NCBI GenBank assembly: GCA_963931925.1
Contig: OZ007569.1
Coordinates: 30,707,091 to 30,771,090 of the forward strand
From: Onchidella celtica
Lineage: Eukaryota > Mollusca > Gastropoda > Systellommatophora > Onchidiidae
Length of the DNA stretch: 64,000 nucleotides
Direction of reading: 5' to 3'
Of the stretch, positions 1 through 64,000 are shown one piece after another. The notes under the pieces are model-generated. The model saw nothing but the letters and a program-made list of their open reading frames with translations, was not told where the DNA came from and did no database searches. Every line of letters starts with the position of its first letter. Position 1 is the first letter of the stretch. The position numbers and the translations under genes were made by a program.

Positions 1-1490
1 GTAGTCCCATGGCATGATCATGTGACAGTTTCCATTCCAAACAATGTCATTAATCTTCTATACTTCTCCGGATACTATTAATCTACAGCGACTACTTTAG
101 TAACCGCATATTATTCACACCGAATCAATCAAACCTCACAACCAGGTGCAAGACTTATTTAATTGGTTACGTAATTTGCATTATTAGTTCAGCATAAGTT
201 CCCAATAATGCATTAAGACAGCAGCTGTAGCTGCAGCTGTCAGTTATTTCTCACCACGTCCCCTCCCCATGCCTCTCTTTTGCCCTCTTTTCTGAACCTT
301 TTCTTCCAGTTCGTTTTCCATACTGTTTTGTATTCGTTTTCATTTCTTCTATCACCTTATCCTTCTTTCTCTCTGCATTCAGATACTTTCATTTTCTGTC
401 TGTCCTTTTTCCATCCTTTCCTCGGAAACATCAGTTTTAATAAGTACGCTAGATTTATTATTCAACAACAACAACACGCAACAATAAATACAACACTCGT
501 TAAGGTCCTTAGGGTCCAGCAGTCCAGTCTTACAACTGATGCAATGTTTAGTTACTCTGCTATTCCCCTACCATTTGGCCTTCTGTGGAATGTCTATATT
601 ACCATACCTCAGTTCCTACGATTTATTTCCGTCTATGGGCCTCCTTCCCTTCCGTCCTGCCATTCTATTATATTCTGTCTGTCGTCTTGCTTCTTCCTAG
701 CACAATTTGACCGTTATCTTTGTCGATGTTCTTTCTCCAAACTCTTAACTCAAACTCAAACCTCTATGGCCAACTCTGCAGAATGTCTTTCATCAGCTCA
801 GCCTATGTCATAAGACACAAATGAACGCATGCGACCCACGTACGTAATCTCGGATGAACCTCGTTTAAAGCTTAATGACAAAAGTCCCGAGAGTTAACAA
901 ATTTGCTACACGTTTCTTCCAGCATGAAACGGACACATTTTGGTGGGGGGGGGGGGGGAAGGGCAACGACATGATGTCGGAGATTCCCTTTATCAGTCAG
1001 GTCACTTGTATAATGCTTGTACTATTCAGATTAACAGTAAGATATCCTTGTTCCTGCATAGCAACATTGATACACGGGCGACTGAGTATGATGGTTTGTC
1101 TGGCTTCTATATATCCTTTCACCACATCGTGGTGTATTCATGAAGCTTTATGAAGTGTCACTGTCAAATTTGGTTCCATGAACTAATTCGAATAAAGTAA
1201 ACGAGCTTCTGAAATTGTTGTGCATTGTGCAGACAAGCAGACCACTTTGATGTGGAAAAAAAAATATGGTCCGGACCAAACTATCGAAAAATCGTCATCA
1301 TGATAACAACACCATATACGTTTATTTTCTGCGTGAATGTTCAATTATTCATGACGGCCTTTACTTTCCTCAGTGAATATTCGTTCGAGTGGGCTTTCCT
1401 TCAGCCAGTGACACGTTTGCTTTTGTCTTGTTGTGAAAATGTTGTACTGATTGGTTGTAATCATAGATTGGTTGTAATCAGAGACCTATA
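1..1490. other. No gene recognised; AT-rich flank
   Basis: I see no supported gene here. Open frames at 280-813 and 875-1153 are low-complexity (Phe/Ser/Leu-rich) with no recognisable domain or splice structure. A short direct repeat (ATTGGTTGTAATCA type, about 1448-1482) lies just before the LINE that starts near 1491. Confidence 0.6.
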
Positions 1491-2875
1491 AAGTTGCACT
1501 CGTTAAACCTTTGCTTAAGAAAGTTAATCTTGACTCTGAAAACTTGAAAAACTATAGACCAGTATCTAATCTTCAATTTTTATCAAAGATTTTAGAGAAA
1601 GTAATTTTAAAACAACTACTTGGTCATCTAAACAATAACGCTCTTTGTGAATCATTCCAGTCAGCATATCGTGCAAATTGTAGCACTGAAACTGCTTTAT
1701 TGAGGATTGTTAATGATTTGTTTGGATTACTGGACAAGGGCTTGGTTTCGTGTTTAAACATTCTTGATCTATCAGCTGCCTTCGACACTATAGATCATGA
1801 AATTATTCTTTGCAGATTAGAAGCAACCTATGGGATCTCTGGTATAGCTCTGAAATGGTTCAGGTCCTATCTATGTGACCGAAAACAAATTGTTGTAACA
1901 GATAATATAAAATCAAAAGAATACATACTGCCATATGGTGTTCCACAAGGCTCAGTTTTAGGTCCCACTCTCTTTATTATGTACATTGGGCCCCTGTCTA
2001 ATATTTTTAAAGATCATGGTTTTTATTACCATCAGTATGCTGATGATGTCCAACTATATCACCCTGGTACGACTTTAGGTCATGTTGACAATGTTATAAA
2101 AGATAGTGAAAAGTGTATTATGGACACAAAAGAATGGATGAACCAAAACAAACTAAAGCTAAATGAAGACAAAACAGAAGTTATGATTATTGGAAAGAAA
2201 AGACAAATTACTGCAATTAAAAATGTAAAATTAAATCTTGGTGAAAGCACTGTAGCAAACGTGAATAAAGTTAAAAACTTAGGCACAATTTTAGAATCAG
2301 ATCTCAGCATGGAAAATCAAATAAGTTCATTATGTCGATCATTAATGTTTCAATTAAAAAACATCAGCTCTATTCGTCCATTCATATCCCAAGAGGCAAC
2401 TCGAATACTTATCACTTCACTTATGTTTTCAAAGCTTGATTATTGTAACTCTCTGCTCTTTGGAATTCCGAGCAACAAAATAAAACGCCTTCAGATAATT
2501 CAGAATAATGCAGCAAGACTGATTTTTAGAAAATCAAAAAGAGAATCTGCCTCAAGCCTTATTGACCAACTTCACTGGCTTACTGTTGAAAACAGAATAA
2601 AATTTAAAGCTGCAGTTTTGGTTTACAAATGTCTTGAAGGTTCAGCTCCCTCCTATCTTTCGGAACTTTTGAAAAAACATGAGTCTGATAGATTTTTAAG
2701 ATCTACTACAGAAAACAAACTGGTTGTTCCCAGGTGTAAAACATCAAATTATGGAGCTAGAGCTTTTAGTTGTTTTGGTCCCTGTGTGTGGAATTCTTTA
2801 CCACAGGGGGTTCGAAATTCTGCCTCTCTGGACATATTTAAAAACAGGTTAAAAACATTTCTTTTTGAAAACTGA
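1491..2875 (+). pseudogene. LINE reverse transcriptase, N-terminally truncated ORF2
   Basis: The frame reads through from about 1491 to a stop at 2873-2875. The RT palm motifs are in order: NYRPVSNL (motif 1), LDLSAAFDTIDH (motif A with a catalytic Asp), YGVPQGSVLGPTLF (motif B) and QYADDVQLY (motif C, the YADD box). The C-terminal part has the ARLIF and LHWLTVENRIKFK thumb signatures seen in CR1/L2/Rex-type proteins, and ends near RLKTFLFEN. The apurinic-type endonuclease expected upstream is absent, so this is a dead truncated copy and not a host gene. RT identity is certain; placement in the CR1/L2 group is by motif style only. Confidence 0.88.
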
Positions 2876-3037
2876 ATTTTATGGCTTGCTATGGATGTAT
2901 AAAACTAGTTTGTCTGTGTGTGTGTAAGTTTATTTCAATGTGCTTTTATGATTTTTTACTGTGTACAGCGCCTAGAGCTTTTAATGTTTTAGTCCTGGCG
3001 CTATATAAATGTATATATTATTATTATTATTATTATA
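1491..3037 (+). mobile_element. CR1/L2-like LINE, 5'-truncated
   Basis: A non-LTR retrotransposon copy that keeps the reverse transcriptase and the 3' end only. The coding part starts abruptly inside the region before RT motif 1 and ends at 2875. About 160 bp of 3' UTR follow, with a small hairpin (AGCGCC near 2970 pairing with GGCGCT near 3000) and a (TTA)n tail at about 3018-3037. A GCGC hairpin followed by a trinucleotide tail is typical of CR1/L2-type 3' ends. The open frame shows no internal stop over 454 codons, so the copy is fairly young, although it lacks endonuclease and ORF1. Confidence 0.85.
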
Positions 3038-3324
3038 ATGTAATGACTTTGATTCTACAAGGCCAAAACTTAAAGTCGGAATTTATTAGAACTTTAGTGC
3101 AGCACGTGACATGATTTTCCCACTTTAGAATAGCATGGCACTTTTGTTGTTGTTGTTGTTGTTGTTTCCTGTTAAGAATGTACCAGTATTAATTTATTTG
3201 TCGTCATTTTGCAATGGAGCCTGATCTTGTTTGCAAATATTGCAGACCCACGAGTTGTTTTTTTTAAACATGGAAGTTGACTCAAAATTTTCCGAACGCT
3301 TACAGATTGTATTCAGAGGTCACG
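3038..3324. other. Spacer and possible 5' leader of the sulfatase
   Basis: AT-rich sequence with a short (TTG)n run near 3143-3166. A CTTACAG sequence ends at 3306, 18 bases before the sulfatase ATG, and could be the acceptor of a 5'-UTR intron. No promoter can be placed with confidence. Confidence 0.35.
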
Positions 3325-4902
3325 ATGTGGCTGTTGGTGGTTCTTCTGGGCATCCCCCAGTTGCTCGCTGGCCCCGCCTCCTGCCATGATACCAGCCAGC
3401 CAAACATTGTGTTTATAATGGCAGATGACCTGGGCTTCAACGACGTTGGCTACCACCAATCAGAAATAAGGACCCCAAACATTGATCAGATATCGGCTGA
3501 AGGTGTGCGGTTGGAGAATTATTATGTCCAACCAATTTGCTCACCGAGCCGGAGTCAGTTTATGTCTGGCCGCTACCAGATTCATACAGGTTTGCAGCAC
3601 GGTGTGATATTACCTACCCAACCCCTGGCCCTTCCCCTGGACTCGCCTACCCTGGCAGAGAAGCTCAAAGAAGTGGGTTATTCCACGTACGCCGTGGGGA
3701 AATGGCATCTTGGCTATTACAAGAGAAAGTACTTGCCAACAAGACGCGGTTTTGATAAGTTTTTTGGTTTCTACACGGGTAAGGTGGATTATTTCAAACA
3801 CAGGCGATGTCTTTTTGGACATTGTGCTGTAGATCTTCATAATGACACACCTGATGGTTTCACTAATGTATTCAACGAAACTGGCACTTATTCAACACAT
3901 CTTTATACAAACAAAGCAATTGATTGGATATCTGAACATGACACAAATAAACCGTTCTTTATGTATTTGGCTTATCAGGCTGTCCACGGTCCCCTCCAGG
4001 CTCCGAGTTTTTATAAAAAACAATACAAGTACATACCAGGCTTCAAGAGGAGATTTTTTGCTGCCATGACAACTGCAATGGACGAAGGGGTGGGAAAAGT
4101 GGTGGCTGCACTTAAAGACAAAGGTGTTTGGAACAATACAGTGCTGGTATTTTCTACCGACAATGGAGGTGAGCCAGGAAAGGGCGGATCCAATTATCCT
4201 TTACGAGGGCACAAAGGGCTGTGGTTGGAAGGCGGGGTCAGAGGTGTAGGGTTTGTAGCGAGCCCCCTGTTGCAGCAAACAGGTTACTCCAATCAAGGAC
4301 TTATGCACATATCGGATTGGTACCCCACGTTTATCCGCCTTGCCAATGGGAGTTTGAACGGTACTCGTGATATTGCAGGGATTGACCAATGGGACACAAT
4401 CAGCACAAATGTGTCATCTGAACGCCATATACTCCTCCATGGTATTGACCCCATCTCAATGACTGCCATTACTCCAAAAGGCAAGCGTAACAATATCTTT
4501 GACATCCGAATCAGTGCGGCTATTAGAATTGGAGACTATAAGCTAATCACTGGAACAGGGCCCAAAAAGACGAGAAAACGCCTGAAAGCAAGAATCCAGA
4601 AAAACAGAAATCGACAGCGAAGAATCTCCACAGCAAGGCCATTTAGAATGAGAAAACGTCAGAGGAATGGCAAATTCGCAAGACGTCGTTGGCCATCCTT
4701 CATACGCATGAGGTTGGTCAGACTCTATAACATCCGTAAGGATCCACGGGAGCAGAACGATCTGGCTAGACAGGAGGTGGCCAAGGTATATGACATGCTG
4801 CATAAACTGCGGGATTATTACAGGACCTCCGTACCGGCACTTGATCCGGCCCCAGAACGGGTGTGGCCAGTCAATGGCGCATGGGGCCCATGGAAAGATT
4901 GA
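3325..4902 (+). CDS. Arylsulfatase (ARSB/ARSI/ARSJ type), secreted or lysosomal
   Basis: A 525-residue sulfatase, close to the family length of about 530. The start is the ATG at 3325, which opens a signal peptide (MWLLVVLLGIPQLLAG). IMADDLGFNDVG supplies the paired metal-binding Asp (residues 34-35). CSPSRSQFMSGRY holds the C-x-P-S-R motif, whose Cys72 is converted to formylglycine in this family. GKWHLG (125-130), STDNGG (Asp279) and HKGLW (Lys297) give the remaining active-site residues. The end, NGAWGPW, resembles ARSI/ARSJ more than ARSB. Members remove sulfate esters, often from glycosaminoglycans; the substrate here is unknown. Residues 414-455 form an insertion with 22 Arg/Lys of 42. 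The whole frame is one exon without stops, and all key residues remain, so it looks functional. Confidence 0.93.
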   Translation: MWLLVVLLGIPQLLAGPASCHDTSQPNIVFIMADDLGFNDVGYHQSEIRTPNIDQISAEGVRLENYYVQPICSPSRSQFMSGRYQIHTGLQHGVILPTQPLALPLDSPTLAEKLKEVGYSTYAVGKWHLGYYKRKYLPTRRGFDKFFGFYTGKVDYFKHRRCLFGHCAVDLHNDTPDGFTNVFNETGTYSTHLYTNKAIDWISEHDTNKPFFMYLAYQAVHGPLQAPSFYKKQYKYIPGFKRRFFAAMTTAMDEGVGKVVAALKDKGVWNNTVLVFSTDNGGEPGKGGSNYPLRGHKGLWLEGGVRGVGFVASPLLQQTGYSNQGLMHISDWYPTFIRLANGSLNGTRDIAGIDQWDTISTNVSSERHILLHGIDPISMTAITPKGKRNNIFDIRISAAIRIGDYKLITGTGPKKTRKRLKARIQKNRNRQRRISTARPFRMRKRQRNGKFARRRWPSFIRMRLVRLYNIRKDPREQNDLARQEVAKVYDMLHKLRDYYRTSVPALDPAPERVWPVNGAWGPWKD

Positions 4903-5181
4903 GATAGGACTGTTACTGGTCTGTCATCAAATAGTGGCTCATGATCTGTTGTTGTTTTTTTTTTAATGACTTGCCATTTGATTTGGTACAGCCAGGATGA
5001 AAGTCCTCATCATAATTGAGCATATTCCAAGGTATCTACCTCACAAATAAGTGAAAAGCACAAAACACATTTTTTTCACACCCGTGTAAAGAACATCCAG
5101 GCTCACATTCTTTCTACGGGCATTGAAAGTGGAACAGGTATTTGCACGACAAATTACATTTATGAAAATTGCATACGTATT

Positions 5182-5383
5182 GCATATTCTTGCCATTTTC
5201 AAAACCCCAGATGAAAGCTTTATTCATGTTCTTACCATTTTCAAACCCCCAGATGAAAACTTTATTGCATGTTCTTTCCATTTTCCAAACCCCAGATGAA
5301 AACTTTATTGTATGTTCTTACCATTATTTTTCAAAACCCCAGATGAAAACTTGATTGCTGGTTCTTGTCATTTTCAAAACCCC
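5182..5383 (+). repeat. 43-bp tandem repeat, about 4.6 copies
   Basis: Five successive units share the pattern ATGTTCTTACCATTTTC, then AAACCCCAGATGAAAACTTT. Unit length is about 43 bp, with one unit stretched by a 4-bp insertion; the last is partial. It lies about 280 bp after the sulfatase stop, and may be in its 3' UTR. Confidence 0.85.
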
Positions 5384-6941
5384 AGTTACGGTCTTTTGTC
5401 AGTTTTAGGGTCTAGTTTTCACGTAAATAATATTCTGTAAGAAGTGCCTTCTTGTGCCAACAACACCAACAATAATAATAATAATAATAATAATAACAAT
5501 ATTAATAATAATTTAAAAAACAAACAAACAACGAATACTGTGTCAAGTATGGGTCATTATTATTCTTATGGTTATATTTTATTTTCATTTCCTGGGGTTA
5601 CTCCGTAATGGACACTGAAAAGCAGTGGAGAAAAGTTACAAAAACACGCTACATTACTGCTTCATTGGTGAATGAGTACAAATTCCAGGTATTTATTTTC
5701 ACACTTGAAATTACGTTTTCAAAATGTAAAACCACCAAAACAGACGATTTTATTTGGGTAGAACATGTCCAATAAAGATGTAAAACGTATGAGAGTAAGG
5801 GAGAAAGACAGAGTGAGTGAGAGGGAGAGAGAAAGGAAAAGACATATGAAACTCAAATTTCAGATGTCAAATTTCAGTGCATACATTATTATTTGTGAGC
5901 TCTTTATTCTGCAACAACAATCTACAGATTATTAATTTTCTTATTGTTTTTAACAGAGAGGAATGAATATGCGTGTAGGTCTGTTTAATTGTTTTTCATT
6001 TGTTTTCATAGAAATTAAAACAGTTAAACAATAAACAAGAAAGTGAAATTATGTATCTATTGAATAGACTCATTTTCCTTATAAGTTGTACATATTATAC
6101 TGTATATATACTTCCATAATGGTACAGATCAATAGTGATTCTCTACTGCTCAATAAACATTACAAAGCTTCACACTGCTGATCTTCAGAAGTTACACACT
6201 CTCACTTTGAATGATGTATTTTGACAACATTTCTATCAATGTGCAATCGCTAACTCTAGCAATGACATCCTATACAACTATGAACAATCTCGACATTAAG
6301 GGTCATCTATGAAATACCTACTCTGTATCCTCCCATCCCCCATGTACGTTTTTCATATCATTAGCATCAACCCCCCCCCCCCCCACACACACACACTTGA
6401 ACGAGAATACGACCATTAGGATGTTGTTGAATGTCGATAATAAAGTCTCTGTGGCCGTCAACTTTAAATGGCAGTTTGCATAATTATTTGACTGTTTTAT
6501 TAGTGACATTTCTTTTAACATAATCTAGCAGTTTAATTTGCCAGTAAAAAAATATGAAACCAAACTTTTAGATTTTTTTTACCATGATTAAAAAGTTTCC
6601 CAGACTGCCACCGCCTTCCCCCGTGCTAACGAATTTTATAGATAGCCCCTTTGTATCATGACGCCATGTTATACTGACCTTGTCCAGCATCACGTCCTCC
6701 TTCACAACTTGACCTACATTTTTCTTACTTTTTATTCTGTACTCATGATACATGTCTTTTCTTACAATCTTTTCTGACAGTAGACTAAAAGCGGTCAGCA
6801 CAGAGGCACCGGCCACGCCACACCCACCTCTTAACCGATTTATTGTCAAGGTCGGGAATCTCTCTAATAATATTTCCTCTTAAGCTCCGTCTCTCCTTCC
6901 CAGGCTGTCTCCGCTATGTCAGAATACTGCCCCTTCCCTGT
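5384..6941. other. AT-rich intergenic DNA
   Basis: No gene is visible. It contains an (AAT)n run (about 5470-5500), a candidate AATAAA at 5771-5776 that could end the sulfatase transcript, and a C-rich stretch at 6370-6384. A MITE-like end, GGGTCATCTATGAAATAC, sits near 6300 and resembles the ends of the element at 37726-38047. Confidence 0.45.
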
Positions 6942-7208
6942 CTATGTATGTATGTATGTATGTATGTATGTATGTATGTATGTATGTATGTATGTATGTA
7001 TGTATGTATGTATGTATGTATGTATGTATGTATGTATGTATGTATGTATGTATGTATTTATGTATGTATGTATGTATGTATGTATGTATGTATGTATGTA
7101 TGTATGTATGTATGTATGTGTGTATGTATGTATGTATGTATGTAGGCCTATGTATGTATGTATGTATGTATGTATGTATGTATGTATGTATGTATGTATG
7201 TATGTATG
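6942..7208 (+). repeat. (TATG)n microsatellite, about 267 bp
   Basis: Nearly perfect tetranucleotide array with a few single-base changes (TATT near 7056, TGTG near 7118) and one short break (GGCC) near 7144-7147. It abuts the 5' end of the first R2-type LINE copy at 7208/7209. Because of the 12-base translation period it is open in all frames, which produces artificial Met-Tyr-Val-Cys open frames. Confidence 0.97.
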
Positions 7209-8338
7209 CGAAACACCTAGCATTTTACCTGTCAGTATTGAACAGCGACGACCCACAGATTAGAGAAACAGCGAGAACATCACTAAAGTTGCACATGGAC
7301 AAACGCAAGGTTGTAAAGACGACTGATGAAACGTCTTTCGCGGGGTATAAAACAAATGAAAAAGGTATAATCAGGAAAGAGTCTAAAGTAAATTGGACGA
7401 AATCAACATGGGTACATTTGAACGAAATGTGTGCCAGAATAAACCTAAAGCTACATGACAGAAACAACAAATATGCCTTCGAACTTCACATAGATGAAGA
7501 GATATCAACTGTCATTGAAGATGCCACACGATTTTATGCGGGGTACAAAAAACTTCAGCTAAACGAAATCACCGAAAATTGGAAAGCCAAGAAATCTCAG
7601 GGACGTATTGTACGGGAGTCCCCCAATATCGACCACTCTCTCTCCAACTCATTCTGGACAAACCACAACATTCCGGACAAAATAAGAACTTTTATCACTA
7701 AGGGACGATTACAATTACTTCCATGTGAAAGCTTAATGAGTCTTTACTATCCTAATGTGTATTCCAAAAAATGTAAACTTTGTAACCATCCTACAGAAAC
7801 TGCCTCACATATTTTAAATCGATGCACAAAATTCAAGACCATGTATCAGAAGCGACACAACAGAATTGTTAACTTTATAACAAACAAAATTAAAGGAAAC
7901 AGCATCAACAATAAAATTGTCCTTATGGATACGCCACTCACACCAGCAATTTTTCAGTCTAGCAATACATCCTTCAACCACTCACAAAACAGACCGGATA
8001 TCACAGTCATAGACCCAGATAATAAGGCAGTAAAACTTGTTGAAATATCCATTCCATTCGATGCCTTCATTGACAGGTGCTATCAGTCGAAATTTGATAA
8101 ATACTATCCATTGTGCCTGGAAATTAATTCACTAGGATATCATTGTGAAATAATTCTTTTGATCTTTGGTTCATTAGGTCACGTCCACAAGAGAGTAAAA
8201 AGTGGACTATGTAAACTTGGTCTCAGTAAAATTGAAGCAAAATTTATAGCAAAATACTGCAGTGTTAGCAGTGGCATAGGCTCTTTTAACGTATGGAAGC
8301 TGAGAACAAGAAAGTACGACAGAGGTAGTTTAGCATAA
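7209..8338 (+). pseudogene. C-terminal part of an R2-type LINE protein (zinc knuckle plus restriction-like endonuclease)
   Basis: Open for about 375 codons to the TAA at 8336-8338. The knuckle CKLCNHPTETASHILNRC fits C-x2-C-x8-H-x4-C, the CCHC knuckle of R2/NeSL/R4-group proteins. About 65 residues later comes RPDITVIDPDNK, then VKLVEISIPFD, then KFDKYYPL, which is the PD...E...K arrangement of the restriction-like endonuclease that nicks the target. The RT domain is missing by truncation. Any start codon lies inside TATG repeats and is artificial. No internal stop or frameshift is seen, so the fragment is not old. Confidence 0.83.
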
Positions 8339-8513
8339 AGTGAAATAATATCGTATCAACTCTAATATTTTACCAGAGAAGAAGATTTGGAGAGCAAGAA
8401 TGAAAAGGACCATAGCATGTATTTCCGCTTCTGTACAATGTGAAGTATTGTTTTTCCAATAAGATATTGTACAGGTACATTTGACATGTATTTAATGGAA
8501 ATAAACAAATTTG
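7209..8513 (+). mobile_element. R2-type (RLE) LINE copy A, 5'-truncated, in (TATG)n
   Basis: The element starts at the end of the (TATG)n tract, already past the reverse transcriptase, and keeps the linker, zinc knuckle and endonuclease regions plus a 175-bp 3' UTR. The UTR contains AATAAA near 8500 and ends GATATGTATG, running directly into the next TATG tract. It is about half identical in protein to copy B downstream and lies in the same orientation. R2-superfamily elements with a C-terminal restriction-like endonuclease are generally site- or sequence-specific. Confidence 0.82.
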
Positions 8514-8522
8514 ATATGTATG

Positions 8523-8554
<32 letters not shown>

Positions 8555-8555
8555 T
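8514..8555 (+). repeat. (TATG)n between LINE copies A and B
   Basis: A 42-bp TATG tract (one TATA variant) joins the 3' end of copy A to the 5'-truncated start of copy B. It could be residual target sequence or the 3' tail of copy A. Confidence 0.9.
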
Positions 8556-8926
8556 TTTCTGTTTAAAGACAGCCATAAGTGACTTCTTACATTGTACCTC
8601 AAAAATATGCCTATGTTTTGTTGACATCAAAGACGCTTTTGGAAGTATCGACCACCAGACTATGTTCAATGAACTTAAACGATATGGCTACCCTGACTTA
8701 TATATTAATATAACTAAAGACATCTATAGTGAGTCTAGTTTTCAGGTTAAAACTGGCAAAGGGGTCACAGACAAAATTGTTCGGGAAAAGGGGATAATCC
8801 AAGGTTGCCCATGGTCTGTAACACTTTTTGAACAGGGGATTGACTGTTGGTTAAGATGGGTTGAACAAAGTTTCCCACCATATCAAGTACCTAACCCTAT
8901 TCAAGGCTATGTTGATGATGTAAGCG
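8556..8926 (+). pseudogene. RT domain fragment of LINE copy B, upstream of the insertion
   Basis: Contains RT motif A (CFVDIKDAFGSIDHQ), motif B (IIQGCPWSVTLFEQG) and motif C (GYVDDVSA) with its two catalytic Asp. The frame then runs into the 92-bp insertion and meets a stop at 8968-8970. Motif C is usually FADD or YADD in this group; YVDD is a tolerated variant. Confidence 0.82.
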
Positions 8927-9018
8927 CCCTTCCCCCAGGCAAACCCCATGTACGAGCACACAGCTATTAGAAAGCTGAATATCCATGATAAGGCTTTAAT
9001 GTTTCAAAACTTTAAGTG
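8927..9018. mobile_element. 92-bp insertion inside LINE copy B, identical to 22704-22795
   Basis: The 92 bases from CCCTTCCCCCAGGCAAACCC to CAAAACTTTAAGTG read identically at 22704-22795, 13.8 kb away, while the flanks differ. The two halves of the copy B frame lie in different phases, and 92 leaves a remainder of 2 on division by 3. Removing the segment brings both halves into one phase, so this is an insertion and not part of the LINE. I see no target-site duplication; one G is shared at the junction. Confidence 0.8.
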
Positions 9019-10691
9019 CAAACATCAACGATATGAATATAATGACAAATAAGACCAGTACTTTTTTGAACACCACTGGTATGGATGTTAAGCCACGAAA
9101 GTGTGCCGTTACATTTGGACAGCGCACGGGAAATAACTGGGCAAACAGCAAAACAAATGCTGATGTTAAAGTGCAAGATCAGAGCATTCCTGTTTTGACA
9201 AAAGAAAATAGCTATAAATATTTGGGTCATGACATTAATATCCAAAACACCAGTGGGATTTCCCAGGTATGCTCTGTGATAGCCGAATTCAAAACAAACA
9301 TGACAAGAATCAGTCTTGCCCCATTGCCATCATCTGCTAAACTCCAACTATTGAGCCCCATGTGTATTAGCCCTGTGCTATTCTACTTTTCTAATTTAAT
9401 CTTTACTGAAAAACACCTAAAGGAGATCGAAGATGAAATTGTAAACAATGTTAGAACATGGCTGGGTCTAAATGAATCTACATCTAGAAATTTCTTTTTC
9501 AGTCCACGAGCCCAAGGGGGTCTCGGAGTTCCTAATCCTGCCATTTTATACCACGCTAAACACCTTGCCTTTCACCTAGAAATGTTGAATAATGATGATG
9601 TTTTAGTCAAAAATGCTGCGACCCAGTCACTTGATTTGCATATGACTAAAAGAAAAGTGTCAAAAGTAGAGAGTGATGGAGAAAATATAAATTTTGCAGG
9701 ATATGAACTAAAAGAAAATGGTCAACTTAATAAGAAAAGCAAGGTCAACTGGTCAAAATCAAATTGGGTCAACCTCCAGGAGGTGTGTGCCAGAGAAAAA
9801 ATTGAACTACAGGAATCTAACAATATCTTTAAATACAATGTCGAGGTTGATGATGATGTTCATTTTTCTCTTCATGATCATGTGAAATTTCAAAAATGTT
9901 ATAAAAATGTGAAACTAAATAATGTTGTTGAAGAACTGAAAAGTTTGAAATCACAAGGAAGAATAATTAGAGAAAATGGGAACAACATTGATTACACTGT
10001 ATCTTGTAACTTTTTAACCAACCACAAAATAAGTGATAAAGTACGAACGTTTTGTGTGAAAGGGAGGATGCAAGTGCTTGAATGTGAGAGTCTTTTGCAC
10101 ACATACTATCCAAACAGTTATTCAAAAACATGTAAACTCTGTAATTTCTATGCTGAGACAGTATCCCATGTTTTGAATGGATGTAAAAAACTGAAGCCGC
10201 TTTACCAGCAAAGACACAACAAAGTTGTCAATAAGATCTTTGAGAAAGTAAGTGATGTGTACAAAAGGAACACGCATGTCTCATTGAAAAAAGACACACC
10301 TTTAAGGCCAGCTCATTTTGATAACACCCAAGAAAATTTTGACACCAATGCCAACAGGCCTGATATTACAATTATTGATCGTGAACACAAAAGAGTATGG
10401 CTTGTAGAGGTTGCAGTCTGTTTTGATGCCCATATTGAGAACTGCTACCAAAATAAATTTAATAAATATTTCCCCCTCAGTATGGAGATAAACAAAATGG
10501 GCTTTAACACCCGTGTAATTGTTTTGATTGTTGGCAGTCTGGGCCACATTCATAACAAATTTTCTAAAGGATTGTTCCAACTAAATATCAGAAAATATGA
10601 AATCAGGGGTCTCTGCAAATACTTAAGCAATAGTGCAATATTCTCATCCCATCACATATGGAAACGCCGTTGTAAATCCCATCCTCTATAA
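9019..10691 (+). pseudogene. C-terminal part of LINE copy B (RT thumb, zinc knuckle, restriction-like endonuclease)
   Basis: Open for about 555 codons to the TAA at 10689-10691. It starts in the region just after RT motif C and has the typical GMDVKPRKCAVTF and YLGHDI segments. HAKHLAFHLEML matches the start of copy A. CKLCNFYAETVSHVLNGC is the C-x2-C-x8-H-x4-C knuckle. RPDITIIDREHK, WLVEVAVCFD and NKFNKYFPL form the PD...E...K endonuclease. The apparent ATG at 9033 is only the first Met after the insertion. Confidence 0.85.
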
Positions 10692-10869
10692 TCTATGTAC
10701 TGTGTCATTATCCTTTTATATCATTATTTCAATATTCTTCATGAGTCTTGTTTCCTGTTTACTTGCATCCAGCATGCTACCATCCATTTTGATGTATTTC
10801 TCATCATCATTTTTCTATGATGTTACATTACTTGTAATGTATTATAGAGAAATAAAGATATAGATATTG

Positions 10870-10870
<1 letters not shown>

Positions 10871-10900
<30 letters not shown>

Positions 10901-10922
10901 TGTATGTATATATGTATATATG

Positions 10923-10956
<34 letters not shown>

Positions 10957-10958
10957 TG

Positions 10959-11003
<45 letters not shown>
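10871..11003 (+). repeat. Compound (TATG)n(TATC)n array after LINE copy B
   Basis: TATG repeats with TATATG variants (10871-10958) change cleanly to TATC repeats (10959-11003). The TATG part follows the 3' end of LINE copy B, and the TATC part is followed by the SINE. Confidence 0.95.
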
Positions 11004-11004
<1 letters not shown>

Positions 11005-11008
11005 CCGG

Positions 11009-11524
11009 GGGACAAGGTGGTCTAGAGGCAAGGTGCTCGCCTCTCATGCCAAGGGGTCCCGGGTTCTAAACCCGGGCAGTGCAGGCATGTTGGAAAGTGG
11101 ATTTTTCTCGTATTTTCAAGTCCCTGGTCCTATTGGGGGGTAGGATCGAGTAGTTCTTGGAAATTGGATTTTTCTCATATTTTCAAGTCCCTGGTCCTAT
11201 TGGGGGGTAGGATCGAGTACCTAGTCTTCTCGGATAAGGACGAAAAAATTCGGAGGGCCCGTGTGCACGTTGCGCACGTTAAAGATACCTTGGCAGTTGG
11301 AAATCGTAAAGAGCAGGCCGAAAGGCCGCTGCCCGGGCAAAATTGAAATTAACAGATTAAAATTCATCCATATCATCCCCCCCCCCCCCCCCCGCCAGAA
11401 CAAGAAATAATAAAACAAGTAAAGTGAGGTGTAAATGCCAAGGGCAGCGAACCTCCTAAAATAAAGACCTCAAATAAAAAAAATAAATAAAAAAATAATC
11501 TATCTATCTATCTATCTATATATT
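11009..11524 (+). mobile_element. tRNA-derived SINE with an internal 67-bp duplication
   Basis: The head carries RNA polymerase III promoter boxes: A box TGGTCTAGAGGC (11018-11029) and B box GGTTCTAAACC (11062-11072), the latter inside a perfect T-arm stem (CCGGG/CCCGG). The body holds two 67-bp units in tandem (11090-11156 and 11157-11223, sharing TTTTCAAGTCCCTGGTCC). Next come a C-run at 11379-11393 and an A-rich tail to about 11498. The element is bracketed by a perfect 14-bp direct repeat TATCTATCTACCGG at 10995-11008 and 11525-11538. That is a convincing target-site duplication inside a (TATC)n target. Confidence 0.8.
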
Positions 11525-11728
11525 TATCTATCTACCGGCCAGCCTGTCTGTTTGTCAACGTACTTTTGTTTGTCAGACCTCTGTTTATGAACATGTGTAG
11601 GATAGAGATTGTCATAATACCTGTACATCAATTGTGATATCAACTCTCTGTTCTTATTAGTCGGTTACATGTTTTATTTTGCAGTGACACGCTTTGTTTC
11701 GGGTGAATGAAAAAGGGAGTGTCTACTC

Positions 11729-11886
11729 TAAGGCCTGGCGTGCACTATGTTAAAATTAACCATCCGTTCAATGGAAGCAATCTTTGGCGTGGTGTGCAGC
11801 ACTGTAAACTCTCCGCCAAGCAAGCAAAAATCTGCGTTTGCACGCCGTGCAGCAGGCGAAACAGGATAGTGCGCGCCGGGCCTAAT
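11729..11886. mobile_element. Short MITE, 158 bp
   Basis: Ends form an inverted repeat: TAAGGCCTGGCGTGCACTAT at 11729 and ATAGTGCGCGCCGGGCCTAA at the right, about 17 of 20 complementary. The interior is moderately GC-rich and holds no coding sequence. Confidence 0.65.
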
Positions 11887-11979
11887 GCGCGTCTTCATTT
11901 TTGTACAATCCGGTAATTCAGTTTTACAATAGCTTGAGTGGCTCACAGAGGGCATGCGTGTGCGCGTGGGCGTGTGACA

Positions 11980-12100
11980 GAGAGAAAGAAAGAGAGGGGG
12001 GGGAGAGAAGGAGAAAGGGAGAGAAAGATGGAGAGAGAGAGAGAGGCAGGGGGGGGAGAGTGAGAAGAAGAGAAGAGAAAGTGAGAGAAGAGGAGAGAGT

Positions 12101-12164
<64 letters not shown>

Positions 12165-12260
12165 ATATATATATATATATATATATATATAAGATGAGAG
12201 AAAGGGAGTAAGAGAGAAATAAGACGAGAGAAAGAGAGTGAGAGAAAGACAGAAAGAGAC
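11980..12260. repeat. (GA)n / (TA)n / (GA)n low-complexity block
   Basis: Purine-rich GAGA sequence (about 11980-12102), an alternating TA tract broken by AAGA (about 12103-12192), then GAGA again. (TA)n of this length can extrude cruciforms. Both strands are open by composition only, so the long open frames here are artefacts. Confidence 0.92.
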
Positions 12261-12858
12261 ACTCACGTAGATTTACACTTCACCGTCAAAGAGTGACCGA
12301 GAACACACTGCTCTCTACTAGTGCCATAAATGACCTCAAGTGGATCCTGAATCAGTACAAGCAATTCATACTCAAGTGACTCTCACTGGTCTACGTCATT
12401 CCCTGCAAATCGTATGTCTTCTTTCTCTTCTGTCTTACTTCCCTCACTCATTCCTCAATACGTCATGCTTCTTAATCTTGTTTACTACATCCCTTCACTC
12501 AACTGTCAATTTGGTCACTCGTCCACTCCCGTCTTCACGAATGAGCAATGACATTCAGTTGTTTCGTTTATTGACGTGGCGAAGATAAATTTGTGCTCAT
12601 GAGTAATACTAAAAGAATAATCTAAATCCACTTCAGTTGGTTTAGAGAAAATTGAGTTGGAAATTTCTTTCTTTTTAACTAGATGAGGCACCTGGCATTA
12701 TGCGGGATAAACCTGAGAACCCACCGTTCTCTCTCTCTCTCTCTCTTCGCTCTCTCTCTCTCTGTTCTACAAAGCTTCTCATATTCTACAGTCTTTCTAC
12801 AGATTTCCTGCGCACAAGAGCACTACGCACTCATTTCTTGTAGGGAAATTGCACGCAA
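12261..12858. other. No gene recognised
   Basis: Unique sequence with a (CT)n run at 12730-12765. I see no domain or splice pair that would support an exon. Confidence 0.5.
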
Positions 12859-13292
12859 GGAATTGAACGCTCATCAATGCCGTTCCCGGTGCGGTGGGCT
12901 TGCTACAGGGGGCCAAACATAGGACGTTATAGTTTTCACTTTTACAACTTTTTATTTAAAAATACCTGAAACTTAAAGCAACACATTTGGTCGATACAAA
13001 AGCGATTGAGCTGTAGTAGTTGTCATTTAGGCTGTAGCATCAAAAAGTCTCCTTGTGTGGTGAACTTGTCAAAGGGAGCATAAAAAGAGATCATTGTATT
13101 TTACATTTTTATAACTTTTTAAAACAATTGTCTGAAACCTGAATAAACACAACAGGCTGATATAAAAGCGATTAGGTTAGATTAGTTAACAATTGAAAAA
13201 ATTAATTGCATAATTTTTTAAGTTGTCACTCAGCATGTAGCCTTGAGCAAAAATATAGTCAAAATTCCACCACAATGAATTTCTCCCGGAGC
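12859..13292 (+). repeat. Dispersed repeat, copy 1, internally duplicated
   Basis: Matches the reverse complement of 40622-40860 across its length. Shared landmarks are GGTGGGCTTGCTACAGGG at the left and CACAATGAATT followed by CTCCCG at the right. This copy holds two versions of the central segment (about 12960-13036 and 13130-13240, both with the CTGAAAC...AAGCGATT pattern), where copy 2 holds one. Family not recognised; no coding. Confidence 0.7.
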
Positions 13293-13430
13293 TAATTTTC
13301 TAAATAATAAGATAAGGTTTAAACCGTAGGCCAAACACACGAAATAATTGCTTTATTTTCTCATGTGGGAGTAATCCTGGGCGCTCAGCAACCGATTTCA
13401 ATAGGCCATCTAATTGGATGGTACAGGCAT

Positions 13431-13762
13431 ACAGTATAGATGTATAGAGAGATCTCACTTCCACCAAATCGCGAAACTAGGTCGCTGTGGTAAACAAGAA
13501 TTTCAAGAATTGAAAGAGACCTTCTTCACCAAAGATAGTGTGCATATCTGTTTAGTGTGGTTTGTTCATATTTTTGGGCTGTCTGAAACTATTTAGAGCC
13601 GTTTGTAAGTACTTACGCCCCGTGGAAATGCACAAACCGGTATTGTTTACCGCAGCGACCTACTTTGCGCTCCATGCTAACAATGGTTTCGCGGAGCCTC
13701 CCATGGCTTGCAGCGCAAATCGATCAATAGTGAAACCTCTCTATATATTTATACTCTCTGGT
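13431..13762. mobile_element. Foldback element (MITE-like)
   Basis: Imperfect inverted arms of about 60 bp or more. The left arm has GTATAGATGTATAGAGAG, then AAATCGCG, then TAGGTCGCTGTGGTAAAC. The right arm has GTTTACCGCAGCGACCTA, then CGCAAATCGAT, then CTCTCTATATATTTATAC. No coding potential. An open frame at 13562-13909 crosses it and is discounted. Confidence 0.65.
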
Positions 13763-13951
13763 ACCGGTAACGTCACGATATTAAATTTCAGTGAAATCTC
13801 GCGCTGTAGCCAACCAGTTGGATATCACAATAATGGCCATGTTGGGCCTTTCCCGGTCTTTCTTGGGTGCCCTTTTTATGTTTGGTCTTCCGTGCTTCAT
13901 CAATTTTAACTTTCACAAGTAGAAGTAAATAGTTCCGTTGCGGCATTATTA

Positions 13952-14147
13952 GGGTTAAGCCAGACCAAGGTTGGCATAGGCGCCAAACTGGTGGCTGACC
14001 GCCTAATTATTATGCATCACACTAAAACACTACTGACTGCTCACACCACCGCGATGTGGGCAGTGAGTAGTGTTTTAGTGTGATGCATAATAATTAGATG
14101 GTGAGCCAACAAATTGGGGCCAACGCCAGCCTTGGTCTGGCTTACCC
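13952..14147. mobile_element. Palindromic MITE family A, copy 1
   Basis: Terminal inverted repeats GGGTTAAGCCAGACCAAGG and CCTTGGTCTGGCTTACCC bound a 196-bp element. Most of its interior is a second palindrome: ATGCATCACACTAAAACACT near 14012, with its complement near 14068. The transcript or single strand would fold into a long hairpin. Copy 2 is at 19203-19750. Confidence 0.85.
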
Positions 14148-14662
14148 TTTACATTGGTAAAATTCTCAAAAATTGTTTTGCGTAGGTTGAAACAGAATTT
14201 TGCCCAGGAGTGTACGAGCAGACTGGCCGGCCAAATAGTTGGACAGTGACACCACGACACTGAATTTCAGAAAAGATACTTGAAACGATAAGATGAGACA
14301 CTATGATCTTCGCACCACTGAAAAAACTGTGCACACAATTTTCGCGCTGATCGGGGCGGGGCCCATGGCGCGTACGGTAGTATGAAAAGAATGCTTCATG
14401 TAATGGTAATTTTTTTTTAATGGCCACAGCGATTGAGGTTATAATTCCACAATAAGTGACGTCAATCAAGGCCTATAGCGATAGCTGAAAGTCAATGTTT
14501 TTCCCTATTTGGCATTGTCAAATACGGCACTTTTCATGACTTCCGCGCGTTTGCCGCTAGGTGACGGTGCGAAATCTGTGCACTCTAAAACGTAAAAGCA
14601 CTAGCTTTCTCATCTTATCAGTTCTAGTATCTTTGGTAGTGAGAAAACACAATACACACACG

Positions 14663-14696
<34 letters not shown>

Positions 14697-15535
14697 GAGA
14701 GTGCGTGAGGTCTCATGGAAACTACAGGTCGTCACACAAATCAAGCAGCTGGTTGGCCGATCAACATCGGGCAGTGCTCGCCAGGCCTCCATTAAACCGG
14801 ATGCCACTGTAACGGTTTTGTCACTGTTGTTGTTGAAATCGTACACCTGTTGCACCCACGGCATTAGGCGTCACTTGGATAGTTAAGTAGGAGTCTAGGA
14901 ATGCGTTGCATAACGTATATCATACGGTAACCCACATGATACTTTATACACCTGATGTGGGCAATACTATGTTACATAAAAATAAATGGTTAGCCCTACC
15001 ATGAAAAAGGGTAAGTGTGTTCGCCCAACTGCACATGACAATTCTTTTTAAGCCAAGTATTCTCTGGGCTCTTTGAAGGTTGTTGGTTTTTTTTTTTAAT
15101 AGATTGACTAGGAGTACAGCAAGCCTATTTCAAATGTTTATGAAATAGCTAAAACATTCCCCGCAGAATAGTTCTTTCCCCTCTCCGGTAAAAGTATGTC
15201 TTTTACACTTGCACGGTGTCATGACAGGGCCAGTGACACAATCTTTGTTTTTGGTCTTTGTTAAAAGTTTACTACTGTACTATGAACTTTTCCTCCTCCG
15301 TCATCTTCATTCTTCTTTTTCACATGTCTGATGTTGACCGGTTCTGGGCGATAATGAAACTGATTATTATTCTACACTACAGGGTGCGCTTTCCTGTTTT
15401 TCTTCACCTCTCTCTTCCTCCTCTCCTGCTCCCTTATCTGCTCCCTTTACAAAAACCCATGCTAAACAAACAAACAAACAAAACAGTGTTCTGTTTTTCT
15501 CTGCTTTCCATCTACAATGCTTGTTTGTTTGTTCT

Positions 15536-15538
<3 letters not shown>
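14148..15538. other. No gene recognised; (CA)n and repeat fragment
   Basis: Holds a dispersed repeat fragment at 14519-14645 (see the match at 29717-29838) and a (CA)n run at 14666-14693. The rest looks unique, with no supported exon. Confidence 0.5.
14519..14645 (+). repeat. Dispersed repeat pair, member 1
   Basis: Aligns with 29717-29838 through GCCGCTAG, GGTGCGAAATC, AAACG, CTTATC and TAGTATCT-like blocks. Roughly 70 percent identity by eye. Family unknown. Confidence 0.55.
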
Positions 15539-15582
<44 letters not shown>

Positions 15583-15583
15583 C

Positions 15584-15634
<51 letters not shown>

Positions 15635-15840
15635 CACCCCCTTATGCTGTCTCTCTTTCTTTCCCTCTTAGTCTTTCCCATTCTTTTTCTATCTCTTTCT
15701 GTCTTTCTCATTCTCATTCTTTCCTTCTCTCTTTCTCATTCTCTTTCTTTCTCTCTCTCTCTCTCTCTTACACTGCCTATCTCTCGCTCGCTCTCTCTTT
15801 CTCTCTCCCCATCCCCACCCCCCCTCCTTGTCTCTCTCTC
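15539..15840 (+). repeat. (TC)n-rich polypyrimidine block
   Basis: Two long pure (TC)n runs (15539-15579 and 15590-15629) continue into degenerate TTTCTC sequence to about 15840. Open frames of Ser/Leu or Arg/Glu repeats on the two strands are compositional. Confidence 0.95.
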
Positions 15841-16687
15841 CTATCGATAATTATGCCTATTTTTATTTTCATTATCTCCCAAATAAAAAAGAAAGGTTTT
15901 CATCACGAAAATAATCTGCATCAAATAAACAAGGGTACACAAAACTAAAAGATGTATCGTTTTTATGAAGAAAAGTCTACGCTGGTATCAAAAAGAAACT
16001 TAATATCATGTGACACATTCTTCAGACTCAGAAATATGATAGTAAAACACACAACATTATCTTCCTAAGTTATGACAGGAATGTTAACTCCTGAAATAAA
16101 GATAGTGCTACTCATTTTGGACATTCTTTTAACATGTTTTCTTGGCCGGATTTGTTCACACATGATTCAGATGAACTCGCCTGTGACAAAGAAATTCTTT
16201 CAGTCTATTTCAACGTTTTGAAAAATAGAGCTGTCATCTACAAAAAGCTTTTGTGATTTTATTTTCACGGAAATAAACTGCTTGAAAACTACGTTTTTAG
16301 AGCCTTTCAGATTCTTTCAGAGCAAAGAGACGTCTAATCATACATGGCCTACATGAATTCTGTAAGTTAGCCTGACCAAAATCGTGGGTTGACAATAATC
16401 TACAATCATGATTGCAACTGGATCCCCCATCTCCACCTGAAACCAGATTACGTTCACGACAGTGTCATATTATTTCAATACTGGATTTTACATGATGTAA
16501 TGCGCTGTAAAAAAAAAAAAAAAAGGGCTTTCCATACTAAAGTGCTTACAGTCGATTTGGGGCGATTTCTTACCTTCCCTCGCCTCATACACGTATGATA
16601 GTCATACTTTTGGCTTCTTTGTTGAAAAAAAAACAACAACTAAATGTTTATAAATAAAACCAAACTTTTTAATTCGTGCGTATGCTC
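15841..16687. other. No gene recognised
   Basis: AT-rich unique sequence with an A-run at 16510-16524. I could not identify an exon, RNA or element boundary. Confidence 0.5.
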
Positions 16688-16800
<113 letters not shown>

Positions 16801-17369
16801 GTCTTCCCTTTTCGTCTCTTGGACGTTTTTCATACTCTGAAGTCAACCCCTCACCCCCACCCACCTCCTAGAGTAGTTACTCTATTTATTATATGGATGG
16901 CTCCTAACTAAATTTATGTAAACCCCCCCCCCCCCTCGGCTTTTGTACGGGAAAAAACCAAGGCAGCAAAAAGAAGAATGAGTTGACTCCTGACTCCTGT
17001 ATTCGACAACAAGCAACGCCCTCGACTAGCTGGGCCATGCACTGTAATTTAGCGGAGCGTGTTACATGATTTAGTAGAGGGGAGTGATGACATGGCACCG
17101 TAGGTAGAGATAACAAAAGGAGGTACGCTGTTCTGATATAACAAGAATTTTGCCCGCCCCCCCTTCCCGCCCCCGGGAAATGACACAACATGTATGTAGA
17201 AATATGCGTCTCCTCAATTTAATTAACACCTCCTCGTCTTCTCTCTGTCCTTAAAAAGATAATAATATAAAAACATTTCATTTGAATTATAATAATTTCT
17301 TTCAATAAAAAAAAAGCGCAGGATCTAAATTTTTAAAAAATTATAGTCAGACAGCTAGACAGAAGGGCG

Positions 17370-19202
<1,833 letters not shown>

Positions 19203-19750
19203 GGTAAGCCAGGCCACAGACTAATAAATTAACCAGACTGGAAACACGAGCTTCGGGCTGTGTCGTTTTTTTACGGAATTTCCCGAGCGACGACTGAATA
19301 ACCAACATGGCCGCCGCTCGGGAAATTCCGATTCTAGTTCTATCTGCAGTAGAAATTTCTTTTTATTTGTCAAGATTGGTTGTACATGTATTAATTTCTT
19401 GGTGTGGAACCAAACTTCCGCATTCAGTAGGCGTGTCAAAATGGTATTACATGTATTCAAAATTGCAGTTATGCTGAAGCGTCGGTCGCTACCTTAAACC
19501 TAATATGGCGGATGGTTCATGACCTTTCGCTGTTTTGTGACGTCACACAATGGGATCATCCAGTCTGAGTATTTTATTAGTCTGTGAGCCAGGCCAAGGT
19601 TGACATAGGCCAAACACTTATGGCTCACCACCTAATTATTATGCATCACACTAAAACACTACCAACTGCCCACATCACCGCGTTATGGGTTGTGAGAAGT
19701 GTTGTGAGCCACCTGGGTGGGGCCTACTCCAGCCTTGGTCTGCCTTACTC
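19203..19750. mobile_element. MITE family A, copy 2, split by a nested element
   Basis: The left 12 bases (19203-19214) and the part from 19595 onward match copy 1 at 13952-14147. They share the TAAGCCAG(A/G)CCAAGGTTG end, the ATGCATCACACTAAAACACT interior and the CCTTGGTCTG right end. The two parts are separated by the 372-bp insertion at 19215-19586. Confidence 0.82.
19215..19586. mobile_element. Nested non-autonomous DNA transposon with perfect 8-bp TSD; carries kappaB-, YY1- and CRE-like motifs
   Basis: The 372-bp element starts CACAGACTAATAAA and ends TTTATTAGTCTGTG. AGCCAGGC is directly repeated at 19207-19214 and 19587-19594, interrupting MITE A. An 8-bp duplication fits hAT, P or Merlin types; I cannot choose. 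Inside, a perfect 16-bp inverted repeat (19274-19289 and 19315-19330) places GGAATTTCCC and GGGAAATTCC, both kappaB-consensus decamers, around AACATGGCCGCC (YY1-like). A second AATATGGCGG lies near 19502 and a CRE palindrome TGACGTCA at 19538-19545. Confidence 0.85.
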
Positions 19751-20176
19751 CTTATGTAGAGCCCCAAATCGTGGAGGTGAAGCATCAACAACATACATTG
19801 TCACCGGGCCAGGAACCTTGCTACATCCAATAATGAATCGTTCTTACAAGCCTACACCTCATGACCCTTGGACTGTCACTTCATATTGATGTCATGATTA
19901 AAAAAAAAAAAGTAGTAACGAAGACGCGAAGCCTGTCCGCACCTGACCTGAAAATGCTTGACTTGTTGGCGACCCACCTTCCCGTTTATTTCTGTGTCAG
20001 TTGTACAAAATTTGCTTGATAAATCTGCAGACACAGTGTTTCCACCCGCACTTTTCGAAGAAAGAAATATGCCGAGTATTCAGGGCAGTAGAGACCGGGT
20101 TAAACTTTAAGCTTTTGTTGAAATATAATAGAAAATTATCTCATGTGAGACTATCTGATAATGGCTCCTTTAGACC

Positions 20177-20638
20177 TTTTTAAGGGAAAATAAGTATTAG
20201 GCGGACGAAGGTTGTAGTGCCTAGTAAGTGCTCAAGAAAGCAAAGCGGGAGTGAAAGAAGGAAGAAAGAAAAATGATCAAGATGGCATTAGAACCCGCGA
20301 CCTCTACTACGGCACCCGTCGCCTTGCCAAGAAGAAAACAGATCGCTTAACCGCTTAACCGCACGGCCACTCCGTCTCTAAAAAAGAGACGATCGTGGCC
20401 GAACTGTTAAGCGGTGTTTCTTGCTGACTTGAGTATTCGTCTCTTTTTTAGAGACGGAGTGGCCGTGCGGTTAAGCGATCTGTTTTCTTCTTGGCAAGGC
20501 GACGGGTGCCGTAGTAGAGGTCGCGGGTTCTAATCCCATCTTGATCATTTTTCTTTCTTCCTTCTTTCACTCCCGCTTTGCTTTCTTGAGCACTTACTAG
20601 GCACTACAACCTTCGTCCGCCTAATTTTCTCTTAAAAA
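20177..20638. repeat. Long inverted repeat carrying a tRNA-like (class II) sequence in each arm
   Basis: Left arm 20177-20390 and right arm 20439-20638 are reverse complements, differing by a 9-bp duplication (TTAACCGCT type near 20347), a 6-bp insertion near 20192 and a few single bases. The 48-nt loop (20391-20438) repeats part of the arm sequence (GTGGCCG...GTTAAGCG). Read on + in the right arm, GAGTGGCCGTGCGGTTAAGC (20456-20475) resembles the D-arm/A box of tRNA-Ser or -Leu, and GGGTTCTAATCCC is a B box. A transcript would fold into a hairpin of about 200 bp. Confidence 0.88.
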
Positions 20639-22594
20639 CTGTTATCCTAGTGCTCTGCCTCCCCCCGAGGGACTTCCTTTAGACCTTGTATGTTTTGTAC
20701 GGCATGAAAATACATTTTTAGGTGAGATGGAGCGATGGACAGAGAGAGGGAGAGGTAATTGAGAGAAAGAAAAAGAGAGAGAGAGAGAGATAGACGGACA
20801 GAGAGGGAGAGAGGGGGAGAGAAGAGAAAGAGAGAGAGAGAGAGAGAGATTTGCTACTATTTCATTGTAAAGCGCTATGGGTCCACTTTGTGGAGGCAGG
20901 CATTATATAATAATAGTCCATTAGTACCATTATTCTCATTACCCCCCCCCCCCCTGCCAGTCGGAGCTCTTGTTTTAACGCATTGAAATTTTATAGCCCA
21001 ATCGTATAACTTGAAACCTGGAAATACTGACTGATCATTGTTATTTGGTGATTATCCACAAACTCCAACTTTTCCCCATAATAATTGCAAAGACAGTTTC
21101 ATATTGACGTTTTGAACACGGGAGGCTTATCCAATCTTGAAACAGCTTTTGAAACAGTTTAATAATTGTGCCTTTGTTGTTTTTGTTTTGTTTTGTTTTG
21201 TTTTTTGTAACCATTCATACAAATTCAGAATCCAGGCTCACATTGTTTTTACTTTCTTTGTTTCGTGTCAAAAAAGTCTCAAAGTTTACACGGGATGCTA
21301 CCCCACCCCCCCCCCCCGGGATACCCCCCCCCCAACCCACCCCACACACACAAACCATATCCCAAACTTCCACTCCCACTCTTTTCTACATACTTTTTCT
21401 TGTGTAGAATTCTTCCTATTATTATTTCATTGAACTCCTTTCCCCTCCTCTCAGTGTTGGAAGTTTGCCTGTGAGTGTGAGACATCTGGAATTATGCCCA
21501 GGTGCAGCGCACTGCACTGTAATTATGCACGTCTAGCAGTGACATTTAACTCAGTTCAAATGATAAGTTGCTAAGTTTAGAACCGCTGGTACATTGTAAC
21601 TGAATCATACCACAGTTGGGTTTATGTCCCAGTTCAGTTGCTGACGAACTATTCGCTCGCTAAGCGGCTGGGCCCAACGGTAGATGACAACTGAAATTCC
21701 ATATGTTGCAAACGTGCGTAACCAACGTTTTAGTTTCATACCTCATGTCTGTGGGACAATACAGGGGTCTTAGCTATGACTCACATTCATTCTGAACTAG
21801 GATGTGGCTTCCTGTTTCTTCATCTTCAGTTGAAAAGGATGTCCGTATTGTAAACGCCGCTTTGTTTGCTTTGAGCTTATTCAGTGTAAAAACTCTGCCC
21901 TTTGTTGGAGTCTCGATATAATTTTACTGTTTCGGTGAGATGAAATGAGTTTGTTCTTAAGTGTTCAGTTTGAAAGGGATAATTATATGTGCGGTATATT
22001 ACTTGTGATTTCATTCAGAAATGTCTGATGTGAACCATTGGATCTGTCATGAAAAGGATTAATTAGTGCACTGAAAAGAGAAGGGACTTTCTATGTTCAC
22101 AAAGTTTAATGAATTAAACAAAATTTCAATATGTGAATAATGAAGGCTGTCAAAAGTGTCCTGTGAAGATATTAATTAGATTCTCGGGAAATTTAAATAC
22201 GTCATCTTGAAGGTCTTACCACCAGTAAATTTGACGCTACTATTTTATTAATGAAGTGGTGACTTTGTTCTTTGGGACATTGTTAAAAACATATTAGAGG
22301 TGGCTCTAGGAGAGTCAATACAGAATATTTTAATAATATCAGATAAATACAGGTAAGTTTCCTATTCAGTATACATTTTTGTATTATTCTCGGAAACCCT
22401 TTAAAGCGCCGGTTGCTGTTCTATAAAACATTGAATATTTAGCATCAAACCGAATGAGATGAAGATCGGATTTAAACGCTGAATAACTCAGAATCAAACC
22501 AGACGGGCTGACTTTCCGAAAGAAAGTATACCGTGTACAATTATACGTACTGTTTTATGTGAAAATACTGCTGGCCACAGAGTGGGAAGACGAA
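20639..22594. other. No gene recognised; GA run and LINE tail-like fragment
   Basis: Contains (GA)n at about 20741-20850. Immediately after it, GTAAAGCGCTATGGG (20869-20883) precedes an ATTATATAATAATAG tail, which resembles a CR1-type LINE 3' end. C-runs are at 20942-20954 and 21307-21331. The rest is AT-rich with no supported exon. Confidence 0.45.
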
Positions 22595-22980
22595 AGGGAC
22601 AATCCATACGTACTCCTAATTTTGCCGAATTTTTACCCCCCCCCCCTCCCCGCTTTTCTCCAAAATACACTTTTCATAGCTCGGCCTCAACCCCCACCCC
22701 CATCCCTTCCCCCAGGCAAACCCCATGTACGAGCACACAGCTATTAGAAAGCTGAATATCCATGATAAGGCTTTAATGTTTCAAAACTTTAAGTGACATT
22801 AACTATTTGATAATTTCACTGAAATTTTGATGTTTATACAATCTAAGAGCTTAACCTGGAGAAACAAAAATACAACACAACTAAACTTTTCCATTCATCA
22901 TTATAATTAGAAAGCGTACACACGCTCTCCAGAAACCCTATTCTCACCCCATGCACATGGGGGCAACCCTTTTCCCCCCG
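22595..22980 (+). mobile_element. C-rich MITE-like element containing the second 92-bp copy
   Basis: The left end GGGACAATCCATACGTACTC resembles the GGGAGCCATCCATAAAGTAC end at 37726. A C-run (22637-22645) and CTCAACCCCCACCCCCAT follow, as in other C-rich fragments in this window. 22704-22795 is identical to the insertion in LINE copy B. The right end is not certain; GGGGGCAACCC at 22958-22968 is a candidate. Confidence 0.5.
22704..22795. repeat. 92-bp segment identical to 8927-9018
   Basis: Base-for-base match to the insertion in LINE copy B. Flanks differ immediately on both sides. The open frame ending GKPHVRAHSY appears in both places for this reason only. Confidence 0.9.
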
Positions 22981-23272
22981 AAGTTAGTATTTCATGGATT
23001 GCACCGAAGAAGTCGGGATCTTCAAATAACACAGTGGATAGCCGGTGTACACTGGGCCAGAGATCTGCGACAGTGAAAATATAAGTGACCAGTGTCTGAG
23101 TTCCCTTTCCTGTGTACCTTTGGGTATGACGGTCTGTCTTTCTGCCCAGCGTTTATTAACGCCTTGGCAGTTCGGTTCGCTGGACATGGATTAATTAAGA
23201 CATCACTGACATGACAGTTGAAGTGGCAAGACAAACAGAGGAAGACAGTAATGGACATGCCAACGCTAGCAC

Positions 23273-23345
23273 TGGTCGAGGCGTGCAGATTTGGTCAGTT
23301 CGGGTGACATTGATTACTTCTGTCCATCAGTTGAATGGAGCTATT
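23273..23345 (-). repeat. Inverted dispersed repeat, partner of 25314-25385
   Basis: The reverse complement shares CAGAAGTAATCAATGTCACC and AACTGACCAAATCTGCAC with 25314-25385; about 90 percent identical over 72 bp. It falls inside a 117-codon frame (23211-23564) that I therefore do not accept as a gene. Confidence 0.75.
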
Positions 23346-23784
23346 TCGGGAGAGGAAGTCATTTTCTTTTATGTGTTTCCTACATGGACACAATTAGCAT
23401 TACAAAATAATCTGCCCACTCTTTTCTCTCAAACTTCCAACTGCACCGTTTCACCACTATATGGCCTACTCGTGGACCTAGCAGGACAGCCCAGCATTCT
23501 CAGAATCGGAACATCGAACGCTTTTCTATGGAAGTCGATGTTGTTTCCCTCTCACGGACATTAGAATTCATCTTGCCTTTCTTACAAGCTTCTTAATTCC
23601 ATCAGATAAGGATGATATAGGCCCACATACATTTCATCGTGGGTACCTTGCACGGATATATCAGTTATCATCTTCACACAGTAACGTTACGTTAACCGCG
23701 CGATCTTTCTGGATTTTGTTCTCAGAAACTTGTCCAAATGTCACAGTAAGTGTTTGTTCGAAGCGACGTGTGTATAAGGCTAGT

Positions 23785-23952
23785 AGGGCGCTGAGTAAAG
23801 TCTTTTTGGTGTCGGTTTTGACTCAGACTTGACCTTCATTTGAATCAACTAGCGAGACAGGCTTGTTTCAGTTTCAGCAGTGCGCCAGGTCTGGTTTAAC
23901 TCTGCTCGTATTGTCCTCCAAACCGAGGTAAAACAGTCATGACTTAGTGCGT
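23785..23952. mobile_element. Palindromic MITE family B, copy 1
   Basis: Ends GGGCGCTGAGTAAAGTC and AAACAGTCATGACTTAGTGC form an imperfect inverted repeat. The interior has GTTTCAGTTTCAGCAGTGCG and CCAAACCGAGGTAAAACAG, also present in the copies at 52827 and 61275. Confidence 0.7.
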
Positions 23953-25004
23953 CATAGGTCTTAATTGACATGTCTAATGACGTCTAACTCAGTGCCCTAA
24001 TGGATGATATCCCAAACAGTTAAACTACATACCAAAGTGGCCTGACAAAACATACCAAAACCAGCCAAGAGTAATGATACTAAAACGACGAAAACATTTT
24101 GAATAACAAACCATTGTTATTGTTAAATCATGCGTACCTCCTCCTTTACGCTGAATTCCTTTTTAGCCAGTTTGGTTTTCTTTAGTTTAGCTTACGGGCT
24201 ACAGTCATGATGAAAGGAGGGGAGGGGGGGGGGATGAGACAGCAGGAACATGTATAAACCTTATCTATTTCTTCCACAACCTTTGGAGTGCAGCACTGCA
24301 CGTTTACAATGAGAAAAATAGATCTAATTAGTTGGCTGTTTCGATGTCTGAAACCTGAGCCGTTTTTGGTTTATTTACTTAAAATGTTTTCGATCGTTTG
24401 GGACAATCACAGCGCTATTGACAAACTGCCAGTGTTCTTCCATCTATTCCCACTGCTAGAAGTAGAAACAGGTTTTACATTTTTGACCATTCTTCAAAGG
24501 AAACTACTCGTGTAATAAGCAACAAACACAGAGGTCACGGACTTATTGTTTGTAGTCCTGTGATACTGAATTCTCTTCTGTTAAGGAGGCCGGTGGGATG
24601 CCGATATAATATATAAATTATATATAAAATGAAATTTTGCATGTTAAAGTCTATGTAATTATTTTCATTGTTAGCGTAGTTTACAATCTAGATTTCTGTA
24701 GATTATGCGATATGTGCTGAGGAAAATTGGTCGCATGTCTTTATAGATAATAGTAATGTTATAATGTTAATGATATTAATTTTTGCATTTCATGTAAGAA
24801 ATAAAACATACTGAGACAAAGTAGTGTCATTTCTTGCGGGTTGCTTTAAGGGAAAGAAGTGTCAAAAAAAAAGAAAAAAAGAAGACAATCACCGTCCTTC
24901 TTTAGCATACCCGGCTTGACATGAATTTGCTAATGTCCCATGCCTTATCCACATTTTAGAAGATTACTGATCTCTGTCATGTGATACAGTGAGTTACCTT
25001 GAAT
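23953..25004. other. No gene recognised
   Basis: Unique AT-rich sequence; a G-run at 24217-24233 is the only notable composition. No exon supported. Confidence 0.5.
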
Positions 25005-25500
25005 CACGGGTCGGCAACCTTTCAAAGATGAAGAGCCGCATTTGAGATTTTCGATAGAATACACCCTTGGAATGAGCCACAGCAGGCATGGAAGTCTGTT
25101 TAGCAGTAGCGTTTTTTCTCATTTAAATATTTTTTTTCCAGACAGTCAGGAAAATTAAAGAGCCACAGATGAAAGCTAAAAGGCGATCTCAGTTCTTGTT
25201 TGTTCAATTTTCTAAATAACTGGAGATCTTTTAGTATGTAGAAGAGATATAACAAATGCACAATCTGACTTTAATTTAAAATGCGTAGTTGCACTTGTCA
25301 AGCTGTTTCACAGTTCCGATGTTCATTCAACTCATAGACAGAAGTAATCAATGTCACCCAAACTGACCAAATCTGCACATCTCCTTATCATAAAACTTAA
25401 GCCGCAAACGTTTAACGCCGAATTTCTCAGTTGTGTAAACAATGGAGCTGGAACAAAAGGACTGAGATGACCAAAGAGCCGGTGGTAGCCGAGCCCTGCT
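25005..25500. mobile_element. hAT-type non-autonomous element, copy 1
   Basis: The left end CACGGGTCGGCAACCTT and the right end GGTAGCCGAGCCCTG are inverted versions of each other, and both match the CAGGG(G/C)TCGGC(A/T)ACC end of hAT elements. Both ends continue with GAGCCG near the tip (AAGAGCCGCATTT; inverse CACCGGCTCTTTGG). The 8 bases after the right end, CTCTAAAC, fit the hAT target preference, but the left 8 bases do not match, so no clean duplication is claimed. No transposase reading frame remains. Confidence 0.75.
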
Positions 25501-25505
25501 CTAAA

Positions 25506-26123
25506 CATTGACCGTAATCCTTCACCCCTACTTCAACCATGACTCTTATCATTTATTTACATTAACGAGAAATGCCCGGCTACTAGTTGCCTCGTTTGAC
25601 AAGAGGTATCTGTCTGTAAACCAGACTGGCAGGGATGCAAAGCAACTACTTGGGATGTTGTTCAATTGTCCTGTTATGATAAAAGGTACGGTATGTCTTC
25701 AAGTCATGAACAGGTGTGTTGTCAAAAATGTGAATCTTATATTGAAGCATTAGGAAAATATTCTCAGATTAGCCTTTAATGTTATAGTATACTCAGTTAC
25801 TTTCATGCACACACAGATGTCAGATACACATATATTTAAATACAAAATTTTAATCAAGCATAGAAAACGAACACCTGTGAACAGACTGTTATGTCTAAAC
25901 ATAGTGCAGATATAATTACACACAGAATTCCAAGGAAACACATAGAAAAGAATAACCAAGACCACGAACATACGATTGTGCATTATGCAGTCCTATCCTC
26001 AACAATCTCAGTTAGAGCAAAAACACAAACAAACGTAATGAAAATCAAAAGAATCCATGTAAACTGTTGTCGGTTTCCCCTGTTAACCATTTGAGACGTA
26101 AGGACGTTGACATTTCGTGACAG
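25506..26123. other. No gene recognised
   Basis: AT-rich; several short open frames on both strands with no domain, signal or splice support. Confidence 0.45.
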
Positions 26124-26218
26124 CTGTTGTTAGGGGAGTGTAGTGTTTTACGTAGAAAGCAGTGGCTGAACAGTGAACACAAGTGAATTATTTGCTCTAT
26201 TTGGCTTTGTAACTAGAC
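26124..26218 (+). repeat. Dispersed repeat family C, copy 1
   Basis: GCTGTTGTTAGGGGA...TAGAAAGC...GAACAGTGAACACAA...TCTATTTGGCTTTGTAA. The same block order occurs reversed at 45621-45711 and partly at 42280-42340. Non-coding; class unknown. Confidence 0.7.
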
Positions 26219-28940
26219 TATGTTCCCCTTACAACAATCTTTCATTATATATTATGTAATTAAAAGGGCCGGATGCCGTTCTTTAAAATACTAGATCTAG
26301 ATGGATACCGTGCCGAATAAACTTAAACCTAGTTGATGTACCGTGTACTGCTGCAAATCTGTAGATCTCTCTTGGTCTAATTCTCTTAGTCAATACCTTA
26401 TCGAGGCATATTTAGCTTAAGCACTGAACATCAGATTTTTACTTCTTCGAAATTCAGGCTTGAGTATATATTTGCATATAGGAATCTGTTGCTAGGGATG
26501 GGGAAATTAGTTTGTTTTTTTCTTTGAGTTAATTAGTTTCGTTACCCTTCATTAATTATTAGGCACAAACAAAGAGTTCTAGTGCGCACTATAAGTATAA
26601 GCTCTTTGTGTTGAAATGAAAACTGAAAAGGGATTAAAAATTATTAACTTAATAATTTTCCCAATTGCTTGTAGGCCCATGGTCGTGTTTAATGGAACAA
26701 AACCAACCATGATAATTTTGGTGGATATTTTTATCCTATAAAAAATTGCTCTTTCATGCAGTATAGGCCTATCATTACTTTATTTTCATCCCGTCTTCTG
26801 GGTTTAAGTGTCAAATTAATGACATACAACCGCGGTGTGCTATTCCGGGGCCCTGAACGAGTAGTCTATTCCTTGATTTACAATCTCACTCCCTCGGGAG
26901 GAGAATTATAGCAGGACACGTTTCAAGAGATCAGGACGGATCACTTGCCTGATTAACATCAACAGCTCGCCCGTACTTACGTTTAAATGATCTAATTGTC
27001 GCCCTGGTCAGGTCAAGCCGGAGCTCCCATGTCCTCCCGGCGTCTCGTCACGACCACACCCATCTCTCTCCCAGACTCTGGTCTTGCTTCATGATTTAAT
27101 ATAGTACAGTAATATTACACCGAACTATTTATAGCGTGGCGGCCATCTCAAACACTATTTATAAAACGGGTTTTTTGGGAAAGAGAACATCATTTAACTT
27201 AACATGTTAAGAACATCGACGAAAATATACAACACGCAAGAAGCAAGATGAAATAACAGGTAGGGCTTCTCTTCATAATTCTTCATTCGCTTATCTGATA
27301 AAGCTGGTTTAAAATTTCTGGTATTGTGACACTGGAAATAAATTCCATTCTAGAGGAAAGAAAATTTTCTGTTTATCGTCATCTTTGCCTAATTGTTTTC
27401 TAGCTGCTTACGTGATCAAGCGAGAAATGTGTTTATACGCAATCCTCCCTTTTAGCTGTGTAAATGTGCTTGCGCACACACGTTATGCTACCAGTGCACA
27501 AAGTAAAACAATGTGTGCATAAAAAGTTTGTTTTACCTAAAATACTGTAGTAATTAATACTTATACTTATTCAAAAATAATCTCAGTCTTACTTGTGTTA
27601 TACCATTACAGTTTTATTTGCCATGAGAGATTAGCTGTGCCCAAATTACCTTGAAACAATTTCAAGTTTACATTTTGCACAAGCATTCAGTGCGCATACT
27701 TTTGTCATAGGTAAAAATGCACAAAATAAGGTTTTTGCGCACACTGACTAAAAAAGTAGAGAGAACATCGCTCATAACTGAGAAGAGGTGAGAAAAGAGT
27801 GGCAAATAAGGAAAAGTATGTTGAAGAGAGTACGGGTGTTCACCACTAAAGAATAACATTAACGTTTCGTCCCCTTTGAACACAAGGTTCTGTCTCTTCA
27901 TTTTTGGCTGAATTGAGTTACACTTATACACTATACACAGGCCTTCTCCGTTGTATGTCAAAGTATCAAGCAGATTCGGTGCGTAATTTGTAAGTATTAC
28001 TAAAAAGAAAACTAAATTCTTTGCTCTAAAAGCAATGAGTTCATGAAATTTCAATCCTCAATTCCTCAAAAGTTGTCGGAAGGGAGTTAGAATCTTGTCA
28101 TTCTAAGGGGACGGTTTGTTTCCAAATCATAGGGAAATCGCAGGGGACATACATCAACAAGACATTTGGTACGAATTCGTAATTTTAGACATCTTAGAGC
28201 AAGAACCGTATATTATTTAAATGTGGTTTCTTTTCAAAGGGCCAATTTAACTCTGTTATTGCCATTAAACCAACTGAATCAGCTAATTCTTCAACGCCAC
28301 GCTGTCAGAGCAAAATTAATGGGATCGTCTTTCCAGAAATGAATACAAATACAGTATTAGACAAACTCCAGACTCTAAAGAACAAATTTTTAACTTCAGG
28401 TTCAACTTTAATGGCCAGTTCTAAACATATTATAGATTTGATGTAGGGAAACCCGTCCCTGCGGTATTTCTACCAACCTTACGTAAATCCTATACAATTC
28501 TACGTGGGATCGATGTAGGGAAGTTATCTCCAATGGTTATGCCCGGACCTGCCTGTTGCCTCAGCTTGAAATCCCCTGTGTTTACATCTTGCAACTGTTT
28601 TACGTCAGTGAACTGGCAATTTCCATACAATCGATTGGCATTATGATGACTAATGACTAATAGTTGTCCCTTTATGTTACAACTATACCAATGTTTTCCA
28701 CCCACTTTAATAAGTAAAGAACATCTGTTGTGGTTATTGTTTAACTTCACAGAGGCATGACTTTTTTTTGTGTTCAGTGAACATATTTTGATATGTTTGT
28801 AGGCCTACATTTTGACCCAGTGAACATATAATTTGATAATGGTTTATTCAGTATCATTATTTCACGAAAGTTTCACCACCTAATTCTCCATATAATCAGT
28901 ATCTTTACCATTTCCGTAAAGAATTTGGGAGAGATACAAG
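26219..28940. other. No gene recognised; long unique AT-rich stretch
   Basis: About 2.7 kb with no exon I can support. A 128-codon minus frame at 27668-28054 has no recognisable domain. 26820-27110 is less AT-rich, and contains no clear motif. Confidence 0.45.
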
Positions 28941-29016
28941 AAAGCGTTGCTTAGCCTAGCAGGCTGATAACCTTGATATAAAGCAGGGTCAACCGCCGGC
29001 TAGCCCAGCAACGCTT
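28941..29016 (+). ncRNA. Candidate hairpin, 76 nt (pre-miRNA-like or MITE remnant)
   Basis: The outer stem AAAGCGTTGCT pairs perfectly with AGCAACGCTTT. After a 2-3 nt offset, CCTAGCAGGC pairs with GCCGGCTAGC with one mismatch. An inner stem ACCTTG/CAGGGT (one G-T) closes an 8-nt loop ATATAAAG. That gives about 27 pairs in 76 nt with a small loop, the size of an animal miRNA precursor. No expression evidence exists here, and a decayed foldback element would look the same. Confidence 0.4.
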
Positions 29017-30139
29017 TTGTATTAATGGCCCAAAGTCACGTAGAATGAGTTATGCGATAGATGGGCATTGGAAAAGCAAACACCCACTCTTCCCTCCCTC
29101 ACCCCCACCTCCCACACAGAAAGAAGATAAACACCAAATACCCAATAAGATAAAAGATTAGATAATATATTACATGGCGTTCTGGTTCAAAATATCTACG
29201 GATGATGCAATTCAATGCACCAGCTGACAGAGAGTACAGTACCTAAAAAAACACCGGAACAACAACGGTTGTCATTGGCCATAGTAAAAGGACATGTGGT
29301 AGAAATCCTGTTGGGTTGTAATTTCTGACAGTAATGGTAATTGAGGTGGTTTGGCAGTAGTGGTAGGAATACTCGTAATAGTGAAAGAGGAAGACGCAGT
29401 GCCAATGGTTGAAACAGCAAAGACAGTGGATAGATAAGACGGACAGTCCCTTCTTGCGCCTCTAAAGAAAGCGTGCACACTTGCAGAGCACTGATTATGA
29501 GCGGGGACCATTGCCGCAATGCGCGGAAAGAGTGCTTGGTCTTATGGCAAATTAATAGTACGATTATGTTACAATGTCTCGAAAAAGAAGAAAAAAAAAT
29601 GCCAGAGTTTTTCTGCAGGGTTTGAAGTTGTAATTACAATGTATGCTATTTCAATCCAGGCTTAGATTGACAGATGAACAGTAAATGCGACTCAATATTT
29701 TCTCTATTCTGCTTTGTAAAAATACGCCATTGTTTAATATCTCCTACGCGTTGGCCGCTAGATTGTGGTGCGAAATCGATGAACGCAAAACGCCCGCAGC
29801 TGTTCGCGCTTATCGTATCTACTATCTCTGGAAATACTAGTGAACAAAATGGCAGGATTTGAACAAAAGAAAGAGGGAAAAAAGATAGAAGAGGTAGAAC
29901 ATATAAAGGTAATTGCCGCTGTGGATTAACTTATTGTAGCTAAGGTGGCAGCTATAGTATTGGTGAAAGAAGTTGGAAGAGAAGGAGAAAGTCAGAAGTG
30001 GCGGATAAAGATGATGTAAAATAATAATAGTAATAGATTTGCAGCATTGCATGCTAATGATTAGTCTGTGATACAAGCAAAATGGCTGGTACAAGCAAAA
30101 TACATTAAGGAAAAACTGCCGTGTGCAATCATTCACCAC
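29017..30139. other. No gene recognised
   Basis: Unique sequence apart from the repeat member at 29717-29838. Minus-strand frames at 29196-29519 overlap each other in two phases and have no domain. Confidence 0.45.
29717..29838 (+). repeat. Dispersed repeat pair, member 2
   Basis: Counterpart of 14519-14645: GGCCGCTAG, GGTGCGAAATCGATG, GCAAAACG, GCTTATCG and ACTATCTCTGG align in order. Confidence 0.55.
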
Positions 30140-30222
30140 TGTTTATCCCGTTTAATTCCACAGTCCACGTGTCACACCAAAACCGAGAGGACACAGTTTT
30201 GACTCAGTCCGCCATTATCCTA
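30140..30222. mobile_element. MITE family B, partial copy
   Basis: Only the right half is recognisable: GTTTAATTCCACAGTCCAC, AAAACCGAGAGGACACAG and TTTTGACTCAGTCCGCCAT, matching the right ends of the copies at 52827 and 61275. Confidence 0.55.
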
Positions 30223-31450
30223 AAACACTGCTGACAAGCTATACAGTGCAGGAGAGATGGAGTTTGTAACAAATGGCAGGGGCCGAATTTCTCCTGAATC
30301 CTCTGGACCATTAATCATACCCGTGCAAACCTAGCGAAGGGGCCCAGGCCTGATAGGAAATGTATGCCCTAGTTCAAACTGCTCATCCAGTATTTTTGTT
30401 TTAAGTTAACAAAAAAGAAACATACATGCATAATAAATTTAGAACATAAGCTGGCTTCAGTTACTGTATCTACATTTGTTTATCTACATTTTATCCGTAT
30501 CAAACTTTCATGAATCTTCTCTAAAATAATATTTTATGCCAAAAGGTCTCCCTTGACTTTCTACAAAATCATAATTTTTTACCACCACCATCCCCCCGGC
30601 CACCACCAGAGGGAGTATTGGCCCACGCCTACAGGCGCCCCTGATCCCTCTCTGGTCCGGTATTGCTATAATATAATGGAGATGAAGCACAATCTATGCG
30701 CCGAGAGCCGTCGAGCCAAGCAACAATTATTGGTTAATTAACGCGAGTTGTTAGTTCCAGTTTTTCGTCTATTTCGATCTTATTCCGCTGCGTTCACCGT
30801 GTATTCACACAACAGAGTTGTCTGAGATTGGAAATCGATTATTCAGCCTTTGTCAAACGTCATTTTTTTCAAGTCTGCGTTGACATAGTTTCTTCGGTCT
30901 ATCAGTCTGTCTGCTGGCTCGTATGTCCCGTACATCCGGGACTGATTCGTCACCGTTCCCCAGAACTGTTGGTTTTGACTACTTTTCTGGAGAAGCAAAC
31001 AAAGAAAAAAAACCCTTTATTTTAGCACAAGTGATCTTGTAACGATGACTTTTTGGAAGTTTACTATTCGATTATTCTTCCGCTTAGGAATCTAGAATCA
31101 AGATCATTCGAATCAGCTTTGAGCGTAGATGAACATTATATAAAAATCAAGTTTGCGAATTTTTGAGTTACTACAATCATAGGGATCGGTGACGGATTAA
31201 TCCATCAGCAGTTCATCAATTGCTGTGTCATAAGCGAAACATAAAGAGTGACTACTGGTTCTGTGTGTTCAAATGTGCATGCTTAAGTCCATTGTAAAAT
31301 GCAACAGGTGGAAGAGAGTACCACATTGTTTCGATCGTGCAATATGTGACATACTGTACCTCAATTGAAATGTGAATATCAACCCAGTAGGCCTAAATTA
31401 TGCAGTGTGCGTAGTGAGTCAACCTTACGTCATACACTTATATGTGTGAT

Positions 31451-31500
<50 letters not shown>

Positions 31501-31867
31501 CACGTATTTCATGAGTGCCTGAAGTTTCAGCAAAAGGCATCTTTGATGAGCGCCGTGCGTTATAACAGGATGCAATAGGCAAGTAGGCCTCTGACAGACA
31601 GATAAACAGACGGGCAGATAGACAGATAAATAGACAGACACACAACACACAGACAGACAGCCAGACAGACAGACACTGCTGTTACTATAAATTACTGTTG
31701 TTGCTGTCGACCGCGATAACTACAGAAGAAGCTAAATTTATACGATTGACTGACAAGTTTAACCTGTTGCATTCCAAATGAATACATTTCATACAGAAAA
31801 TGAAGATTTCACTTATTGCTTTCAGTTCTGTTTCGGGATATTCGTCGAGACCTTTGTTCTTGTTTGT
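30223..31867. other. No gene recognised; TG/CA and GACA microsatellites
   Basis: (TG)n at 31456-31500 and a CAGACAGA-type run at 31585-31675. No exon supported. A C-rich, GGCCACCACC-containing segment at 30590-30660 lacks a codable match. Confidence 0.5.
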
Positions 31868-32105
31868 TCTATCTCCATTTCCAAAAGTAGATCTTTTGGT
31901 TTGTAGAAGAGCTATAACAAATGTACAGTTTGATACTTGTTTAAACAATTAATTTTGTGTCACTTATCAAGCTGTTTAACAGCTCCGATTTATTCTAACT
32001 CTATCATAATAATTAAAGCGGGAAAACGTTTAACGTCGAATTTCCCAGCTGTGCAAAAATAAAAGTGCAGTTGGGACAAGAAAAGAACTGAGGTCGCGAA
32101 GTGGT
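31868..32105 (+). repeat. Internal fragment of the 25005-25500 hAT-like family
   Basis: Shares in order GTTCTTGTTTGTTC, AGATCTTTT, TGTAGAAGAG, TATAACAAATG, CACTTATCAAGCTGTTT and AACGTTTAACG with 25193-25460. Both termini are lost or diverged, so it is an older copy. Confidence 0.65.
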
Positions 32106-32329
32106 AGTTTGTTTTGTTTTGTTTTTCACTCGTTTTCCTTATTAATGTTTCCATTATGCAGAAATGCTTTAGAATTTCATTCTGTCTATTCGTATAGTTC
32201 ATGCATTTCTGTCTTTCTCCTCATCACCATCGACATCATCATCATCATTATCATCATCATCATCATCGTCATTATGTCCTCGTCTCCTCCTCGCCATCAT
32301 GTTCACCATCATCCCCAACATCCCCTGAA

Positions 32330-32706
32330 CAAGGAATATATAAGATCTGTAAGAAGTTTAAGGCTGTTGTCAAAGAAAACTAAAACTGAGCGCTACTTTA
32401 AATCGTTTATTCCATCATCAACTAGGATGTTACAATAATGTCGTCATCTTGATCGTAATCTGTGCACAGTTGAATTATGTCCTGCGTGTCAGGTCAATGT
32501 GTTTTGGTTAGGGATGCATATTGTGTGCACTGTTAATTTTGTTAATTTAGTTAATTTATCAGTGTGAGTGTATATATGTGTGTGTGCGCGCTATGTATCA
32601 TACTTTCTGCTTCTGTAACTGTATTGTTATGTATTCAATGATCAAAACAAATTTCCTTGTACAAGGACGAATAAAATTTATCTTATCTTATCTTATCTTA
32701 TCTTAT
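32330..32706 (+). mobile_element. 3' end of a LINE with (TTATC)n tail
   Basis: A short frame ending KTERYFKSFIPSSTRMLQ (stop at 32436-32438) matches the conserved extreme C-terminus of many LINE ORF2 proteins, of the R-Y-x-x-S-F-I-P-S-x-x-R type. A 230-bp 3' UTR follows, with GAATAAAA (32669-32676) and a TTATC pentanucleotide tail (about 32679-32706). This is a severely 5'-truncated copy. The (CAT/ATC)n run at 32222-32275 lies upstream. Confidence 0.7.
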
Positions 32707-33060
32707 CATTACCACTCTCATGATGACCCCACCCTCTTGTTGTAATGTTTCCGAGCTATATCAGCCTTACCATCCATCTTTGTCATCAGCTGTAAACCTC
32801 TAAATTTGCTTGCTATCAATACATTTTTGCGAACCTCTTCGAAGAGTTTATTACAGTAAATCATGCCTTTTGGCTTTGCGAATATGCTTTATTTCCATTA
32901 AATCAGGGCAGTAGACTTTTATAACTCCTTGTCTTTTTTGGATTTTCAGGCTATGACTTGAGAAGTACTTGTGTCAGGAACTACTTCATCTTTAATGAGC
33001 TCCAGTGAGTGTATTTACAGCAGCATTTTCAAGGAGCTCTAGTCAAATATTCAAGAAGTG

Positions 33061-33105
33061 TATATAAGAGCGCTCCTCGGTGTCGAACTAGCCGATGTTC
33101 AGATT
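33061..33105 (+). promoter_or_regulatory. Candidate core promoter of the Rho-like gene
   Basis: TATATAAG at 33061-33068 and an initiator-like TTCAGATT at 33098-33105, about 290 bp before the ATG at 33390. The spacing (about 38-40 bp) is a little longer than usual, so the true start may be nearer 33092. Inferred from motif only. Confidence 0.35.
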
Positions 33106-33389
33106 GGACTGTGGTGGTGACTCGGAGTAGAGAGCGCCCACTGGCACAACAGTGAAAAAATTCTGGTGGTTCTCATGAATTGACTCTAAAGTGAAAATTT
33201 ACGCCTACAATGCGGAGTTCACATTAGGCCGAGACCGTAGTACAGAAATGGCCATTTTTCAGTCACTAACTGACGTTTAAGTGTTGTACCAGCCAAGTCT
33301 CAAATTCTGTGAACACTTTTAATACACTCTCATAATATTATCAATATCATCCCTGGATATCAAGATATCAGGATACTTTCTGAGGAAAC

Positions 33390-33546
33390 ATGACGCATTC
33401 TCCAAAGACTGAGAAGATGGATCCAAACCACTTCAAATGTGTTGTGGTGGGAGATGGAGGGGTAGGAAAAACCAGCATGCTTCTGCGATATGTGCAAGGT
33501 GATTTCCTCACAGAATACTCACCGACGTATTTTGACAGTTTTTCAG
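33390..33546 (+). CDS. Rho-like GTPase exon 1
   Basis: ATG at 33390; a second in-frame ATG lies at 33417, and either could start. Encodes the P-loop and switch I. Ends at CAG|GTATGT with one base of a split codon. Confidence 0.9.
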
Positions 33547-35482
33547 GTATGTCTCACAATTGTTGTGACTAGCCAACCCCCGGGCAAGATAAATCTTGTA
33601 AACTCTTTGTAAAAAGCCCGCATGAACATAATAATAACGGTACTTGGATTAGAACTAACTGTTGCAGCGTAATTCCTTCGAGAATTTTCAGATGTTATAA
33701 AATAGACCTTTGACCAGCAATGTGTAAAGATCATAAATTGTTATGACCGAAGCGCGTATTTTAAATGCATGGCCTTTACCTTGCTGCTTTAATGCTGAGT
33801 TGTTTTCTGGTGTTGAATAAACGCCATGGTTGCTAAGCTACTATTTGTGCATATAGTTTTGTTGCTCTTTAGACAAGGGTGGAAGCACTGGGAGATGCTG
33901 CCAAATATTTAGTACTGTCAATAACCGCAGTCGTAACAGCTGGAAAGGCAAAAAGAATTTATCTCAGTAATTCTATCTCAAGATTGGATCTGAATGTTTA
34001 TACAGAACGCGGACATCAGTACCAAAGGACGTATATGTTTTATATTTATGCCGACGTTTTTCAAGGTCTGACTTTCGTGTAAACCTATTGACTTTATCTC
34101 ATGTCCTGTAGCATATTTTTTTTTTCATCTGACTTAACGATAAAAAGTGGTGACTGCGCAATATCTATCAGTCTGCCACCTGCGTCTGTTAATCTGGGTA
34201 CCTCACAAATTGCCAAATGCGCAGTATTTAATAATTTTAGACTAAATAAGATTAAATTGTTTCATGTAAACATGTTTCATGCTATACAATGTGTGTGACG
34301 TCCATAAATTGTGTCATACCGAAGACATTATCTCAAATTTCATCTGGCAATAACAATTCATTTTGCAAACTGATTCATATGACATGATATCTTGATACAT
34401 ATTTTGAATCTTGTCCTTTTCAGTAACGTTGGCTATTGGCGATGATTGGACACCCTGTTCTATGACGCTAGTGGACACAGCTGGGCAAGTAAGAAGACAC
34501 TTTTAAACTAATCAATCTTTTCTCTTCTGCTCATTGACAACATAGCAGAATAAGTTAACGAAATGATAAAGAGAAATAGGAATATTTTTTTTTCAGTGTG
34601 GTTACTAGTATAGTCCCCCAAACAGCCCTTGTGTAAGAAACCCATAACGCTTTTGTTCACACAGTGTCATTTGTTGATTATATTTTTCTTGTATCAATGG
34701 AGTCATTATTTCACCCTTGCCATGGACCCACTCGGAAATATCGCATCAAACCCATGTCTCCCTCTGCCTTTCCTCGGTTTAATGGACAAAATTTACTCAG
34801 TTCTGCGATTATTCAAATCTTAATTCATTTAAAATATGTGTCATGTCTTTGGAAATAAATCACTGCACTAAAGATGATGGAAGTCTTTGTAAAATGCACT
34901 GGCTATGAGTTGCTACCAGTAGTCAGAACGAAAAAACACTGAAAACAATGAGTGACAAGAGGCGCAGAAGAATGGAGTTGTAGGAATTTGTAAAACAAAA
35001 TTACACCTCTGAGCTATTACGATTATGCCAATTCACTCACATGGATTTTGTTTAATTTCCAGGAAACTTACGATCGTGTGAGGGCACTGACCTACTTTGA
35101 TACAGATGTATTCATAGTGTGTTTCTCTGTGGCCTCTCCAGACTCATATATCAACGTCAAATCCAGATGGTTACCAGAACTCAAGGAATTTAAACCCAAA
35201 ATTCCCATCATCCTGGTTGGCACTCAAACTGACTTGAGAGACAAACACGTGAACGACACATCGTTCTCGTCTTCTTCGTCCGACCAACCAGCTAACTTCA
35301 TTTCTTACAAAGAAGGAAAACGACTGGCTAATAAAGTAAATGCCAGGATGTATACCGAGTGTTCAGCTTTAACCGGTGAGGGATTGGACAAAATTTTCTA
35401 TCAAGCGTTAATGACAGCTGCCTTTCCAAAGAGGAAAAACAGATTCTGGCGCAGTTTGAAAAGAATATTTTCAACTAGTTGA
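33390..35482 (+). CDS. Rho/Cdc42-like small GTPase, three coding exons
   Basis: Exons 33390-33546, 34424-34488 and 35063-35482 join in phase to 213 codons plus stop. The G boxes are all present: GDGGVGKT (P-loop), SPTYFDSFS (switch I Thr), VDTAGQETYDR (switch II with Gln), GTQTDLRD (the TQxD form typical of Cdc42) and ECSAL. A Rho insert region (SFSSSSSDQ) follows TQTDLRDK, which makes it Rho-family and not Ras or Rab. Such proteins cycle between GDP and GTP to control actin and polarity. It ends [12 protein letters not shown]: a basic patch without a CAAX cysteine, so it cannot be prenylated in the usual way. It is a divergent member; orthology to a named Rho is not claimed. Confidence 0.9.
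33547..34423 (+). other. Rho-like GTPase intron 1
   Basis: GTATGT donor and TCCTTTTCAG acceptor. Contains small open frames with no support. AT-rich and otherwise featureless. Confidence 0.85.
34424..34488 (+). CDS. Rho-like GTPase exon 2
   Basis: 65 bases encoding the beta2-beta3 strands and VDTAGQ. Acceptor TTTTCAG|TAACG, donor CAA|GTAAGA. Phase 1 in, phase 0 out. Too short to appear as an isolated open frame. Confidence 0.88.
34489..35062 (+). other. Rho-like GTPase intron 2
   Basis: GTAAGA donor, TTAATTTCCAG acceptor. No internal gene seen. Confidence 0.85.
35063..35482 (+). CDS. Rho-like GTPase exon 3 and stop
   Basis: Begins ETYDRVR directly after the intron, carries G4, the Ser-rich insert and G5, and ends in a basic tail. 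Stop TGA at 35480-35482. Confidence 0.9.
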   Translation, partial: ETYDRVRALTYFDTDVFIVCFSVASPDSYINVKSRWLPELKEFKPKIPIILVGTQTDLRDKHVNDTSFSSSSSDQPANFISYKEGKRLANKVNARMYTECSALTGEGLDKIFYQALMTAAFPKRKNRFWRSLKRIFSTS

Positions 35483-36253
35483 ATGGATGCTACACTGAAG
35501 ATCAAAGATATTTTCTGTGCTTAAGAAGATAACATTCTCATGTGAATTGCCCAACTTAATACCTTGCTGTGCTGAAATAGATCCTTGGTACTTGATCTTT
35601 CCAAGGGATTTAGAGTGTTCTTCTATTGGAATAATCATGAAAGATCCATTTCACCCCCAGTTAAGGAAGTGTGTATGATAGAGTAAATCGCAGATTTGTA
35701 CGACAGTTAAACCCTAATAGAGCCTTTCATTACTTGGTATTTTTATACTCTATGCCTGCCGTTGTAGCGGGGAGATACGATGTTCAAAGTTCATCCATGA
35801 GAGGTTCCACACTAAGAATCTCATTAGGGTCAGGTGCTTCATAGGTTCTCAGACACGTATCTTTTGATGTCTCGAAAGTACTGCACAAACCAATTCATTT
35901 AGTGACTTTAATTTTTATTTAAACAAAAAAAAAAACAACGAGGTTTGGTTTTGTACGCTTGGTTTTTACCAGTAGGAGCACTCTTCTAGTGCGTCTTGTC
36001 TCCACGAGTGCAGCAGTCTGTTCTAGAGGCCTAAGATACCTGAATTTGAGAACACCTGAACAACGCCCCCTTGGGTAGTCATAAGCTAATGGAAGAAGTA
36101 GGCCTAATGCAGACTTGGATGTTAATCTGTGAGCAGCAGTTTCACTACCAAACGCAACAAGAAACTTAGAAAGCGGGACGGATGGGACCATTTCTATGAT
36201 ACCCGCTGTTCATTGAGATTCCTGCTTGGCTATGTATTGTACTTTGTAATAAA
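35483..36253 (+). other. Probable 3' UTR of the Rho-like gene
   Basis: No coding. The AATAAA at 36248-36253 is the first canonical poly(A) signal after the stop and would give a 3' UTR of about 790 nt. Inferred, without transcript evidence. Confidence 0.45.
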
Positions 36254-38697
36254 ATATTAAGACGGTCCGGTTATCACGCCTTATGAAATGAATGTCTCAG
36301 AAATAGGAGCTAGGTGGACGTAATTGGTAATCAGCCAATGTAATTGTAATGTTATGACGTACTTTCATAAATATGGCATCTGTCTATTACAAATGAGTCG
36401 TTTTTTGAAAAGTTTGTAGCATACTATTGCGTCATTTCATCATCCGTATGTCTTTTTGTTCAAATGTTGCGGTAGGTTCGGGATGTTTTCTTTCCAGTTA
36501 CGTTTTCACATTTTGTGCTCGATACCATGGTAAATGATTGTGCGAAACGAGGAAAAGTGCATTTGCAAAGAGGAGAGGAAGAATGTATAGGCAGGGGGAT
36601 GACCTAGGGCCTATGTGTATAGGCCCATGTATCTGAGAGAGAGAGAAGATTTTCGACGGAAAGCAAAACTCGTGTTACAGGAACTGGTTCATGGACAGTC
36701 AGATGTGAACTTATATGATATCCTACTGTGTTAATGTATACATGTGAATATGTATTTATGTGTACTGTATATTGTACAATGCTGTTATCTAGTTTGAAAA
36801 CATTGATCTATTAAAACCATGTAACTCGGTGACTGAACATGATCCTGTTAAGTCAGTTTAATGTATTAATTAGGCAATACATTTAGACATCTGAAACGCA
36901 AAACTACCAGTTATTCACAGCATCGGCTACAGATGTGTCTACCGATTTGTTATTACTTGAATTATTTTCATTTCCATGGTCATTAGACTTCTCCCTAACC
37001 TTTTCAAAAGCATAATCTACCAGTTGGCGGTTGTGAAGTACTTTTAACAGTTTGATTATTATGCGTAACTATTATTCCAGATTTGTGGAGTTACGGTACA
37101 GTGCTCTTAATTAACTTTGGTTATTACCGGTGCACACGCATAGTGAGTCTAAAAACATTACCCGTGCTGTTGATAAACTTCAATGTTCCATTGGGACTAT
37201 AATTATCGTACGTAATATTTTGAAAATTACGACCTTTATCTCAGCCTATCTTTAACTATAAGCCCGTCCAGATTTATGAGGAAATTTTCGTCTTCACAAG
37301 TTAGGCCCACAAAATACCTTATTATGCTGCATCATGGAGGCGCGCAAAATCAGATAACTGAGGAAAATGCGTCATTGTCTGGATAGGATAATAGCCTTAA
37401 AATACCCCTTATAATTTTACAGCATTGGAGCAGTTTACATAAATGTGAATGAAACTTCATCGCACTAGAGTGTATTTACGATAGATGAAAATGCGTTTAT
37501 GATTTCTTTCCCTGTGTTATTTCTTCTTTATGTTTAGGCATTCCAGTGCATCAATGCTATTATATTGAGACTGCCATGATGCTGGGAAAATATGTGGGCT
37601 CTTTGTATTTCTAGTCTCTTTGTTTGCCATGAGCCAAAGGCATTTTACTACTTTTAGTACCGTACATCACAGATTTGCCGGAGCACCCAAAATGTGTCCT
37701 GTTTTAAAATGAATTTATATGCATTGGGAGCCATCCATAAAGTACCGATGTTGGATTTTTGCGATTTGTTTTTTTACCTCCTTCCCCCATATACGCTTGA
37801 CTTCAACCTCCCCCCCCCCCCTTCTGTGTACGAACGTCAATATCCATGTATTGATGTTCTAAGTTTTTAAGTCGCAGTTTCCAGGGACTATGTAACCGGT
37901 TCAATAGAAATAAATATACAATACTACAACTTACTTTGTTGAAAAATAAATACAGAAAACGTTTTACATTCATTATCATAAATGACTCTGGGTGCAATCT
38001 GTGCCCCTCCACCTCCAAGCATGTATAGTACTTTATGGTTGCCCCCCTACTTGCGACTCTACTATAGATCTGTTTTTATAAAAATGAAATGACCAAAAAA
38101 TAAATAAAAATTCCGGCATTGTCTCTTCTGCAAAATGTGACTAATAATCACATAGTCACCATAAGTTATATTATTGTATGTATGATTGGTGGAAGGGCTG
38201 TAACACAGCCGGCAACCCTATGGAAATCCGATGCGTAAGACTGATATCAAGTTTGCACATAGGAATGACATTGTTCCTACGCAGATCCCCTGCCCACATC
38301 GCGCCCACATTTGTTTGATTTAGGGAATTCTCTCCTGTGGAAATCTTGTACAAATCTACCTCGGATTGACGTAGCAATGCTGGCTGGGTAGGAATCACAT
38401 TAAGCATATTTAGATGAACGACACTTAAGCCTAACAGCCTACATGTAAATCTTTCATGACTGTGGATTTTAGACTGACGTTGGGAACAATGGAGCGTACT
38501 TGAATAATCTGTGATAAGTGGCTGCTATCTTAGTGTTTGAATAAAGTGACTGATGATATAAAGATAACCATGAATATATTTATTCAACTTCTGTCATCCG
38601 TCTATCATCAGATTACTTTTTCTCAATCTATATTTATTTGCGTTCCTGCTCATCTCTCCCATTTTCACCTTCAATTGTTACCTGATCTGTTAATGCT
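36254..38697. other. Intergenic, no gene recognised
   Basis: Unique AT-rich sequence except for the MITE at 37726-38047. No exon supported on either strand. Confidence 0.5.
37726..38047. mobile_element. MITE with GGGNGCCATCCATAAAGTAC-type ends
   Basis: Left end GGGAGCCATCCATAAAGTAC; right end GTACTTTATGGTTGCCCCCC, its near-perfect inverse. The interior has ACTTCAACCTCCCCCC and ATATCCATG blocks shared with C-rich fragments at 16820, 19154 and 22690. Single ends of this family are visible near 6300, 16889-16906, 22595 and 44409. Confidence 0.72.
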
Positions 38698-38890
<193 letters not shown>

Positions 38891-41809
38891 ATAACAAGAG
38901 AAAAATATAGCTTACAGACTACCTTGTGACTTAATACCACAATGGTAATAATAACATGCTCTAGAGCTTATGTCTCAAGAAGAACAACATACTACGTGGT
39001 GGACCAATAAATGATTATTGCTTTCAAATGATCGTTAATTCAATCACACTTTGCCTTCATATTAGCCAGTGAATTTTTATATTTTTAGTGAATTTTCTGA
39101 TGTCATGATGGAAAGTGGGTATTCAGTCACGAATGAATCGTATCCTTTGTAGCTAATATCGGACAAAGACAATCAATCTTATCAGAGGCGCATTTAGGGA
39201 AATAAGGAGTATTGATAAGATTCTGAAAGTCACCATTTTTTATCATCTCCAAAGGGACATATACATTTCGCCCACGTGACAGTGACTTTCATCTGAATTA
39301 GGGATTTTTGTATTTTATTTCACTTCAACAGAAATCTATAGAAAATAGAAAGAAATCATAAAATGTATCAGTGCTGTTGTCAATAAGTGGAGGCAGCATT
39401 CTTTATATCCTTAATATACACAAAGGATCCTTCTGAGAAATAGGAAATGTGAAATCTTTAAGGTCAACTATTTTTACACACTTTTCCCACATCAGATTTT
39501 GACCTCTATGTGGATAAATATTTTTTATACAGAAATGAATAAAAATTAAAGAAAATTAAGAGTCACAATCGTACCACATCGTGTACGTATACATCAAAAA
39601 AGTATGTGGCATTTGGAAACAACACTATCAAGACACTGGGCCTCAAAGAGTTAATGAGTAAATGACAACAGTAATTTTCCGTTGACAAATCGCTTGCATA
39701 CAGTTGCTCACAATCTTCACGTTCACACAACTCAAGTTTCTCAAGTTTTCAAGTTTTACAATTCAAGTTTCTCATTGTTTTATTCTAAACAGGAAAATAT
39801 AATGATCAAATGGTCATTAATAAAAAACAAAAGCATAACTAAACATAAGTTAAAACATCACAGTTCCTTGGCATTGAATGAATTATAAATAAATAAGCTT
39901 ACCTAAGTCATCCTCAAGAGTTAAGAACAAGGGAGATTCCACTTTTTATAACTGCAGTGCTGAAAAGGTGACCTCAGACTAAACTGAGCTGAGAATGGTG
40001 CACACACTTAAGTAATGTGTGAAAAGATAGGATAATAAATTATATAAAACAAGTTCCCAATTTTGTGAGGAAATGGTATTATGTTTATATGCGAAATCTA
40101 CTGTTATCCTAAGCTCTTGAGGCAAATTTTAGAGCAGAATAAAAAATATTCTATTCAAGACATTTTCAATAATGAAATATAATTTGGGAGAAAAAAAAAG
40201 AGTGTCAGAATGACATTAAGTATAAAAATGTGCTGGGACCTTAGTCATGGCCCTTGCTATGTCCCATAGATAGTCAATAAAAATAGCCTCTGCAAATTTC
40301 TTTGACATTAAAGAAGCCTAAACATTGCAGACTTTCATCTTACCCACAGAACTCTGCATTTGTATGTTCCATTGTAACATCATATTAGACAAAATGCTAT
40401 TTTACTTCTTAGACTGCACTGCATTACATTTCGTGCAATTACAAAAAAGCTAAAGTTTAAACTAGTAAAGACATTGGTCTGTTCAGAATGAATGTTTGAT
40501 CTCCTGTGAAAGAAGTTAACAACCACTAGAAGAGAGGTGTAGAAATTTTTATACAGAATTATTTTGCTGCATGCTCCTCACTTTTCCTGCTTTAAAATCT
40601 TATTATAAAAAAAAATAGCAGCGGGAGTAATTCATTGTGGTGTAATTTTGGCCCTTATTTTGTTCCACGCTACAGCCTAAATGACACTTTGGAAAATTAT
40701 AAAATTAATTTTTTTAAGTGTCAGCTAATCCACCTCAATAACCTTTGTAACAACCGATTGTGTTGATTCAAGTTTCGGGTATTTTTAAAGTGATCATTGC
40801 TTTGGCTCCCTGTAGCAAGCCCACCACACCGGAAATGATATTAATACACGTTCAATTCCGAACTAATATCCTTTCAAAAAATTCGTCTTCAAACACATTT
40901 CTGAAAACTTCCCCATAAAATCTGCATAAAACATGAGATTATGCTGAAGGCCCTGTGGAATGTTAAAGCTGTAATATTAAAGCTGCACTGTTAGGACCCA
41001 GCAAATAGTTTTCAGTGTTTAATATCACAGTCCATGTCTTTGCCTTTCTTTAAAAGCGTAAATAACATCACAGGTAAGCTCAGAATGATAAATTTTGAAA
41101 TATTTGTATTGTGAATAAATGTGATATAAAATTACAAAAAGCCTGACAACAAATATTACTAAGAAGATAAATCTAAAACCACTAGCAATAGCCATGGGAT
41201 TTTAACATCCATTGTGAAAAACATGTTCTCTCTCAAAATATTACTTATCCATTGATCCCACAACTGGCCTATGAATTGTAAAAACACAATTACCTTCTTT
41301 CATTACTTTGTTAATACTCACAACTACAGGAGACCCAAAGTGAATATGAAGCAACCAAGCCATCTCTATTGGATAGGAACTCAGAACTTGTATCTGCCAC
41401 GATCTTAAATTTTCTTTCATTTTGTTGACTGTAGCAGTCTCAAATTTGAATGAAATCATTCAAATATAAAAAAAAGACCAATATATTCAAGTCCAAAACT
41501 TGACACAAAAATACATTTTAAAAAGTAATTATGATAAGAACTTAGTTTGTTTCACTGTACATCACAGAATTTGCGCTCTTACAAATTTTCTAATTTTTTT
41601 CGTTTTTCATCCTGAGTTCCAGGGCCATTTGTTTGGCTATCCCAAGACTTTCTGTTCTTCTTTTTGGATTGCAATCAGTTTTTGCGACTGCACATGCTCA
41701 GCCATCATGCCAAAAGAAAAATTTTTGCGAGTGTGATTGCTCAGCCCCCATGCATTGAGGAGAGGGCGGGGATGCAGTGCAAACAGATCATTACAGACAA
41801 CATCACAAT
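38891..41809. other. Intergenic AT-rich DNA with one dispersed repeat
   Basis: No gene supported. A 72-codon minus frame at 41241-41459 lies just beyond the 3' end of the ankyrin gene and has no recognisable domain. The repeat at 40622-40860 is listed separately. Confidence 0.5.
40622..40860 (-). repeat. Dispersed repeat, copy 2 (single unit)
   Basis: Reverse complement of the family at 12859-13292; contains one central unit instead of two. Landmarks: CTCCCG and CACAATGAATT at one end, GGTGGGCTTGCTACAGGG at the other. Confidence 0.7.
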
Positions 41810-41815
41810 TTTATT
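41810..41815 (-). terminator. Poly(A) signal of the ankyrin gene
   Basis: AATAAA on the minus strand, 57 bases after the stop codon at 41872-41874. Short but plausible 3' UTR. Confidence 0.55.
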
Positions 41816-41871
41816 TGATGTAAGTGAAACAAAAACAACAGGGCATTGGGATATCTCAGAACGACACAATG

Positions 41872-42014
41872 TTATCTGTGTCCATTCCTCATATCGCTTT
41901 GCTCCTGGTGTGCATCTGATCTTTCAGGCCTTGATTCTGTTTCTCTTCGTGACTTTTCATAACTGTCTGGATCCTGAAATATCAAAGGATTTCGCTGGCG
42001 AAAGTTGGGATGGT
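41872..42014 (-). CDS. Ankyrin gene last exon
   Basis: Acceptor TTTTTTCCACAG. Encodes HPNFRQRNPLIFQDPDSYEK to EQSDMRNGHR and TAA. Phase fits the exon at 44046-44225 (T plus AC gives Tyr). Confidence 0.75.
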
Positions 42015-45000
42015 CTGTGGAAAAAATTACAAAAAAAGTAAATAAACAAACAATAAAAACATTAATGCACCCCCAAGGTTTCATAGATAGATACTTATTT
42101 TTTATCTTACAACGGGATAAGCAAAAATACAGTCTTCAAATAATGACACACACTCAAAACTACTTCTTCTTAAGTCATAAAATGCTATTTTGGGGTAAAA
42201 TTTGTATGGGATGATTAATCATGATGTTTATAAATTAGATTGGTTATAATCTGGGGACCTTAGTATTTTTCATAGTAACCAGTAGATGAATAGTGAACAC
42301 AATTCAGTGTTTTCTTTTCTCCATTCAGCTTTGTCCCATAACACCAGCCAGTTAGGTGGGTGTAAAATCTACATGAACTTTGGAAAACTTTGTAAATTTA
42401 AAATTTCGTTCAAGCCAATGCAAATGAAAACTGAGCCTTGAGGTGACCCCAGTTTGTTGAAGTGAAGTTTGTTATGAATTAGGTAAAGATATCTTGCGAT
42501 TAATGAAAATTCATATAATGACACATACCATACAACAACTAACATAGTATCAACAATTCCATTGACCTGCTTGATTTCATATGTCCTTTCACAGCAACAG
42601 ATCTGTTACGGTACTAATAATGTTCCACTGCATGTTAGTGATCAAACAACATTTTGTGTGTAGTTAGTTTGTGCACATGAACTGACTGGCTGATCCAGAT
42701 CATGTTTTAATTCACAAAACTTCACAAAAATCTTATGTTTTTTTTGTTTTTTTTTACAAAATAATATAATTTGTTGGATCTTAACAACACCATCATAGCT
42801 TACATGTTAACTTTAAAACAACCTGTAAGATGTAAACGCACCTCATACAATGAAAACTTTAACAGAATACATGTGTTTGGCTTTTCATGCCAACATTTCA
42901 TTTGACACAAAGTTTCCACTAAAAATACCAAACATACAAAATTTTGCAAATATTAATATTAAGAAAATGTTGCAGTTTCATGCTATAATGATTTTACCTG
43001 CATGCAATTATGTCTCAGTATTTTTTTAAAACAGTATAAATAGTTCATCATTTGTAAATTATAAGCCCATAAAAATTTTAAAAAATGCTAGCCATGGTAA
43101 GTGAATGAATGGCGCTAAAACACTGCAACTAAAAATTGTGGCTTCAAAATTTAAATCTGCGCATTTTCAAATGTGATGCTATACTGACATATCAGTCTTC
43201 GGCATCTGTGAATACACACTTTGATTTTGTGCTTGCACGATCAATATGTAGTTTTGTGCAATAAAGGCACACATACATTATTTTTAATACCTCTACCAAT
43301 GCTGTAAAGAATCCCAGTCAACTGAAATTGTGATATAAACACAAATATATCTATACTGTCAAATTTTTCTACCACTTAGTCACAATAAATAAACAGAACT
43401 AATTAAGACACGAGAGATATATTTTGAAATTGGAAATCTTCATTTCTGACAACAGTGTGTTAAAATGGGAAATTCAGAACGACTTCCATTTGTTTCACAC
43501 ACTGTTTGATATTGATGAATGATTAAAACTGAAAATGACAGTACTTTAAAGCAGGACTGAAGATTAGGCTTTTAAAAATCAGTGATTGTAAAAGTATGAA
43601 AAAAATATATAAATATGTAAATAGCATAAATGAACAAAATGCAAGCAAGTACAACTGTCTTTTACACCCACTGTTTTCAAGCAGACTAATGGCTATTCCG
43701 TGATCCTTCTCCTCCTCTCTTTCCCCCTTCCTCCTCTCCCTTATGATGTGTTCCCCTTCTTTCTGCTATTTCTGTTCCTTATCTCATCCTTACTATTGTG
43801 CTTTTCAATTTTAAGAACTTGTGTGGGACAAATTTTTGACATTCAACAATCTGCATATCCATGAGTCACTATGGAAACTCAAGTTCATCCCTGACAAGGC
43901 CAGTGGATATTGTGTAAAAATCATTTGACAGCTTAGGTCCACTTTAAAAATGTTGTTTATCAAAACCTTATAGACGTCTATAGAGCATATAAATAAAGTT
44001 GGGGACACTTCTTTGTTAAAGCTGCTTAGTTTAAAAACCACTTACATTTACTATCTACATTTGGGGCTTGGCGTATTCTACGACTTCCATAGGATGTCAT
44101 TATGGTATAGCCGGATGTTCTTGACTGCCTGACACTTGCAGCAGATCCAACAGATGTACCGGTCTTTGAGGACATGGTTGATGTGGGTCTCCTGCCCCTT
44201 GCTGAGGATCTTGACCCAGGTAAACCTGCAAGCAATTTGAATAATAATTTGGATAATAAGAGATTGTTGGACATGTCACAGAACATCTCTCCAACTCTTC
44301 AGAAGGTTTACGTGACAAAGTTTCTGACATGCGATGTTAAATTATTTAGCACCCTCTCTCACTGGCTGTGTAAATGGTGTTTTTAGTGGGCATTCAAATA
44401 TTCACTTAGGGGCCAACCATGAAGTAAACATGATTGATTTTGGCTATTTTTTTACACACAGACACACACCTTCCTTTATGCCTGGTTTCAAATTTTACAA
44501 ACTCATTTTGTTGAAAAAAATATGAATAAAACCAAACATAATTTAAATCCTTACATATTCTCCACAGCGCTCCCCTTCCCTCTCGTATGCTTTTCATACA
44601 GGGTGATGAAATGCATTTTTGGCAAATAATTTTCAGTTCTATAAAAATAATATAATAAACTTAGTTCGAAACACCTGTGAATAGAAATTCCTTTACTTTG
44701 AATTGCAGTGCATAGACACTATTATTAAATATTGAAAACTAAATCTGGGTTAAAAATCAACAATCTGTCCATCTACGAACAAGATGTGCATGACAGAAAA
44801 GGAAAATTGTTTTTTCCCAAATTCTACACAGATTGTCATGTTATATTATGCCTACTTTGTTGGAAGATCTCTGTGCCCCCAAATGGCTTGTAAGCTTTAA
44901 TCAACTGCTGCTGTGCTACTTCTTGCCGCCTTCTCATGGCTTCCCGGCTTGTAGATTTCCGTGGGTTATCATAATAGTAGTTCTCTGTTACATAAACTTC

Positions 45001-48000
45001 ACTGCTACAGGAAATAAAATTCAAAAATATATATATAAATATATTGCACATAGACAAATACTGACCGGTTCCTTCAACAAAAATGTTCCGAGTGAAATGA
45101 CGACAGATTATGACATTACTTTTTGCAGAGATGTTATCATTTTGAAGCACACTGTCAGATCTCTGAATGAAAATGATTTGCTTAGTTGGAATTTTGTAGG
45201 AAAAATTAGTTTCAATAAGTGGCTGTTCAAAAAGTCTCTGGATTTGTGTTGTGATTAAGATTAAGATACTATAATACACCAGTCTCAATCACTTTACCTC
45301 TCACTCAATTTGTATGGTCGGTCAGCAATTGGAATCTTGGTCAAACTAAAATCTAAGGTTATGAGGGAACTATAAGTCTAATCCGAGACTCAGGATATCG
45401 AGACGGACCAATTCATCACTTTCCATCCGCCGGCTTGTGCGCGTACCATCCATGTCAACAATGCAACAATTCACACCACATCCCCTTCATAACTGAACGA
45501 AAAAGACTAGTACCGCAGAGCTCTGTGAGTACTCACCGTGTTTATATGCGCACAGGCTGTGGACATATTATAGTGAAAGAAGGAATGGTCTGTCTCGGCA
45601 TTCTGTGTCTTGGGTCTAATTACAAAGCCAAATAGAGAAAATACTGAGTTGTGTGCACTGCTCAGCTTTAGCTTTCTATGTAAACTACTACAGCCCCTAA
45701 CAACAACCTTTGAGTTTAGTTTTGACGAAGTTACAATAGCCGATGAACACGATGGGCTTTCAGTAACAGTAGATATTTACTAACAATGTATAATGCATTT
45801 AGAATGACAGAAAGGATAAGGGAACTCACTCTTTGTGACTGTTTGACACCTTAATTCCATGAGCAGTCTGGGGCCTTGTTAATCTAGGACTAGCAGAATA
45901 ATTGTTCCCTCTGAAGGTATTGCTCTTGCTGCTGTTGGTGCTGTTATCTTGTTCCCTGCCATGGGGTGAATTCTTAGACTGTCTGGGTGTCTGGACTTCC
46001 AGACTAGTTTTCTCCCTTCTTCTGGCTGAGTGGGGTTGTGGGTAATTTCGTGCTGTACCAGATCGAGCAGAATCAGGTACATCATTGGTATTCTTGATAA
46101 ATAAATAAACAATAACATATTCAGTACTTGCATATCTGTAACAATCCTTTGTAATTACAAAACATAACAAAGCAGTCTATGAACTTGTGAAAATGTCATA
46201 AGGTTATATAGGCTGTTCTTACTGATGGAAACTAAACTTTTCAGCAATGGTAATGCAGTCCTATATGTATTTACAAGATTCACTCTTCAGCTTTGTCTTT
46301 CATGAAAATTTGACATGAAAGAATATCAAAGCAGTTTGCTTCGTGAGAAATTAAAAACTGCAAATCACATTAAGGTGAGGTAAAATATTGTGCATTTCAC
46401 ATTAGTAAGCACTGACTCATGTCTTCACAATCAAAATATCATGATTTATATAAATGAGTATATCTGTGATTCTTAGCTTTGGAAAATACAAAAAAAACCT
46501 ACAAACTCTGCAGTATTTTAGGTTATTTAAACATGGATTAGCCTTCACACACCATGTCGTGCAATGTAAACTAAAAAGAATCAACCCTCTGCATTAATTT
46601 CAGCATAGCAGAATTTTGGTTTGAAATCAACATAAAATGCTTGGTTAATACCACCATAACATTTGGGAAAAACTCTGGACAGCAACTTCAAGCATTCCTG
46701 ATACTGTGCTAAACTTGTATAATCATTTAGAACATGAGAGAGATAGTGCCTTTAAAATGTAAAGATGATATCTTACATTCATATTATTGTGTCCTCTTTT
46801 CACTCCTGCTGACTTGGCACGTTCTTCTTGAATCATCTTCATTTGTTCTGTTTAAATAATAATTACTGGTACAAAGACATAATCAAAATTCTACACACTA
46901 TGACAGGGGTCAGCAATCTTTGCCCCTCTGGGGGCCGGTTCACATATTAATGAGTGGATGGTGAGCCAGGTAAATGCCATAAGTGAACAAAATCCAAAGT
47001 ATCTCTCAAGTCCATGCCCTCATAAGTGCAAATTGAAATAAAAAAGTGGGCCAGAAAGGCAGTTTTCCAATATTTGCTTATCGGCCAATGAAAGTCATGT
47101 TGGGGTTCAGCTCTGGCCTGCAGGTAGGATGTCAATCCCTGCATTATAATTTCCACATATGTCAGTGTTATCTAACTTGTTTCCTAATTTTTCTGTATAA
47201 AAGTAACATCACCTTACATGAAACAATCAGGTTAAACACAAAAGGCGTACATTCAAATATCAATCAATGTTTTGCTATGATGGCTGACATGTACCAAAAT
47301 GAAGATTACTATCACTGAGCTTTGATTCTAGTTTAATAAGACTGGAGGTTATTTAAAGGATATAGGACCAGCATGCTGACTTTTTGCCGGCTTTGAAAGT
47401 CCTGACTCATTGTATGATATATCTCTATGATAGCCATTTTCATGACAATATGAGAATTGCAGCAATTTTCACATCAAATTCTCTGAGTAACAGAAATTGT
47501 AGCTTCATGCATAAACAAGTTTTTCAAATTAAGAATTAATTCACATATATGCTTGCACTGACTCAGATGTCCAGACTTCAGGCTCAATTGATCATTAACT
47601 GAATTAAAAGAAATGATTAAAGATTAGTTGAAAGACAGGCCAGCAAACACCTTTTTTCATCAAAGAATGTTGATAAACTTCTCAAACTATACAAACGTAC
47701 CTTGCAAATACTCCTCCCAATTCTCAGCGCTCGTTGTTTCTCCATTACGTTTACTTTGAACATTGTCGACAATTTTTCTGAACAGCTGGACATCATATAC
47801 TGGGCCTGAGTAAATTTGTGCCCTCCTTATTTGATGCAGTTGGCGTATTGACTTTCTTTCAGTTTCATATCGTTTAACACTTTCCTGAAATAAAAATTAC
47901 ACATACTCCAGTAACTTTGAATTTCTCTCGGGCTTAACTCTCAGGAGCTGTTCTGACATCACTTTGGAGAACTTCATGGATGAAATCATAATACAATGCG

Positions 48001-51000
48001 TTATCAAGACACTCAATAAATCAGCCTTCAAAGTATATCAAAATTAACCTCTTTGTCATGCAGATAACCAATAGTCTGTCAGCTTCAAGGTAACCAACAA
48101 TCAGAGATATTTTATGATATTGTAACTATTCCTAAAAACGGAGAGCCAAACTGTGATCACATTAAAGTCACAATATCCCATGATGAACTATACCTGTATA
48201 GACTGTATAAGTTTGTTAGGTCTAGTCTTCTTTCGTCTTGGTGATATTTCATGACCACCCATGTCTTCCACATCTGTATAGCCTTGGTCATCATCATTTG
48301 GGCTAAAATGAAAATATATCAAGAAACTATATTTGTGCATACCTTACAAGTCAAAGGAAACAGCATAAAAGAATTAAGGGTTAAAATGAAAATGAAAATG
48401 GGCAGAAAACTGCTTTAGAGGGTGAGGAGGTAGAGGGCATCCAAGGGATCTAAGGGATGCTAAAGAGTAAGATATTTTCTTGAAAACCGGACTTCTTTCA
48501 ACTTTGTTCATTACAGGGAATGAAATTAGGACTGCTCTCTTCTTGGGGAAATGATATAGGATTTCATTGGTGAAATATGAACTGGATCGTTCTTTCTACA
48601 AGGAGTTGGAATAGCAGTACAAATTAATGTTCTGTAAAAGAGATATTTTAAATGAATCTTTGGCATATTAGTTTTGTGTGGGTCTCATTCTTTTTCCTTC
48701 CCCTTTGCTAAAAGCTGCAGCATTGCAGATATAGACAGGAGGAAATAAGGATTATATCCTGTAATTTATCTTTAGAACACTGCGATGAGATTTGTTTTTG
48801 AATTCTAGTTTACAAAACAAATTTTATTGAAGGAAAATGTTTACCTTTTGAAGGCACAGTTATGTAGATGATGGATCAAGCGGTTTTGGTGACTTGGCAA
48901 CTTTCATGTCCATGCTATTAAATATTTTCTGACGTTGCAGATCCATGTGATGATTTTTTAAGTGTCTTTTTCACAGTTTTGACATAATGATCTAAAATCA
49001 GTCAATGTAGTTCCAAAATAATCAATCAGTCTTGTTATTGTAATAAAATTAACAATATGAAAAACAGCTGTTGCAAGGACAGTGTAGTCCAATTATGTAA
49101 CCAAATTGAGAAAATGGTGTGCATGTATTCATTGTTGAGCAAAAGTTTTCTACATAAGACACTATGGTCCCTATGAAACAATACTTTCCTGTCATGGCAA
49201 TCTAACATACCGATGTCAAATGACTATTTCATTCTAACAGTTCAAAGTCATAGGTTCAAAACAAGTGAAGTTACATACGATTATTTTCTAAATATGCCTT
49301 CCCTGATTATGGGTTTTAAATCTTTAGTGTATCTCACCTTTCCTTCTTGTCATCTACAGCATCATCATCTCTATGGGTGTGTTGATCTCTATCACTGTCA
49401 AGATGAAGGCCATCACTGCTACTACTGTATTTGACATTTTTCTTATTGGATTTCATTTCTTTGTTGATCTCAGAGTTTTTAATTGCATCTGCTTCAGCAG
49501 CCCTTCGATTTTTCGTGTTACCAGACCCCATTGTATTTGCTTTTGTTTCAGTTTTATCCTCAGATTTACTGGGTGATAATGATGTGTCTTTCCCCTCAGA
49601 ACTTTTCTTACTTGGTGTTTCACTTGACTTTGTTTCTGAACCCTCTGTTGTTGATTTTTGTGCGCTTTGTTGTGTGACTATTTCACGATCCTCCTCTTTT
49701 GAATGATTAATTTTATTCTCTGGACTCTTGGATTTATAGTCTGGCGTTGATTTTTCACTTTTATGATTTGCTTTTGTCTCCTTGTCCAGGCTGCCCACTG
49801 CTTTTTGTCTTGTGAGTTTTTTATCCCCTGTGTTTTGTCTTTGTTGCTTAGAAGTGTAACGAGCCCCACGGGTTATTGGGGATTTCTTTACTTTCCTGCC
49901 TTTCAGAACATCACTGCTGGATGATTCTACATCAGATGTGTTTCCATGTGAGGAGGATCTCTCTGACTGACTATCTTCATCTTCTGATTGGCTAGTATTT
50001 CCACCTTGATGAGTCTTGGATTTTTTATGAGATTTTTCTGTTTTACTCTGATTTTTACCCAATTCTCTAGGGGACTTTTTTGCTGATGCCGTAGGAATCT
50101 GAACTGGATTTGAAGATTGCTTTTGTTTTGGGCTTTCACTGGTTTTGTCAGCCTGTGATTCGTCAGATGGAGTTTTCTTTGGAGACTCTTTTACTATATT
50201 GGCGTCTCTTGATGTCTGCTTTGTTGGTTTTTCAGTTCTGCCTCCCTCTTGGGAATTCTTTGTGTCTGGAGATTTGCTTCCACTTTCGGTACTTTTATCT
50301 TGGTCTTTACTATGAGATTCTTTTGTCGCTTGCTCTTTGGGAAGATCTGAAGCAGCTTTGCGTTGCTGCTGCAGCTGCTTGCGTGAGACGGTTGTTGTGA
50401 TCTGTGTAGCTTTATCCACGTATTTTGGTTGCTTTTTATTTTGTTCTGTTTCCACAACATGTGCCTCCTCCTCACCGGTGTCTTTGTTTTTAACAGCAGC
50501 TGCGTTACTCTCTGGATCTACTTTCTTTTTCACTGAATCTGTAGAATCTGTCTCTTTCTGACCTTCACGATCACAAGGTCCTTTTTCACGACTTTGAGCA
50601 GGAGACTGTTCCTTTGATGGAGATTTCTTTCCTGTGCTAGGTCTACTGGATTTCTGAAAATCCGAAGCTTTGGTGGAAGGCCTGCTTTTTCTTTTCTTGT
50701 GATATTTATATCCAACTTGGATGGTTACTGCAGCATGGCTGGCTACAGCTGAACCAGGTCTCCCATTGTTTGTATATAGAAGGTCTTTGGCTTCTGTGTG
50801 CCCTTTGATCAGTGCAGCATCATACGGACTGTAATATTTGCCCTGAGGAAATCAAAATCATACGAAATCGGTTCATGTATCACCAAGTGACTGGTGGCAA
50901 GGTCCAATCATATCGCTGAAAGTATGAGGACTACATGTATTTCAAATGCATAAATTACATCATTTTGAAACTATTCAAACTTTTCGTGTGTGTTCTTTGA

Positions 51001-54000
51001 TATTATTTAATTATTACGGCATTATAATTTTAAATCCTGTCCCTGTCTTACACATATCACATCATTATTACTAAATGTTGAACAAAAATGTTATGTTTCT
51101 TGCTGTTGAGCTTACGGATGAGGGTATAAATATGATGGATGCACTTTTATAATTTAATTAGCAATAATGAGAGATTTTAATGAGATTGGACTTTCCCTTC
51201 ACCTGATTATGATATAGTCTGGTTTTAATTTCTCTGACGTGCCGCCATAAACATTTTTGTGAAACACAGTAGAGCAAAAAATATATAAGGCATTGAAGGA
51301 AAAGGGTAAATTTGTTTCAAATGCTAAAAAAAAAACACACACACACATACTATTCCCGGGCAACTCTGGAGCTGTCTATTCCAAGTTTTATTTATGATGT
51401 AAGCTCACTTATATAATAAGTACATACTCTCTGGTAAGCTACACAATTCGTGGAAAGTGACCTGTGAGGTGCACTGCGTGCTACTGCAATAAAAGTTCTC
51501 CCTGTCATTAGCGTAATTTCAATTGAAACAAAACCACTGCTCATTGCAGTTTCACCTAAAGGAAAGCATTATGCAGTCCAGTTCCCAAAACACGCGTTTT
51601 CATTCTTCTGCAACGCAAAACAGCACAAATGAAACTTATTCCGAAAATAATCATTTGTATTTTCAAATCACTGGGATTGCTGTTAATATACACATCGTTC
51701 CACTACATTCTATATTCTTCGACCGCCGTCTTACCTTATCGCACGGTAATCTGTTAACTACTACCTGCTGTGATCACATACAAACCACAACATCAGGCTC
51801 GCTCAAACTTATTTCTGGTCACTGAGCAAATCAGGATCGAGCAACGTTAAGCAAACATTACGTCTATGGACAAGCCGACATTACAGCATTTTATATTTTT
51901 CTTTCATTAATTTTTCAACATGCCTCGGGCTGCGTTTACCTTCGATTTTCTGTGACAAATGAGTAAGAAATTAGTTTGCTACCAGAGAATTAAATACTGT
52001 AAAACAAGATAATGTTGTCCATGTGGCCGTTGCAAGTCCTGGCCACAAGAACCGTTTTTCTCACTTTGGGCCATTTGATAATGGTCACCCTAGAAAAGCT
52101 ATGTGTGACCTACATAGGTTTACACAGAACAAAAATGTTACCTCCGTTGTCCCAATTCCTTGTTCGCAGCTAGACCCCACAGGTCAATAAGCTATAATTA
52201 TGTGTGTGTACATTTCCACGTTCACTGTGCTGTTGTACAGGGTGCATGAGGTGTCAGAAACGACGGCATGTCATCGGTTCAGTCCAAGAGGTGATTACTT
52301 GCGTTTTGGCAAAGAAGCAGATAATCACTTTTTTGCACTGAAATGACGATCTATCTGTGCATATTAATAGTTCTATATCGGAAGGCCATTATATTATACT
52401 TAGAATGTTAACAAATTGTTAAGGAATGTGCAGGTGAAGTTTTATTGAGTTAATGTTGATTGGGTGACGTAATTTTATTGATCAAGGCCTGCAGCGTTAT
52501 TTCAAGACTCTTTATGAAATCCTTTCATGGGGTTTATTTTGAGGAAGAAATGCCCTGACAGAGATATCTTCGACTAGGTAAAAAGCTGAAGTAACATAAA
52601 CTTTTAATGTTCATATAAGCTTGGAGTGTGGCATAAAGGCTTACAGAAAAAGTGAGGAGAAAGCCGAGAAAATACATGTAACGAGAGGCCTAGTGATGAG
52701 ACATAGTGCAGATCTCAATTCATTGTACATTGTTTTGGACACAACCGATATGTAACAATCTTTGCACACAAATTCTAGACAATCCAAACAACTAGAGATC
52801 TTCTGTGGTCACACAAAATTCCGACAGGGCACTGTGTCAAGTCTGTTTTGCGTCGGTTTTGTCTAGAACTTGAACTGAATCACCTAGCCAGATAGATTTG
52901 TTACTGTCTGATTGGTGTGGGAGGTCCCGTTTAATTCCATAATCCACAAAACCAAGGCAATAACAGACTTGACTCAGTGCGCTATGTATTCTCTGCATGG
53001 TGCACGTCGACATCCTCTAAATTCTTGCACTCGATTCCCGAAACCATCTCTAAATTTCTTTCAACAGACTCTCTCTCCTATATACAAACCAATTAAATGT
53101 CTATCGTGATCATTAATATAGAGGGCTTCAATAATTATAATAATGGCAATATGCTCACAACTGAGTTAAAAAATACGGTGGCGTTGATCTCTTTTGAATT
53201 CAAAACGCATCGTTCACACACACACACAAAAAAAATTAACGGCGATTTCAACTGAGCGGAAGATAGGCCTACCATTAAACACCACAAGATTACCATTTAA
53301 TACAATAAAAAAAGCGAAGGAAACTAAAGACAAATTTTACCACATAATCCTGGCCCGTTCAATGGAAGAAACAGCTGGTTTGTCTAGCTGTTCTGCACCA
53401 TTGCATTCCTAACAGGCCAGGTGAAAGGTATTTTCACGCAATGAATGCAACAAAACGTCTTGTCGTTTCCCTCAGCCCATAAATTTAGCGGCACGGTGAA
53501 ATCCAGCACCAAAGTCAGAAATATCCCCTTCATAATCTCATTCCAGCAAGCTATGAATAGATCGTCCACAGGACAATAATATTTTCCAATCCTCCGGGAA
53601 ACAGCCCCTTACGAGTTACCAGAGCCTAATACCCTTTCACTGGCGACTGGGTCTGTGGGGATCTATTCAGTTGGAACTTGTGAAGCATGATCAAGACTGC
53701 AGATATGAACATGTGCGAACAAAATTAATTGTGTAACATCTGTTCATTTGTTTGGAGATTCCACGCCTGGCGTTGCCGATCTCTGGCATTACAGATTCGT
53801 AAGCCCCTGTCCTAGCCCCTCCACTGCAAGGTGTTTAGAGATCGGGATCCCCTAGACCTAATAACACGTATTATTCATGAACTGGAAATGTTTTTAAGGT
53901 AACCTGTTTTAAATTCAAAAGGCTTGAAAGTTTGGCCATAAGTGGCAAAACAATTGATAGACGTGCCTCCGCAAGTAACAATAAATGTCTTCTGGACATG

Positions 54001-57000
54001 CCGACACCACCATGCTGACAATACTATGTGCAGTAGATAAGTTTTAATTTTTTACCAGGAAGTGTTCTGATAGGAATAGGGTTTGAAAAATCTATTCCTG
54101 GACATTTTCACCAAGCGCAAGAGAACGATGAACTTTAAATTCCGAATCAAGACATGAAAAAAAGTGCCATGGGTAATAGGCTAAATCCAGGTTTATGATT
54201 TCTTACGAAAAACTAAAATGTAAGTTTTTCTGCCCAGTGCTGGATTCGGGCACGAGTTCGTTATAACAGAATGTAGTGCAATTTCCACTGCATTCGAGAC
54301 CAGTGAATGGACAGGCACTTAAAAGTCACTTTTACAATTGTGATGTGACCATAATGTCGTCCTTTCTTCATCTGAATTAAGTAGCAATTATCTACCAACA
54401 ACAAAATAGGCATTTTCATAAAGGACTACCATTTGTATCGCAGCATTACACTCCACTGAGAAAATTATTTTATGCCAGGGCAGTCAGCGACAAATCCGTA
54501 CTGTCTGTGCACATGCCAATTCGTTTCCCAGTTCTAACAAGTCAGTATTTCTACAGCTACAGTGAAGTTTCAGTTGATACCACATACAGGCCTTTATTTA
54601 CCTTACTACTTATCGGGAATTATGGCTAGGGTCTCATACAACGCAGTTATCTATATTTCTATCACGGGACACTAATCAAGACAAAGGGTATTCATGTATC
54701 CTGCTTTACAATCAATATCAACTTCTCAATCTGTTTGTGACAACTGCCATAGTGTGACACAATTCCTTCCTTCACAGCCCCCCCCCCTTTCTTTTTGGTG
54801 CGTCCCATAATATCCCATAGCAGTTCGGTTTCCATTATTTCAAATGTCGGAGTAAGCACGTCTTGCAGCAAATCACAGACTTCACAACAAAGGCACTGTA
54901 CAACAGCGTATCTGGCTCCAAATACAAGTCGACCTCCAAAGAATTTATTTCGCGACGTCAATACACCCATAGAATTGTTTAAAATGGAAGACTTAATTTT
55001 GTGTGAAATTTGGTACACATAACTGCTCGTTAATTCACACTCACAAATCCAAAAATTTACACAGTACACTTACAACGTAGGCTACGATAGAGCTAAAAGT
55101 AAGAGAAATAGTCATTCCAAAAATCGAAGTTCCCGTATTCACTATATCAGTTAAAGGCTCAAGATCTGAAAGTTCTAGACTTTGATTCGTCCCTGTATTT
55201 AGGCCTAATTTCTCCTGAAATCTTCTCGCGTTAATCAAATTGTAATTTTTTTTTTTTATCACAGAAGAAAACGATTGCTATTTCAGTTTTATGTCAGAGC
55301 ACAGGCCACATATTAGTGCAATATTTACTTCTACCTAAGGAAACCAGCAAATAGTGACTTTCTGCGGAATGGTTGGTTTTGTGAAAGAAAACAAGATATC
55401 TTAGCAAAAGAAATCCACCAAGCCGTATGGATACCTGTTTAAAAGGAATAAGGCGAGCTGGGGGCGTCTGACTTTGATACATAACCTACTGTTCATTTGC
55501 GATGAAAGTGATACGGCAGTGGATGCTTCTAGTAACTGTCCGAAAATTCCTAATTCCCAACTAAGGAAATAAACATATTTCAATCAATTGGATGAGAGTT
55601 TTTAGAAAATTACGAGATTAAGCGGAATTTGACTTTTAGATTTTTTATTCATGTACTTGGGGAAGAGGGAAAGGGGGGGGGGGAATTTGGGGCATGCGCT
55701 CACGCCCACATAATTATATGTGTACGTACAGACACATGCGCTCTCTAGCCATTCACCATAATCAGATTATTTCAAGAACTGCAGTACTCTCGAACTTGGA
55801 GAAATAGTCATTCTACCATGATATACTTGATAGCAAATATGATATGAGATTATATCTTATTAACAGCAAATTGCAGAAGCTCCCCCGCCCCCCAATTTAA
55901 GGAACAACACCAAAACAAGACATAAACGACAATTCTGCCGGAAATCGTGGTGGTTATTTTCGAACAAAAAAGAAAAACGGAACAAAAAAGGACTTTGTTC
56001 ACAGAAACTTTGGTCTGAACAAACACTCGAGGCATGTTTCATAATCAAAATCGAACTTTCTTTTTTTCCAAAAATTGGTGCCTTAAACTTTCAACTGTTA
56101 AGATTAAAAATTAATAATCAGGCACACAATAAATATTCTTTTTGTTGAAATCTCTAAACGTAGCGAGTAAAACTCTCGTTCAAATACACTGTGGGTTAAA
56201 GGAGAAATTACGTAGGAGAATGTTACATTATACTCCATCTGGAGATGTCTGAGCAGTTAGTGACAAATCCGTGTTGTCTGTGTACGTGCCTGTTTGTTTC
56301 CCAATTCTACAAGCCACTATTTCTACAGCGACATTGAAGTTTCAATTGATATCACATACAGGCCTTTATCTGCCTTATTTCTTGTCGGTCACTTCGTTGA
56401 AATAGCCGTGTCAATATCACAAGCACAGAAAATTTAATGAAATGTCGCATTATGCCATACATACATTTCAAATATCCAATATTGAGAAATGCCTCGCAAT
56501 AATAGTCACTTTTCAACACAACTCCACAGCTATCGCCATTTCCAGTTTCCACTGCTTAGAGCTTGTACTGTCAAATATAGTTAGGATCAACTTGCCTAGA
56601 CACCATACCTTTTGTCAATAGACACAGACAATCGGCTTACAATGAAGGAGAAAGGACGACACCCACTGCTGATCATGATCAGTTCAGGTACAGGGAATCG
56701 TTGATCTGCTAGGAAGTCAGTGGTTCTGAGACCGTTGTGGAAACAAGGACTCATTGCCGAAAGAAAAAGGCTTAATAAATCTATTTTATATATCGTTCCT
56801 GAAATTTTCCCTAACCGCCTATGGAATTTTTTAGAACCACTATTTAGCCCATAAATATTATGGTATATCACCGTAACCATGCTATATTTTAACTAATCTT
56901 TGACACCTGAAGTGTTGCATTAATTTTCAGTCACTAATCCATTTCATGCAATTTAAACATCTGGGTCCCAAATGATTTTTTTTTTCTTTTGCCTCCTGTA

Positions 57001-59526
57001 AAAGAAATAGTCAGTGTCGGAGCTAGGTGGATGTAAAGATTTAAGTTATATTACGGGAATCACGTAATTTTCTCGAAAAAACGAAAGACGAAGATTATTT
57101 TGTGCACAGTCAGAGCTATTACGCAAAAGCTACATACGCGCATTATTTAATTTGTTACCTCAAGTGCAGTGATATCACTGCAAGTTAATCAAATCATTTT
57201 GTTACAAGGAAGTGATTTATGTGTTAAAGTAGTAAAATAATAATAATCATAATGAAATAACCACCAAAGCGAACTCAAATTACCACTGATTTATAACTTT
57301 TTAAATTTATTTTTTTTGCCATGTTCCCTTACATAATTATGTGCATTTTAGTAGTATCTATTCCAAACCAAACTGTTGAGAACCACCTTTCCAATGAAAT
57401 ACGTAAATTACCGTCAGATAGGCCCATATATTCTTATTCACAACTACATTGTATTCTAGATAACCTCATCTTATCTTTTATCGAAAAAAAGGGGGGAGGG
57501 AGGAGGAATAATGTGTTCCTCAAATACCCTATCCCAGTCAGGTCTGAAAGTCCTCGGTCTGCTTATGGAAATGATTAATTTTTTTCTCTGCTGAACAGAT
57601 TTTTCCGACATGGTGCCGAGAGCCTTCACTGTCGTTTGAATGATAAGCATGTTATGCAACTATGCAAATCAAAACAGATCCACTGAAAAGTAAGTTCTGG
57701 CAGCCAGAGGCCCCTATAGAGCTACTATGACATTATTTTGACAACCAGGCCTTTAATTCAATGACAATTTTGGCAGTCTTATCGCCCCTTCCATATCAAA
57801 GGATATTGATTTTGTTTCTTGTCGAGAGACACCTAGTTTGGATTGACTGCGTAGTTACAAGTCTGTTTGTAGCACTGCTGCCCTTTTCATTTTCAAGTGA
57901 AAGATATTGGCTTGGCGAATGTACTTGGCCCTCAAGCTTGAACCATGAAGGTAATTGAAGTGGAGATAGATAATAATGCAAAAGAGGGGGACAATTATAG
58001 TTTAACTTATGCCAGTCGTAAGAAAGTAAGGGGTGCCAAACAGAAAGTGAGGGGAGAGATTAATAATTTTGTCAGTGAAGAGATAACAACTGCCAAGTTG
58101 CAAACTATAAGTTAAAATGCGGCAAAAAGAATAAACTATACGTGTCCTTTCTGTATTATTTCTCGGCTTTTCTATATAGAACTTTTTCTTTTTGCCATAA
58201 TTTGACTTTTCTTCAAGCCTTGCTGCGATCCCCGGATTTTCTGTGGTTTTTATAATATTTCAGCAATATAAAGTGAAAATCCCCCCCCCCCCTTCTCTTT
58301 GTTTTGTTCTTATGGCAACAAAATTAATGGACATAATAAATATATATCACTGTGATGCATTATTATAATTATGCAACAACCAGCAAATCGCAGACCTAAA
58401 AAAATACACTGTTGGAGAATCCAGAAATATCTGTCTATTCAAGGAATAATGCATGGGGTCAATGATAAAGTATAGTAGATGAAAATATTGATACTGAGGA
58501 GACAATAAATTTAGGAGCTGCCGGGCAAATTTATAAAATCGTTGCTGTTCTCTGTAAAAACCTGCAATGCAGTGTTAGATATATCACATTATGATGATGT
58601 TGTTGCCGTGTGTACAAGACTAGATTACCCTAGCGCGGTGCACTCCTCGGCGCCGGGCCTAGCTGGGAGCAATTATTATGTCCAGTTGGTTTAGAGCAGG
58701 TCCTGACATACACAAAAACACTTGAAAGAAAATTAAACGAGATAAATTTACGACCTTACCTTATTCTTCATGAGTGCGTTGACGTTAGCTTGCCTGTCAA
58801 GGAGAAATTTACACAGCCAAATGTTATTGGTGAGAGCGGCGATGTGCAAACAAGTCCGCCCGTCAGTGTTTCCGCTGTCGATGGCGTTTGGCTGACCTTC
58901 GGTGTGAACAAGCAAGTACTGAACCACGTCTAAAGGAAAGACATCGACAAGAAATACAAGGTAACCCAGAAAAAAACCGGATACGTTTAAAAATTGATTG
59001 GCTTCTTAAATAATTAGCACACCCCATATCAATCAACCCGTATAGTAAGTCAATTTATAGAGAAACCACATGTTCAGTCTATGTTCCTCAATGTCACACA
59101 GCCACTTCAGTTCCTTTTATTTATCTTATTAGAAACCATTCAACTACTGAGTAAGAAACACAAACCGTGTTTATTTTTTAAATGTTACTTTCTTTTTTTG
59201 AGTAATTTGGCTTGTGTGCCTGTTTTAGGAAAGATTATGCACAAGTTACACAATGCTTTTACATTTCTATTAACAAAATATCGTACACACTCAGAGCTGG
59301 CTGGTGAAATTGTCCAGCACGTCTGTCTGTCTGTCTGTCTGTCGGTCTGTCTGTCTGTCTGTCTGTCTGTCTATTTATCTATCTATCCTTACCTAAATGC
59401 CCAGACTGGGCCGCTTCGTGTATTGGTTGATCTCCTTTTAGATTCCTGGCCCACAGGTCTACGTGATTGCGTCTCAGGATCTCCAAAGCCTCGGTAGAGC
59501 CACTGACTGTCGCACAATGTGAAGCT
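41872..59526 (-). CDS. Ankyrin-repeat protein with long disordered charged tail; ten exons, 5' end missing
   Basis: On the minus strand: 59526-59393, 58929-58760, 50842-49338, 48302-48194, 47884-47701, 46847-46777, 46092-45830, 45004-44856, 44225-44046, 42014-41872. All junctions are GT-AG and keep phase, giving 968 codons to a TAA. The first two exons and the start of the third encode ankyrin repeats (DQPIHEAAQSGHLDVVQYLL; DGRTCLHIAALTNN; YSPYDAALIKGH). AAVTIQVGYKYHKKRK follows and looks like a degenerate IQ motif. Then come about 480 Lys/Ser/Glu-rich disordered residues and a charged helix-prone segment (ESVKRYETERKSIRQLHQIR). Likely a scaffold or adaptor protein. I could not name an orthologue; inversin-like or IQANK-like proteins share the ankyrin plus IQ plan. 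Confidence 0.82.
42280..42340 (+). repeat. Dispersed repeat family C, partial copy 2
   Basis: GAATAGTGAACACAATTCAG followed by TCTCCATTCAGCTTTGT, aligning with 26160-26215. Lies in an ankyrin-gene intron. Confidence 0.55.
44046..44225 (-). CDS. Ankyrin gene exon, Ser/Arg/Thr-rich
   Basis: SRSSARGRRPTSTMSSKTGT and SGYTIMTSYGSRRIRQAP. Acceptor TTGCAG, donor AAAT|GTAAGT (consensus). Read-through of this donor would stop at 44026, giving an alternative C-terminus. Confidence 0.75.
44856..45004 (-). CDS. Ankyrin gene exon
   Basis: Encodes SEVYVTENYYYDNPRKSTSR and EAMRRRQEVAQQQLIKAYKP. Acceptor TTCCTGTAG, donor CAAA|GTAGGC. If the donor were skipped the frame would stop at 44836, so an alternative short end is possible. 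Confidence 0.75.
45621..45711 (-). repeat. Dispersed repeat family C, inverted copy 3
   Basis: The reverse complement reads GTTGTTAGGGGCTGTAGTAG, TACATAGAAAGC, GAGCAGTGCACACAA and TCTATTTGGCTTTGTAA, in the same order as 26124-26218. Confidence 0.72.
45830..46092 (-). CDS. Ankyrin gene exon, Ser/Arg/Asn-rich
   Basis: 263 bases encoding NTNDVPDSARSGTARNYPQP and later NNYSASPRLTRPQTAHGIKV. Acceptor TTATCAAG (weak polypyrimidine tract), donor AAAGA|GTGAGT. Disordered. Confidence 0.78.
46777..46847 (-). CDS. Ankyrin gene micro-exon, 71 bp
   Basis: EQMKMIQEERAKSAGVKRGH continues the helix of the previous exon. Acceptor TTTAAACAG, donor AAT|GTAAGA. Short, but in phase on both sides. Confidence 0.75.
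46904..47141. mobile_element. hAT-type MITE, 238 bp, in an ankyrin-gene intron
   Basis: Left end CAGGGGTCAGCAATCTTTGC; right end GGATGTCAATCCCTG (inverse CAGGGATTGACATCC). Flanking 8-mers CACTATGA (46896-46903) and CATTATAA (47142-47149) agree at 6 of 8, consistent with a decayed hAT 8-bp target duplication. Confidence 0.75.
47701..47884 (-). CDS. Ankyrin gene exon, helical segment
   Basis: 184 bases; ESVKRYETERKSIRQLHQIR and SAENWEEYLQ suggest amphipathic helix. Acceptor TTATTTCAG, donor CAAG|GTACGT. Confidence 0.82.
48194..48302 (-). CDS. Ankyrin gene exon, acidic-basic linker
   Basis: 109 bases; encodes PNDDDQGYTDVEDMGG and RRKKTRPNKLIQSIQ. Acceptor CATTTTAG, donor ACAG|GTATAG. Phase matches both neighbours. 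Confidence 0.82.
49338..50842 (-). CDS. Ankyrin gene, 1.5-kb disordered exon
   Basis: Acceptor TTTCCTCAG, donor GAAAG|GTGAGA. Starts GKYYSPYDAALIKGHTEAKD (last ankyrin repeat) and the IQ-like segment, then a long Lys/Ser/Glu/Thr/Gln-rich stretch with SPK, KSP and SSDV motifs typical of phosphorylated disordered regions. Both other frames give long artefactual open frames. Confidence 0.87.
52827..52983. mobile_element. MITE family B, copy 2
   Basis: GGGCACTGTGTCAAGTCTG at the left and AACAGACTTGACTCAGTGCG at the right are inverted repeats. The interior resembles 23785-23952 and 61275-61471. Inside the large ankyrin-gene intron. Confidence 0.75.
54479..54619 (+). repeat. Direct repeat, unit 1
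   Basis: GACAAATCCGTACTGTCTGT, GAAGTTTCAGTTGATACCAC and ATACAGGCCTTTAT match 56249-56390 in the same orientation, about 80 percent identical. Confidence 0.75.
54692..54970 (-). CDS. Hypothetical open frame inside the large intron
   Basis: From an ATG at 54968-54970 the frame reads MGVLTSRNKFFGGRLVFGAR and then a Cys-rich VVQCLCCEVCDLLQDVL. Its composition is not low-complexity, unlike neighbouring frames. A G-run (54780-54789) lies inside and could mark a frameshift. No family recognised and no splice sites assigned. Met-Gly at the start would allow N-myristoylation in principle. Chance or decayed gene remains possible. Confidence 0.2.
   Translation of the reverse strand: MGVLTSRNKFFGGRLVFGARYAVVQCLCCEVCDLLQDVLTPTFEIMETELLWDIMGRTKKKGGGAVKEGIVSHYGSCHKQIEKLILIVKQDT
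56249..56390 (+). repeat. Direct repeat, unit 2
   Basis: GACAAATCCGTGTTGTCTGT, GAAGTTTCAATTGATATCAC and ATACAGGCCTTTAT; second copy of the unit at 54479-54619, 1.77 kb away. Confidence 0.75.
58760..58929 (-). CDS. Ankyrin gene, second visible exon
   Basis: Acceptor CTTTAG, donor AATAAG|GTAAGG. Encodes DVVQYLLVHTEGQPNAI and DGRTCLHIAALTNN, a good ankyrin consensus. The split GAC codon with the previous exon supports the join. Confidence 0.85.
59323..59386. repeat. (CTGT)n(CTAT)n next to a splice donor
   Basis: CTGT repeats (59323-59370) then CTAT-type repeats to 59386, ending 6 bases from the donor of the first visible ankyrin-gene exon. On the transcribed strand the intron starts GTAAGG and then enters GATA/GACA repeats. 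Confidence 0.9.
59393..59526 (-). CDS. Ankyrin gene, first visible exon
   Basis: Acceptor CTTCCAG, donor TTTAG|GTAAGG. Encodes SHCATVSGSTEALEIL and GDQPIHEAAQSGHL, one ankyrin repeat plus a partial one. It starts with the last base of a split codon, so at least one earlier exon exists; I found none between 59527 and 64000. Confidence 0.82.
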
Positions 59527-62360
59527 CTGGAAGGCCAACGACACACAGTCATAAAACCATACGATGTGGATAACTTTCAGTATGAATCATTCCATCTTGC
59601 CGTTTAATATCTTCAGCCCCCGATTAGATTCCCAGGACAGCATGACAAAAACGGCTGCCATCATACTGGCCAAGTGTGCAGTACACAAGCCTAAACACTG
59701 CACGGACAGGATACAATCCAGTTAAGCCGCATTAATTTTTCTTGCCGATGTTTTACTATTTTAAATCTCGGATTGGCCATTCGTTCAAGAGAAGCTTAAA
59801 TGTCTGACAGATCAAACAAATCAATGTTCTCATCAAACCAAACATTCTCTTTAAAAAAAAAAAAGGAGAAAAAAAATAAGGAAAATCAATATATTTACAA
59901 TACACATCACATAAAGTCGTTTCGATTTAGGATCACCGATTCTATTTGAAGAGGTCATAAATCACTGTCATTTCGACGTGGAAGATATTCTGGTACAAAA
60001 ATGGAGTTGGGGGGGTTGGGGGGGGGGAGGGGACAATTAGGCAGCTAACTGTATTCACATTTTCATTTTTAGGCAAGATAAAATCATAATATTGTGAATT
60101 ATTTATTATTGGTCATTATTGTGTTCACGAAATTCCAGCTGCGACATAGTCACCACATCCTTTTTCTTCAAACTTGTATGCAAAAGAGTGCTTTAATTTA
60201 AGCTTTCTCCAACAGTCTCCACATTTTTCACCCACATTTAGCCTACATAAATAGGATAATAATGAATTTAAATCACGGCTCAGGTCTTCATTTTGCACAA
60301 AGCCAGTATCAACGAAATCTGGTGAGTAGACACTCTTCGTCTGCTGTAAAGCGTTCACATTTAAATTCGACCAGCTATAGCCATAAGAAATGAGCGACAA
60401 AAAGTTCAAATATAATCAATTATTATAAATTTACGTGTATCCAAATATTTTGTCTTGTTTTTTTTGTTTTCAGGTTCAATTTTTTTTCTTACCAACAATG
60501 GCCATAATGAATTAGCAACACAAAAGTTCAATGTGAATTTATCCCAAGCAGTTCGATGCTAGAAAACATGAAACTGAAGTTTAGCTTTTTTTTTCTTTTT
60601 TCAACCCATGAAAGATCGATTTCTCTTGATTTCAGTTCCTGATATCGAATAACACAAACATAAACACTTACAGATAGGCGCAGCACAGAAAACTAAAACT
60701 TTTCACTAAATCTGATTAAAATTGGATAACCAGAATTTCCGTAAGTTCACTGTTTAAGCCTACACCTTGAAAGATCCGACCTAATCAATGCAGAGAATGA
60801 ACAAAACACTGTCACAGTAGACAGGACAGAAATCAGACTTGCATGCAGTGCTTGTCACGAGTCCCAGGCCGCACAACAAAAGCGGGCACCTCTGCTCCAA
60901 ATCCTCGTGTCAATACGCTATGTCCTAAAATTTCTAAGGGTTCTACAAATCACGCAGAACTATTAGCCAGCCCGCGTGGAGTAACTTGTCTGAAGAAAAA
61001 TAATGTTTGTCCATTACTGAAGGCAAGCGAACAGTATTTTGTTTGACCAGCTTTATAATAATATAGAACCAACGACCAAGAAAACTGTCATACTTGATTT
61101 CCATACAAATGAATTCAGATACAGGAAAACATTGATAACTTATTAAGAACGAGAAGGTATGTAACATGTCACATTTTTTTGGTTTTATGTCAGGTTGTTG
61201 CCAACCTCTCATCCAAGCGTATACGTATGCATTTTTGCTATGGTTGTAAAACCCGGTTTTATTGCTAAGGCTGGAGGCACACTGAATCATACAAGTCTGT
61301 TTTGACTCAGTGTGCCAGATCTCTCTTTTCGCCAGCTAACTCAAGACAGTTTTGACGTCCCCAAACTGGACAGACTTGTTTCGGTTTCGCCAGTGCACCA
61401 GGTCCCATTTTACTACGTAGTCAATATCCTATAATAAAGCCGAGATAAAACAGACTAGACTCAGTGTGGCATCAGACCAACACTGTCCCTCAACAGAGCA
61501 ACATCGCTGCAAAATTATTGCAATAATTAAATATAACATCAAGAAAATAACCTCTGGAAACTTGTCCCCCGGTCACTAAAATTGAAGCTTTACAGCATGA
61601 AAATATACCACCTCCCCTACATACACACACACAACACAACCTCCACCCCACCACCTGTTTTTTCCCCTTCTTTGGTAAAATAAAATAATAATTATCTTAT
61701 GAAGAATCATGGGCAGTCACCGTGGAGGAAAATTAACGAATGCAATGATACTCTTTTCACAAGATCTCTCGAGTACTCAAGCAAAAGTGAATTCCTCCCC
61801 ATAATAATAGCCCTGTAACATAATACTGGTAGAAGCTTTACAAATGTTCTTAAGAAGCAGTTTTTCAATCCGGGGTTATAAAGAGACAACAGGCGCAGTG
61901 CATTAAACCACCATGATAGAAAATGATTATCTTCAGATCGGCAGCGTTTCAAGACGCTTAAAAGTCAATAAAAGTTTGAATTGAAAGGTTTATACAAATA
62001 ATTCAATAAGTGAAATCGGCGGTGTCTTTTAACCTCACATTGTGGCACAAAGGTTTCTATTCACTTTCAGGCTGTCTTTATAAATGACTGAAGGTGGGTG
62101 CCAGTGTTCAGTATTGTTAATGGTAATAAATCTCAATTTACATAATATCCTTGCTGACGGGTTCAGTGTGTTTGCAAAGCTTTCCGTCCGGTTACAGCGA
62201 TAATCTTTTAAAATGTATATCACGATACCTCGACAGAGGAAGAAACAGATATTCTAGCTTCTCTTGCAGAAGACTTAACAGAAGTATCACATCTTGCACT
62301 GGCTGTGTCTGATTCACCTTATCACTGTCAACAGTGAGGCCTTGTTTGCGTTCTCCTGCC
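59527..62360. other. Upstream or intronic DNA; no exon recognised
   Basis: AT-rich, with G-runs at 60008-60031 and MITE family B copy 3 (61275-61471). Probably an intron of the ankyrin gene, since the first visible exon starts mid-codon. Short minus frames (60125-60409, 61707-61952) show no ankyrin or other domain. Confidence 0.5.
61275..61471. mobile_element. MITE family B, copy 3
   Basis: Begins GGCACACTGAATCATACAAG and ends AAACAGACTAGACTCAGTGT. The interior has GACAGACTTGTTTCGGTTTC and GTGCACCAGGTCCCATTTTA as in the other copies. The longest and clearest member. Confidence 0.75.
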
Positions 62361-63725
62361 TTATAATAATAATAATAATAGTTCGTCCATCAGGTATGAT
62401 GATGACCTTAACAACACCAGAGGAATAAAGAACAGAAATTGTTGAGAATTTCAACACATGGACAATAAAGAGAACTAAAGGACACAGAGGACAGAATGGA
62501 AAGACTGTTCTTTCATGACTTATGGCTTCTCATGTGACTGATAAGTCCTATTTGTGCCCTGCAGACCCTTCCGCATAAATGACAAGAGTGCTCCGTTGGT
62601 CCAGTACCACTGGGCCTTTTCTTGCGCCGTTCTCTTTTTTTGATAGCCTGCTGGACTCTGTCAGCTTCCCATGCTTTGCTGCCTCTGGTAAGGGCCGCCC
62701 TCCAATTTGCACGATCAAGCGAGAGCTTTTCCCACTCACTCACATCAATGGCAAAGGCCTTCAGTGATTGCTTGAGAATGTCTTTGTAACGTCTCTTTGG
62801 GGCCCCAACATTCCTCGTTCCATTGGAGAGCTCAGAGAAGAAGATTTGCTTAGGGAGTCTGGAGTCGGGCATTCTGACAACATGTCCTGCCCAACGTAGC
62901 TGAATTTTTTTCAGGTGGCAGAAGATGCTCAATTCCTTGGCACGATTGAGGACCTCAGTGTCTGGAATTTTATCCTGCCATTTGGTCCTTAGGATCTTTC
63001 TAACGCAGGCCAGATGAAAGTGATTTAGCTTTCTGGCATGCGATTGGTACACTGTCCAGGTTTCAGCCCCATAGAGTAGGGTGGGAAGGACCACAGCATT
63101 GTACACTTTCAGCTTAGTGTCTGTGCGAATGCCGGCAACATCCCATACTCTCTTTCGAAGCCTGCCAAATGCAGAGCTGGCTTTGCTGATTCTTGAGAGA
63201 ATTTCAGTATCAACACGAGCCGCGGAAGACAGTGTACTGCCAAGATAGGTGAAGTTCTCCGACACCTTCAGAAGACTGTCATGGACTTTGATATTTGGGG
63301 TCACAGGATAATTGTCGTCTGGAGTAGGCTGATGGAGCACTTCCGTCTTCTTTGTGCTTATTGTGAGGCCAAAGTTGTCACAGGCACTAGAGAACTTATC
63401 AACACAGTTTTGCATGCTATCCTCATCGTGTGCCAGAAGTGCACAATCATCAGCAAATAGTAGGTCACAGACTTGAGTACTTTTGGTTTTGGTTTTTGCC
63501 TGAAGTCTCCTGAGGTTGAATAGACTGCCATCAGTTCGGTACTTGATGCTTACCCCTTGAGGAGGAGAGCTAAAGGCTTCTTGTAGCATTGCAGAGAACA
63601 TGATGCTGAACAGAGTTGGGGCTAAGACACAACCCTGTTTTACCCCATTTGTGACAGCAAAGGGCTCTGAAACACTGCCGTTGCTTTTGACTGCAGCTTG
63701 CATGCCATCATGAAACTGGCGCCTT
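62361..63725 (-). mobile_element. 5'-truncated LINE (AP-endonuclease type), minus strand
   Basis: Reverse transcriptase C-terminal half plus a 3' UTR ending in an (ATT)n tail (plus strand 62361-62382). The coding part begins abruptly inside the RT near 63725. Orientation is the same as the ankyrin gene. Group is not assigned beyond the style of LINEs with a C-terminal C2H2 finger. Confidence 0.82.
62513..63725 (-). pseudogene. LINE reverse transcriptase fragment with C-terminal C2H2 finger
   Basis: Open for about 400 codons. RT motif B VTNGVKQGCVLAPTLFSIMF, motif C DLLFADDCALLAHDE, then LTISTKKTEV and YLGSTLSS. The thumb has LLYGAETWTVYQSH and LRWAGHVVRM, followed by GAPKRRYKD. The end CHLCGRVCRAQIGLISHMRSH is a canonical C-x2-C-x12-H-x3-H zinc finger. 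RT motif A and the endonuclease are lost by 5' truncation. No stop or frameshift, so relatively recent. Confidence 0.86.
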
Positions 63726-64000
63726 AGTAACTGATAAATTAACACTCAGTAACGGAAATAGCTATACTGTGTGGATAAACCAGGGCCAGATAAATAATCT
63801 CTCTGGAATAAACGGTGACACCTTCATAGCAGACCTGCTAACTAAATGGCCAATTCAATGAGGGAGACCTCTGTGTGCAAAGGAACCCATGCCCTGAGAA
63901 GGCAAACTAAAACTATCGGTCATGATTTTCACAGAAAGGAGAATACACATATGCTTTACAGATCCCATGCGGCAGCCTATATTTTTTAGGTCAACGTGCA
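63726..64000. other. No gene recognised at the right edge
   Basis: Unique sequence beyond the LINE breakpoint; no ankyrin exon or promoter visible. Confidence 0.5.

Follow-up and report, generated by a model that had tools for sequence, protein, structure and literature searches.

Several divergent R2-group LINE families of Onchidella celtica appear to favour (TATG)n microsatellites as landing sites

Dong elements belong to the R4 clade, and R2 proper possesses a Myb domain. Among the closest described systems, Dong is an R2-group LINE that inserts in microsatellites and targets (TAA)n (PMC3636483; PMC2887409), HERO is presented as an RLE clade with some microsatellite-specific families, and the fish element Togen as a LINE specific to (TG)n whose placement between HERO and NeSL is given as unresolved (PMC4640811). 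R2 proper is described with one or more N-terminal zinc fingers (PMC5035012). Target-site duplications of 13 bp for an R4 element and of 126 bp for R9, an RLE LINE from rotifer rDNA, are listed in PMC6895275, which describes knowledge of the second-strand half of the reaction as very poor. As argued in PMC2887409, LINEs that aim at pre-existing simple repeats leave the number of repeats unraised.

The window analysed here, a stretch of 64,000 nt from Onchidella celtica (contig OZ007569.1, positions 30,707,091–30,771,090), contains two such elements, head-to-tail and both on the + strand. A (TATG)n array (6943..7208, +; 66 copies with 96% matches in Tandem Repeats Finder) precedes copy 1 (7209..8516, +; family 1), recognised by its ORF, zf-RVT and the R2 PDB chain 9nl3. 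A second (TATG)n array identified with the same program (8515..8555, +) is at once the 3′ flank of copy 1 and the 5′ flank of copy 2 (8556..10872, +; family 2), which was recognised by its ORF, Pfam, PDB and relatives in the genome; copy 2 is followed by (TATG)n turning into (ATCT)n (10871..11001, +; read from the letters and with Tandem Repeats Finder). Both copies are incomplete: copy 1 is 5′-truncated and lacks the RT, its coding part being the C-terminal 375 aa with the CCHC knuckle and RLE motifs, followed by a 3′ UTR that ends in ...AAATAAACAAATTTGATA, and copy 2, also 5′-truncated, starts inside the RT and ends in ...AAATAAAGATATAGATATTGATA. A 563-aa open frame of copy 2 (9000..10691, +; 9nl2, E 8.9e-14) comprises the end of the RT region, the CCHC knuckle and the PD..E..K core of the RLE; the reading frame is broken by around 83 extra bases near 8925–9010, and a relative with an intact frame elsewhere in the genome shows 98.9% DNA identity to copy 2. 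The two copies have a 3′ junction in common (...TTTGATA|TGTATG and ...ATTGATA|TGTATG in copies 1 and 2, respectively). Over the remaining window, 40-bp windows in which TATG/TG repeat makes up half or more of the sequence account for 0.26% (0.92% at 12 bp).

By sequence, both elements are R2-group LINEs, a group with an RT and a C-terminal RLE. The CCHC knuckle reads CKLCNHPTETASHILNRC in copy 1 and CKLCNFYAETVSHVLNGC in copy 2, and the nuclease core RPDITVID...KLVEIS and RPDITIID...WLVEVA, respectively. The N-terminal fragment of copy 2 carries the Pfam domain RVT_1 (E 8.8e-12), zf-RVT stayed below the Pfam cut-off in both copies (E 2.1e-4 in copy 1), and copy 1 matched 9nl3 with E 4.3e-4; R2 proteins in PDB can be aligned with the RT and, less strongly, with the RLE. 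A family-2 element of 3.55 kb contains a single 1108-aa frame, without an N-terminal APE endonuclease, whose RVT_1 match (Pfam, E 9.2e-28) corresponds to an RT of the non-LTR type; no domains beyond RVT_1 and zf-RVT appeared in this frame (Pfam, E up to 1). Against PDB, this protein retrieved an R2 chain with E 8.3e-39 and LINE-1 with E 2.6e-20; the alignment to 9nl3 covers aa 232–747, the former value being that of the whole sequence, and the CCHC-RLE part aligned weakly (E 0.019). The C-terminal order of CCHC knuckle followed by PD-(D/E)XK endonuclease is recognised by motif: the motif columns are invariant across three families, the alignment of this region to R2 is weak, and an AlphaFold2 model from a seven-row alignment had a mean pLDDT of 40.6, too low to support an RLE fold. 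A Pfam search of one family-2 protein (E up to 1) found no N-terminal zinc finger or Myb, although a diverged finger could escape it, and Rfam showed no HDV-type ribozyme in six loci, where the eight hits obtained (E up to 1) all fell below the gathering scores of their families. No relatives were confirmed in viral contigs (one protein and an alignment) or in other genome contigs (one protein). The flanks read are mostly microsatellites, not the 28S rDNA that is the insertion site of R2 proper.

The proteins of the two copies are 47% identical (BLASTP, 375 aa, E 1e-124). A segmental or tandem duplication could in principle have created the pair, as tandem runs do occur elsewhere: seven family-3 matches, 100% identical and spaced by 3547–3559 bp, lie at C5:55865418-55888702. 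This origin nevertheless has practically no probability and is excluded for the window pair by the low protein identity, by the different points of the element at which the two copies begin and by the relatives of copy 2 that are 99% identical elsewhere. The preliminary description had reported two R2-type copies, each with a CCHC knuckle and a PD..E core, bounded by TATG, sharing a 3′ junction and about half identical in protein, and had attributed them to separate insertions; all of this agrees with our results.

Searches of the genome retrieved 59 matches to family 1, at identities of at least 66%, and 78 to family 2, some with the 1108-aa open frame; the latter family is young, its matches being 94–100% identical. 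The copies obtained by this search are its best-scoring candidates rather than a random sample. TGTATG directly follows 87 of 108 exact 3′ ends of family 2, and ATGTATG 38 of 51 ends of family 3, bearing out the proposal that the preference for (TATG)n extends genome-wide. Likewise, applying one rule to readable copies, the 3′ flank is a TATG/TG-type repeat in 27/29 copies of family 2, 19/21 of family 1 and 10/10 of family 3. Copies in unrelated sequence, which the preliminary description had named as an outcome against its proposal, are few: among the 21 family-2 ends without TGTATG, 18 were read and 16 of these lie in TATG, TG, TATC, TGGA or related repeats, leaving two (L092 and L094) without an array. 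Seven of the 13 family-3 ends without ATGTATG belong to the C5 tandem run, whose sole read junction is (TG)n, and five of the other six are in a TATG-type repeat (L006, L112–L115); the 3′ side also lacks an array in L116 (family 3) and in L045 (family 1), where just TGTG follows the 3′ end. The 3′ repeat of L097 (family 2) is degenerate, and L003 sits in a minisatellite. The copies show no poly(A) tail. Target specificity is thus not absolute, but the junctions suggest that several distantly related families favour one simple repeat, TATGTATG, as their landing site, a target common to at least three families that are about half identical in protein.

A fourth, more divergent family (family X), whose RLE is 39–42% identical to those of families 1–3, probably shares this target. 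It has 330 exact 3′ ends genome-wide, and TATG-type sequence follows 15/15 of the ends in the loci read (only TATGTAT in L035), a biased sample taken from loci adjoining other elements. Neighbours from different families lie at most 6 kb apart in 21 cases, against 0.15 expected when match starts are used and places are treated as uniform (four rows were dropped: two duplicate family-1 places and two second pieces of copies).

The spill-over to (TG)n, (TATC)n, (TGGA)n and a minisatellite containing TGTATG would also be expected from a weak endonuclease preference combined with microhomology, where nicking is loose, a CATA primer pairs with the RNA end and any TG-rich repeat works. We consider this explanation unlikely, because most copies have a TATG-type array at the junction despite an estimate of only some 1,300 arrays of at least 24 bp in 1.14 Gb (the number of ends in a single phase, 332, multiplied by four for the four phases, with interrupted arrays counted repeatedly; the backward control, 291, is the same repeat in another phase).

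On the 5′ side, a TATG/TG-type repeat flanks 42 of 58 readable copies from the three families (by the same rule, 18/25 in family 2, 17/25 in family 1 and 7/8 in family 3), and a TATG-type repeat precedes 13 of the 15 exact full-length 5′ ends of family 2, all of which were read. That TATG might belong to the 5′ end of the element was rejected, as L100, L101 and L104 have no ATG before GCAAG. The junction of L064 has three extra bases (ATG). A different reading would make the TATG part of the RNA 3′ end, seeding a new microsatellite downstream, with the 5′ arrays being tails of earlier neighbours. The families do end beside TATG, the 5′ array comes after the 3′ end of another family in L006, L022, L061, L101, L104 and the duplication of L023, and RTE elements of Lepidoptera have been proposed to act in this way, PMC2887409 contrasting SSR-targeting elements with the SSR-bearing 3′ UTRs of RTE. 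We nevertheless regard it as very improbable: TATG occurs 5′ of copies whose truncation points differ; the 5′ arrays of L010, L063 and L105 have no AATAAA...TATG family end in the upstream stretch examined; L045 has only TGTG; the type of 3′ array varies (TG, TATC, TGGA); and in four copies the array is present on both sides of the junction. An own tail, one outcome that the preliminary description had set against its proposal, is contradicted by the differently truncated copies, by L045 and by the four copies with the array on both sides.

These four copies have a unique 5′ flank that repeats the 3′ flank over 116 to about 253 bp: 116–117 bp (100% identity) in L007, 181 bp (99%) in L023, about 253 bp (97%) in L015/L064 and 164–165 bp (99%) in L070/L071. 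When the final 60 bp of each 5′ flank were compared, exact matches reached 40–60 bp against the 3′ flank of the same copy and 0–14 bp against the other loci tested. On the left of the duplicated stretch the array runs on in L007, L015 and L070, and in L023 by only some 9 bp. Because in these copies the unique 5′ flank repeats the 3′ flank, the array is the target rather than only a tail. Duplication length is not measurable inside pure arrays, and the four cases may therefore be atypical; among the 13 copies whose 5′ flank is not a repeat, nine showed no duplication (about 0.8–1.3 kb of 3′ flank examined). Other TEs that inserted later may account for some of these nine; L014 and L047, judged by eye, end at a common sequence. 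Direct repeats of 418 bp around L011 and of 145 bp around L068/L069 were rejected as duplications, as they look like family X copies.

The best explanation, to which we give a probability of about 0.88, would be that R2-group non-LTR elements of at least three families prefer (TATG)n, with spill-over to TG-rich or TGTAT-containing repeats, and insert as follows. Most copies have their 3′ junction at ...GAT(A)|TGTATG and, by analogy with target-primed insertion in R2, the initial nick, on the bottom strand, would fall within the array, where a CATA-type 3′ end would prime reverse transcription of the element RNA. In four copies, the sequence that starts at the 3′ junction is repeated before the element over 116 to about 253 bp, and the top strand would be cut that far downstream, with no evident sequence rule. 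With the array retained and copied, insertion would then spare its target, and families could in this way come to lie head to tail like the pair in the window. A more tentative and, on balance, doubtful extension is a self-renewing target: divergent R2-group families sharing one tetranucleotide would cut the second strand 100–250 bp away and so copy the microsatellite at each insertion, the number of targets growing with that of elements, which would be a main maker of long TATG arrays.

In some insertions at least 100 bases of the site were copied, which would prevent the landing sites from being exhausted, and a stagger of 100–250 bp, if true, would reverse the reasoning put forward in PMC2887409, as the elements would copy their own target with each insertion. 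In addition, these insertions provide natural examples of second-strand positions in an RLE LINE, and the RLE proteins, a young set aimed at a short repeat, are useful for comparisons of the way in which target choice is encoded.

The suggestion that no microsatellite-dedicated RLE elements had been described did not hold, as DongAg/DongBg, some HERO and Togen, on (TG)n, are already published (PMC3636483; PMC4640811). What is new, as far as the literature searched goes, is one tetranucleotide common to divergent families together with long, variable duplications; that literature yielded no earlier (TATG)n target of a non-LTR element, and a record in Kojima and Fujiwara (2004) or Repbase Reports is possible. 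The elements may belong to HERO, NeSL/Togen or R4/Dong or, as the preliminary description suggested, may form a new clade. The best solved relatives are the R2 proteins 9nl3, 9dou and 9nl2, although the elements described here lack the 28S rDNA flanks of R2, an N-terminal zinc finger or Myb detectable by Pfam and an HDV-like ribozyme detectable by Rfam. Going by published descriptions, they resemble Dong, including DongAg and DongBg, as R2-group LINEs inserted in microsatellites, with (TATG)n in place of (TAA)n; HERO (leech HERO, Repbase Reports 2014) in microsatellite specificity; and Togen in the (TG)n found at the family-3 tandem-run junction and at some family-2 3′ ends, whereas their main target is TATG. 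Their duplications, 116 to about 253 bp in length, differ from the 13 bp given for R4 and are long like that of R9, but for R9 the source gives one figure and an rDNA site, in contrast to the variable lengths (116, 164, 181 and about 253 bp) and the microsatellite target seen in O. celtica.

A broken (TATG)n array in the window holds two R2-group LINE remnants, both on the + strand and arranged head to tail. Copy 1 (7209–8516, + strand) is a 5′-truncated remnant retaining 375 aa of the C-terminal region, and copy 2 (8556–10872, + strand) starts inside the reverse transcriptase (RT), with approximately 83 extra bases near 8925–9010 that break the frame, after which 563 aa can be read to the end. 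Across 375 aa, the two proteins share 47% identity, in agreement with the preliminary description, which saw two different lineages at one site. Being truncated or broken, both copies look dead; the family of copy 2 (family 2) is young, since a relative whose frame is intact shares 98.9% DNA identity with copy 2. The window also contains another LINE-type RT frame (1478–2872; RVT_1, E 4.5e-32), a sulfatase-like frame of 544 aa (3268–4899; PF00884, E 7.9e-57) and, flanked on both sides by an (ATCT)n array, a repeat unit (11004–11480) that contains a 63-bp internal sequence twice, the two copies being 96.8% identical. By eye, this unit resembles a SINE sitting in a microsatellite; ARAGORN found no tRNA in it.

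A family-2 relative on contig C12 spans 3.55 kb and has a single frame of 1108 aa, in which Pfam recognized RVT_1 (E 9.2e-28), zf-RVT below threshold, and no N-terminal domain. Among proteins of solved structure, the best relatives of this protein come from R2 retrotransposons (9nl3, E 8.3e-39; 9dou, 1.5e-38; 9nl2, 3.4e-34), followed by LINE-1 ORF2 (2.6e-20) and an RT-like protein (8gh6, 1.6e-13). Neither the CCHC knuckle nor the PD..E core varies across three families, and the 3′ ends carry AATAAA and pass straight into the repeat without poly(A). Judged by architecture and motifs, the elements belong to the R2 group. In full-length copies of both family 2 (L061–L064 and L099–L108) and family 3 (L065 and eight of the ten 5′ pieces of L066–L084), AAGATGGCGG lies within a few bases of the 5′ end, and could be a start-codon context or a promoter motif resembling that of YY1. 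In L061–L064, each of the four family-2 copies examined has an in-frame TAG at element bases 51–53, between the first ATG and the remaining frame; at this position the family-3 copy in L065 has an open frame.

Genome searches retrieved at least 78 matches with copy 2 (94–100% identical), at least 109 with copy 1 (at least 59 at 66% or more, the others at about 54%) and at least 70 with family 3 (some at 96–100% and some, designated family 5, at 53–56%); these are lower bounds in which one copy in two pieces can count as two matches. Seven family-3 matches, 100% identical, form one head-to-tail run (C5:55865418–55888702) with a spacing of 3547–3559 bp, whose 3557/3559 alternation suggests amplification of a two-copy unit. 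A further R2-group family, family X (L061, C12:33810800–33812000), is 39–42% identical in the restriction-like endonuclease (RLE); its 3′ end adjoins TATG in the loci examined, and there are 330 exact family-X 3′ ends genome-wide.

The preference for (TATG)n proposed from the window extends across the genome: by exact pattern, TGTATG follows 87 of 108 3′ ends of family 2, and ATGTATG follows 38 of 51 in family 3. Of the 21 family-2 ends lacking TGTATG, reading covered all 18 listed (including L111, L003, L020, L021 and L025), the other three lying outside it. Copies in unrelated sequence, looked for among these 18, were few: two (L092, L094), the remaining 16 being in TATG, TG, TATC, TGGA or related repeats (degenerate in L097). 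Seven of the 13 family-3 exceptions are the run on C5, where the one junction read (L065, C5:55863300–55870400) is (TG)n; the other six (the upstream neighbor of L006 plus L112–L116) were all read, and five are TATG-type, L116 not.

Both flanks of 70 copies were scored under a single rule, counting readable copies only. The 3′ flank was TATG/TG-like in 27/29 copies of family 2, 19/21 of family 1 (that of copy 1) and 10/10 of family 3, and the 5′ flank in 18/25, 17/25 and 7/8, respectively; the corresponding background, taken from window sequence beyond the elements, is 0.92% (12 bp) and 0.26% (40 bp). On visual inspection, two copies that fail the 5′ rule (L005 and L021) also end in TATG units, and one that passes it (L003) sits in a TGTATG-containing minisatellite. 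The exact full-length 5′ ends of family 2 number 15, and 13 of these are preceded by a TATG-type repeat (exceptions L064 and L106). Pairs from different families no more than 6 kb apart numbered 21, versus 0.15 expected at random places.

For thirteen copies, the 5′ flank is something other than a repeat array. In four of them this flank repeats the sequence starting at the 3′ junction: L007 (116–117 bp, 100%), L023 (181 bp, 99%), L015/L064 (approximately 253 bp, 97%) and, in family 3, L070/L071 (164–165 bp, 99%). The last 60 bp of their 5′ flanks showed a longest exact match of 40–60 bp to their own 3′ flank and of 0–14 bp to those of other loci in the test. The other nine had no duplication within approximately 0.8–1.3 kb of 3′ flank, and the long duplications stand at four against nine. 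L027, in a mixed TATG/TATC repeat, matches its own 3′ flank over 58 bp and others over 41 bp, which is suggestive only.

The TATG could alternatively be the element's own tail rather than its target. However, the array is present on the 5′ side at varied truncation points, the 3′ side of L045 has TGTG alone, and the array runs on leftward past the duplicated stretch in L007, L015 and L070. In L023, it also extends approximately 9 bp left of the duplication; there it follows another family's 3′ end and may itself flank an older element. Together, these observations point to a pre-existing array that was cut inside.

The observations are that the 3′ junction lies in the repeat, that 5′ truncation varies, and that four copies carry long direct site repeats. 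They could be accommodated by a first nick in the array, after which the nicked CATA strand would prime and a second cut would fall at a distance; the array would be duplicated at most insertions. For R2, PMC5035012 describes a top-strand site that is not strictly determined.

The preliminary description took an RLE family dedicated to (TATG)n not to be a standard described case. R2-group LINEs in microsatellites have been published: DongAg and DongBg (PMC3636483), Dong inserted in (TAA)n (PMC2887409), and some HERO families in microsatellites and Togen in (TG)n (PMC4640811). Among the papers searched, which did not include Kojima and Fujiwara (2004) or Repbase Reports, none described a (TATG)n target. 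As far as could be seen, the repeat unit is new, as are the occurrence of several divergent families on one repeat unit and the long, variable duplications: these measure 116 to approximately 253 bp in the four copies found here; the published values for comparison are 126 bp for R9 and 13 bp for R4 (PMC6895275).
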